Below, one piece after another: positions 1-40,801 of a stretch of 40,801 bases of DNA. Made by a program: the position numbers and the translations under genes. Positions within the stretch are counted from its first letter, which is position 1. Every line of letters starts with the position of its first letter. This stretch comes from Bdellovibrionota bacterium (GTDB lineage Bacteria; Bdellovibrionota; UBA1018; CAUJDS01), in contig CAUJDS010000040.1 of assembly GCA_963169695.1 (NCBI GenBank), positions 1-40,801 of the forward strand. Direction: 5' to 3'. Below the pieces are notes generated by a model. That model was given only the letters and a program-made list of their open reading frames with translations, was not told where the DNA came from and made no database searches.

Positions 1-2
1 CG

Positions 3-302
3 GCAGAAAACACGCTGGTGGCTTTTCTCACTACCTCAGAAGCTGGAGATCAATTAGTTGCAGGCACGCAGTCCAAGACCTTGGATGGGATCGATGCCCA
101 AGGTGGCAACGCCATTCTTACTCTCGATTTCGATGCGAGCACCGCAAGGGGAGGCACTTGGACTTTGCGCGATGTTGCTCGATCGGGGGCAGTTATTGCT
201 GACTGGCAAAGTACTGCGGCGGTAGGTCAGGGCGATCGGTCTATCCTTAGTCTCACCAAAGCTAAGGGTGGGGTTTTGGAATACAAAGCCACTGGTCGCT
301 AA
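3..302 (+). CDS. C-terminal fragment of an unidentified protein
   Basis: The reading frame is already open at the left edge and runs to a TAA at 300-302, so this is the last ~99 residues of a gene that starts outside the window. A GTG at 18 could serve as a start, but the frame stays open upstream of it and there is no ribosome binding site, so I treat the CDS as truncated. The visible part is rich in Thr, Gly, Ala and Asp with alternating hydrophobic stretches (ILTLDFD, GTWTLRDV), which suggests beta structure. I recognise no family. It converges on the muramidase gene to its right. A reverse-strand frame over the same bases looks like a shadow. Confidence 0.5.
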   Translation, partial: AENTLVAFLTTSEAGDQLVAGTQSKTLDGIDAQGGNAILTLDFDASTARGGTWTLRDVARSGAVIADWQSTAAVGQGDRSILSLTKAKGGVLEYKATGR

Positions 303-370
303 TAAAAATCCAAATTCAAAAACAGCGATAAGGTAAACGCTATTTAGTTCGAGCGTCCGCACTCATGCAG

Positions 371-1546
371 CTACTTGCGATAGAGAAGGTGGGGGCGGCG
401 CTGTTTTTCCCAGCGTTTTTCGTCGATGCTTAAATATTTATCCAAGTCACCAGCCTTAGCGTTGGAGTCGTCGACCCATTCTCGTAAGAAGCTGCTACCG
501 GTGATGAAGTCGATTGGGGGCTTAGCGTCCTCGTATTCGTAGCGATCGGTGGACCAGAGGTCCCAATCAGGATGAACGAGGCGAATGCTCTTGAGCAGAA
601 GTGCGATGAGTCGGTAGGGTTTGAATTTTTTGGGGTCGTAGTCCGAGTCATCAACATGAATTTGAATTCCACTGCAGAGTTGTTTGGCATGTTTCTGAAA
701 AGTGGGTTCAAAGAAACACGGACGAATGCGACAACCCTGCAACCACTTGCGCTGATGTTTTTCGGCGGTCTTGAGTATGGCGCCGATGTCCAATCCTGGT
801 GCGCCCAAGGTATGAAACGGCGTAGTGGTTCCGCGTCCTTCTGAGAGTTTGGTTCCTTCCAGCATGACAGCGCCTGGGTAGACACGAGTGGTTGCAAGCA
901 TGGGGATATTGGGACTGGGATTGACCCATGATCGATCGGCGAATGCTTTTCCTTGGTAAGGGAGGACTCTGAGGTCGACCGTAAGTTTTTTGCTGTGGAT
1001 ATACCAGCGTGCCGCTTCTCCCATGGTGAGGCCGTGTCGCATTGGCAATGCGCCACCGCCGACGAAGCTTTCGAAGCCTGAGCGCAAGAGGCTTCCTTCA
1101 ATCATCCGCCCGGCAGGGTTGGGGCGATCTAAGATCCAGAGTGCTTTCTGTGTGCGGGCGCAGGCGTCGATGAGGTAGAAAAGTGTAGTGAGAAAAGTAT
1201 AAACACGACAACCCACATCTTGAAGGTCATAGAGGATCACGTTGCAATGACTGAGCATTTCGTCCGTTGGACGACGGACTTCTCCGTAGAGCGAGAAGAC
1301 GGGGATTCCGTGCTTGGGATCTCGATAGTCCTGACTCTCAATCATATTGTCTTGTTTTTCGGCCCGCATTCCATGCTGCGGTCCAAAAGCGCAGGTTACA
1401 GGTAACTTCTTGGCCATCAAGAGATCGAGGGAGTGGTGGAGCTCTCGATTGACTGATGCTGCATGCGCTACAAGGCCAATGCGTTGTGCGCGAAGTTCTT
1501 TGAGGTACTTGGGACTTTGAAGGAGCTTTTCGATTCCGATGACCAT
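371..1546 (-). CDS. namZ: NamZ-type exo-beta-N-acetylmuramidase (DUF1343)
   Basis: The 391-residue protein matches what I know of the DUF1343/NamZ family, which releases MurNAc from the non-reducing ends of peptidoglycan fragments. Family landmarks in order are FGPQHGMRAEKQDNM (about residues 54-68), LYDLQDVGCRVYTF (about 105-118, the usual IQDVGxRxYTY), LDRPNPAGRMIEG (about 139-151), and a Gly/Thr-rich segment LSEGRGTTTPF near the middle. Length fits the family. No signal peptide is visible at the ATG used, so unlike the secreted Bacillus enzyme it may act in the cytoplasm on imported or recycled fragments, or be exported another way. The start has no strong ribosome binding site. It lies 39 bp downstream of the HExxH gene on the same strand and is probably co-transcribed. 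Family is confident; location is inferred. Confidence 0.85.
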   Translation of the reverse strand: MVIGIEKLLQSPKYLKELRAQRIGLVAHAASVNRELHHSLDLLMAKKLPVTCAFGPQHGMRAEKQDNMIESQDYRDPKHGIPVFSLYGEVRRPTDEMLSHCNVILYDLQDVGCRVYTFLTTLFYLIDACARTQKALWILDRPNPAGRMIEGSLLRSGFESFVGGGALPMRHGLTMGEAARWYIHSKKLTVDLRVLPYQGKAFADRSWVNPSPNIPMLATTRVYPGAVMLEGTKLSEGRGTTTPFHTLGAPGLDIGAILKTAEKHQRKWLQGCRIRPCFFEPTFQKHAKQLCSGIQIHVDDSDYDPKKFKPYRLIALLLKSIRLVHPDWDLWSTDRYEYEDAKPPIDFITGSSFLREWVDDSNAKAGDLDKYLSIDEKRWEKQRRPHLLYRK

Positions 1547-1585
1547 GGCACTCAGTTTACGAAAGTCTTCCAGAATGGCCAGAAG

Positions 1586-2686
1586 TTATTGCGAGGGGTC
1601 TCCAAAGACGTCGCCGCAACTCCCTTGGTGCAAAAGGTCAAGCGTCTGGAGCGCTGCCGTAGTCTTGCCGGGGCTTGATCCGGCAGGGAGACTTCCTTCC
1701 AGAAAAAGACGAAGCAAGTCCTGGTCACTGTGCATTTTTTGAATCTGGAAGAGAAAGGCGGCGAGCGTATTGAGTTCTCGCTTTTTGGTAGGTGGCGATT
1801 GCTGGAACGTATGAAGGAGGTTCTCTGAATCTTTATTCATCAAATGGATCACCAGGATGTCCCGAGCTTTGGCTAACTTTTCGGATTTCGCTCTCGGATC
1901 TTCAAGCTGATTGGCCTCTCTAGCATCATTGCGCAATTCTAAAAAAAACTTGGCAACCAATTCTGGAATTCTAGCAAATTTGAGGTGGCCAAATTCGTGA
2001 TTGGTAAGGCCTGCTAGGATAGCAAGGTACTCTTCACGCAAGTCAAATTCCGGGCGCTGAAAGGGTTCGAGTGCAGCCGTCCAACTCGCTGATTCAAATT
2101 CAACCGGCGGAAGGTTTTTGCCGTGAGCGCGAGCTGAGACTCTCGGAAATCGACCCGCCCGAATAACCAGATGAACGAGGTCTATGTCATTTCGAGTACT
2201 GGCACCGGGGACCACGAGAGCGCTGGGATTATACGCTTGGACTGTGCCCAGCTCGCGATAAAAATGCAAGAGAACCGCCAATCGCTCCGTGTCGATCCGG
2301 CGACTCCAGAGTGCCTCGGCTGGTACGGGATCGCTCAAAAAAAGAGTATGGTAGACGACCAGAAAACTTCGGAGATCCATGATTCGATTGAAGCGAAGGA
2401 TCTGCCGAACTTGGTCCATTTTTCCTTTAGATAACGCAGCGAAAAGTCGCTGCGTTTCGGTCGCGTTTAAAAGGAGATTCCAGGCCCAGTCAAGTGCTTG
2501 GTAGTAGCGAAGGCGAGAGGAATCTATTTGACTGTGGTCCTCTTTCTGCCAAATCAAGTTATCCCGAAAGTAGACTGGGATTAGGCCATGGTTGCTGCGA
2601 TCAAGATTTTGACCATGAGCAGCGCCCAAGCTCAGCGCAAAAATTAAACACAGAAAGGATATAAAATCTCTAGACCTACGCTTCAT
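1586..2686 (-). CDS. Secreted protein with HExxH motif, putative metalloprotease
   Basis: Numbered from a TTG three codons upstream of the ATG chosen here, the protein has a basic N-terminus, a hydrophobic segment at about 11-25 and a likely signal cleavage after GAAHG, so it is probably exported. An HEFGH sequence sits at about 233-237, preceded by a hydrophobic helix (YLAILAGLTN). This is the zinc-binding helix signature HExxH of many metallopeptidases. I see no obvious third ligand and no recognisable fold, so catalytic function is a hypothesis. The rest is mostly helical, with a Gly/Ser-rich C-terminal tail. The ATG at 2686 is preferred to the TTG at 2695; neither has a strong ribosome binding site. 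The neighbours are NamZ downstream and a divergently transcribed S41 protease, which suggests an envelope or secreted-hydrolase setting. Confidence 0.7.
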   Translation of the reverse strand: MKRRSRDFISFLCLIFALSLGAAHGQNLDRSNHGLIPVYFRDNLIWQKEDHSQIDSSRLRYYQALDWAWNLLLNATETQRLFAALSKGKMDQVRQILRFNRIMDLRSFLVVYHTLFLSDPVPAEALWSRRIDTERLAVLLHFYRELGTVQAYNPSALVVPGASTRNDIDLVHLVIRAGRFPRVSARAHGKNLPPVEFESASWTAALEPFQRPEFDLREEYLAILAGLTNHEFGHLKFARIPELVAKFFLELRNDAREANQLEDPRAKSEKLAKARDILVIHLMNKDSENLLHTFQQSPPTKKRELNTLAAFLFQIQKMHSDQDLLRLFLEGSLPAGSSPGKTTAALQTLDLLHQGSCGDVFGDPSQ

Positions 2687-2734
2687 TTGCCGCAAGCTAC
2701 CAGAATCCCTTTCGCTTGTGAAGCGGTGGGTCGT

Positions 2735-2762
2735 TTGACAGTGTTTCGCCCTTCAGGATACG
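2735..2762 (+). promoter_or_regulatory. Possible sigma70-type promoter for the S41 protease gene
   Basis: A consensus TTGACA (2735-2740) is followed after 16 bp by GATACG (2757-2762), a weak -10. It lies in the divergent region between the HExxH gene and the protease gene, about 37 bp before the protease start. The -35 is exact but the -10 is poor, so this is tentative. Confidence 0.35.
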
Positions 2763-2787
2763 CCAGAAGCTGGGGATTCTATTATCC

Positions 2788-2793
2788 GGGGGG
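2788..2793 (+). promoter_or_regulatory. G6 ribosome binding site of the S41 protease
   Basis: Six consecutive Gs end 5 nt before the ATG at 2799. A pure G tract can pair with the CCUCC anti-Shine-Dalgarno through one G-U wobble. The same arrangement (G6, 5 nt, ATG) precedes the gene at 8480. Confidence 0.55.
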
Positions 2794-2798
2794 ATTCA

Positions 2799-4448
2799 AT
2801 GGGGATGATTCGTCGATTGTTTGGGATGGCTGCGTTTTTGGGTGTTTTTACGGGGTTGGCCTACGGGGCAATCTTGCTCGAAAAGACCATGGACGAATAT
2901 TGGGCGGAAGTGGGGCTCAAGCCGGACACCCTCGAGCAATTGATGAGGGACGCCAGTTGCCAAAGCTCGGTGCAGTCGTATTACGCGTGTTCCTCGGCGC
3001 TTCAGGTGATCGGCTCTCAATTGGATCCCGTCTTGGTACCGCTTGCACCCGGGCAGCCTCTGGTCGATGGGCAGAAGGTTGAGAAAGAAGTGGGTGGAGT
3101 CCGCTGGACCACGCCTTCTAAGCTTCCTGAAGCAGCATCACTGCGCGAAGCCGTTCAACAATATCGCAAGAAGCGGTTGGTAGAAAAAGCTCTCTGGGAG
3201 GCCAGCTATGCAGGAAATAAGGTTTCCTTTAGTAGCATTTGGAAGGAGCTGGGTGGCTTACTGAACGTTCCACCTGCACTTGTTTCTTCCACGGTTGCCG
3301 AGTCACTCAATGCTTACTTCAATGTGACGTACGATCCGCATACTCGAATGGTCCCCAAAGCCTGGGCCGAGGATGAGTACAAGAATGGCGGAGCACAAGA
3401 CCTGATCGGCATAGGCGTCATTATGACCGCGGTCCAAAAGAAGATTATTGTGAGCGAGGTAGTTCCCGGTGGTCCTGCTGATCAAGCCGGAATTCTGGCG
3501 AATGATATTTTGGTTTCTGCTGATGGCTATCCTTTTGAAGGAAAGACCTTGGATGAGACACGAAAAGTCATCCTCGGAACGGCAGGTAGTAACGTCGAAA
3601 TCGTCGTTCTAAGAGATCAGCAGTCGTTGAGTTTTACGATCACACGTGCGCCCATACATTTGGCCAATGTCGAAACCAAACCAACTCGCCAAATTCCGTA
3701 CCTATGGATCAAGGTCAAATCCTTCTTAGAAAAAGAGATGTGCACGCAAGTCAGTGACGCTGTCAAAAAAGGCGAAGCGAATGGTGCGGAGGGATACGTC
3801 ATTGACCTTCGAGATAATTCGGGTGGATTGCTCAGTGGCGCTGTTTGCTTGACGGGGATTTTTACGCCGAAGGAATCTCCTGTGGTGGAACAGCAAACCG
3901 TCGGGAAAGCTCCCATCGGGAAGTTTGAAAAAACAACCGCGGAGCCATTGACCCAAAAACCTTTGGTGGTCCTCATCAATGGCCGATCGGCCAGCGCCTC
4001 CGAAATAACAGCCGGGGCTTTGCAAGACCTTCAGCGCGCATGGCTTGTGGGAGAAAGAAGCTACGGCAAGGGTGTCGTGCAATGGCAGTTGAAGTTTTTG
4101 GAAGGCACTTATCTGTGGCGTACCGTCTCTCAGTACTTTACAGCCTCAGGTCAGAGTCCACAGGTCAAAGGCGTCACTCCAGAATTTGAAGCTTATGTGG
4201 TCCCTACGCCAACCGAAGATCAGAAATTTGCTTTGCGAGAGGAAGACAGCTACCTCAATCCCACTCCGCCTAGCGTGAGTGGAAAACCCGTGGATCGATC
4301 AGCGGATCTTCAGAAGCTACGTCCCTGTGTTGCTGGCAAAGAAGCAGCTCGCACTGCGCGATTTCAGAAGGAATCTACCAAGTACCTCTTGGCGGACTAT
4401 CCTTGGATGGTGGCTGAGGATGTTTTGAGTTGTGTCACCCAACCTTAG
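2799..4448 (+). CDS. S41-family C-terminal processing peptidase with PDZ domain
   Basis: This 549-residue exported serine protease is of the CtpA/Prc type. It has an N-terminal signal or membrane segment (about residues 5-24), a helical region, a PDZ domain at about 197-285 (substrate C-terminus binding; VVPGGPADQAGILANDIL) and an S41 catalytic domain from about 292. GYVIDLRDNSGGLLSGAV is the family beta-strand/oxyanion region. By alignment with E. coli Prc, the Ser of the SASASE motif at S399 and the Lys of GKG at K424 form the Ser-Lys dyad, with the family's 25-residue spacing. The last ~100 residues after the catalytic core contain several Cys and may be an accessory segment. ATG 2799 is supported by the G6 ribosome binding site. 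Likely role is trimming or degrading periplasmic or envelope proteins; the substrate cannot be told from sequence. Confidence 0.93.
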   Translation: MGMIRRLFGMAAFLGVFTGLAYGAILLEKTMDEYWAEVGLKPDTLEQLMRDASCQSSVQSYYACSSALQVIGSQLDPVLVPLAPGQPLVDGQKVEKEVGGVRWTTPSKLPEAASLREAVQQYRKKRLVEKALWEASYAGNKVSFSSIWKELGGLLNVPPALVSSTVAESLNAYFNVTYDPHTRMVPKAWAEDEYKNGGAQDLIGIGVIMTAVQKKIIVSEVVPGGPADQAGILANDILVSADGYPFEGKTLDETRKVILGTAGSNVEIVVLRDQQSLSFTITRAPIHLANVETKPTRQIPYLWIKVKSFLEKEMCTQVSDAVKKGEANGAEGYVIDLRDNSGGLLSGAVCLTGIFTPKESPVVEQQTVGKAPIGKFEKTTAEPLTQKPLVVLINGRSASASEITAGALQDLQRAWLVGERSYGKGVVQWQLKFLEGTYLWRTVSQYFTASGQSPQVKGVTPEFEAYVVPTPTEDQKFALREEDSYLNPTPPSVSGKPVDRSADLQKLRPCVAGKEAARTARFQKESTKYLLADYPWMVAEDVLSCVTQP

Positions 4449-4468
4449 TGGTCAAAAGAATAAAAAAG

Positions 4469-5800
4469 CTATTGCTGCAACGTTGATTGTAGCGCCTCTT
4501 GAAAATCAGCAACTTTGACAGATTGAGGAGCATCTAGCACCGCTTGCACTTCTTTCCATCCGCCGTGCTTGTACCTCTGGTAGAAGTAGCAAAGGCCAAA
4601 GAGTTCTTGTTGGCATTTGATAAGTGAGGCTTTGTTTTCAGGAGAGTCTTTGCTCTGCAGCTTACCCATCACTTCTTGAATCTCGACAGCACGTTTCTTA
4701 ACGAGCGTTTCTAAAGGAGTTGAGGATTCTATCGACGCCATTAAAGCAGAAACAAACGTCTGATCTTGATTGACTAAGACCTCAATGACTTGGGCTAGTT
4801 CTGGATTGTCATGGGTATCGACGGGCGTATGAAGCTCTTTCCAGCGGTGTTTCAAAAGTGCAGCGCTGACTTTGGCGGCAATTTGTAGACGAAGGTATTG
4901 TGATTCCATTTGGTAGGCGGCAAGCGGTGGCAATTCGATTTGAACGAATCTCGGATGGGTCGGTGTCTCTTGGCAGAGCGCAATATTGTAATTGGTCAAG
5001 TCGGTAGAATCACTTGGACGAATAACTACTTGGAGGTGCATGGGGTTGTAGAAAGCATCATCAAGTCCCGAGTAGCGAAATTGGTAGTAGTTGTTGAGAT
5101 AGATTTGAAGGGATGCTGCAATTGCTTTGGTGCGCGGTTGGAGAATGGCCTTAGCAATCTCCGGCTGGTTCTTTCTGCTCGAGTAAGCTTGGTCAAAAAT
5201 TTCCATGATTGCGAAAAGCGTGGTGCCTGATCTCACTTCTCCAGCCATGGAGCCAGTCATGGAGCTGGAGATTACGTCCGCGATTTCTTCCAGAGTAACG
5301 TTTTCTCTGGAGAGGCATTGCGACGTAATATTGCTCATAGACTCCCTGAGTTTTGCAAACTCGGGGCGTTCGAGCAGTTGCATAAGCACGTCCTTCACAC
5401 ATTTGGAAAAGGCAACTTTACCGGCCAGGGGTCGATCTACTTGATAGTCGTAGGGGTATTTTATCTTCGTGTGAAGGATTCTCTCAATTCGATAGGGGTA
5501 GAGATAGGGGAGCCTTTCTTCGAGGTAGTCTGGAAATTTTTCGGCCAAGGTTTTGCGCAATTCGACGGCAAATACTTGCGAAAATAGCGAGCCTACCGGA
5601 AAAGGGGTTCGATCTTGGAGCGCCTTCAATTCTGGTTCAAAGTCGGGGACATTTTGGAGGATGTAAGCAGGGAGCGCTATGCGAAGCACTTCCGCTTCGA
5701 TCGTTGTTTGGTAATAGCGATCAAATGGATGCATGGGGGATTGCGCACCTGCAGGATGGATCGAAAACGAAAGAAACAAAATCAATAAAGGAGTCATCAT
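4469..5800 (-). CDS. Secreted protein of unknown function, mostly helical
   Basis: I do not recognise this 443-residue protein. It starts with a clear Sec signal peptide (MMTPLLILFLSFSIHPAGAQ, cleavage probably after GAQ). The mature part is rich in Leu, Glu and Gln with predicted long helices, and has four or five Cys that could form disulfides in the periplasm (for example SKCVKD, SQCLSR, IKCQQE, GLCYF). The open frame extends 27 codons upstream, but ATG 5800 is preferred because GAGG lies about 6-10 nt ahead of it and the signal peptide then begins at residue 1. It converges on the S41 protease, with stops only about 20 bp apart, and is divergent from the dehydrogenase at 5953. Confidence 0.72.
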   Translation of the reverse strand: MMTPLLILFLSFSIHPAGAQSPMHPFDRYYQTTIEAEVLRIALPAYILQNVPDFEPELKALQDRTPFPVGSLFSQVFAVELRKTLAEKFPDYLEERLPYLYPYRIERILHTKIKYPYDYQVDRPLAGKVAFSKCVKDVLMQLLERPEFAKLRESMSNITSQCLSRENVTLEEIADVISSSMTGSMAGEVRSGTTLFAIMEIFDQAYSSRKNQPEIAKAILQPRTKAIAASLQIYLNNYYQFRYSGLDDAFYNPMHLQVVIRPSDSTDLTNYNIALCQETPTHPRFVQIELPPLAAYQMESQYLRLQIAAKVSAALLKHRWKELHTPVDTHDNPELAQVIEVLVNQDQTFVSALMASIESSTPLETLVKKRAVEIQEVMGKLQSKDSPENKASLIKCQQELFGLCYFYQRYKHGGWKEVQAVLDAPQSVKVADFQEALQSTLQQ

Positions 5801-5952
5801 TCTCGGATCCTCACTTTTGCAAACGTCTCTATAGGTAACGGCGACTCCGTTCGGTCTAACACGGTGTGACGATCGTGACAATCCTCCATGATAATGCTTA
5901 GTGTCGGCGCTTCACCCCTTCTGCTTTTATTGCCGTATGATATGCAGGGGTT

Positions 5953-8394
5953 ATGGCGATAAACGGGCGAGTCGTTATTATTGGTGGTGGGATTGTTGGC
6001 TGCAGTATTGCGTATCATCTCACCAAATTGGGTTGGAAGGATATTCATGTCCTTGAAAAAGGTGAGTTGACGAGTGGATCGACGTGGCACGCTGCCGGAC
6101 TCGTAGGACAATTGCGATCCTCTCGCAACGTCACTCGCATGCTGCAAAAAAGTGTGCAGCTCTATCAAACCCTCGAAGAAGAAACCGGACAAGCCACGGG
6201 TTGGAAGCAAGTGGGAGGCCTGCGATTGGCGAGTTCGAAGGATCGCTGGATCGAATTGAAACGGGCGGCGACGATGGCCAAAAGTTTTGGACTCGAGATG
6301 CAGCTGATGGACGCCAAAGAAGCGCAGCGAATTTTTCCGATGATGAGTACCGAAGGGGTCGTTGGAGCGGCGCTACTTCCGACGGATGGATTTGCCGATC
6401 CAAGCATGATTACGCAGGCGCTTGCCAAAGGTGCGAGGAGTCGAGGAGCTAAGTTTCATCGTGGGGTGCGTGTACTCGAAACGCAGGTGAAGGATGGCTA
6501 TTGCAAAGACATCATTACCGATCAAGGAGTCTTCACTGCGGAAATTGTGGTCAATGCTGCAGGGCTTTGGGCGCGCGAGGTAGGAAAAATGGCGGGAGTC
6601 AATGTTCCGCTGATTCCTGTTCAACATCAGTATGTGGTGACGGATGATATTCCAGGAATGACCTCGGGCTATCCGACGATGCGAGATCCGGACAATTTGG
6701 TTTATTATAAGGAAGAAATGAAGGGTGTGGTGATGGGCGGGTATGAGCACAACCCCATTCCATGGTCGGTCGATGGTGTGCCAAAAGACTTTGGCCAAGA
6801 GTTGCTCGAGAGCAATATGGAGCATTTCTCTGACCTCTATGAAAAGGCCATTCGACGAACGCCGATATTAGAAAAAGTTGGCATTCGTAAACTTATCAAT
6901 GGACCGGAAGCTTTTACGCCGGACGGAACGTTCTTGATGGGACGCGTGCCGGAGCTTCGCAACTATTACCTCGCTGCAGGATTCAATGCGCATGGAATTG
7001 CTGCGGGAGGTGGTGCGGGATTGATGATGGCAGAGTGGATTATTCATGGAGAGCCAAGCTTGGATCTTTGGTCCGTGGATATACGACGTTTTCACGGCAA
7101 GCATTATCACGAGACTCCGCGCGTGCGAGATCGCACCTTAGAAGGATATGCCAGGCACTACTCCATTCATTGGCCGCACGAAGAGCACGAGACGGTTCGA
7201 AATGTTTTGGAGTCTCCACTCTACTCACGCCTCAAAGAAAAGGGCGCTTGCTTTGGGTCCAAGGCTGGTTGGGAGCGCCCCAATTGGTTTGCGCCGAAAG
7301 GAATGGAAGCTAAAGATGCTACGACCTTTGGTAAGCCCAACTGGTTCGAAGCGGTGGCGGCTGAGCATCGCGCCATTCGCGAAGGAGTGGCGCTGATTGA
7401 TCAATCCTCCTTTAGTAAGATCTGGGTTCAGGGTGCGGGAGCCCTTTCGTTCTTGGATGGTATTGCGGACAATGATTTGCAAAAACCGCCGGGCGCTTTG
7501 ACGTACACCCAATTTTGCAGTGATCGGGGCGGGATTGTTTCGGATCTAACGATTGGTCGGATCAGTGAAGATTCGTTCTACATCGTCACCGGAACAACCT
7601 TTGGAACGCACGATCAAGCATGGCTAGAGGAACATCGTCCAGCAGGATCCGCCGTCACCATTCGAGACGTGACGCGCGAAGGTGGAGTGATCAACCTCTG
7701 TGGTCCCAAGTCTCGTGAGTTGCTCAGTCGCGTCGTAAAAAAAGGAACCGAAGCTGGCTTGTCGCATGAGGCATTTCCTTTTGCGACGTGGAAAGAAATC
7801 GAGATCGCAGGCAATAAGCTTCGCGCATTGCGAGTGACTTACGTGGGAGAGTTGGGATGGGAGTTGCACATCCCCATTCACCAAATGACCGCCGTCTACG
7901 ACAAGCTTTGGGAAGCGGGCCAGGACCTCGGCGTGGTCAATGCAGGCTATCGCACCATAGAATCCTTGCGCCTTGAAAAAGGATATCGCTATTGGAGTAC
8001 CGACCTCACGCCAGACTACACGCCTTATGAAGCGGGACTTGGATTTTGTGTTCGACTTAGTAAGCCGGAGTTTATCGGCAAGAAGGCGCTGACCCTTGCA
8101 AAAGACAAAGGACCTCGCTTTCAGCTCATCACGCTCACGTTAGACAAGTATGTTCCGCTCCATGGTGGCGAGTCGATATGTCGAGAAGGAAGAGTAGTGG
8201 GAGTGCTCAGCAGTGGTGGTTATGGACATACGGTCCAAAAGACCATTGCAATGGGCTATGTGGCATCGTCGGACGTTCCGCAGAGCTTGAGTGAAGCCGA
8301 AGCTTGGGAGTTGGATGTGATGGGCGAGCGATACCCAGCACGGCGCCATACTGCTCCTCTTTATGACCCCAAGCGTTCTCGAATCCTGGTCTGA
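5953..8394 (+). CDS. Dimethylglycine/sarcosine dehydrogenase-like FAD oxidoreductase fused to GcvT-like domain
   Basis: The 813-residue protein is a two-module fusion. Residues 1 to ~400 form a DAO-type FAD oxidoreductase with the dinucleotide-binding GGGIVG (11-16). GSTWHAAGL follows, whose H46 corresponds to the His that covalently binds FAD in dimethylglycine and sarcosine dehydrogenases. Residues from ~440 form an aminomethyltransferase/GcvT-type folate-binding domain ending with RTIESLRLEKGYRYW and GLGFCVRL, as in those enzymes. The expected reaction is oxidative N-demethylation of a methylated glycine, with the one-carbon unit passed to tetrahydrofolate, as in glycine betaine/choline breakdown. 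Length is typical of the family. ATG 5953 has AGGGG a few bases upstream. No other betaine-pathway gene is in the window, so the exact substrate (dimethylglycine, sarcosine or related) is open. Confidence 0.88.
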   Translation: MAINGRVVIIGGGIVGCSIAYHLTKLGWKDIHVLEKGELTSGSTWHAAGLVGQLRSSRNVTRMLQKSVQLYQTLEEETGQATGWKQVGGLRLASSKDRWIELKRAATMAKSFGLEMQLMDAKEAQRIFPMMSTEGVVGAALLPTDGFADPSMITQALAKGARSRGAKFHRGVRVLETQVKDGYCKDIITDQGVFTAEIVVNAAGLWAREVGKMAGVNVPLIPVQHQYVVTDDIPGMTSGYPTMRDPDNLVYYKEEMKGVVMGGYEHNPIPWSVDGVPKDFGQELLESNMEHFSDLYEKAIRRTPILEKVGIRKLINGPEAFTPDGTFLMGRVPELRNYYLAAGFNAHGIAAGGGAGLMMAEWIIHGEPSLDLWSVDIRRFHGKHYHETPRVRDRTLEGYARHYSIHWPHEEHETVRNVLESPLYSRLKEKGACFGSKAGWERPNWFAPKGMEAKDATTFGKPNWFEAVAAEHRAIREGVALIDQSSFSKIWVQGAGALSFLDGIADNDLQKPPGALTYTQFCSDRGGIVSDLTIGRISEDSFYIVTGTTFGTHDQAWLEEHRPAGSAVTIRDVTREGGVINLCGPKSRELLSRVVKKGTEAGLSHEAFPFATWKEIEIAGNKLRALRVTYVGELGWELHIPIHQMTAVYDKLWEAGQDLGVVNAGYRTIESLRLEKGYRYWSTDLTPDYTPYEAGLGFCVRLSKPEFIGKKALTLAKDKGPRFQLITLTLDKYVPLHGGESICREGRVVGVLSSGGYGHTVQKTIAMGYVASSDVPQSLSEAEAWELDVMGERYPARRHTAPLYDPKRSRILV

Positions 8395-8466
8395 TCTGCC
8401 TTGCGCTTTGCCAGATGCTTGCTTCTCTGTTACTGATCCACGAGTGGCATCGATGGTTAGGTGAAT

Positions 8467-8474
8467 AAGGGGGG
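8467..8474 (+). promoter_or_regulatory. AAG6 ribosome binding site of the beta-barrel gene
   Basis: AAGGGGGG ends 5 nt before ATG 8480. This is a homopolymeric G tract used as Shine-Dalgarno, like the one before 2799. Confidence 0.55.
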
Positions 8475-8479
8475 CGTTC

Positions 8480-9550
8480 ATGAATTCGAGATTTCAGCGT
8501 TTTAATGCTTTTTTTTGGCTCATTTTGGCGATAGGCGGATTCCTGTCTGAGGGAGCTTATGCGCAGCGGGGCGCGCGACCTTTGCGTCGTCCACAATTCT
8601 ATAAGGAGCCCCTTCCTTTTGATTCAACGAAGCCAGTCGAGCCAAGTGCAGTGGAGGAGTACATGCCTCATCCGTTCAAGGAGTGTGAGGCATTCTCCGT
8701 CGGAAAACTTCGGCGCGTCACCGTGGACCTTTCGATGCTGAACAATTGGCTCCTGGGCGGCGGAGTCGACGATGCTCATACGGTAGGCGTCTATGGCGAT
8801 CTCGCCTTTGAATTTGATCACGCGACCATTGGCGTTCGCTACAATACCGACCTCTACACCAAAGAGACACCCGATCCCCTGCAGAGCTTACAGAATGGCG
8901 AGAACGTTCGTATCCAGACCTTTCCTCAAGAAATCGTGGACCTTCAAGCTTACTTTCGGCAGGACCCCGATCCTCGAGGCAATTTCTTCGAGATTTTTGC
9001 GGGGGTAAAGTCCTGGGGCAATGACGAGAAGTGGTATGGCGCAAGGGCGTTGCAAGCAGGGACTCATGCTATTTTGGATCATTGGCACTTGGGAACTAAG
9101 AAGAAAAACTACGTCTACGGAGATGAACGCCACGATGCATTGCTAGTCGGGGCCAAGATCGGCAAGCAGTACGAAGAACCCGATCAGAAATATTGGGTCA
9201 GCGGGACCCTTGGTGCCCAACTTGCTACTTCTTTCGAAGACGCTTCGTCTATCACGGGAGAAGTGGATGGCGGCATCACGCTCTGTCGAAAGAATCTTTT
9301 TGGGGGCGAGAATCGCAATCCTTTTGCAGAACTACGAATGACCCTCCATTCCGAACGAGTGCTGAATGGCGAGGCTGAAACTTGGTTTCGTCCGGGTCTG
9401 CAATTGGATCTTTGGAAAGGCCAAGGGGGATCTAATTTGTTTTTCTTCGGCGGATACGTCGTACCAATCGAAGAGAACCATGAGATGGATGTCTACGACA
9501 ATGGCGCCAATGTGCCGATGATTCAGTTGGGCGGTCGATCCATTTTTTGA
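8480..9550 (+). CDS. Probable outer-membrane beta-barrel protein, family unknown
   Basis: The 356-residue protein starts with a signal peptide (hydrophobic core FFWLILAIGGFLSEG, cleavage likely after AYA). The mature part has alternating hydrophobic/polar strands rich in aromatic residues (FEFDHATIGVRYNTD, NFFEIFAGVKSWG, KYWVSGTLGAQLA, PFAELRMTLHSE, SNLFFFGGYVVP) and ends in ...GGRSIF. A terminal Phe is the usual BAM recognition signal of outer-membrane barrels. I cannot name the family. The signal-peptide coding region contains a T8 run at 8509-8516. The last codons overlap the beginning of a 94-bp element that is repeated upstream of the second solenoid gene. The gene precedes the two solenoid genes on the same strand, so a shared envelope function is possible but unproven. 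Confidence 0.72.
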   Translation: MNSRFQRFNAFFWLILAIGGFLSEGAYAQRGARPLRRPQFYKEPLPFDSTKPVEPSAVEEYMPHPFKECEAFSVGKLRRVTVDLSMLNNWLLGGGVDDAHTVGVYGDLAFEFDHATIGVRYNTDLYTKETPDPLQSLQNGENVRIQTFPQEIVDLQAYFRQDPDPRGNFFEIFAGVKSWGNDEKWYGARALQAGTHAILDHWHLGTKKKNYVYGDERHDALLVGAKIGKQYEEPDQKYWVSGTLGAQLATSFEDASSITGEVDGGITLCRKNLFGGENRNPFAELRMTLHSERVLNGEAETWFRPGLQLDLWKGQGGSNLFFFGGYVVPIEENHEMDVYDNGANVPMIQLGGRSIF

Positions 9551-9629
9551 TGGAACGCGATGAGAAACAGGCCCGCTTGACTCATGCGTTTTGGCGGGCT
9601 AGTTCCTAGCCATGATGAAGCGATCTTAC
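9536..9629 (+). repeat. Conserved leader element, copy 1 (94 bp direct repeat)
   Basis: This segment and 12282-12375 are identical except for three substitutions by eye (at 9598, 9603 and 9622). It covers the last five codons of the beta-barrel gene, the 61-bp intergenic region and the first six codons of the first solenoid gene. The two copies are offset by 2746 bp, one gene-plus-spacer unit. The coding sequences downstream are far more diverged than the leader. Confidence 0.9.
9577..9611 (+). promoter_or_regulatory. Possible leaderless promoter and start-adjacent hairpin, copy 1
   Basis: TTGACT (9577-9582), a 17-bp spacer and TAGTTC (9600-9605) would place a transcript start at or next to ATG 9612, giving a leaderless mRNA; the -10 is weak. 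Overlapping it is an inverted repeat GGCTAG-TTC-CTAGCC (9597-9611) abutting the ATG. A second one, GCCCGC/GCGGGC, has arms at 9571-9576 and 9594-9599. No Shine-Dalgarno is visible. The element is conserved upstream of the paralogue. Confidence 0.35.
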
Positions 9630-12194
9630 CTTTTGTTGACGATGGTTCTTTTTACTGGTTCGGCAAAGGCCAGTCATCCAAGTGTTAGTGATTGTATTGA
9701 TGCCTTAGCTTACCCGCGAGAAAGCCGTAGCCTTATTCAAACTGGCACCACTTCTACCTGGCAGGCTACCATTGCGGTGGCAGAACAGGTCGCACTTGGA
9801 AAGTTTAGGGGTGAGATATCCGATGACACACTGATAGATCTCCGAGCCGGAAGGGCGCCCGTTTTGGATTCCCGCTTGGTAGAGAAGGCTGTTCGCAACT
9901 CTTGGAATGACGGAGTCCTTCGTCGCGCTCAGTTGGATGTGGAATTTCTGGATGGAAGCCCTAGTCAGCACACGGAAGCGTTAACTCCCGCCCATGGTTG
10001 GTGGAGCCATGTGGTTCGAGGAAAGACGAATATTCGATTCGTTTCGACTGAGCATTACTTGGCGAATCTAAGAAAGTTGCCCCGTCGTTGGCTTACGGAA
10101 CTTAGTAATAGCGTAAAGTCCTTGCCACCCTTGAGCTTGGATGAAGTCATGCGAATTGCTAGCGTCCTAGATCCCGACTTACAGGAATTTTGGTTGGATT
10201 TGGTTTGGCATAAAGTCTTCACGCCTTTGGAAATGTTTCCACTAGATCGTCTGGCTACAATCTTGAGAGGTACCTCTAGAGAAGCTAGGCAGATGCTTTG
10301 GAGGCTTTCTGGCTTTGCGCTCGGCATGGAGCAGGTCCGGGGTCTCATTATGCAATGGCCCCATTTGATTCGAGAGATACAGCAGCAGGAATGGCCGATG
10401 GGGTTTAGTTTAGGGTCTGAAGTGACTAAAATCGCTCTGCCTAAGGGATCTATTCCATTGGGAATGGTGCCAGTATTGTTGAAGTGGGTGCCTGAAAACG
10501 ACTATAGATTAAGAGGACAAATCATTGCAGGAGTTGGCCGAAATACATGGGTGAATAGATTGGGAGAAAGCGGACTATTGAATTCAAAAGTAGATCATCC
10601 GCTGTTTCCGTTGACACTCCTTGAGCTTGAGCGATTGAAATTCAATATTTCTGCTATTGAGGCCGGTTCTCTTTTGGTTGAGCGGCTCGAAAATGCAAAA
10701 AGCCTTAGTGATGCGGTAGCAGTAGCGAGTGTTCGGGCACTTGATCCTTCTGCCCGATTGAGCGCTATTAAAAAATACCTTGCGAAGCAGGGCCACGCTC
10801 TTTCTGTTGAGGAATGTCAGCGCCTTGCAGAAACTGTCCCATGGGGTGATCCCTCTAGAGGTGATCTAGGTTCTCATTCCGATAGGGATGAGGTCTATTT
10901 GGCTTATTTTAGGACACAAAAAGCCAAGATGAGTCCTGAATCTGTTCGTTCATTCCTAGACCTCCTTGGTGGGTCCTCAGCGAAGAGGGAGGTAGTGGAT
11001 CAAGTGTTTGATCAAACTAGAGATCAGCTGAAGTTGGCAACTTTGGAGTCTCTTTTGCCATTTGCTTCCGAATCCGATCGCGATTCCTTCTGGAGTGAGC
11101 GGTTGAATGATTCGAATAATTTTGAGGAAGCGATAGCTGCCATGAGTAAGTTCAGTGCAGGGTTTGCTTTGAAGGGGCACCTGGTATCTGGACTGGCCGA
11201 TCGATATAAGAGCGATATGACGCTGAAGAGACTTGTTGACCTGCTCAATTTGCTGCCCGCTGGGGACGGCGCTCAGAAGAGACTGTTGGATGACTTTTGT
11301 GAAATAGTACAAGGTGCAACTCAAGTGCAACTTGTGTCCGCCATTTTCGAGCTTCGGCCTACTTCATCTGTGAGAAGTGATGTAGTGATGATTTTTCTTC
11401 GAGGCTCTATGGAATTAAGATCCTGGGAAGATGAAGTGGCTTTGTTTCGGGCGCTTGCGGGAGAGGCTTCTTTGGAGTCCTACTATGCGGCGTGGCAGGG
11501 GCATCTATCCAAGAAGTTGGATAGCATGAGCCCTGGTACCTTAGCCTCTGTTATTGAAGCGACTATGGATAAAGGAGCGAGAAGCTATACCACTTGGGCA
11601 GTTGGGATCCACAGCCAGGAGGCAGCGAGTGCAAGAAGAAGAGCCTTTGAAAGCAATGATCAGTACCTATCCGACTATGTGAGATCGAAGGCGGACGTTC
11701 TTAGTGAGCGTGACTTGGTGTCCCTGTTAAGGCTTGTCTTTGGCGGAGATGAGAAGAAGCTAGAGCTTCTCAGTTTTTGGCTGAAAGGAAGTGAGAGAGC
11801 ACTTTCCGACACAGACTGGGAGCAAATCCTTGATGGGATATCTTCAAAGCAAGGTAGGCGCGATTTGCTGAAAATAGTGGATAGTACTTCTCCCAGGGTT
11901 ATGTCGGCAAAGGCATTTGCAAGGCTAGTTAGAGACCTGCAAGAGTCTGATGACAACATAGATCGGCTTACGATGTTGTACATTCAGAGTTGGTCCAACT
12001 TGATGAATTTAGGAGAGTTGGAGGTTCTTTTGTCATCCATGAAGAATATAGAAAAAGCCAATAAGCTCCGTTTGGATTTTCTAAGATTGAGAAGGCTTGA
12101 TTTTTCAGATGAAGAAGTGCGGTCAATGCTAGGTAGCATGAGTGGGCTATCTCAGTCTGACAGAGAGGTCATGGAGGTACTTTTAGGTTTGTAG
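9612..12194 (+). CDS. Exported 33-34-residue repeat solenoid protein, paralogue 1
   Basis: This 860-residue protein begins with a signal peptide (MMKRSYLLLTMVLFTGSAKA). I recognise no named domain. From about residue 170 it consists of degenerate helical repeats. Each opens with hydrophobic-Ser/Thr-x-x-Asp/Glu-hydrophobic-x-x-hydrophobic-Leu, for example LSERDLVSLL (697), LSDTDWEQIL (731), MSAKAFARLV (764), LMNLGELEVL (797) and FSDEEVRSML (831), a period of 33-34 residues. Earlier units are at about 397, 440, 473, 536 and 639. Such periodicity suggests an alpha-solenoid used for protein binding. Residues ~165-290 (SLPPLSLDEVM, VFTPLEMFPLDRLATIL, WPHLIREIQQQEWPMGF, LPKGSIPL) are the part best conserved in the paralogue at 12358. 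It is expected in the periplasm or outside the cell. ATG 9612 (or the next codon, also ATG) matches the paralogue's start. Confidence 0.85.
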   Translation: MMKRSYLLLTMVLFTGSAKASHPSVSDCIDALAYPRESRSLIQTGTTSTWQATIAVAEQVALGKFRGEISDDTLIDLRAGRAPVLDSRLVEKAVRNSWNDGVLRRAQLDVEFLDGSPSQHTEALTPAHGWWSHVVRGKTNIRFVSTEHYLANLRKLPRRWLTELSNSVKSLPPLSLDEVMRIASVLDPDLQEFWLDLVWHKVFTPLEMFPLDRLATILRGTSREARQMLWRLSGFALGMEQVRGLIMQWPHLIREIQQQEWPMGFSLGSEVTKIALPKGSIPLGMVPVLLKWVPENDYRLRGQIIAGVGRNTWVNRLGESGLLNSKVDHPLFPLTLLELERLKFNISAIEAGSLLVERLENAKSLSDAVAVASVRALDPSARLSAIKKYLAKQGHALSVEECQRLAETVPWGDPSRGDLGSHSDRDEVYLAYFRTQKAKMSPESVRSFLDLLGGSSAKREVVDQVFDQTRDQLKLATLESLLPFASESDRDSFWSERLNDSNNFEEAIAAMSKFSAGFALKGHLVSGLADRYKSDMTLKRLVDLLNLLPAGDGAQKRLLDDFCEIVQGATQVQLVSAIFELRPTSSVRSDVVMIFLRGSMELRSWEDEVALFRALAGEASLESYYAAWQGHLSKKLDSMSPGTLASVIEATMDKGARSYTTWAVGIHSQEAASARRRAFESNDQYLSDYVRSKADVLSERDLVSLLRLVFGGDEKKLELLSFWLKGSERALSDTDWEQILDGISSKQGRRDLLKIVDSTSPRVMSAKAFARLVRDLQESDDNIDRLTMLYIQSWSNLMNLGELEVLLSSMKNIEKANKLRLDFLRLRRLDFSDEEVRSMLGSMSGLSQSDREVMEVLLGL

Positions 12195-12228
12195 TGCAGT
12201 CTTGTAGGAGGGATAGAACAGGAAGGAA

Positions 12229-12244
12229 GTGTGCCAAGGCGCAC
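12229..12244 (+). terminator. Weak hairpin after solenoid gene 1
   Basis: GTGTGC-CAAG-GCGCAC can form a 6-bp stem (one G-U) with a 4-nt loop, 35 bp after the stop of the first solenoid gene. The following bases (GCTTATATT) are AT-rich but not a T tract, so termination is uncertain. Confidence 0.25.
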
Positions 12245-12281
12245 GCTTATATTGCCAAATTGAGGCGATTAACTACCTAGC

Positions 12282-12375
12282 CGATCCATTTTTTGATGGA
12301 ACGCGATGAGAAACAGGCCCGCTTGACTCATGCGTTTTGGCGGTCTAGGTCCTAGCCATGATGAAGCAATCTTAC
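12282..12375 (+). repeat. Conserved leader element, copy 2 (94 bp direct repeat)
   Basis: This is the second copy of the element at 9536-9629, immediately before and into the second solenoid gene. Its first ~15 bp correspond to the C-terminal codons of the upstream beta-barrel gene but are non-coding here. That points to a tandem duplication whose left breakpoint lay near the end of that gene. Confidence 0.9.
12323..12357 (+). promoter_or_regulatory. Possible leaderless promoter and start-adjacent hairpin, copy 2
   Basis: TTGACT (12323-12328), 17 bp and TAGGTC (12346-12351) lie at the same offsets from ATG 12358 as in copy 1. The start-adjacent inverted repeat is kept as a CTAG-GTC-CTAG core. 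The G-rich arm of the larger GCCCGC/GCGGGC repeat carries one unpaired change here (GCGGTC). As in copy 1, no Shine-Dalgarno is visible. Confidence 0.35.
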
Positions 12376-14904
12376 TTGGTATTGGCGGGGCTCTTTCTTT
12401 CTGTTTCGGCATGGGCATTGGAGCCGCAAGATTGCGCGGGTGTTTTTGGGGTTGCGACGGGACATGAGAGGCTTCTGGACCCCGATGATTCTTGGGGCCG
12501 ACAGGTAGCAGTCGCGGAGCAGTACTTTCTGGGGAAGCTCCAGGGCCGACTATTGCAGAATGCCGCGGATGCCCTGCTTAATGGAGAAGGGCCTAAGCTC
12601 GCTGATGACTTATTCGATACTGCGGAGCTAAGCTCGAAATACGATGGTGCTCTGGGGCGTGCTATCCAAGAATTCAATGCTGCAGGTGAACCGTCACGAA
12701 GGGATAATGAAGCTCCACCCAGGAATTATTCGGACACTTGGCCAGTTAGCTGGTGGGAGTCTCGCGTTCTTGGGAAAGCTCGGTTTGAATTCAGTACCGC
12801 GGAGGAGCTTGTCGCGCAATTGGGGAGTCTCAAAGAAAAGCAAAGACTCGGAGAACTTTCTAATGTCGCGAAGACCATGCCACCTTTAACGCTAGAAGAG
12901 ACTCTGCGGATCCTCGGGGCACTTCCCGAATGGGCCCAGTCGGAGGGGCTCACGAAGCTTTGGCCCAGAGTATTTACTCCCGTGACGATGTTGCCATTGG
13001 ATTACCTTGCAACGATCTTAGCCCGTACTTCACCCACACTGAGGCAAGCGTTATGGCGCCAGTCAAAGTTTGAGCTTACCCCTCAGCGGGTTCGAGCCCT
13101 GATCGTCCATTGGCCTCATCTTATTCGTGAAGTGCAAGAGCAGGGCTGGCCTATGGGATTTGCATTTGCGGAGAACCTGGATTCCATGCACTTGCCCAAG
13201 GGTTCCATTCCAATAAGCGTCCTTCCAAGCCTGCTCAATTGGATTCCCAACAGAAAGCCTTTGTTCAGTATCTTGCTTAGGAAAAATGAAGATGCTCATT
13301 CCGTTTTTGCGCAGAAGCTCCAGACGAGTGGGCTCTTGAGTTTTGATCGTAAGGATCAAGCGGGCGCGTCGGACCGTGATGAAACTTTTGAGGTCATAAG
13401 TCGCTATCCTTTTGAGAACCGAGCCCATCTCGTCATGCAACATATTGAAAGTGCAAGAAGTGCGGAAAAGGCAATTGAGTGGGCCGCTGGGACTGGTTTT
13501 CTGGATGCCGAACAGCGTGCGGAGGCACTACTTGGCTTTTTTAAAAAAAATCGGGCTAACCTTAGCTTAGCCGAGTGCAGAAAAATTGCGCATGAAGTTT
13601 CAGATGACTACAGTTCCGCTGATCGGGTTTATAAAATGTTTTTGGATGATCATCGGGGCACTCTGACATTAGGAGAGAAGGTTCAAATCATCCATTCACT
13701 GCTCACTTCCGCCGCAAAAAATTCAGTGCTTGGTCAGTTTGTGGAAGATGCCAAAGATTCTTATGATTCGCTCAAAGCCTTAGAAAACCTTGTAGACTTT
13801 GGATATGAGGAAACCAGAAATAGGTATTATACTTTAATGGCGCAGAGGTCGACTAGCCCCGAAGAGCAAATTCAATTAATCGCAAAAATCAAAGGCAATT
13901 CGACGCAACTTGATATGCTTGCAGCTGATGTTTTGCGCCAATTGGTAGGTAGGTATGTTCCATTGGATGATGTGGTGAATTTGCTAAACAGAATCGAAGA
14001 TGCATCTACTCGGTTAGAGCTCTTGGGGTTGTTCGAAGAACGTTTCCGCTCGGAAGACTTGGCCAATGTTCCGCGCCCGGCGGAACGACTGATTCACTTG
14101 AATACGATTGAACAAGTCATTGATTGGAGTAGCACTAGGGTTGATCAAGGATTTTCTCTTGCTTCGGTCCAGCCGCTGCTAAAGGTATTGGCCGAGAGGT
14201 CCTTGGAGGGATTTCAACGGACTGTAAAAGCGAGGATATTGGACCCTAAAATCAAGACCCTTACTGCAGAAGAAGTCAGTATGATTCTTTCTTTGGGAGA
14301 AGAGCGGATACAAAGAGCTGGTCAATCGCTCGACTCGGAAGCGGTGGCTGCATACGAAGCCTTTGTGGATGAATACCTTGTGCGATTTGTGAACGCCAAT
14401 AAGGTGAGACTTACCTTCGAAGACGTTTTGTCGCTTTCGAAGTTATCTTTCTATTCGGATTGCGATCATCAGATGTTCGTAGCGTGGTTGGGTCATTCCG
14501 GCTATAACTTGACCCCTGCCGATCTCATGAGGATGGTCTCTGTGTTTAGGGACGGGGATGATGTGGTGAAGTTTCTTCAAAGTGTTTTGGAACTCAACCT
14601 GAGTGCCCTCACCGTTGATGATTTTCTGAATATTTGCGCTGATCGCATTAAAGAAGCAGGGGAGAAGGATCAATTGATAGCTGACTTCGAAAGTAAGCAT
14701 GCTGCAGAATTAAGCCCAACTGCTGTTCAGGACCTGATTAACCTCATGGAAGACGAAGACCGGGGTAAATTGGTCTGGCACGACTACCTGAGCGGTCAAA
14801 GCGAGCGTTTCAGAACTGCAGAAATTAAAGAATTGCTGGACTCCATGCAGCTTGAAGCCGGTGATCGATCGGTCTTAGAGTTGATGTTGAGACGGCGACA
14901 GTAG
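12358..14904 (+). CDS. Exported 33-34-residue repeat solenoid protein, paralogue 2
   Basis: This 848-residue paralogue of the 9612 gene has the same MMK-start signal peptide (cleavage near SAWA) and the same order of landmarks: MPPLTLEETLRIL, VFTPVTMLPLDYLATILART, WPHLIREVQEQGWPMGF and LPKGSIPI. Repeat units are very regular at the C-terminus: LTFEDVLSL (685), LTPADLMRM (718), LTVDDFLNI (751), LSPTAVQDL (785) and FRTAEIKEL (818), spaced 33-34. Another set lies at about 402, 436, 468, 499 and 534. The N-terminal third is clearly alignable with paralogue 1; the repeats are much more diverged. A T6A8 run at 13537-13550 lies in frame within the gene. Function is unknown; an exported protein-binding scaffold is my inference. 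Confidence 0.85.
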   Translation: MMKQSYLVLAGLFLSVSAWALEPQDCAGVFGVATGHERLLDPDDSWGRQVAVAEQYFLGKLQGRLLQNAADALLNGEGPKLADDLFDTAELSSKYDGALGRAIQEFNAAGEPSRRDNEAPPRNYSDTWPVSWWESRVLGKARFEFSTAEELVAQLGSLKEKQRLGELSNVAKTMPPLTLEETLRILGALPEWAQSEGLTKLWPRVFTPVTMLPLDYLATILARTSPTLRQALWRQSKFELTPQRVRALIVHWPHLIREVQEQGWPMGFAFAENLDSMHLPKGSIPISVLPSLLNWIPNRKPLFSILLRKNEDAHSVFAQKLQTSGLLSFDRKDQAGASDRDETFEVISRYPFENRAHLVMQHIESARSAEKAIEWAAGTGFLDAEQRAEALLGFFKKNRANLSLAECRKIAHEVSDDYSSADRVYKMFLDDHRGTLTLGEKVQIIHSLLTSAAKNSVLGQFVEDAKDSYDSLKALENLVDFGYEETRNRYYTLMAQRSTSPEEQIQLIAKIKGNSTQLDMLAADVLRQLVGRYVPLDDVVNLLNRIEDASTRLELLGLFEERFRSEDLANVPRPAERLIHLNTIEQVIDWSSTRVDQGFSLASVQPLLKVLAERSLEGFQRTVKARILDPKIKTLTAEEVSMILSLGEERIQRAGQSLDSEAVAAYEAFVDEYLVRFVNANKVRLTFEDVLSLSKLSFYSDCDHQMFVAWLGHSGYNLTPADLMRMVSVFRDGDDVVKFLQSVLELNLSALTVDDFLNICADRIKEAGEKDQLIADFESKHAAELSPTAVQDLINLMEDEDRGKLVWHDYLSGQSERFRTAEIKELLDSMQLEAGDRSVLELMLRRRQ

Positions 14905-14956
14905 CTTAGTAGCGGGTGCCCCCTCGTGAACGCATAGCAGAGCTTCCAAAGGGTTG

Positions 14957-14983
14957 CCAAGGCCATGACGCCTGTGGCCTTGG
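14957..14983 (+). terminator. Perfect 9-bp hairpin between solenoid gene 2 and the subtilase
   Basis: CCAAGGCCA (14957-14965) and TGGCCTTGG (14975-14983) form a perfect 9-bp stem with a 9-nt loop, 52 bp after the solenoid stop and just ahead of the promoter at 14996. There is no T tract on either strand. It may be a factor-assisted terminator, a 3'-end stabiliser or an operator. Confidence 0.4.
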
Positions 14984-14995
14984 AATGCCCTGGTC

Positions 14996-15023
14996 TTGAA
15001 GTTACATTGTATGTGTTTATAAA
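14996..15023 (+). promoter_or_regulatory. Likely sigma70-type promoter for the subtilase operon
   Basis: TTGAAG (14996-15001), a 16-bp spacer and TATAAA (15018-15023) are followed by AT-rich sequence, with an expected start point near 15030, about 25 nt before ATG 15054. This is the best promoter-like match in the window. Confidence 0.55.
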
Positions 15024-15053
15024 TTAATTTTGCGGAATGAAATGGGGGAATGG

Positions 15054-16379
15054 ATGCTCCGATTTTCAAGGGCCTTGGGACTTTGTTTTCTTTCTTGGGT
15101 CGTGATTGTTTTTGCTGCCGAAGCTCATGTCCTTCGAGGAAGTATTTTTCGGCAGCTCCCTTCTTTAGACTTCTTTGTGCGCTGGGAAAAGCCTGATGCG
15201 CTCGAGCGGGCCCCTCTGATGAAGCGATTGGGCGCCGTATCCGCATGGAGCTCGCAATTGGTTCCGGGGCTTGAGCGATGGGTCTTGCCTGCACACGTTG
15301 ACCTAGATACGACGTTGACCCTGGTTCAAAACACTCCTTCGGTGATCTACGCGGAAAAAAATCAGCGCTACTACCGCTACCTCCCTATTCTTGCCGATTT
15401 GCCCGGGTATAGCGTGGGTCCGAGCAAGGAAGAGACGGATGGAAAGGCGCAGATCTCTGGATATCGACCAGACGATCCGTACTATCCATCTCAGTGGGCG
15501 CTCTCGGGCCGGTACGGAATCAATCCCAGTGAGGCTTGGGATATCACGCGCGGATCGAAGGACGTCAAAGTTGCTGTGATAGACACGGGTGCCGATACCA
15601 CGCATCCCGATTTGCAGGGGCAGTTTGCTCCGGGGTATGACTTTTTGTCTCGCACGGATCGTATTCGGGATACGCATGGACATGGAACGCATGTTTCTGG
15701 AATCATCGGTGCGATATCGGACAATCGTCGCGGAATTGCAGGCATAAGTCCTGAAGTGACTCTAATTCCCATTCGTGCTGTGCCGGATGATGGGGACGAG
15801 ACGGATCAGGATGTGATTTCGGCATTTGAGTTTGCCTCGAGTCACGGCGCAAGGTTGGCCAATTGTTCCTTTGGAAAGCGCGCGTCCAGTCGAGCAGTGG
15901 GCGAGGTGATTCAGGCGACTGGAGTCAAAGGACTTCTTGCGATTGTGGCCGCTGGCAATGACTTCGAAGACCTCAACCGCTATGCAAAGTATCCAGCGAA
16001 ATTTAGAACGGACAATATGCTCGTGGTGGCAGCTTCAGACCAAAATGAGAAGCTAGCCGATTTTAGCAATGTGGGATTGGGATGGGTGCAGATAGCCGCA
16101 CCCGGTCAGAATATTCTCAGCACCGTGACGCGGGGAGCGTACGCGAACTTGGATGGAACCTCTATGGCGACACCTATGGTCACTGGCGTCGCAGCACTGG
16201 CTATTGCAGCATTTCCGGAGATAACGGTAAGTCAGCTTCGCGATCTCTTGACAAGGAATTCGCGTCCCGTGGGAAGTTATCGTCCTTATTTGGATCCACC
16301 CGCAGGACGCCTGGATGCAAGTGCAGCTGTCAAAGCAGCAAAGGAAATGTCGCTGCGCTTTCGGCCGGTTAGGCATTAG
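15054..16379 (+). CDS. Subtilisin-like serine protease (S8), secreted
   Basis: The 441-residue protein has a signal peptide (core ALGLCFLSWVVIVFAAEA). A propeptide-like region of about 110 residues (YAEKNQRYYRY at its end resembles the I9 inhibitor end) precedes an S8 catalytic domain from about residue 140. The triad is intact: D177 in VAVIDTGAD, H210 in GHGTHVSG and S370 in GTSMATPMV, with oxyanion-hole N302 in AAGND. It should be an exported, autoprocessed endopeptidase. I chose ATG 15054 because GGGGGA sits just upstream and the signal peptide begins directly; an in-frame ATG at 15042 and a TTG at 15030 are alternatives. It begins a run of four same-strand genes (15054-20612); the next gene is 38 bp away. 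Confidence 0.93.
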   Translation: MLRFSRALGLCFLSWVVIVFAAEAHVLRGSIFRQLPSLDFFVRWEKPDALERAPLMKRLGAVSAWSSQLVPGLERWVLPAHVDLDTTLTLVQNTPSVIYAEKNQRYYRYLPILADLPGYSVGPSKEETDGKAQISGYRPDDPYYPSQWALSGRYGINPSEAWDITRGSKDVKVAVIDTGADTTHPDLQGQFAPGYDFLSRTDRIRDTHGHGTHVSGIIGAISDNRRGIAGISPEVTLIPIRAVPDDGDETDQDVISAFEFASSHGARLANCSFGKRASSRAVGEVIQATGVKGLLAIVAAGNDFEDLNRYAKYPAKFRTDNMLVVAASDQNEKLADFSNVGLGWVQIAAPGQNILSTVTRGAYANLDGTSMATPMVTGVAALAIAAFPEITVSQLRDLLTRNSRPVGSYRPYLDPPAGRLDASAAVKAAKEMSLRFRPVRH

Positions 16380-16417
16380 ACAGTCCAAGAAACTCTGTGA
16401 TAATCCCATAGAGGTAG

Positions 16418-17791
16418 ATGAGTCACAAAGAGCCCCATTTTCAGGCGACCTTGAAAGATCGAACAACCCCCCGTTTACCTAGCGGCGATGGGCTCTGCGG
16501 CATTTGGGGTGTTGATCTTGCTCTTCCAGATCAGAGCATAGCCTCTGGAGCCGTGGTCTTTGAAAAAGACAGCATCCGTGCGATTGGAACTTTGGATTCG
16601 GTCGTGGGGTCCCTCGGTGGAAGTCCAGTCTCCTGGATCGATGGTCGGGGGTTTGTGGTTGGGCCTGGCCTGATCAATGCGCACACGCACGTAGCTATGA
16701 GTTATCTTCGCGGCCTCGCTCTCGGCAAAGACGATGTCATCATGCGCCTAATGTTTGGAACCGAAAAGCACCTTACGGCAGAGTTGGTGCGTGCGCTTTC
16801 TTATCCCGGTATTTATGAGGGTTTGCTCGGTGGGAGTACTTGCTTCGTTGATCACTATTATTTTGCAGATGCGGTCGCACAAGCTTTGGATCATTTTGGC
16901 GTACGCGGCATTGTTGGAGAAACAGTAGGCGATATTAGTACCGCCTTCCCAGGAAAGGATCGTTGGAAGCTAGCGCGAAATCAAATTGAAAACTGGAAAA
17001 CCAGTGGGCGGGTTCAGCCCTTGGTTGCACCTCATGCGGCCAATACGGTTTCGGAGTCACTGCTTAAAGAAATGGCAGACTATGCGAGGAAACAAAAACT
17101 TCCGATGCACCTCCACCTTGCGCAAACAGATTCAGAACGAGATTGGTGCATCAAGCACTATGGCATCTCTCCGGTTCAACTTGCCAATCGCGCCGGTGCA
17201 TTGGGTGATCATACCTTGGCGGTGCATTTGATTAGTGTGGACCAAGAAGACCTTGCTACGCTGGCTCAGTCTCATGCAGCGGCGGGCTGGTGTCCGGCTT
17301 CGCAGATACTTTATGAGCGAATGGCAGATGGACGAGCGTTTCTTGAAAACAAAATTCCCGTCGCGCTCGGTACGGACTGTGCCGTATCGAACGATTCCAT
17401 GCACCTTTTGAGTGAGATGCGATTGGCGGCTTTGATGCTGTTGGATCGAGGTTATTCAAAGAAGGATACCGTCGAAGCCGTATGGAGAATGGTAACGCTT
17501 ACGCCGAGCCAGGTTTTTTCGTTGCCGAAGCTAGGCAGCCTGACAAAGGGCAGTGCAGCGGATTTGATTTGCATTGAAAAAGATTTTTCTTTGGAGCCCG
17601 TCTATGACCTTCGGCATTGGATGGTGTTTAGTGCGAGCCAAGCAAGAGTCAATCATACCTTGGTGGACGGGCAATGGGTACTCTGGGATCAAAAGCCGAC
17701 TCGTGTGGATTTGGAACAAGCGAGGAAAGAATTTTCAAAGGCACTTGAGACTATATGGTCTCTTCAAGAAATACCATGGAGGCAGATGTGA
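16418..17791 (+). CDS. Metal-dependent amidohydrolase, deaminase-like (TrzA/MtaD group)
   Basis: The 457-residue protein has the amidohydrolase TIM-barrel layout. The metal-binding HxH is H89/H91 in GLINAHTHVAMSYLRG. LHLAQTDSE follows (H231/H233), then a later His (H270 in TLAVHLISVD) and the catalytic-type Asp D320 in LGTDCAVSNDSMHLLSEMR. A small beta-sandwich made of both termini follows the pattern of cytosine-deaminase/MTA-SAH-deaminase relatives. The usual AHC and HCPxSN signatures are altered here (VHLIS, GWCPASQ), so the exact substrate is uncertain. Adenine nucleosides such as methylthioadenosine, or aminofutalosine-like compounds, are candidates. GAGG lies just before ATG 16418. It is followed by thymidine kinase through a 4-nt overlap, consistent with a nucleoside-related role, though that is only context. 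Confidence 0.8.
   Translation: MSHKEPHFQATLKDRTTPRLPSGDGLCGIWGVDLALPDQSIASGAVVFEKDSIRAIGTLDSVVGSLGGSPVSWIDGRGFVVGPGLINAHTHVAMSYLRGLALGKDDVIMRLMFGTEKHLTAELVRALSYPGIYEGLLGGSTCFVDHYYFADAVAQALDHFGVRGIVGETVGDISTAFPGKDRWKLARNQIENWKTSGRVQPLVAPHAANTVSESLLKEMADYARKQKLPMHLHLAQTDSERDWCIKHYGISPVQLANRAGALGDHTLAVHLISVDQEDLATLAQSHAAAGWCPASQILYERMADGRAFLENKIPVALGTDCAVSNDSMHLLSEMRLAALMLLDRGYSKKDTVEAVWRMVTLTPSQVFSLPKLGSLTKGSAADLICIEKDFSLEPVYDLRHWMVFSASQARVNHTLVDGQWVLWDQKPTRVDLEQARKEFSKALETIWSLQEIPWRQM
17778..17790 (+). promoter_or_regulatory. Ribosome binding site deciding the tdk start
   Basis: GGAGG (17778-17782) lies 5 nt before GTG 17788, whose bases overlap the TGA stop (17789-17791) of the amidohydrolase as GTGA. 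This favours GTG 17788 over the in-frame ATGs at 17755, 17776 and 17803 and implies translational coupling. Confidence 0.75.
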
Positions 17792-18378
17792 ATCATCCCT
17801 GTATGTCGGGTCAGGTTGAAGTTATTTGTGGGAGTATGTTCAGTGGCAAGACGGAAGAACTCCTTCGTCGTATTCGGCGCGCCACGATTGCCAAACAAAA
17901 GGTTCAGCTTTTTAAGCCGCAGTTGGATAACCGCTACAGTGAGGACCATGTGCAAAGCCATGACTCCAATCGACTTCCTTCGACGGTGGTTGGGAGTGCT
18001 GCAGAGCTCTTCGAGCGAGTGGACGACATGACTCGTGTGATTGGAATTGATGAAATTCAGTTCTTTGATGAACGCATCGTGGATGTTGTGCAACGTCTTG
18101 CCAATCAAGGTCGACGCGTTATTTGTGTAGGATTGGATCTTGATTATCGAGGGCAGCCCTTTGGAGCTATGCCCGCGTTACTTTGTATTGCCGAGGAAGT
18201 GACCAAGCTCGCAGCCGTTTGCCCACGATGCGGAGGTAAGGCGACACGGAGTCAATTGCTGGCGGTTGAAGGGCAGGATGAAGCGAGCGGAAACCCGATC
18301 CGTGTGGGCGCCAAAGAGCTTTATGAACCACGTTGCAGGGCTTACCATGAGGCGGGGCCTGCTGTTTCTCAGTTTTGA
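17788..18378 (+). CDS. tdk: Thymidine kinase
   Basis: This 196-residue type-II thymidine kinase phosphorylates thymidine (and deoxyuridine) with ATP in the salvage pathway. It has the P-loop GSMFSGKT (15-22), the Walker B/catalytic region GIDEIQFFD (D88, E89), the substrate-site strand VICVGLDLDYRGQPF and a structural zinc site. The zinc ligands are C145 and C148 (CPRCGG) plus C183 and H187 (CRAYH). Length is normal for the family. The GTG start, with GGAGG 5 nt upstream, overlaps the preceding stop by 4 nt. The next gene begins within a few bases of the tdk stop, so this is a tight operon. Confidence 0.95.
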   Translation: MNHPCMSGQVEVICGSMFSGKTEELLRRIRRATIAKQKVQLFKPQLDNRYSEDHVQSHDSNRLPSTVVGSAAELFERVDDMTRVIGIDEIQFFDERIVDVVQRLANQGRRVICVGLDLDYRGQPFGAMPALLCIAEEVTKLAAVCPRCGGKATRSQLLAVEGQDEASGNPIRVGAKELYEPRCRAYHEAGPAVSQF

Positions 18379-18380
18379 CG

Positions 18381-20612
18381 ATGACACACTTACCCGCTTT
18401 GATCCTTGATTTGGCAATGATTCTTGTAACGGCTGCTTTTGTTACGGTGCTGTTTCGGCGCCTCAGGCAACCTGTGGTTCTAGGATACTTGATTGCCGGT
18501 ATCCTGACGGGGCCCTATGTCGCTTGGCTACCTACCGTCAAGGACACTCGAAGTATTCATATTTGGGCGGAGTTAGGGATCATATTTCTAATGTTCGGAG
18601 TGGGACTTGATTTTAGTTTTAAGAAACTAAAGCAGGTGGGCCGTCCGGCCTTTCTAACCGCCATGGTTGAAATTCCATTGATGATTGCTGCTGGCTACAC
18701 GCTTGGCCGTGCGCTGGGATGGAATTGGCGCGATTGTCTTTTCTTAGGCGGCATTGTTGCCATCTCTTCGACGGCCATTATTGTTCGAGCCGTTGACGAA
18801 CTCAAGCTCAAGGGTCAACGATTTGTGAGCTTGGTTTATGGCGTACTCTTATTGGAGGACTTAGCTGCTGTCTTGCTCTTGGTAACGCTTTCGACCGTTG
18901 CGGCATCTCGTAGTCTCGAGGGATCGGAGCTTTTATTTGCTACGGGTAAGCTTGGGTTTTTTCTCATCACCACCTTCTTAGTAGGAACCCTCATTCTCCC
19001 AATGATTCTTAAGGCGATCCGAAAGTGGTTAACCGCAGAAACTTTGTTGATTGTTTCTTTGGGACTCTGCCTCTTGATGGTGACATTGGCCTCGGCTGCG
19101 GGATTTTCGGCCGCGCTTGGTGCGTTTCTGATGGGTTCTCTCCTTTCGGAGACGCAAGAGAAAAAGCGAATCGAAGAACTCCTCGCGCCTTTGAAGGATC
19201 TGTTTTCGTCAGTCTTCTTTTTTTCTATTGGAATGATGATTGAACCTGCCCTTTGGTTGCAGCATTGGGAATGGACCATCTGGACAGCCCTTATTATTGT
19301 CGTAGGAAAGTTCATTACGAATACGAGTGGCATGTTGCTTGGCGGGGAGGGCCTGAAGCCCGCGGTTCAAGCTGGGCTATCTATGACTCAGATTGGAGAA
19401 TTTTCTTTTCTCATAGCCACGCAAGGGGTCCTTACTAAGGTGACGAGTGATTCCCTCTATTCCATTACCGTGTCCGCGGCGGTGGTTACGATATTCTTAA
19501 CGCCCTATCTGATGCAGTCCGCCCCAAAAGTTACGGCAACCTTGCAGCGTTGGTTACCTGCTCGGCTCCATGATCGACTAGACGGATATCGCACTAGTGT
19601 GACTCAATCGGGCGATCGAGGATTGTTGTCGCTGATTTGGAGAGCCTATGGCGTGAAGTTACTACTTAATTCAGTAATGGTACTGGCGATAGGGCTCGCG
19701 GTGCGTAAAATTATTTTTCCTTGGGAAGTGCGAGCCCTCGGGTCTGTTCAGTGGGCCGCGGTCTCAAGTTTTGGAATGGCGCTTTTATTTGGAGCACCTT
19801 TTTTGGCTGCCATTATTCTAATGAAGCCCAACGAAGATTCGGCCGTTGAATCTGAGAAATGGGCACGCCTGCGGAGCGTGCAGTGGGGCATTTGGGTGGT
19901 CCGAGTTCTCTTAGTGGTCTTCTTAGTCTTGCTACTAGGAAGCGGATACGCGGGAGTGCGAACCTCCATGGGCTCTTTTGTTGTAGCTGGGATTGTTGCT
20001 ACGTTTTTGTTGAGTCACTTCTCGGATCCCCTCTATCGGCGGATGGAGCGTCAGTTTCTCAAACACTTAGAGGGCGATGAAGAATCCGCAGTAAAGCGTG
20101 ATAAGCGACCTCAGCTTGCCCCTTGGGATGCGAGTCTTTTTGAATTTGTACTTTCTCCGGACTCTGGGCTTTGTGGCAAAACACTCTTGTCCAGTGGACT
20201 AAGAGAGAAACAAGGCGTCACCGTTGCCTTGATTGAGCGAGGCTCTCGAAAAATTTTGGCCCCAGGCAGAGAAGACCTCTTGATGCCATATGACAGGTTG
20301 TTTGTCATCGGTACCGATAAGCAACTCACCTTAGTGCGGCAACTTATTGAAGGAAGCGACCAGGAACCTCTAGTCACTCAAGAAGCCACCGTGACCTATG
20401 GACTAAAGAGTCTTTTGTTGGCGGAGGGCAATTCCTTTACGGGTATGACGATTCGAGAATGTGGAATTCGAGAAAAGGTTCGCGGGTTGATTGTTGGTAT
20501 AGAGCGCAAGGATAGTCGTATCCTGAATCCAGAATCCCACGTCGTCCTTCAAGAAGGCGACTTGGTTTGGTTAGTTGGAGATCTAGGATTGCTGGCGAAG
20601 GTTGCGTCTTAA
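18381..20612 (+). CDS. CPA2-type monovalent cation:proton antiporter with tandem C-terminal RCK_C domains
   Basis: The 743-residue integral membrane protein has an N-terminal Na/H-exchanger-type domain of about a dozen helices (residues ~1-385), with conserved patches LGYLIAGILTGP, LFLGGIVAISSTAIIVRA, GVLLLEDLAAVLLL, GAFLMGSLLSE and QAGLSMTQIGEFSFLIA. Four further predicted helices (about 415-550) follow. Two soluble TrkA_C/RCK_C-like units end the protein (about 585-655 and 665-743). I see no NAD-binding RCK_N domain between them, so it is not a classic KefB/KefC. It probably exchanges K+ or Na+ for H+ at the inner membrane under control of a ligand bound by the RCK_C pair. A TTG at 18375 overlaps the tdk stop; ATG 18381 is preferred. 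It converges on the lipoprotein gene, with stops 11 bp apart. Confidence 0.88.
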   Translation: MTHLPALILDLAMILVTAAFVTVLFRRLRQPVVLGYLIAGILTGPYVAWLPTVKDTRSIHIWAELGIIFLMFGVGLDFSFKKLKQVGRPAFLTAMVEIPLMIAAGYTLGRALGWNWRDCLFLGGIVAISSTAIIVRAVDELKLKGQRFVSLVYGVLLLEDLAAVLLLVTLSTVAASRSLEGSELLFATGKLGFFLITTFLVGTLILPMILKAIRKWLTAETLLIVSLGLCLLMVTLASAAGFSAALGAFLMGSLLSETQEKKRIEELLAPLKDLFSSVFFFSIGMMIEPALWLQHWEWTIWTALIIVVGKFITNTSGMLLGGEGLKPAVQAGLSMTQIGEFSFLIATQGVLTKVTSDSLYSITVSAAVVTIFLTPYLMQSAPKVTATLQRWLPARLHDRLDGYRTSVTQSGDRGLLSLIWRAYGVKLLLNSVMVLAIGLAVRKIIFPWEVRALGSVQWAAVSSFGMALLFGAPFLAAIILMKPNEDSAVESEKWARLRSVQWGIWVVRVLLVVFLVLLLGSGYAGVRTSMGSFVVAGIVATFLLSHFSDPLYRRMERQFLKHLEGDEESAVKRDKRPQLAPWDASLFEFVLSPDSGLCGKTLLSSGLREKQGVTVALIERGSRKILAPGREDLLMPYDRLFVIGTDKQLTLVRQLIEGSDQEPLVTQEATVTYGLKSLLLAEGNSFTGMTIRECGIREKVRGLIVGIERKDSRILNPESHVVLQEGDLVWLVGDLGLLAKVAS

Positions 20613-20623
20613 GCAGCGAAGTC

Positions 20624-21994
20624 CTACTGATTTTCGTACGCCCCGATATCGCAAGTGGTAGCTCGGAAGTAGTTTCGTTGGTCGACGGTAGGACAATAAG
20701 TGGCGCTTCCAGTTCCGTCCGCGGATCCTCCTGCAGTTATAGAGGCGGTGTCAGAGTATCCGCCATTGCTCGCTGGAACGCTGAGGCCAGGGTTGGTTGT
20801 CGAGTCGGACGCATGAGTGGTGCAGTTAGAGGAATCGTCAAAGATATTATTTCCCAGTGAGTTCATGGTTCCGGCAATGCTGCAGGTCGTGCTTGGGCCG
20901 GACGTATCCCATAGGATGGAGTTGGCAATAGTGAAAACTCCGCCCGTGTTTTGGCGAAACATGTCGCCCGGGCTACCGCCGCCGACGTTGGAAAGCATGG
21001 TTACGTTGTAGAAGTTTACGGTGGCACTATTGTCGGTGTACATCACTGCAGCTTGTGTGGCGCTATTGCCGTAGAAAGTCGTGTTAGTGATAGTAGCTGT
21101 GGTTGGCTCGGTTCCGTCGATCACCAAGGCACCACCCGTGCTGGCCCCCGTGTTGTTTTGGAATAGAACACGAGTCAGGGTATGAACTCCTCCGCTGTCA
21201 CCGCCGCCGAACCAAGCTCCTGCACCCAGGGCACTTGCCTGATTATCCTTGAAGACCGTGTCGCTTATGGAGAGTTGATTAAACCCCCCTGCAATAGCTC
21301 CACCGTTAGCTGCCGAATTGCTGGAAAAAGTGGAGCAACTAACCGTGAGGCTCGGGTCGAGGTTGCCAAAGTTGTTGTCGATAGTGATCGCGCCACCGCC
21401 ACCCGTAACCACATTGTCTTTGAAGGTCATGTAACTCACGTTGACAGTTCCACCTACGAGGAAGAATGCGCCGCCATCGGTAGCAGCATTGGCATTCTGA
21501 AGTGTGAAGTTATGCAGTCCAATGGTGAGGCCTGGGTTTCCACACTGAAGAATCTGAAAAGCGTTTCCGCCCGAGACTATAGAAGTCGTAGGACTGCCTC
21601 CGACAATAGTTACGGAACTTCCAACGACAATCTTAGCGCCAACTACGATGGTCAATCCCGCCGGAATTTTGATGATCTTACCGCCGCCCAAAGCATCGGA
21701 TTCCTCGACTGCAGCTCGAAGTGAGCAGTCTCCGCCGCCGTCGTCGCAGATTCCATCACCGGGTACGGCGTCTCCAATGTCAGTATTGGCGGTAATTGTA
21801 AAGTCTGGCGTGGGTTGGGTATACCCAGGGCAGGTTGAAACCGAAGTTGCCGTTGCAGTCGTTGTTGATGTCCCACTAGTTGAAGTGGCGACTGATGTGT
21901 TGATTCTGACCGCGCAGCCCGAGCTCAACATGACTGCGATGAAGATGATCGCCCACTTCATTTCGTTCACTTTTTTGTAATTAAATTTAATCAT
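20624..21994 (-). CDS. Beta-helix lipoprotein with CSLREA-like element, paralogue A
   Basis: This 456-residue predicted lipoprotein has the lipobox MLSSGC (lipidated Cys about residue 27, followed by AVRIN) and a Ser/Thr-rich linker. A CSLREA-type element follows (GDGICDDGGGDCSLRAAVEE, about 79-98). The rest is strand-turn repeats rich in Asn, Gly, Thr and Ser (NFTLQNANAATDGGAFF, STFSSNSAANGGAIAGG), typical of right-handed parallel beta-helices. It ends in DQRNYFRATTCDIGAYENQ, like choice-of-anchor-Q proteins. It is expected to be surface-exposed and possibly carbohydrate-binding or adhesive; no enzymatic residues are recognised. ATG 21994 begins 1 nt after the upstream paralogue's stop; ATG 21961 would give a shorter lipoprotein signal and is possible. 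It is a tandem duplicate of the next gene. Confidence 0.85.
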   Translation of the reverse strand: MIKFNYKKVNEMKWAIIFIAVMLSSGCAVRINTSVATSTSGTSTTTATATSVSTCPGYTQPTPDFTITANTDIGDAVPGDGICDDGGGDCSLRAAVEESDALGGGKIIKIPAGLTIVVGAKIVVGSSVTIVGGSPTTSIVSGGNAFQILQCGNPGLTIGLHNFTLQNANAATDGGAFFLVGGTVNVSYMTFKDNVVTGGGGAITIDNNFGNLDPSLTVSCSTFSSNSAANGGAIAGGFNQLSISDTVFKDNQASALGAGAWFGGGDSGGVHTLTRVLFQNNTGASTGGALVIDGTEPTTATITNTTFYGNSATQAAVMYTDNSATVNFYNVTMLSNVGGGSPGDMFRQNTGGVFTIANSILWDTSGPSTTCSIAGTMNSLGNNIFDDSSNCTTHASDSTTNPGLSVPASNGGYSDTASITAGGSADGTGSATYCPTVDQRNYFRATTCDIGAYENQ

Positions 21995-21995
21995 C

Positions 21996-23399
21996 TTACT
22001 GACTTTCATACGCACCGATATCACAGGTCGCAGCGCGATCGTAGTTTCGTTGGTCGGCGGTAGGACAGTACGCTGAATCTGCACCGCCATCCGCAGCACC
22101 CGAAGCTGTAATCGCAATCGACTTGGTGAATCCACCGTTTGCAGCGGAGACACCCAGGCCTGGATCGGTGGCAATGTCGGATGCGTCCGTGGAGCAGTTG
22201 GTTGAGTCCTCGAAGATATTGTGTCCCAAGGAATTCATCGTTCCTGCAATGCTACAAATATTGGCGGGCCCAGAAGAATCCCACAGGATAGAATTCGCAA
22301 TATTAAACGTACCGCCAGTATTGATAGTAAATATGGCAGAAGGCCCAGCTACTCCAGAATTGGTCAGCATCGTATTGTTATAAAAGTGCGTGGTTGTATT
22401 ATTGTCTGTGTAAAGTACGGACGCACCATTGGCAGAATTACTGTAAAAGGTAGAATTGGTTATCGTTGCCGCAATGGGATTTGACCCATCGAATGCTAGT
22501 GCAGCGCTCGTTCCGGTTGCGTTCGTATTGCCTTCAAAATAGGTTCGATTTAAGGTGTGAGTCGCGGCAGTATTGGCGCCACCGAAATAGAATCCGGCTC
22601 CGATAAACGTCGCAATATTGTTGGTAAAGATCACATCTGTCAGCGTCAGTGTCTTAACTCCTCCTACCATTGCGCCACCACTTACTGCTGAATTGCCGTT
22701 GAAGGTACTGCAAGTGATGCTTAAAACGGGGTCAAGTGATGCGAAATTATTGCTGAGTGATAGTGCGCCGCCATCTGCAGTACTGACATTGTTACTAAAA
22801 GTCATATAAGAAAAACTGAGGTTGCCACCCGTTGCGGAAATGCCTGCTCCATTACTTGCGCTTGATCCGTTTTGGATCGTGAAATTATGAAATTCAAAGT
22901 CAGTTCCGGCATTGGAAGAATTGAAGACCCTTACAGCAGCTCCACCCGAAACAATTGAAGTCGTTTGGCTTCCTCCAAAAATGGCAAGATTGCTGACAAA
23001 TTGAATTGAGGAGCCTACGGTAATCGTCATTCCAGCTGGAATCTTGATGGTCATTCCGCCACCCATTCCATCTGATTCTTCGACTGCAGCTCGAAGGGTA
23101 CAATTACCGCCCCCATCGTCGCAAATTCCGTCGCCGGCTACTGCGTCGCTGGTGTCGCCGTTGCTATTGATCGTAAAGTCTGGGGTCGGTTCGGTATATC
23201 CTGAGCAGACGGCAGTATAGGCAGCAGAACTTCCTGTACTAGTGGTGGTAGTCGAGCCCGTCGTCACTTCCAGCGCTTTATTCACTTTAATGGCGCAACC
23301 TGTGCTTAAGAGCATGGCCGTCAGGCTCGCTAATAATCCCAAGCCTGATGCTTGGGTTCGCTGAATTAAAAAGGGTGTATTGATCTTCAAACGTTCCAC
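21996..23399 (-). CDS. Beta-helix lipoprotein with CSLREA-like element, paralogue B
   Basis: This 467-residue paralogue of the gene at 20624 has a 34-residue lipoprotein signal with lipobox LLSTGC (C35, then AIKVN), a Thr/Ser-rich linker (STTTTSTGSSAA), the CSLREA-like GDGICDDGGGNCTLRAAVEE (89-108) and the same succession of Asn/Gly/Ser-rich beta-helix turns. It ends in DQRNYDRAATCDIGAYESQ. The start is GTG 23399, supported by AAGGACGGG about 5-12 nt upstream. It is transcribed first of the pair. The two proteins align over their full length with only small gaps, so the duplication is fairly old but well preserved. The intergenic region upstream holds the 50-bp palindrome. Confidence 0.87.
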   Translation of the reverse strand: MERLKINTPFLIQRTQASGLGLLASLTAMLLSTGCAIKVNKALEVTTGSTTTTSTGSSAAYTAVCSGYTEPTPDFTINSNGDTSDAVAGDGICDDGGGNCTLRAAVEESDGMGGGMTIKIPAGMTITVGSSIQFVSNLAIFGGSQTTSIVSGGAAVRVFNSSNAGTDFEFHNFTIQNGSSASNGAGISATGGNLSFSYMTFSNNVSTADGGALSLSNNFASLDPVLSITCSTFNGNSAVSGGAMVGGVKTLTLTDVIFTNNIATFIGAGFYFGGANTAATHTLNRTYFEGNTNATGTSAALAFDGSNPIAATITNSTFYSNSANGASVLYTDNNTTTHFYNNTMLTNSGVAGPSAIFTINTGGTFNIANSILWDSSGPANICSIAGTMNSLGHNIFEDSTNCSTDASDIATDPGLGVSAANGGFTKSIAITASGAADGGADSAYCPTADQRNYDRAATCDIGAYESQ

Positions 23400-23462
23400 A
23401 AACCCGTCCTTACTCCATCATTGTCTCACTTCTAGATTGGAGTTCCAAGTACGGGCTGGTTG

Positions 23463-23512
23463 TGTGGCTATGACTTAATCCTATGAAATCATAGGATTAA
23501 GTCATAGCCACA
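23463..23512. repeat. Perfect 50-bp inverted repeat (24-bp arms, 2-nt centre)
   Basis: The arm at 23463-23486 is exactly the reverse complement of 23489-23512, with AA at the centre. It lies 17 bp past the stop of the methyltransferase gene (23530) and 63 bp before the lipoprotein start (23399), both on the minus strand. There is no T tract on either side, so it does not look like an intrinsic terminator. As RNA it would form a very stable hairpin; as DNA it could extrude a cruciform or serve as a long dyad binding site. Confidence 0.95.
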
Positions 23513-23529
23513 TTAAATGTTAAGAACTG

Positions 23530-24738
23530 TTAATGAGACAGGGTTGAGTCCGGCCTATGGCTGGCTCCTGGGGCCGCGTATAACGGACTTGGCGACTGGA
23601 GGTCTTCTGCGCGTTCACCAAGAACGAAGTCTTGGCCGATCCATCGTTTACGGTCAAAGGCGTCCGTGTTTTTATTCAACACCGTTTGAAAGCATGCGGC
23701 ATTGCCCTGGGCTGCGACAATGGTCGACCAGGCGAGAAAGAAATTCCAAATGCGATACCATCGATCTCCGTAGGCCTGCGTAACGGCCTCACGATTGCTG
23801 ACCCAGTTTTCGTGCCATCGTTTCAGCGTGAGAGAATAGTGAATAGTAATGTTCTCGGCACTGTGAAGTTCAAAGTTAGATTTTTCAATGTACTTCAGCA
23901 TGGCATTGGGCGGAAGACTTGCGTCTGCACCTGGGAATACGTGGCGATTCATAAAGAGTCCCCAAATCAGGTCCTCTGGATTCATGGCTTTTCGCAAACC
24001 AGCCCACTGAAGAAGAAATGCGCCGTCATCTGCTAGGAGGTCGTAGACTTGATTGTAGAACTTTTGCAGGTTCTTCAGCCCCACGTGCTCAACCATTTCA
24101 AGGCTAGCGATTTTATCAAATTTTTGTTTCGGAATTTCTCGGTAGTCCGAGCAAATGATTTTCGCGCGGTCTGCAACCCCGTCTTCTGCAATCCTTCGAT
24201 TGCCGTACTCGGTCTGATTTTCTGAAAGTGTCACTCCCGTAGCAATAACGCCATAATGCTTGGCTGCATGCCTTGCGAGGGTTCCCCATCCACAACCAAT
24301 GTCCAAGAAAGTCTCGCCTGGCTTGAGTTGCAGTTTTTGGCAAACCATATTGAGCTTATTGTCTTGAGCTTGCTCAAGTGTTTCATTTTGGTCGTTAAAA
24401 AATCCGGATGTATAAACCATCCGCTCGCCTAAGAACCAACCAAAGAAGTCATTTCCTCGGTCGTAGTGGCTTCGTACGATTCGCTTGTCTTGCTTCTTGG
24501 AATGGATCACGACTTCAGGAATAAAATTAGTAAGTGCCCATTTGAGATGTCCAGGAGTAATTTTATATTTTACGAATTGCTCACGGCTATTGAGGAAATT
24601 AAAAATATCACCCGGAATATCGAGCTCACCCGAAAAATAAGCTTCATAGAGCGTCTCCATCGGAATTTTTCCGCGCAGTGCGCGGCTTTCGAGACTTTTG
24701 TTTTTAAACTCTACAAAATCTAAGATCGCCTTGGACAT
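23530..24738 (-). CDS. Cyclopropane-fatty-acyl-phospholipid synthase family methyltransferase (sphingolipid C9-methyltransferase-like)
   Basis: The 402-residue SAM-dependent lipid methyltransferase has motif I LDIGCGWG (145-152), an N-terminal RSHYDRGNDFFGWFLGERM (about 89-107) and LEMVEHVGLKN. The stretch EDLIWGLFMNRHVFPGADAS and the C-terminal HYSLTLKRWHENWVSN, YGDRWYRIWNFFLA and QGNAACFQ are, from memory, closer to fungal/plant sphingolipid C9-methyltransferase-type sequences than to E. coli Cfa. Either way it should methylate or cyclopropanate an acyl or long-chain base at the membrane. A GGGGG tract ends 6 nt before ATG 24738. It lies upstream of the beta-helix lipoproteins on the same strand, with the palindrome in between. 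Confidence 0.88.
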   Translation of the reverse strand: MSKAILDFVEFKNKSLESRALRGKIPMETLYEAYFSGELDIPGDIFNFLNSREQFVKYKITPGHLKWALTNFIPEVVIHSKKQDKRIVRSHYDRGNDFFGWFLGERMVYTSGFFNDQNETLEQAQDNKLNMVCQKLQLKPGETFLDIGCGWGTLARHAAKHYGVIATGVTLSENQTEYGNRRIAEDGVADRAKIICSDYREIPKQKFDKIASLEMVEHVGLKNLQKFYNQVYDLLADDGAFLLQWAGLRKAMNPEDLIWGLFMNRHVFPGADASLPPNAMLKYIEKSNFELHSAENITIHYSLTLKRWHENWVSNREAVTQAYGDRWYRIWNFFLAWSTIVAAQGNAACFQTVLNKNTDAFDRKRWIGQDFVLGERAEDLQSPSPLYAAPGASHRPDSTLSH

Positions 24739-24990
24739 GGTGGACCCCCATTTGGTTTCTAGTTCTTGGGGTTACCATTCAAAAGTGGGCTTAGCTAATA
24801 CTATTGTAAAAATTCTGTTAGTTATGACGCGTATGAGTTGAAAAAGTATTTTCTACAAAAGCAAAAATGAGATCTACGAGGTCCTTTAGCTGAGAGTCCA
24901 CCCTTTGGGTCGAAATCACCGTAAATAATTCCAAAAAGCTAAGGTGCTTTGGCTTTGAGCGTCGCAATAGGGTGTGCTAATTGCAGAGCC

Positions 24991-25842
24991 ATGACGCAAC
25001 TGCATTCCGCAGAATTCGGCGATCCAGGCGGGTTGCCCCTCGTTTTCTTCCATGGATTTCCGGGTTCCCACCTGCAAGCGGGCTTTTTGCAACAGGCGGC
25101 AAGGCAAATGGGAGTGAGAGTGATTGCCATGGATCGGCCAGGGTATGGCGAGAGCGTCTTTCAACGCCCGAGTGGACTGAATCAGGTAGTCGACTCAGTC
25201 TTGGACCTTTTGAACCAAAAAAAGATTTCAGATTTTTTTGTCATTGGAGTCTCGGGAGGAAATCCTTACGCGTGGAAGCTCGCAGCACTGGCCGGGCCTC
25301 GGGTCTTGGGTCTTGCAAGTATCTGTGGCTTGGCACCCTTTGGTCTTTTTCCGGGTACTTTTTCGAGTCTTCAGCGGTGGGGATTATCCGCTGCGCGATG
25401 GTTGCCGACGGCGGCATTGGGCTCGGTCTGCAAGCGTCTCTTTCCATTAGAGGTGACCGAAGAAAATCTCGCGTTCATTGCTAAGAGACTCCATGAATCC
25501 GATCAAAAGATTCTTCAGGAATCTGAAGTAAAAAAGATGATCCTTCAGTCCATGCATCAAGCGCGAAAGCAAGGAGTCCCTGGTATCGTCAATGACCTTA
25601 AAATCTACAGTTCAAAATGGGAGCCAGATTTTGAAACACTGCGCTGCCCCATTCACTTATGGCATGGCAAGAAAGACTGGCTTCTCAGTCCACGAATGTC
25701 CATTGAGATGAATCGTCGTATCCCTGCGTCTCGCTTGACTCTGGTTGACGAGGAGGGTCATTATTCCTTACCGATCAAATACACAGAAAAAATCGTAAAA
25801 GACCTGATTTTAGAAAAAAGAAGCCTTGGCTCTTTGCATTAA
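24991..25842 (+). CDS. Alpha/beta hydrolase
   Basis: This 283-residue alpha/beta-hydrolase-fold protein has the oxyanion loop FFHGFPGS (about 19-26), DRPGYGES (48-55), nucleophile S88 in GVSGGNPYA, Asp D229 in WHGKKDWLLSP and His H257 in EEGHYSLP, giving a complete Ser-Asp-His triad in the expected order. There is no signal peptide, so it is probably cytoplasmic. Substrate cannot be assigned; an esterase or lipase-like hydrolase is the safe call. ATG 24991 is chosen over an in-frame TTG at 24949, because the extra residues lie outside the fold; neither has a strong ribosome binding site. It is divergent from the lipid methyltransferase and 51 bp upstream of the chemoreceptor gene. Confidence 0.85.
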   Translation: MTQLHSAEFGDPGGLPLVFFHGFPGSHLQAGFLQQAARQMGVRVIAMDRPGYGESVFQRPSGLNQVVDSVLDLLNQKKISDFFVIGVSGGNPYAWKLAALAGPRVLGLASICGLAPFGLFPGTFSSLQRWGLSAARWLPTAALGSVCKRLFPLEVTEENLAFIAKRLHESDQKILQESEVKKMILQSMHQARKQGVPGIVNDLKIYSSKWEPDFETLRCPIHLWHGKKDWLLSPRMSIEMNRRIPASRLTLVDEEGHYSLPIKYTEKIVKDLILEKRSLGSLH

Positions 25843-25893
25843 ATCTAATGCCTAGCCGGATAGTGTCGATACCTTATTTGAGGTAGTCTTCTC

Positions 25894-27942
25894 ATGCTCA
25901 GTAAACTATCGTTCAAAGCGCGTCTTATGGGTGCCGTAGGACTATTGGCCGGTGTTGCAGCCTTCTTCTTTGGAATGATGGCGCTGATGAGCGAAACCGC
26001 TCTCGAAACCGGAAAGAAGAGTCAGCTTCAGGCTGCTACCGACTCGGTCATGGACAAATTGGATCGAAACCTCTTTGAACGCTATGGAGATGTGCAGGCC
26101 TATTCCATGTCTGAGCCAGCACGTAGTGGGTCCCGAGAGCGTATTGTGCCATTTATGAATGAGATGATGGGTGCGTACGCTCCCATTTATGACATCATGA
26201 TGGTCGTCAACAAGAGCGGGCGCGTGATCGCCGCCAATACCATAGACAAGGCCGGGAAGCCTTTGGATACTTCAGCCCTGCTAGGAATGAATTTCTCGGA
26301 AGCCAAATGGTTTCAAGAAGCCCTTGCAGACAAAGTAAAGCCTGGGACGTCCTTTGTTGAAGATCCCGTCTTTGATGATGCGATGGAGAAAGTCATTGGT
26401 CATCCGGGGATGTTGATGAACTTTACTTCACCTATTCGTGACCCGAAGTCAGGTAGCGTCTTGGGTGTTTGGACGAATCGGGTCTGTTGGGATGATGTCG
26501 TGGAGGCTATCCTCAAAGAAGAGAGTGCCAAAATAAAAAATGATCGCATCACCAATGTATTCCCATACTTACTAAGTAAAGAAGGCGTTTTCCTCTCTCA
26601 TCCCCAAAAGGCAGAAGTGTTGAAGTCAAGGTTGGGTGACTTTTCTGAAATGGTTGCGCTTGGCGAGAAAACCAATGGCACTTGGACACGTGACGTCCAT
26701 CAGCCCCAAATCTTTGCGAACGAATTACTTGAAACCGGTTCGAAGTCTCGTGGTTATTCCAGCTATCCAAGTCAAGGTTGGTACGCGATGATTCAGGTTC
26801 CTTTCTCAGACAACGCGATCGCTAGAAATAAAATGGTGATTTTAGTGGCATCACTATTGATGGGGATTGTTTTGTTTCTAGCCTTTCGAGTCGTGACTTC
26901 CGATGCGAAGATTCTGGAAGCAGTCATGGGAGAAATTCAAGAAGAGTCCGAAAAGCTCTTGGTTTCATCGAATCAAATTTCTACGACTTCTCAGAGTTTG
27001 GCAGAAGGCTCTTCCGAGCAAGCCTCAGCAGTACAAGAGACTTCCTCAGCACTGGATGAGACGAATGCCATGATTCAAAAGAATGCAGAAAACGCTTCAG
27101 AGTCTATTCGAGTTGCCAATAAGACTCAGTCCGTAGCAAATGACGCTAGAAACTCAATGGACAACCTCGTCGGAGCCATCAATGAGATTGGCAAGAGCAA
27201 TGAATCCATTTTGGATCAGGTTAATCAAAGTAACGAGCAGATGGGTTCGGTTGTGAAATTGATTCGAGAAATCGAGGCGAAGACTCGTGTGATCAACGAT
27301 ATTGTTTTTCAGACAAAGCTGCTTTCTTTTAATGCTTCTGTAGAAGCCGCTCGAGCAGGTGAGGCGGGTAAAGGTTTTGCAGTTGTTGCAGAGGAAGTAG
27401 GAAACCTTGCTCAGATGAGTGGCAAAGCAGCCAGTGAGATCACTACGATGTTGGATTCTCGCGTCATAGAAGTTGAGCGTATTGTTGAAAAAAATAAGCG
27501 AGAGATTTCGACGCTCGTAGAGACAGGATTGAATAAAGTCCGATCGGGTCAAGAAATTTCTAGTAGTACAAGTAAGTCCTTGAGCGAAGCTATTGATAGC
27601 GTTGCTTCAGTTACTATGATGATTGGCGAAATTGCTACCGCCACCAAAGAGCAGGCAACAGGCGTGGGCGAAATCACCAAGGCCGTTAATGACCTTCAAA
27701 CCGTTATTCAATCGAATGCCGAATCCTCACAGGTGGCTTCTTCGGCAGCGCATGACCTGATGAAGCGCGCATCGGCATTGGGCGGACTAGTGAATCGCTT
27801 GGAAGATTTGATCGAAGGCGAAGGCAGATCAAAGAAAAAGTCGAGCCGCACAAAAGACTCGACGGGTTCTGGATCAGGCAAGGCCATAGGTACCGTGACC
27901 CCCATAAAGAAAAGATTCGAATCCAATAGAAAAGTGGCGTAG
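25894..27942 (+). CDS. Methyl-accepting chemotaxis protein, apparently without HAMP
   Basis: This 682-residue transmembrane chemoreceptor has TM1 at about 9-31, a periplasmic sensor region of ~280 residues with Cache-like features ([37 protein letters not shown]) and TM2 at about 312-333. A cytoplasmic coiled coil follows, with the signalling tip [19 protein letters not shown] (about 472-490) and [16 protein letters not shown] after it. Between TM2 and the first coiled-coil helix only ~40 residues remain and I see no HAMP pattern. The C-terminus is a basic Ser/Lys/Gly tail without a CheR-binding pentapeptide. It signals ligand binding to CheA/CheW. GAGGT lies about 11 nt before the ATG. The DUF423 gene follows 12 bp later. 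Confidence 0.93.
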
Positions 27943-27954
27943 TATTCCGTCGCT

Positions 27955-28320
27955 ATGCGATGGATTTCAGTAGGCGCTTTTCTTGCCGGAACCGCGGTCA
28001 TCTTGGGAGCCTTTGGCGCGCATGCCCTTGCAGCAGTGCTCTCCGATAAATCACTTCACACCTTTCAGACAGCGGTCCTCTATCAGTTTTTTCATGCACT
28101 AGGCCTTTTGGGTCTTGGATTGTGCAGCGGTAAATTGCCACCAAAAGCTATAAATACGACAGGATGGCTTTTTCTGCTGGGGAGTCTGCTTTTCTGTGGA
28201 AGTCTCTATCTTTTGGCAGTCACTCAGTGGCGATGGGTAGGGATGATTACTCCTTTGGGTGGACTGTGCTTTATCGTTGGATGGTTTCACTTCGGTTTTC
28301 AAGCTCGAAGCGTCAAATAA
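27955..28320 (+). CDS. DUF423 family inner-membrane protein
   Basis: The 121-residue, four-helix membrane protein has the DUF423 landmarks GAFGAHAL (about 19-26), FQTAVLYQFFHALGLL (about 37-52) and the third-helix FCGSLYLLA. This is the YgdD-like family of unknown function. It is full length for the family. It is spaced 12 bp from the chemoreceptor stop and 49 bp from the phosphatase, so it is likely in the same transcript. No clear ribosome binding site is seen. Confidence 0.88.
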   Translation: MRWISVGAFLAGTAVILGAFGAHALAAVLSDKSLHTFQTAVLYQFFHALGLLGLGLCSGKLPPKAINTTGWLFLLGSLLFCGSLYLLAVTQWRWVGMITPLGGLCFIVGWFHFGFQARSVK

Positions 28321-28369
28321 CGAAGATCTCACTCATCTCCAACGACAATTTCTGATAGGGAAGGGAAGT

Positions 28370-29842
28370 ATGAAGAAGCTGCTTTTGGTCTTACTGGTTT
28401 TGTTTTCGAGTGTGGCTCAAGCTGCCTACCCTATGAAACCTAAGTTGATCGTCGTCTTTGTGGTAGACCAGATGCGCGCGGACTACTTGACTCGCTACCA
28501 AGATCAATTGGGATCCAAAGGGATTCGACGTTTGATGCGCGATGGGGCTTACTTTCCGCAGGCTGAGCACGATAATTTTCAGAATATGACGGGGCCTGGT
28601 CATGCGGCGGTGCTTAGTGGCGCTTATGCCTACCGAAGTGGAATTGTGCTCAATGAATGGTTTGATCAGGAGAGTCGTCAGCTCTTGTACTGTGTCGCGG
28701 ATCCGGAAAATGGAATATCGCCAAAGAACTTCAACACCACGACCTTGGGCGATGAGTTGAAGTTGGTCAGTCCCAAGAGTCTTATCATCAGTTTGGCATT
28801 GAAGGATCGAGCAGCGGTATTGATGGGTGGTAGAGGCGCAGATTTTGTACTTTGGTTCAATAAAAAAGAAGCACAGTGGGTGACAAGTCGTTTCTACAGC
28901 AAAGCCTCCGCCGTGCCAGAATGGGTAAGCGAAATTAATTCTGACCTTAAGGCAAATACGAAAAAAACGGCGGAACTTGATGGCGCTAATGGACATCGAC
29001 GTACCGCGGATCTTGCTGTTCGTGCGATCCAAAAAAATAAATTGGGAGCAGATGGAGTAACGGACCTTCTTGCAGTGAGTTTTTCATCTTTTGATTATAC
29101 GGGACATCGGGTTGGCCCCTTGAGTCCGGACATGATCCCGATGCTTCAAAGCGCCGATCAAGCAGTAGCGGATATCCTCGAGGCTGCAGCGAAGTCGGCC
29201 GGAGGTAGTCAGAACCTATTAGTGGCACTTACGAGCGATCATGGAATTCCGCCGATGAATACGGATATGCACACCATTCGTATGGACCCAGAATTGATTG
29301 AATCCACCAAAGTACGTGCAAAGGCTGAAGCAGTAATGACAGAAAAATACGGCAAACCTGGAGATCATCCTTGGATTGGACACGTCGGTGAATTGGGTGT
29401 TTTCTTGGATTGGACTACCTTAGAAAAGCGAGGAATCAATAGAAGTGAGGCGGAGAAGTTATTGCAAATGGAGTTGAGAAAGCACCTTCCATCTGCTGCC
29501 GTAGCACAAATCCTTACTTCGACTGAGATCGAAGCGGGTCGTGTACCTCCCGAGCTTCAAGGCCGCAGCATTCTGCGTACGTATTATCCTGGCCGAAGTC
29601 CAAGCGTTTTACTCTTGCCGCAGCCATATCATTTTGAACGCAATGAGGCCATCACCCAACATATGACCAACTACGCGTATGATCGTGTCGTACCGCTACT
29701 ATTCTGGGGGCAAGGAGTTTCAAAAGGAATATTTCCAGGTGGTCACATCGTGGACCTTGCACCAACTTTGGCTTTTATTTTGGGGATCACTCCTCCAGCG
29801 GCGAGTGAAGGAATGGTGCTAAAATCCGCACTAAAGATCTGA
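28370..29842 (+). CDS. PafA-like alkaline phosphatase family protein, exported
   Basis: The 490-residue exported phosphomonoesterase/phosphodiesterase is of the alkaline phosphatase superfamily. It has a signal peptide MKKLLLVLLVLFSSVAQA and metal-site D33 (VVDQMRADYL). The nucleophile region NMTGPGHAAVLSG has T74, as in PafA-type enzymes that use Thr. D242 and H246 (SSFDYTGHRVGP), D290/H291 (TSDHG) and a late His H459 (GGHIVDLAP) complete the expected two-zinc set. It should hydrolyse phosphate esters in the periplasm. ATG 28370 is chosen because AAGGGAAG directly precedes it and the signal peptide starts there; an upstream in-frame ATG at 28259 lies inside the DUF423 gene. It converges on the response-regulator gene, with 10 bp between stops. 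Confidence 0.9.
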   Translation: MKKLLLVLLVLFSSVAQAAYPMKPKLIVVFVVDQMRADYLTRYQDQLGSKGIRRLMRDGAYFPQAEHDNFQNMTGPGHAAVLSGAYAYRSGIVLNEWFDQESRQLLYCVADPENGISPKNFNTTTLGDELKLVSPKSLIISLALKDRAAVLMGGRGADFVLWFNKKEAQWVTSRFYSKASAVPEWVSEINSDLKANTKKTAELDGANGHRRTADLAVRAIQKNKLGADGVTDLLAVSFSSFDYTGHRVGPLSPDMIPMLQSADQAVADILEAAAKSAGGSQNLLVALTSDHGIPPMNTDMHTIRMDPELIESTKVRAKAEAVMTEKYGKPGDHPWIGHVGELGVFLDWTTLEKRGINRSEAEKLLQMELRKHLPSAAVAQILTSTEIEAGRVPPELQGRSILRTYYPGRSPSVLLLPQPYHFERNEAITQHMTNYAYDRVVPLLFWGQGVSKGIFPGGHIVDLAPTLAFILGITPPAASEGMVLKSALKI

Positions 29843-29852
29843 AGGGGTATTA

Positions 29853-30203
29853 TCAGCCTTTCTTCCTTGCAGCGTATTGTTGAATGATTTCTCCCAATTT
29901 GTCGAAATCAAAGGGTTTGGAAAACTTCTCAACAAAATGGGCTTGAGTCTTTACGTCTAATTCTCCAGAAACCAAAATCTTAGGAATCGATGCGTCGATG
30001 GCTTGTGCAACTTGATCCCCGTTCATTCCAGGGAGTCTGAAATCCACGAAAAAAAGGTCGGGCCTCGCTTTCTTGATGGCTGCGATGGCGGTATGAGGAT
30101 CAACAAAGGTCTGAATGGAAATAGTTTCCGATGAAAAAAAATCTAAAAAAGCTTCACAAAGATCGGGTTCATCATCCAAATAGTAGACTTTAAATTTTGT
30201 CAT
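29853..30203 (-). CDS. Single-domain response regulator (REC only)
   Basis: The 116-residue stand-alone receiver domain has the acidic pair D10/D11 (YLDDEPD), phosphoacceptor D54 (FFVDFRLPGMNG), switch Ser S79 (LVSGE) and K96 (FSKPF). It has no output domain, so it works through protein contacts, as in CheY-type or phosphorelay proteins. There is no histidine kinase in the window. Start ATG 30203 faces the glucokinase gene across a 97-bp divergent region. Confidence 0.92.
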   Translation of the reverse strand: MTKFKVYYLDDEPDLCEAFLDFFSSETISIQTFVDPHTAIAAIKKARPDLFFVDFRLPGMNGDQVAQAIDASIPKILVSGELDVKTQAHFVEKFSKPFDFDKLGEIIQQYAARKKG

Positions 30204-30300
30204 TGTTTAGCCCGCTTTTGTTTGTATGACGTACGCAAGAAATGCTCGAAGTCTTTCCATCCAGTGATAGTGTAACCGATAGAGCGGCAAGGGAGAAAGA

Positions 30301-31305
30301 ATGATTTTAGTAGCAGACCTAGGGGCTTCGAAAGTCAAAGTGGCGGCCTATGCGTTTCAGAAATCAGAGCTTAAACTAGTCCACCTAGAGCGGTATTGGA
30401 CGAAGAATTACCTAGGGCTTTCGGCCATTTTGGCAGAATTTGTTTTCACCCATTCTCTGAAGAAAATTTCGGCCCTTGGCGTCGGAGTGGCGGGCCCGAT
30501 CTTGGGAGATGTCACTCGACCTACCAATGTGCCTTGGGAGCTTAGCAAAGATGAACTCCGAAGAGCGTTGGGCGTTTCTAGGGTGGAATTCCTGAATGAT
30601 GTCGAGGCGCACGGTTATGGACTAGCCTTTCTTCACGAAAGCGATCTCTTTTCTATTCAGGCTGAGGCGCGGGCAGGTGGAAACCAAGTCCTACTCGCCG
30701 TGGGGACAGGATTGGGCCAATGCATTCTCTACAATAAGGCAGGTGTTCTATTGCCCGTTGCATCCGAAGGTGGGCATTCCGACTTTTCTCCGAACAATCC
30801 GGAGGAAGCCGAATTGCTGGCTCATCTGTGGAAGAAATATCAGGGCCATGTGAGCTGGGAGCGAGTGGTGAGTGGCCGCTTTGGCTTTCGCAACCTCTAT
30901 GATTTTCTTTTGGAGACAGGTCGTGTCCCCTCAACTCCTTCGTTTTCTGTCAAGGTGAGAGGGAAAGAAGATATTGGCTTAGAAATCCAAGAGGGCGCGG
31001 AAGATGGCGTGCCTGAGGCCGTTTTGGTGTCGCAATGGTTCATGCGACTTTGTGCGGCAGAGGCCGGAAACCTGGCACTGAAGGGACTGGCGAGAGGCGG
31101 CGTATTTTTAGCCGGCGGGGTCGCGCGAAGGATGCAGGGATTGATTCGAAAGGGTTTGCCAGAATTTAGAGATGCCTTTTCACGAAAGGGACGGATGGAG
31201 CACCTCCTTAAGTCATTGCCTGTCGATCTAGTGCTGGACCCCAATTTGGCGGTCAGGGGACTGGCGCAGTATGTTGTCCTTCAGTCAGGGTCTCCCGTGA
31301 ATTAG
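30301..31305 (+). CDS. glk: Glucokinase
   Basis: The 334-residue glucokinase belongs to the bacterial Glk family (phosphorylates glucose to glucose-6-phosphate with ATP, cytoplasm). Landmarks are the phosphate-1 loop VADLGASKVKVAAY, GVGVAGPILG, TNVPWELS, FLNDVEAHGYGL (catalytic Asp), AVGTGLGQCIL, SEGGHSDFSP (sugar-binding His/Glu) and ERVVSGRFG. Length is normal. AAGGGAGA lies 5-12 nt before ATG 30301. A palindrome with a T5 tail follows at 31423, which may end the transcript. Confidence 0.92.
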   Translation: MILVADLGASKVKVAAYAFQKSELKLVHLERYWTKNYLGLSAILAEFVFTHSLKKISALGVGVAGPILGDVTRPTNVPWELSKDELRRALGVSRVEFLNDVEAHGYGLAFLHESDLFSIQAEARAGGNQVLLAVGTGLGQCILYNKAGVLLPVASEGGHSDFSPNNPEEAELLAHLWKKYQGHVSWERVVSGRFGFRNLYDFLLETGRVPSTPSFSVKVRGKEDIGLEIQEGAEDGVPEAVLVSQWFMRLCAAEAGNLALKGLARGGVFLAGGVARRMQGLIRKGLPEFRDAFSRKGRMEHLLKSLPVDLVLDPNLAVRGLAQYVVLQSGSPVN

Positions 31306-31422
31306 AAAGAAAAGTTGGTCTGCGCAGAGAGGCATGCGATCCTCAATATATAAGGAGAAGGGGAGAGTGCGTCAGTCTTTGCATGTGTCAGAGAATACCA
31401 AACTTAGGCTGACTTTCTATGC

Positions 31423-31445
31423 GGTGTCAAATTTGACACCTTTTT
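31423..31445 (+). terminator. Perfect 18-bp palindrome followed by T5: terminator or operator
   Basis: GGTGTCAAATTTGACACC (31423-31440) is its own reverse complement and is followed by TTTTT. As RNA it forms a 7-bp stem with an AATT loop and a U tail, a plausible intrinsic terminator 118 bp after glk. The right half also contains TTGACA (a -35 match), and it lies 57 bp before the lipoprotein start, so a repressor-operator role is equally possible. Confidence 0.5.
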
Positions 31446-31496
31446 ACACTTTCAACTTCGTGCGATTCTTAACTCACAGTCAAAGAGGTACGTAAG

Positions 31497-33911
31497 TTGA
31501 AGACACTATCTATTCTTAAAAAATTGTCGGTTCCTTTTGCTATTCTGATTTTGTCAGGATGTGCGGTGCGCTTCAATGGCTCCGTGAATGTCTCGACAGG
31601 AACCACAAGTTCCGTGCCGCTCATATCCGTGACCCTTAGCTCGCTCTATCCTACGAATGGATCCAACTGGAACGATTACGTCGAAAACAATGGCACTACC
31701 TACTACGATGCCGACGATACTGCCTGCGATGGTGATGCTTTTATTGACGGCGGGGTAAATAACGGAACCTGGAAAGACTACGATGCCTGCATGCATGGGG
31801 GCGAACTTCGCAAAGTCCCTTTGACTTCAGAATCTTCTTGTACAGGAATCACTACGGTAGATGCCCTCGGTGCATTTGATTGGGCTTGTGATGATTCAGG
31901 TACTGTTTTTGTTTATTCGACGGGGTTGAAGTCCGGAAAAAAATTGGCTGATCTCTTGAGCACCTCTGGATGGCTAACCAATTACGTTACTATTTCAAAA
32001 AGTGGTACCGCGACTTATCAGAGTGATGCGCTAGCGTGGTGGACCAATCCCGTTCATGACATGAGTACGGTCACGGAAGCATTAGGTACCATTATTGCCG
32101 GTGCTGCTGTGGGCGTAGACAATGGAGTTTCTGGCGCACTCGATGTGGTGACGTTAACAGAAGCCAGTGCAATCTATTATATCGGTACCTCGCGATCAAC
32201 TGTCGGCTATAATTTAACCGCGAGTAAGAGCGCAGTGGTAGTCAAGCCAGGTGCAACGCTGACCTATGCGTGGAGCGGTAGAAATAACATTGTCACAGCA
32301 ACAGGAGTGGTGGGAAATGGTGCTCCAGGATTTGTTGGCACGGGGTCTACCAGTTATCACTGGTTTGAAGGAAAATTTGATGGAGCACTTATCGCATTTA
32401 ATCGTGGGCTCTATCTCTACAGTTCAAAATTCAATCAAATTCGAGACTATACGATCAACCGTGGAGGCTATGCTGCAATCGATTCTGAAGGGGGACTCTA
32501 CAGTAAGTACCTAAGAGTGGTTGTCTCTAACGGATCCGGCTGGGGAATTGCACTACGCGCGACGAGCGATGGAAATATTATTGATGACGCTAATGTATTC
32601 AGTCAAACCTCTTCAGGAATCAACCTCAATGCTGCCAGCAGAAATAAATTTCGTAACATTAAAATAGCCAATGGTGGCGCAATGGGAATTCAGCTCGAGG
32701 CCAGTGTTTACAATTCTTCCTTTTACAATATCAATTCTTCAAATAACGCTACGGCTGGAATTGTGATAGCAGCAGGAACTTACAACTCCTTCATTAATTT
32801 AGTTTTAAACAATAACCTTCAGACTGGAATTGTTTTTAATAATGGATCCAAAATGACCTTTAGTCACGTCACCTCCATGAGTAACGGGCAGAATGGCTAT
32901 TACGTTTTTCTGTCTGCCGATAGTATGGTGACTGCTCAGGGTATTTTTAGTAATAATACTCAAGCAGGAATTTCTTTGTGGGGCGGTACCAACAACCAGT
33001 TTATCAATGTGGCGACTACCAATAACAGCACTTACAGTGTGAACCTAAATACAGTTACCAATACCACCTTTAAGAAAAATCTAATCGTTGGAAACAGTAC
33101 CACAGGGCAGTGTATCGTTTCGGCCGGTTCGGGAAACAATATTTCAACCGACGGTGGATCGATTTGCGGTGGTGACCAAGCTGGAATGACGGTAGCTGAT
33201 ACCAATGCCGTGAATCTCAGTACGTCCTTTGTTGGACTTGTTTCAACGGATTCGACCAATGCGCACGACGCAAGCTTGATTGCTAACGGCTATTTGACTT
33301 GGGCTAGCATTACGGACTGGACGACTTTTTCTAACCGCTTCCGTGCATGGGGTAAGGGCACAAGCGCAACGCTTTTTAATGCTGGTGCGAGGTCTCGTTG
33401 TACGACAGGAGTGGATTGTCGTGTCTGGGATCTCTCTCTTTTGAGTACTTCACCGCTTATCAATGTGAGTGAAACCGGTTCTTCAGCGAATACCTCATCG
33501 GGTTCGAATTGTCCGGATGCCGTGCAGGGTGATTTTATCGCCTCGAACAAAGGTGCAACGGAAGTCAGCAGCGACGGCATTGGAAATGACAATGGTACCT
33601 GTGACTTTGCTGAAGCCTGCACGACCGAGGTCTATAATTTGGGCGGAAATAATAACGGCACCTGCGATGGTGGTGAAACCTGCGTCACCAATGATTCCTT
33701 CTTAGTGAATGCTACTGAGATTATTGGCGATGGAATTGGCGATGACGATGGATTCTGTGAATCCAATGAGTCGTGTATCTATTCTCCCAATATTGGCGCG
33801 TATCAAGGCCATGGCACCGTCACCGCCATGGGCTGTGATTTTGTAGACGGCGTAACTTCCATCGGAGTGACCGGCGTGACCATGTATCAGTATTCTACGA
33901 ATGGGTACTAA
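31497..33911 (+). CDS. Large beta-helix lipoprotein with Asp/Asn-Gly-Cys repeats
   Basis: The 804-residue predicted lipoprotein starts at TTG 31497, with AGAGGT 7 nt upstream. The lipobox is LILSGC (C22, followed by AVRFN, the same motif as in the lipoproteins at 20624 and 21996). The central part (about 270-560) is a parallel beta-helix with Asn ladders (NKFRNIKIANGG, NSFINLVLNNNLQTG, NQFINVATTNNSTYS), as in NosD/pectin-lyase-like proteins. The C-terminal part (about 690-765) holds three units of the pattern acidic/Asn-rich loop, Gly-x-Cys, three or four residues, Glu-x-Cys (NDNGTCDFAEAC, NNNGTCDGGETC, DDDGFCESNESC), which could bind calcium. NIGAYQ follows. An Asp-rich Cys-containing stretch also lies near the N-terminus (DADDTACDGDAF). 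It is probably displayed on the cell surface; the ligand is unknown. Confidence 0.82.
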   Translation: MKTLSILKKLSVPFAILILSGCAVRFNGSVNVSTGTTSSVPLISVTLSSLYPTNGSNWNDYVENNGTTYYDADDTACDGDAFIDGGVNNGTWKDYDACMHGGELRKVPLTSESSCTGITTVDALGAFDWACDDSGTVFVYSTGLKSGKKLADLLSTSGWLTNYVTISKSGTATYQSDALAWWTNPVHDMSTVTEALGTIIAGAAVGVDNGVSGALDVVTLTEASAIYYIGTSRSTVGYNLTASKSAVVVKPGATLTYAWSGRNNIVTATGVVGNGAPGFVGTGSTSYHWFEGKFDGALIAFNRGLYLYSSKFNQIRDYTINRGGYAAIDSEGGLYSKYLRVVVSNGSGWGIALRATSDGNIIDDANVFSQTSSGINLNAASRNKFRNIKIANGGAMGIQLEASVYNSSFYNINSSNNATAGIVIAAGTYNSFINLVLNNNLQTGIVFNNGSKMTFSHVTSMSNGQNGYYVFLSADSMVTAQGIFSNNTQAGISLWGGTNNQFINVATTNNSTYSVNLNTVTNTTFKKNLIVGNSTTGQCIVSAGSGNNISTDGGSICGGDQAGMTVADTNAVNLSTSFVGLVSTDSTNAHDASLIANGYLTWASITDWTTFSNRFRAWGKGTSATLFNAGARSRCTTGVDCRVWDLSLLSTSPLINVSETGSSANTSSGSNCPDAVQGDFIASNKGATEVSSDGIGNDNGTCDFAEACTTEVYNLGGNNNGTCDGGETCVTNDSFLVNATEIIGDGIGDDDGFCESNESCIYSPNIGAYQGHGTVTAMGCDFVDGVTSIGVTGVTMYQYSTNGY

Positions 33912-33923
33912 TTCCTATCTGAA

Positions 33924-33999
33924 TGGTGGACCCGAACGGTCTCGAACCGATGACCTCTACCATGCCATGGTAGCGCTCTACCAACTGAGCTACGGGCCC
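33924..33999 (-). tRNA. tRNA-Ala (anticodon GGC)
   Basis: On the minus strand the 76 nt fold as acceptor GGGCCCG/CGGGTCC, D-arm GCTC...GAGC, anticodon stem CTACC/GGTAG with loop ATGGCAT (anticodon GGC), T-arm with TTCGAGA, and encoded CCA. The acceptor stem contains the G3-U70 wobble pair that defines alanine identity. It is an isolated tRNA between the lipoprotein gene and typA. Confidence 0.95.
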
Positions 34000-34021
34000 A
34001 CACTAAAAAGGAATTTCTGCA

Positions 34022-34050
34022 AAGTAACGGCTCCTTAGTCGAAAAGTCAA
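34022..34050 (-). promoter_or_regulatory. Possible promoter of tRNA-Ala
   Basis: On the minus strand, TTGACT (34045-34050) is followed after 17 bp by TTACTT (34022-34027), and the tRNA begins about 22 bp further on. The spacing and -35 are good; the -10 is weak. Confidence 0.4.
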
Positions 34051-34146
34051 GTGTAGGTCTCACTCCACTGTGTTAAGACCAAATGCAAAAGAGAGCCTCC
34101 AAGTGCAGTCAAGCGTGCGGAGCAGGAAGCGAAGCAAAGGAAATCC

Positions 34147-36018
34147 ATGAGTAACACCGACAAGATCCGCAACGTTTGTATTATTGCCCACGTCGACCAC
34201 GGCAAAACGACCTTGGTGGACTTTCTTCTAAGACAAGCCGGGACTTTTCAAAGTCACGAAAAAATGACTGATCGAGTCATGGATTCTATGGACCTCGAGC
34301 GGGAGCGGGGGATTACGATTCTTGCCAAGAATACATCCGTCCGAATGGGTAGCACTAAGATCAATATTGTCGATACTCCAGGACACGCCGATTTTGGAGG
34401 CGAGGTGGAGCGCATTATGGGGATGGTCGATGGCGCCTTGCTTTTGGTGGATGCGGCTGAAGGGCCACTTCCTCAAACCCGCTTCGTGCTTCGAAAGGCA
34501 CTCAGTCAGGGTCTGAAGATTATTTTAGTGATCAATAAGGTCGATCGCCCAGATGCAAGAACCGAAGAGGTGGTCAACCAGGCTTTTGATCTCTTTGTTG
34601 AGTTGGGAGCGACGGACGAGCAAGCAGATTTCCCTATTGTTTACACCTGTGCTCGTGATGGCTGGTGCACGATGGACTCCGATAAGATTGCTGATTTGAT
34701 CGAGGACAAAGGTACTGAAAGCCTCAAGCCCCTTTTTGATTTGATCTTGGACACGGTTCCACCTCCAAAGACCTCAGGGTCGAGCGGATCACAGATGCTA
34801 ATTTCTAACCTTTCTTATTCGGACTATGTCGGTCGGCTTGCTATCGGGCGCGTGTCGGCCGGTTCGTTTGCAAAGGGACAAAAAGTTTCTCGGCACGGAA
34901 TCAATTCCGCGGGCGCCCCAGTAGTCGAGAATTTTACCGTGACTCAGCTCTATACCTACGAAGGGCTGGCGTTGACGGAAGTCCCCACTTTGGCATTGGG
35001 AGATATCGGTGTCATTGCAGGGTCAGAATTGACAGAAATTGGTGACACGCTGGTGGACATTCCGGCTACGACACCCCTTCCACGAATCAGCGTGGAACTT
35101 CCAACTTTGGGAATGGTGTTTATGGTGAATAGCTCCCCGCTTGCTGGTCAAGAGGGTGAGGCCATTCAGTCTCGAAAATTGCGGGATCGTTTGATTCGAG
35201 AAGTGCGACAGAACGTGGCGCTTCGTCTGGAAGAATCCTCCGCAACCGACCAGTTTCGAATACTGGGCCGGGGCGAGTTGCAGTTTGCTATTTTGATTGA
35301 GCAAATGCGCCGAGAAGGATTTGAATTTATGGTGGGCAAGCCCACGGTTCTTTATAAGACGGATGCTTCTGGTGATCGACTTGAGCCAATGGAGCTTGCG
35401 GTCCTTGACCTCCCAAGTAAGTACACTGGTGATGTAACGGCAATGTTTCAGCGAAGAAAAGGCATCTTAGTAAAGCACGAAGCTGCCGCTGGACACGGCT
35501 CGGATCGAGTGCGTTTGGAGTTTGAGATTCCGACGCGTGGATTATTGGGCGTACGGTCTCACTACCTGACCATCACCCGTGGAGAAGGTCTTTTCTCTTC
35601 ACACATTACAGACTACGGTCCGCACAAAGGTGTTCTAGCACATCGATTGGTTGGAGCTTTGATATCGGATCGATCCGGTGAAACGGTGGAGTATGGACTG
35701 CTCGGGTTGGAAGATCGAGGCGTTCTGTTTTTGGGACCTGGTGTTCCGGTTTATGAAGGAATGATCATCGGTGAAAACAGCAAGGACAACGACATGAACG
35801 TCAATCCTTGTCGTGAGAAAAAGCTAACGAATATTCGCGCTGCACATGCGGAGCTCTTGGTGACGTTGTCGGGCATTCGAAAAATGTCCCTAGAACGTTG
35901 CATTGAGTGGATCGATGAGGACGAATACATTGAAGTGACGCCAAAGTCGATTCGCCTACGCAAAAAGGTCCTTCAGGGCAATCTGAGAAGCGTCAAGCGA
36001 GCCGACCGCGTAAACTAA
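34147..36018 (+). CDS. typA: Ribosome-associated translational GTPase TypA/BipA
   Basis: The 623-residue translational GTPase has G1 AHVDHGKTT (14-22), the G2/switch I region [14 protein letters not shown]3 [14 protein letters not shown] and G4 [11 protein letters not shown]-like domains II, III and V follow, and the TypA-specific C-terminal region includes [28 protein letters not shown] and [15 protein letters not shown]. It binds the 70S ribosome and assists large-subunit assembly and stress or low-temperature growth. Length is slightly above the usual ~605-615. AAAGGAAA precedes ATG 34147. Its stop overlaps, tail to tail by 4 bp, the stop of the amidotransferase gene. Confidence 0.96.
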
Positions 36019-36881
36019 GCGCGACTTTGAATACCAAAAAAGTGGTGAAGCCAGTTGGAGAACTCCTTCTCCTTGGTGCGCACATCCAGTACATCTTCAT
36101 CTGCGCTGAGTTGCCAACGAAGGTCTTTTCTATGGGGTTCTCGAGAGAGGTCTTCCATTCGCTGGACGTGCTTTTCTAGGTCGGGGACTTCTTTGAAGTA
36201 ACCCCACTTCAGCATTTTCAGTTTTCGAGCGATCAATAGTCGTGCTGTTTCGAACATCGTATATTCTGTATGATACTGCGTTGCCCAAAAGGTGCCTTTG
36301 AGGTGCTGAATTTCGACGGCCTGAATGTCGGACCAGCCATTGATTGCGAGGTGCTTTGCATGGGAGGGCAGCCGGGTGATTTGGTCGTCGTGACTAATAA
36401 AGGCATCAAAAACCGGAGGTTTTCCTTGGTACATGGGATGAGCTAGTCCCTCTGCTGTGAGAGCAATTTTGCGAGCAATGCCTATTTCTCTGCCCTTGGG
36501 GTTCGAAGCGACTTCGCCACCGGCCACGACGCATGCAATCTGCGCCGCCCAGCAGCTTCCAAAACTCGGTGTCCCCAGCTCAAAAAACGTCGAAGCAAGT
36601 GCGCGCTGTCGCACCACGCGTTCGTCATGAAGGTGATAGCAAGTGAGGTTGCAACCCGTCCAAAGTACCCCAGTGTAACTTTCTGCCGAAGCACCCTGAG
36701 GAAAGGATGCATTTGGATCACTTGGGTAAAGAACATCAAATGCCGCGCCAGGTGCGTGCCGAAGGAGCATTTCGCTATAGAGCTGAGAAGCTATCTTGCC
36801 ACCATTGGCAATAAATTCGTCGCGGCTTTCTTTGGCGTATCCGTCGATAATAAGGAATCTCAATTGAGAAATGGGTTTCAT
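36015..36881 (-). CDS. Class-I glutamine amidotransferase-like protein
   Basis: The 288-residue protein is related to type-1 glutamine amidotransferases. The nucleophile elbow is FGSCWAAQ (C110), and the His-Glu pair is H204/E206 in ATQYHTEYT. Family stretches NPKGREIGIARKI and FDAFISHDDQITRLP are present. The usual Gly two residues after the Cys is Ala here (GSCWA), so activity or substrate may differ. About 75 C-terminal residues beyond the domain are charged and helical. ATG 36881 overlaps the HAD gene's stop by 4 nt (ATGA), so translation is coupled. It is the last gene of a four-gene operon with alcohol and aldehyde dehydrogenases. Confidence 0.82.
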   Translation of the reverse strand: MKPISQLRFLIIDGYAKESRDEFIANGGKIASQLYSEMLLRHAPGAAFDVLYPSDPNASFPQGASAESYTGVLWTGCNLTCYHLHDERVVRQRALASTFFELGTPSFGSCWAAQIACVVAGGEVASNPKGREIGIARKIALTAEGLAHPMYQGKPPVFDAFISHDDQITRLPSHAKHLAINGWSDIQAVEIQHLKGTFWATQYHTEYTMFETARLLIARKLKMLKWGYFKEVPDLEKHVQRMEDLSREPHRKDLRWQLSADEDVLDVRTKEKEFSNWLHHFFGIQSRA

Positions 36882-37654
36882 GGGTTCAGCTCCTTGAGGA
36901 TCTTAGGAAGTTCTCGGTAGTGATGACACACTGCTTGAGCCTTGGTGCCATGATCCTTGAGACTGTTCAGTGTAAGGGGAGTTTGGGCAACCGTAGTGAG
37001 GATGGCTCTTGCTCCAACCTTGAGAGGTCCTAGGACGTCGTTGTGCTCACGATCGCCAATATGGATCAATGCTTGGATGGGGACGCCTGCTTCCTTGGCG
37101 GCGTCTTGAAAAACTCGTGGATCAGGTTTGCAGTAGCTGCGCTCATCCGAAAATACAAAGACCTTAAAAAAGGAGAGCAGACCATTGTCCTTCAATAAAA
37201 GCTTGAGGGTTCTTCCTGGACTAAAAATGGTGTCCGAGATGATACCTAAAGTAAAGGTTGCAGAAAGCTCCTTCAGCATGATGTCGACCCCTGGCAATAT
37301 ATCCGGTGGAACTTGGTATTCCATTTGCTCGTGAGCCAGAACGAGTTCGTCCCAGCTTGATCCTTCAGGTTTCACTCCAAGGTGGTCAAAAACTCGACCC
37401 AAGCGAGTAGCTACCGTCCAGGTCGTCCATTTCTCCTTCCACTGAACTCTGAATTCCGCGTCAGCTTGGTTGTAGGCAGCTTCAACTGCTGAAAAAGTGA
37501 ATGAAGAACTAGCTAAATTATTTTCTAGGTAAGTATGAACCAGATGTCTTCTCGCATCATGCTTGCTGGGGAGTCCAGCCGCCTTTCTTTTTGGCTCGTC
37601 GGAGTCATCCAGAAAAAGAGTGTCCCAAAAATCAAACGTGATCAAAGGCTTCAT
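36878..37654 (-). CDS. HAD-superfamily protein with altered motif I
   Basis: The 258-residue haloacid-dehalogenase-fold protein has motif I ITFDFWDTLF (nucleophile D8), motif II GIISDT, motif III Lys in CKPDPRVF and motif IV IGDREHNDVLG (a complete GDxxxND). In motif I the residue two after the nucleophile, which is the acid/base Asp in phosphatases, is Trp. This resembles the FDxYGT pattern of dehalogenases and some non-phosphatase members, so a phosphatase call is not safe. ATG 37654 overlaps the aldehyde dehydrogenase stop as ATGA; the open frame continues upstream but only as overlap with that gene. It sits between the dehydrogenase and the amidotransferase. Confidence 0.83.
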   Translation of the reverse strand: MKPLITFDFWDTLFLDDSDEPKRKAAGLPSKHDARRHLVHTYLENNLASSSFTFSAVEAAYNQADAEFRVQWKEKWTTWTVATRLGRVFDHLGVKPEGSSWDELVLAHEQMEYQVPPDILPGVDIMLKELSATFTLGIISDTIFSPGRTLKLLLKDNGLLSFFKVFVFSDERSYCKPDPRVFQDAAKEAGVPIQALIHIGDREHNDVLGPLKVGARAILTTVAQTPLTLNSLKDHGTKAQAVCHHYRELPKILKELNP

Positions 37655-39021
37655 TGAGCCATCCGAAAATGCCAGGCTTTTGGCTGCGTAAAAGCAAGGA
37701 TCCCTTCTCGTCCCAAGGTTGATCCCATTCCAGAATGCTTTCGACCTGTCCAAGGCAGATTAGGACTAACGCGGTCGCAGCAATTCCAATAAACCGTACC
37801 TGCTTGAATACGCGCCAGGATTTTCTCTGCTCGCTCTCGGTCAGGGGTAAAGACTCCAGCAGTAAGACCATAGGTACTATCATTCATTAGTTCGATTGCT
37901 TCTTGATCGCCGCGGACGCTCTGAATGCCAATGATTGGACCGAAGCTCTCTTCGCGCATCACCAGCATTTCGGAATTGACGTTGCCAAGGACCGTCGCCT
38001 GAAAGTAATTGCCTTTGCCTGATACTGTCTTGCCGCCGATTAGGACTTTGGCGCCTTTGCGATAGGCATCCTGGACCTGCTCCTCTAATACTTGAAGTTG
38101 TTGCTTTCGAGCAAGTGGACCAAGGTAGGTTCGTTCATCCGTTGGATCACCCATCTGAAATCCGCGCACGACTTTGACAAAAGCTTCAATAAAACGATCA
38201 TAGCAATCTTCGTGGACATAAATGCGCTCCACTGAGCAGCAACTCTGTCCGGTGTTGTACATGGCACCATCGGCAAGGCTGGCTGCTGCGTTTTCGATCG
38301 CAGCATCCTCACAAACGTAAGTAGGATCCTTGCCTCCCAATTCCAACTGGACCTTGATCATTCTTCCCGCGGCCGCTTCCGCGATTCTTTTTCCTGTCGG
38401 ATAGGAGCCGGTAAAGAAAATTCCATGCACCGCCTGGTTGACTAAGGCTGCCCCAATTGCGCCACCACCAATGAGCGGAGTGAAGACGCAAGAGGGAAGT
38501 CCCGCTTCTGAGAAAAGCTCAGCAATGGCTAGTCCGGTAAGGCTCGCGTACTCCGAAGGCTTGTAGAGCACTGCATTTCCGGTAAGCAGGGCTGGAATAA
38601 AGACATTGGAGCCTACAAAGTAGGGGTAATTCCATGCCGAAATATTTGCGATAACGCCGAGAGGCTCGCGAGAAATGCGTTCTTCCATTTTGCCCGGATC
38701 TTCAAAAACCTTTTCGACCTCCAGAGCAGCGCCAACGGTATTTAAGAAATACTTGATACGACCCTGAACGGCATTGAGTTCGTTTCGGGACTGAGCAATA
38801 GGCTTTCCCATTTCGAGGGTGAGTGTCTTGGCGAGGTCTTCCTTCTTAGCTTCGAGGAGTTCTGCGAAGCGCTCAATGGTTTTCTTTCGATCGCGCAAGG
38901 GGGTTTCTGCCCAGCTTGATTGGGCATCACGTGCCTTGAGAAATTTCTCTTCGACGGACTCTGGGCTGTCTTCAGAAATTGCTTTAATCGTCTCGCCGGT
39001 GGCTGGATTGATCAGATTCAT
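37651..39021 (-). CDS. NAD(P)-dependent aldehyde dehydrogenase
   Basis: The 456-residue enzyme belongs to the ALDH superfamily, oxidising an aldehyde to an acid. The Rossmann-region motif is SAWNYPYF, the cofactor Lys is in YKPSEYA, and FTGSYPTG follows. The general base is E227 in LELGGKDP and the nucleophile C261 in NTGQSCC, exactly 34 residues apart as expected. SFGPIIGI and the C-terminal KHSGMGSTLGREG complete the family pattern. Chosen start ATG 39021 overlaps the alcohol dehydrogenase stop (ATGA); the open frame extends 24 codons further upstream only inside that gene. With the alcohol dehydrogenase it could carry out alcohol to aldehyde to acid conversion; the substrate is unknown. 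Confidence 0.93.
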   Translation of the reverse strand: MNLINPATGETIKAISEDSPESVEEKFLKARDAQSSWAETPLRDRKKTIERFAELLEAKKEDLAKTLTLEMGKPIAQSRNELNAVQGRIKYFLNTVGAALEVEKVFEDPGKMEERISREPLGVIANISAWNYPYFVGSNVFIPALLTGNAVLYKPSEYASLTGLAIAELFSEAGLPSCVFTPLIGGGAIGAALVNQAVHGIFFTGSYPTGKRIAEAAAGRMIKVQLELGGKDPTYVCEDAAIENAAASLADGAMYNTGQSCCSVERIYVHEDCYDRFIEAFVKVVRGFQMGDPTDERTYLGPLARKQQLQVLEEQVQDAYRKGAKVLIGGKTVSGKGNYFQATVLGNVNSEMLVMREESFGPIIGIQSVRGDQEAIELMNDSTYGLTAGVFTPDRERAEKILARIQAGTVYWNCCDRVSPNLPWTGRKHSGMGSTLGREGILAFTQPKAWHFRMAQ

Positions 39022-40190
39022 GATGAAATAGCTTTCTTGAAGAGTTGCTTGAAGTCTTCGAGCGAAGTCTCCCGTGGATTTTCGGAAGTGCATCCATCAG
39101 CGAGCGCGTGTTCGGCAAGCTTTTGGATCCTAGCTTCATCCGCATGGAGGTCCTGAAACTGCTCTGGAATACCAATCTGTTTCTTAAGGTCCCTTACCCA
39201 TTGAACAAGTCCCTTGGTGTCCCGCATTCCCACGGCCTCTGCCATGCGTTGGGTGGCTTCGGGGGCCGCCGATGCGTTCCACTCCAAGACATAGGGCAAC
39301 ATAACTCCATTGGCTAGTCCATGGTGCAAGCGATCATAGTAGGTCGTAAGCGCGTTGGCGCAGGAATGCGTAATTCCCAGTCCCTTCTGAAAAGCTGCAG
39401 CTCCCATCATGGCAGCCGCCAACATTTCTTTGCGAGCCTCGAGGTGTTCGGGCGTGGCCCCGATCTTGGTGCGTGCGAATGAAACAGCAGGCGCAAGGTA
39501 TTTGGCAACTTTGCGAATGCCTTCGAGAGCAATGCCATCCGCCATAGGGTGATAGCCTTTAGCAACAAACGCTTCCATGAGGTGAGTAAGGGCATCCATT
39601 CCTGTTGCCGCAGTAGGCAGTGCTGGAAGTCCTAAGGTGAGTTCTGGATCTGCATAGACGGCACGAGGCAAAAGTTTTTGATCAAAAAATATTTTCTTCT
39701 GATGAGTTTGATCGTCGGAAACGAGACTGGCCCTACCGATTTCACTTCCCGTGCCGGCGGTTGTCGGAACAGCAACGATGTACGGAAGGGCATTTTGAAT
39801 GGGCTTCTTGGACCATTCGTACTCAAAGAGATCTCCCGGATTCGTGATCAACATTGCGATGACTTTTCCGCAGTCCATGGCTGCTCCGCCCCCAATGGCA
39901 ATAAGAGAGTCCGCGTGGTTTTGTCGATAGGCATCGACACCTGAATGAACTTGCGATCGCACGGGGTTGCCAAAGATCCCTAAGTAAGCGTGAGGCTCTA
40001 GTCCGCCAGCTTTGAGGCCTTTCATAAAAGTTTCAAAAACGGGCAATGCTCCAAGGTCACGATCCGTTACCACCAGAGGTCGCTTCAGGCCGAGCGCACG
40101 AAAATGTTCTGGGATTTTCTTGCTCGCACCTTCACCAAAATAAATAGATGTTGGATAAGAAAATTGTGAAATCGTCATAAGTCCATTCAT
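39018..40190 (-). CDS. Iron-containing alcohol dehydrogenase
   Basis: The 390-residue group-III (Fe-type) alcohol dehydrogenase has cofactor-binding GGGAAMDCGK (about 100-109) and TTAGTGSE (143-150). By alignment with FucO the metal ligands are D199, H203, H275 and H289 (spacings 4 and 14 preserved). It is first in a four-gene operon with aldehyde dehydrogenase, HAD protein and amidotransferase. ATG 40190 is used; ATG 40178 (MTISQFSYP) is also plausible, and neither has a strong ribosome binding site. It is divergent from the quinone oxidoreductase gene, with only 35 bp between starts, so their promoters must overlap one gene or the other. Confidence 0.93.
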   Translation of the reverse strand: MNGLMTISQFSYPTSIYFGEGASKKIPEHFRALGLKRPLVVTDRDLGALPVFETFMKGLKAGGLEPHAYLGIFGNPVRSQVHSGVDAYRQNHADSLIAIGGGAAMDCGKVIAMLITNPGDLFEYEWSKKPIQNALPYIVAVPTTAGTGSEIGRASLVSDDQTHQKKIFFDQKLLPRAVYADPELTLGLPALPTAATGMDALTHLMEAFVAKGYHPMADGIALEGIRKVAKYLAPAVSFARTKIGATPEHLEARKEMLAAAMMGAAAFQKGLGITHSCANALTTYYDRLHHGLANGVMLPYVLEWNASAAPEATQRMAEAVGMRDTKGLVQWVRDLKKQIGIPEQFQDLHADEARIQKLAEHALADGCTSENPRETSLEDFKQLFKKAISS

Positions 40191-40225
40191 ACCACTAGGC
40201 CCAGTCCTGTGTTAATCATTCTGAA

Positions 40226-40801
40226 ATGAAAAAGATTGTTATTCCAAAAGCAGGTGGCTACGAACAACTCAAAATCGAAACGACCGTTGCGGGCCCGCTG
40301 CCTAGCGGCGAAGTCTCTGTGCGGGTTCGGGCCATTGGTGTGAACTATGCGGACTGCTCCGTTCGAATGGGACTTTATCAGTCAGCTAAGGAAAAAGTAG
40401 GTTGGCCCATCACTCCAGGATTTGAGTTCGCTGGAGAAATTGAGGCTTTAGGCGAGGGTGTTGAAGGATTGCACGTGGGTCAGCCAGTGCTGGGCGTCCG
40501 TTTTTTTGGTGCCTATGCGACTCAAATACACGTGCCGGCCTACCAAGTTTTTCCGATTCCCAAAGGATGGACGATGGGAGAGGCAGCGGGATTTCCTGCG
40601 GTGCATCTGACCGCCGATTACGCATTGCACGAGCTTTGTCGGGTTCGGCCCAAAATGAAGGTGCTGATTCATTCGGCTGCGGGAGGCGTCGGTACTGCCT
40701 TGGTGAGGCTAGCGTTATTGGACGGGCTGGACGTTGTGGGCGTTGTCGGGAGGCCGAATAAGGTGGAGTACGTGAAATCGCTTGGGGTCGAACAGGTCCT
40801 G
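40226..40801 (+). CDS. Zinc-type alcohol dehydrogenase/quinone oxidoreductase family protein, N-terminal part
   Basis: The frame opens at ATG 40226 and runs off the right edge (192 codons visible). The N-terminus MKKIVIPKAGGYEQLKIE, then VRVRAIGVNYADCSVRMGLY, PGFEFAGEIEALGEGV and the NADPH-binding HSAAGGVGTALVRLA match MDR-family quinone oxidoreductases, and the VAT-1-like group in particular. No catalytic-zinc Cys/His pattern is seen in the visible part. It is divergent from the iron alcohol dehydrogenase. Confidence 0.85.
   Translation, partial: MKKIVIPKAGGYEQLKIETTVAGPLPSGEVSVRVRAIGVNYADCSVRMGLYQSAKEKVGWPITPGFEFAGEIEALGEGVEGLHVGQPVLGVRFFGAYATQIHVPAYQVFPIPKGWTMGEAAGFPAVHLTADYALHELCRVRPKMKVLIHSAAGGVGTALVRLALLDGLDVVGVVGRPNKVEYVKSLGVEQVL

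Follow-up and report, generated by a model that had tools for sequence, protein, structure and literature searches.

Why are 94 bases in front of two neighbouring genes almost identical, while the long proteins that follow have drifted far apart? The two genes, here called A and B, lie in tandem in the window, that is, the whole stretch of 40,801 nucleotides that was analysed. The features on which the question turns are these:

8480..9550, + strand: upstream gene, an open reading frame of 356 aa whose last 15 bases lie within leader copy 1.
9536..9629, + strand: leader copy 1, made of the upstream gene's last 15 coding bases, 61 intergenic bases and the first 18 bases of gene A; 91/94 bases equal to copy 2.
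9612..12194, + strand: gene A, 860 aa, with a signal peptide recognised by eye and a predicted all-helical body.
9630..9671, + strand: fading signal-peptide part, 26/42 bases equal to 12376-12417 (P ~1.6e-5 against composition).
12195..12282, + strand: A-B intergenic stretch before copy 2, ending in CCTAGCC; possible remnant of an older leader of B.
12282..12375, + strand: leader copy 2, whose last 18 bases are the start of gene B; 91/94 bases equal to copy 1.
12358..14904, + strand: gene B, 848 aa, diverged tandem paralogue of A.

The first-pass annotation had placed the near-identical leaders at exactly these coordinates with three differing bases, and both points are confirmed. The differences are at 9598 (G/T), 9603 (T/G) and 9622 (G/A). 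The first 62 bases are invariant and all three differences fall in the last 32, nearest the diverged genes. Judged by their sequences, A and B are certain homologues, with 28% protein identity over 905 alignment columns (E 2e-72). Identity reaches about 50% around residues 165-295; elsewhere most blocks of 60 columns have about 12-30%. The earlier description, that only parts of the N-terminal third can be clearly aligned, is roughly right for the better conserved region, but the BLAST alignment covers the whole length. Within identical amino acids 23 of 101 fourfold sites are equal, so the neutral sites of the pair are saturated. The leader lies far above these neutral sites (91/94 versus 23/101). 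If its identity were 32%, the upper 95% limit from the A/B fourfold sites, the probability of 91 matches in 94 would be ~4e-41. Expressed as distance, neutral sites of A and B are at least ~1.8 substitutions per site apart (a lower limit), compared with 0.033 in the leader. The contrast between near-identical leaders and diverged bodies is real and statistically overwhelming. Given saturated gene bodies, either the ancestor of the leader copies is far more recent or the leader is under extreme constraint.

The edges of the tract are informative. On the left, at 9536/12282, the edge is sharp and identity falls straight to background (4/15, then 0/15). On the right, similarity crosses the ATG and fades across the signal peptide, with 10/15, 8/15 and 12/15 equal bases in consecutive blocks past the leader and background from ~9671. 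Over the first 20 alignment columns, 6 of the 8 residues that A and B share use the same codon, versus 68 of 224 after column 10. No special constraint, the annotation had argued, would be needed if synonymous sites in the N-terminal coding regions were as similar as the leader; this is the case for the first few codons, but not for the gene bodies. The edges are thus independent of functional boundaries, the left lying within the codons of the upstream gene and the right fading inside the signal peptide. The last 15 bases of that gene (CGA TCC ATT TTT TGA) are inside the tract and perfect in copy 2, where, as had been pointed out, they are non-coding and intergenic.

Recent copying of A's leader region onto B is the best fit to these observations and probably accounts for them. 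It is favoured because the end of a neighbouring gene is preserved perfectly in a non-coding copy, because the similarity overruns the limits of the leader into the start codon, the signal peptide and early synonymous codons, because the substitutions weaken a predicted stem in copy 2, and because the leader is marked neither as a known RNA nor as a dispersed element. Coding bases of the upstream gene that code for nothing in copy 2 make copy 1 the likely source, so the direction would be from A to B. Between the two explanations first offered, gene conversion and purifying selection, homogenisation by recent copying is therefore the better supported; strong purifying selection fares worse, with unneeded codons kept and a stem weakened. 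The near-identity is most simply the result of ordinary recombination between old tandem paralogues and not evidence for a new control element. The leader would look conserved through its youth rather than through special constraint. That the exchange was recent is judged from one genome, neither gene being found in relatives.

Under recent copying, A and B would be old tandem paralogues. Much later, intrachromosomal recombination (ectopic gene conversion or leader transfer) would have given B a 5′ region taken from A, running from the last codons of the upstream gene across the intergenic leader into the start of the coding sequence. On its right side the exchange would end within homologous sequence, around the start codon and signal peptide. 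On its left side it could end at the boundary of the old duplication, through one or perhaps several rounds of gene conversion, or at a non-homologous junction directly behind an older CCTAGCC. This 7-mer lies at 12276-12282, the exact junction before copy 2, whose first base it overlaps. It is also the 3′ end of both leaders (9605-9611 and 12351-12357) and, outside the leaders and the junction, occurs once on both strands of the 40.8-kb window. Its position suggests an insertion between the end of B's older leader and B's ATG. In that case CCTAGCC would already have preceded the ATG of B, and 75 bases from the leader of A would have come to lie between the two. One-sided conversion could have done this, with repair begun in the homologous start region and closed by a non-homologous join; so could a duplication of A, if a subsequent deletion then fused the leader of the A copy to B. 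The 7-mer was noticed post hoc and is a clue to the route, not proof. Beyond it, the supposed old leader of B resembles A's leader no more than chance allows (~20-40% of random segments do as well), so a full old leader upstream of copy 2 is rejected and the 7-mer alone is notable. It also counts against the old-leader reading that CCTAGCC before ATGATGAAG must have been common to both genes before the event, despite their saturated bodies.

Among the alternatives, the leader could have a regulatory role, as promoter, operator, leader peptide or RNA switch, and strong purifying selection could have preserved it ever since A and B arose by an ancient tandem duplication, so that the two stay co-regulated; this is unlikely. 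The invariant first 62 bases speak for it, as does a hairpin in this part, AACGCGATGAG/CTCATGCGTT, which both copies keep. Both also keep a 19-codon open reading frame (MERDEKQARLTHAFWRASS / MERDEKQARLTHAFWRSRS) at 9550-9609 and 12296-12355. Its ATG overlaps the TGA of the upstream gene (TGATG) and it stops two bases short of the start codon of A or B, neither of which has a strong Shine-Dalgarno sequence close to its start. The small frame possibly serves translational coupling, or is there by chance. Selection would require, however, a base-level constraint far above that of the best-conserved coding block, extending even to former codons that are non-coding in copy 2. The two substitutions that precede the genes also change two residues of the 19-codon frame. 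Both are located in the 3′ part of the leader, which in copy 1 is predicted to pair close to the start codon; for the 53-base start-proximal fold the predicted energy is -18.9 kcal/mol in copy 1 versus -12.3 in copy 2, a loss of ~6.6. Predicted folds of the leader lie within ~2 sd of shuffles and none stands out strongly. No sigma-70-like site was found in the leader, and with no Rfam match up to E 5 a known RNA family is rejected as its identity. A more specific form of the idea, that the 94 bases form a control unit under constraint (such as a coupled leader peptide of 19 codons with alternative hairpins) through which two orphan exported helical-repeat genes were co-controlled while their bodies diversified, is distinctly improbable. 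If selection were nevertheless true, a gene family without known relatives would be governed by a control element of unusual strictness.

Recent tandem duplication followed by replacement of one body with a distant homologue, leaving a young leader and start, is a rather unlikely alternative that would likewise leave an identical leader, a similar signal peptide and a diverged body; a leader cassette with exchanged bodies has been described for the erp genes of Borrelia (PMC10016077). Neither body stands out, however, and it is mildly against replacement that GC3 and codon-usage scores are nearly equal (0.465 and -0.003 for A, 0.492 and 0.003 for B). With no compositional contrast between A and B, a foreign origin of one body is rejected. 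Both genes have the lowest codon-usage scores in the window. Downstream of A and of B the sequences show no significant similarity to each other (P 0.08), which is again mildly unfavourable, as a recent duplication could leave a shared 3′ flank.

None of the collections searched yielded a donor homologue, which also counts against replacement. Each gene is the other's sole homologue within the genome. None was found for A or B in 58 relatives (genomes of the class), in 369 genomes of the phylum or in viral contigs, nor for gene A in plasmids. Two GTDB pattern scans of 84,980 species, which reach close relatives best and could let distant homologues escape, were likewise negative. This genome is the sole member of its family among those compared. 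Pfam and NCBIfam give no family above the cut-off for either protein. The structure model of gene A is all-helical, with successive helix pairs, at low confidence (pLDDT 58.9, pTM 0.31), and Foldseek returns only generic helical solenoids for it (TM at most 0.24 by query length among the matches listed), which point to no function. A and B (9612-14904) thus look like orphan genes, each with a predicted all-helical body behind a signal peptide.

An assembly artefact, in which the leader was duplicated in silico, is highly improbable: the genome is a fragmented draft of 82 contigs and the window is one whole contig, but the copies differ at three bases, and sequencing reads, as a general rule, are longer than 94 bases. 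The annotation had proposed a search for further copies of the element. Genome-wide there are two loci in all and no third, as expected of a local event, and a mobile or dispersed repeat is rejected. A 24-base match to the leader on contig C11 sits within an unrelated open reading frame.

The neighbourhood offers a second tandem pair for comparison. On the - strand, 20624-22174 and 21996-23399 encode paralogues with 53% identity and choice-of-anchor Q C-terminal domains. Their fourfold sites are equal at 44 of 136 positions and 30-codon blocks contain no near-identical patch, so a general homogenisation of tandem paralogues in this genome is rejected. Between 5953 and 20612, eight consecutive genes with short gaps lie on the + strand in the order FAD oxidoreductase/GcvT-like, unassigned, A, B, subtilase, amidohydrolase, thymidine kinase and Na/H exchanger, and are perhaps partly co-transcribed. 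The product of the gene at 8480-9550, previously described as a beta-barrel, has no Pfam or NCBIfam match, which speaks neither for nor against that description, and no homologue in the 58 genomes of the class.

The A-B leader has its nearest parallels in two known systems; no direct precedent for a homogenised leader before diverged bacterial tandem paralogues was found in the literature. The erp genes of Borrelia (ospE/ospF/elp) have a common promoter/leader region before differing bodies (PMC10016077). They resemble the present pair in that conserved upstream sequence and the start of a leader peptide precede strongly different protein bodies (PMC10016077). They are, however, a prophage-plasmid family with many members and known regulators, whereas A and B are a single neighbouring pair, their leader occurs nowhere else in the genome, and no regulator is known for them. 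A leader cassette family of the erp kind has many loci with one leader and different bodies; here there are two loci only. Gene conversion between long bacterial repeats is established, for example in the rRNA operons of E. coli (PMC8022953). Unlike these operons, the tract here is ~94 bases long, mostly non-coding and shared by two single genes 2.7 kb apart, and the event is deduced rather than observed. It counts against such an exchange that homologous recombination is less favoured over ~94 bases, or when one-sided, than between the long repeats of those known cases. The likeness lies in local near-identity that stems from non-reciprocal copying within one genome (PMC8022953). If the A-B leader arose in this way, it is a clear case in which near-identity between non-coding leaders says little about functional constraint, since old paralogues can acquire it through a short exchange.

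Follow-up and report, generated by a model that had tools for sequence, protein, structure and literature searches.

The window analyzed here, a single stretch of 40,801 nucleotides, contains two adjacent forward-strand genes coding for exported helical-repeat proteins, p1 (860 residues, positions 9612..12194) and p2 (848 residues, 12358..14904), and both open reading frames are present where an earlier note on this DNA had placed them. By eye, p1 begins with a Sec-type signal peptide and p2 with a signal peptide ending in AWA, and neither a lipobox nor a membrane anchor is apparent on inspection of either protein. The same strand carries upstream a putative outer-membrane beta-barrel of 356 residues (8480..9550), with a signal peptide, a C-terminal Phe and no Pfam or NCBIfam match, and downstream an exported subtilisin-like protease (15030..16379; Pfam Peptidase_S8, E 3.1e-53). 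Reading of these sequences supports the proposal that p1 and p2 are tandem, exported proteins adjoining a putative outer-membrane barrel. Their translations align end to end with 30% identity, and p2 matches p1 by tblastn with an E-value of 1.9e-66.

Alignment of the DNA upstream of the two genes revealed a duplicated leader of 94 bp that extends into the signal peptide and is 96.8% identical between its copies. The first copy (9536..9629, forward strand) runs from the tail of the barrel ORF across intergenic DNA into the start codons of p1. Because it begins inside the last codons of the barrel, the second copy (12282..12375, forward strand) carries the last 15 coding bases of the barrel in non-coding form. 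Weaker DNA similarity between the genes continues beyond the leader to about codon 20, and the signal-peptide codons (approximately residues 1-20 by eye; 9612..9671 in p1, 12358..12417 in p2) are unusually similar at the DNA level. Outside this tract, blastn found no further same-strand similarity between p1 and p2, overlap of the two query stretches aside. The genome holds only two full copies of the leader; a 24-base match (C11) considered as a third was rejected, as it falls within a long ORF of the opposite strand. A structured RNA was likewise rejected, with fold z-scores of -1.89 and -0.61 that are not significant, and an Rfam search returned no match except a tRNA. No Shine-Dalgarno-like run is visible before the ATG of p1 or p2.

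Within the coding regions, the best-conserved stretch corresponds to residues 173-300 of p1 (10128..10511), which share 50% identity with residues 176-303 of p2 (12883..13266). Identity is 30-35% between the signal peptide and residue 173, 21-28% over residues 301-763, 12% at 764-830, and 38% in the last unit, with a range of 12-21% at residues 697-830. Across the five units at the C-terminus, p1 and p2 agree at 33% of the hydrophobic core positions and at 14% of the others; drift on a helical scaffold would be expected to produce such faster change outside the core. Where both proteins have the same residue (Met and Trp excluded), the codon is shared at 22-38% of positions in most regions, compared with 32% expected from codon usage. 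Since codon sharing is close to this expectation, synonymous sites look saturated, and the comparison indicates that the paralogues are old. The diversifying, repeat-variable surface suggested in the earlier note stays a hypothesis, with two copies only, synonymous sites that look saturated, and a contrast between core and other positions that plain drift would also give. Near-identical leaders next to genes with saturated-looking synonymous sites would be most simply explained if a cassette of leader and signal peptide had recently been copied or undergone gene conversion; alternatively, a shared regulatory leader may be under strong selection. A separate segment of p1, residues 121-172 (window 9972-10127), uses the same codon in 62% of 16 conserved residues, more than most other regions outside the signal peptide, which may mark another short conversion tract or be due to chance.

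The repeat itself had been described as a helical unit of 33-34 residues with ten start positions, and its period is confirmed by both autocorrelation and held-out unit scoring. From residue 340 to the end, the BLOSUM autocorrelation peaks at lag 33-34 in p1 (z 3.5 and 3.9) and at lag 33/32 in p2 (z 3.4 and 3.2), while the hydrophobicity autocorrelation peaks at lag 33 (roughly 4.3-4.4, the scale being approximate). When both units at one position were removed and a matrix was trained on the remaining eight, 10/10 held-out units scored above their own shuffles (p from 0/5000 to 0.027). Several of them rank just 20th to 40th among all starts of their own protein, which indicates strongly diverged units. 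The unit motif is loose: the strict expression L/M-S/T-x-x-D/E-h-x-x-h-L (h, hydrophobic) occurs at one site per protein, at residue 697 of p1 and 635 of p2. All ten starts hold, with a one-residue shift of the p1 start from 797 to 798. They mark the clearest five units of each protein by held-out scoring and in the AlphaFold2 (AF2) models, at residues 697, 731, 764, 798, and 831 of p1 (11700..12191) and 685, 718, 751, 785, and 818 of p2 (14410..14901).

The array is also longer than previously stated, as the matrix of the C-terminal units finds in-phase sites within residues 345-690, at 397, 440, 536, and 639 in p1 and at 402, 436, 470, 499, 534, and 635 in p2 (sum of the top five, p <= 0.0005 in p1 and p2 alike). 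The signal over residues 25-345 is marginal, with best sites at 174 and 177 (p 0.01 and 0.07). The repeat region would span residues 363-860 of p1 (10698..12191; about 14 helical hairpins by AF2 model and unit matrix) and residues 369-848 of p2 (13462..14901; about 13 hairpins by AF2 model). The computed unit consensus is LSLEDLVSLLDLLKGSDAKRELLADFLELSRRE.

AF2 was run on p1 with a two-row alignment and generated a model with a mean pLDDT of 58.8, in which most of residues 350-590 and 690-820 reach 60-86. Weaker stretches lie near residues 413-420, at 590-680, and at the C-terminus, and confidence is low across the first 340 residues. The model of p2 residues 365-848 has a pLDDT of 79.3 and a pTM of 0.51, with a weak segment at local residues 200-234. 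Both models are all-helical, save for isolated bridge residues in p1, and consist of hairpins formed by a short helix followed by a longer one; the p2 fragment has about 13 of them and p1 residues 336-859 have 15. In 10/10 of the listed units, helix A starts at motif position +2, which places the Ser/Thr, where present, at the N-cap and the Asp/Glu three residues on; we interpret this arrangement as a capping box combined with a hydrophobic staple. The predicted structures display the tandem stacked helical hairpins that define an alpha-solenoid in the general sense, in support of the solenoid that had been proposed from the period. A fold search of the PDB gave as best match a designed repeat protein, with a Z-score of 11.1 and an rmsd of 2.8 over 144 residues, where Z-scores below about 13 are common for helical repeats. 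The next matches, at Z 8-10, include importins, exportins, retriever, and pre-ribosome subunits, and TPR and HEAT proteins are among the neighbors; as modeled, the fold neighbors are generic alpha-solenoids only. The only cysteines conserved between the paralogues, C28 and C402 in p1 numbering (window 9693-9695 and 10815-10817), could form a disulfide that ties the N-terminus to the repeats.

According to a recent review (PMC11514114), eight named classes cover alpha-solenoids. Like TPR, PPR, Sel1, HEAT, and ARM proteins, p1 and p2 are built from tandem helix-turn-helix units of similar length predicted to stack into a solenoid, but unlike them they give no match to the corresponding sequence profiles. 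At E <= 10, neither the two proteins nor their repeat regions nor the unit consensus matched a Pfam model for TPR, PPR, Sel1, HEAT, ARM, or ankyrin, and ANK, PUF, and TAL models are absent from the same Pfam lists, negatives that are limited by the HMMER filters, which drop most weak matches. The claim that the repeat is not TPR, PPR, or Sel1 by sequence is borne out by these searches. The TPR key residues, as we take them to be, are missing from the units, in agreement with the earlier note. PDB sequence searches returned nothing useful, NCBIfam and PADLOC gave no match, and PHROGs only weak matches of unknown function. Our literature searches found no paper on alpha-solenoid or TPR-like proteins of the periplasm or of Bdellovibrio, and none on tandem repeats in Bdellovibrionota.

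The sole Pfam match of p1 is a sub-threshold one to DUF4476 (PF14771), at residues 424-489 (10881..11078), with 17.0 bits for the whole protein and 20.2 bits (E 7.4e-4) for the repeat region alone. As the Pfam cut-off is 22.5 bits, p1 falls short of family membership by this measure. DUF4476 proteins are present in 21/368 phylum genomes, and 25 domain sequences were taken from the loci of these proteins. A DUF4476 profile scores 13.9 bits on p1, a value reached by 0/1000 shuffles, and 3.7 bits on p2, reached by 16/1000. For a profile-profile comparison, a hand-registered two-unit p1/p2 profile (11 rows) was aligned to 21 non-redundant DUF4476 rows. The match covers 52 columns, unit to unit, with a probability of 74, a P-value of 2.8e-5, and a score of 27.5, whereas 60 column permutations reached at most 13.7 and the two reversals 12.5 and 13.5. 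Automatic alignments give weaker P-values (0.0075 and 0.0035), still in register, so that the strongest figure depends on the hand register. Without the rows of the long-array protein L021, the score is 24.7. Among 907 ORFs, the best non-self ones are two DUF4476 proteins, at ranks 3 and 4 after p1 and p2, while DUF4476 proteins as a group stand just slightly above the rest (Mann-Whitney p 0.038 and 0.056).

The DUF4476 proteins of the phylum resemble p1 and p2 in several respects: two-helix units of about 33-35 residues, a Leu-Ser-x-x-x-hydrophobic start, an Asp/Lys turn followed by a second helix, and exported carrier proteins that sometimes hold longer arrays. They differ in having two to seven C-terminal units in about 220-440 residues, compared with 13-15 units in 850 residues, and in an FDSDK-type turn signature that is largely lost in p1 and p2. 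L021 is a DUF4476 protein of 442 residues with about seven tandem units at a period of 35 (z 5.3), an array which suggests that DUF4476 is a repeat unit and not a fixed domain. The best PDB match of the DUF4476 profile is rat RAP (E 0.0013 over 30 residues), and no close solved relative was seen. In the literature searched, DUF4476 or pfam14771 appeared only in a paper on spiralian ciliary-band genes (PMC7441323), which concerns animals.

Three explanations for the origin of the repeat were weighed against these data. Strong divergence from one of the classical solenoid classes (TPR, HEAT/ARM, PPR, or Sel1) would account for the period, for a helix-turn-helix unit of this kind, and for the TPR and HEAT proteins among the fold neighbors. 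We regard such an origin as improbable in view of the Pfam negatives above; in the profile comparison, single TPR, PPR, Sel1, and HEAT consensus strings, weak controls as single sequences, reach just 4.9-14.0. An independent, lineage-specific alpha-solenoid whose likeness to DUF4476 reflects convergence of capped helical hairpins is a possibility that we rate as doubtful. Helix N-capping motifs are generic, and several negative results are in line with such convergence. In addition to the cut-off not being reached by p1, DUF4476 was not found by Pfam for p2, for the tandem unit consensus (top match DUF7782, inflated by four identical copies), or for any of seven two-unit rows scanned singly. 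No intermediate was found among the 368 phylum genomes. Also against a link to DUF4476, BLASTP against one DUF4476 protein gave no match, and the p1/p2 unit profile does not detect L021. Against convergence, however, motif-anchored decoys drawn from unrelated ORFs, 440 in all, fall well below the observed 27.5, with best scores of 13.9 for 200 such decoys and 16.7 for 240 tandem ones. The p1 rows and the p2 rows alone score 25.3 and 25.8, and the matched register spans two units.

A link between p1/p2 and DUF4476 is therefore likely on the profile data, and in our reading the two proteins arose by expansion of a DUF4476-type hairpin into a solenoid and are not themselves members of the Pfam family. 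This qualifies the earlier statement that the repeat belongs to no known family: it does fit no recognized repeat class, whereas its unit resembles DUF4476 through the sub-cut-off Pfam match and the in-register profile match. Our preferred explanation, to which we give about even chances, is that p1 and p2 are exported alpha-solenoids derived from a DUF4476-like hairpin, acting as scaffolds or adaptors with N-terminal docking and C-terminal ligand binding. They would consist mostly of a 33-34-residue unit in which a short helix A, with Leu-Ser/Thr-x-x-Asp/Glu as its cap, leads through a turn into a longer helix B; this hairpin would share a distant ancestry, or at the least its build, with the DUF4476 unit. 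The DUF4476 unit, present in two or three copies (once about seven) in short exported proteins of the phylum, would have been multiplied to roughly 13-15 in p1 and p2. Acting either in the periplasm or on the cell surface, the proteins could use the conserved p1 residues 173-300 to dock to a partner common to both paralogues, possibly the neighboring barrel, while the diverged C-terminal solenoids may bind different protein or peptide ligands. More tentatively, and with a chance that we judge rather low, DUF4476 could be a fragment of an unrecognized class of bacterial exported alpha-solenoid repeats ranging in length between two and about fifteen units, with p1 and p2 as the longest form so far and with their leader and signal-peptide DNA recombining while the solenoids diverge. 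If true, a further solenoid class anchored to DUF4476 would give this family a structural meaning, and a class of exported DUF4476-type solenoids would assign it a binding-scaffold role open to experiment.

Their own genome holds two copies, p1 and p2, in line with the pair described earlier, and no further match. No homologue was found in the other 367 of the 368 phylum genomes searched, nor beyond the own genome in the order (55 genomes) or the class (58); at the family level, the search covered a family that contains this genome alone. Pattern scans of wider genome contigs, which can miss distant relatives, found none, and none was found in viral contigs and plasmids. Two repeat alignments, A2 and A3, were poorly registered; A2 was set aside, and A3, used as a profile on the 58 genomes, gave seven sites in the own genome and otherwise weak matches (E 0.016 or worse), several of which run across stops. 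By these searches, p1 and p2 are orphans.

The barrel is more widespread, a two-row profile finding its family in 31/368 phylum genomes, own included. For 21 of these 30 further genomes, we examined the neighborhood from four genes before to five after each barrel and found no match to p1/p2, to the unit profile, or to DUF4476. Large proteins near three barrel relatives (L116, L118, and L119) were read as candidates and are unlike p1 and p2. One could propose that the barrel, p1, p2, and the S8 protease form a single exported module, for example for surface recognition or processing, which would be compatible with the scaffold reading preferred above. We consider such a module unlikely, given that a p1/p2-like gene is absent from the neighborhoods examined, that an S8 protease lies near the barrel in just 2/21 of them, and that clear promoter or terminator evidence was not found. 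The arrangement of the window nevertheless points in its direction, with all four genes on the same strand, separated by small gaps, and carrying signal peptides by eye. It is also echoed in two loci of one genus (L034:9214-12634 and L132:2000-5387), where a barrel, an 83-residue gene, and an S8 protease follow each other consecutively.
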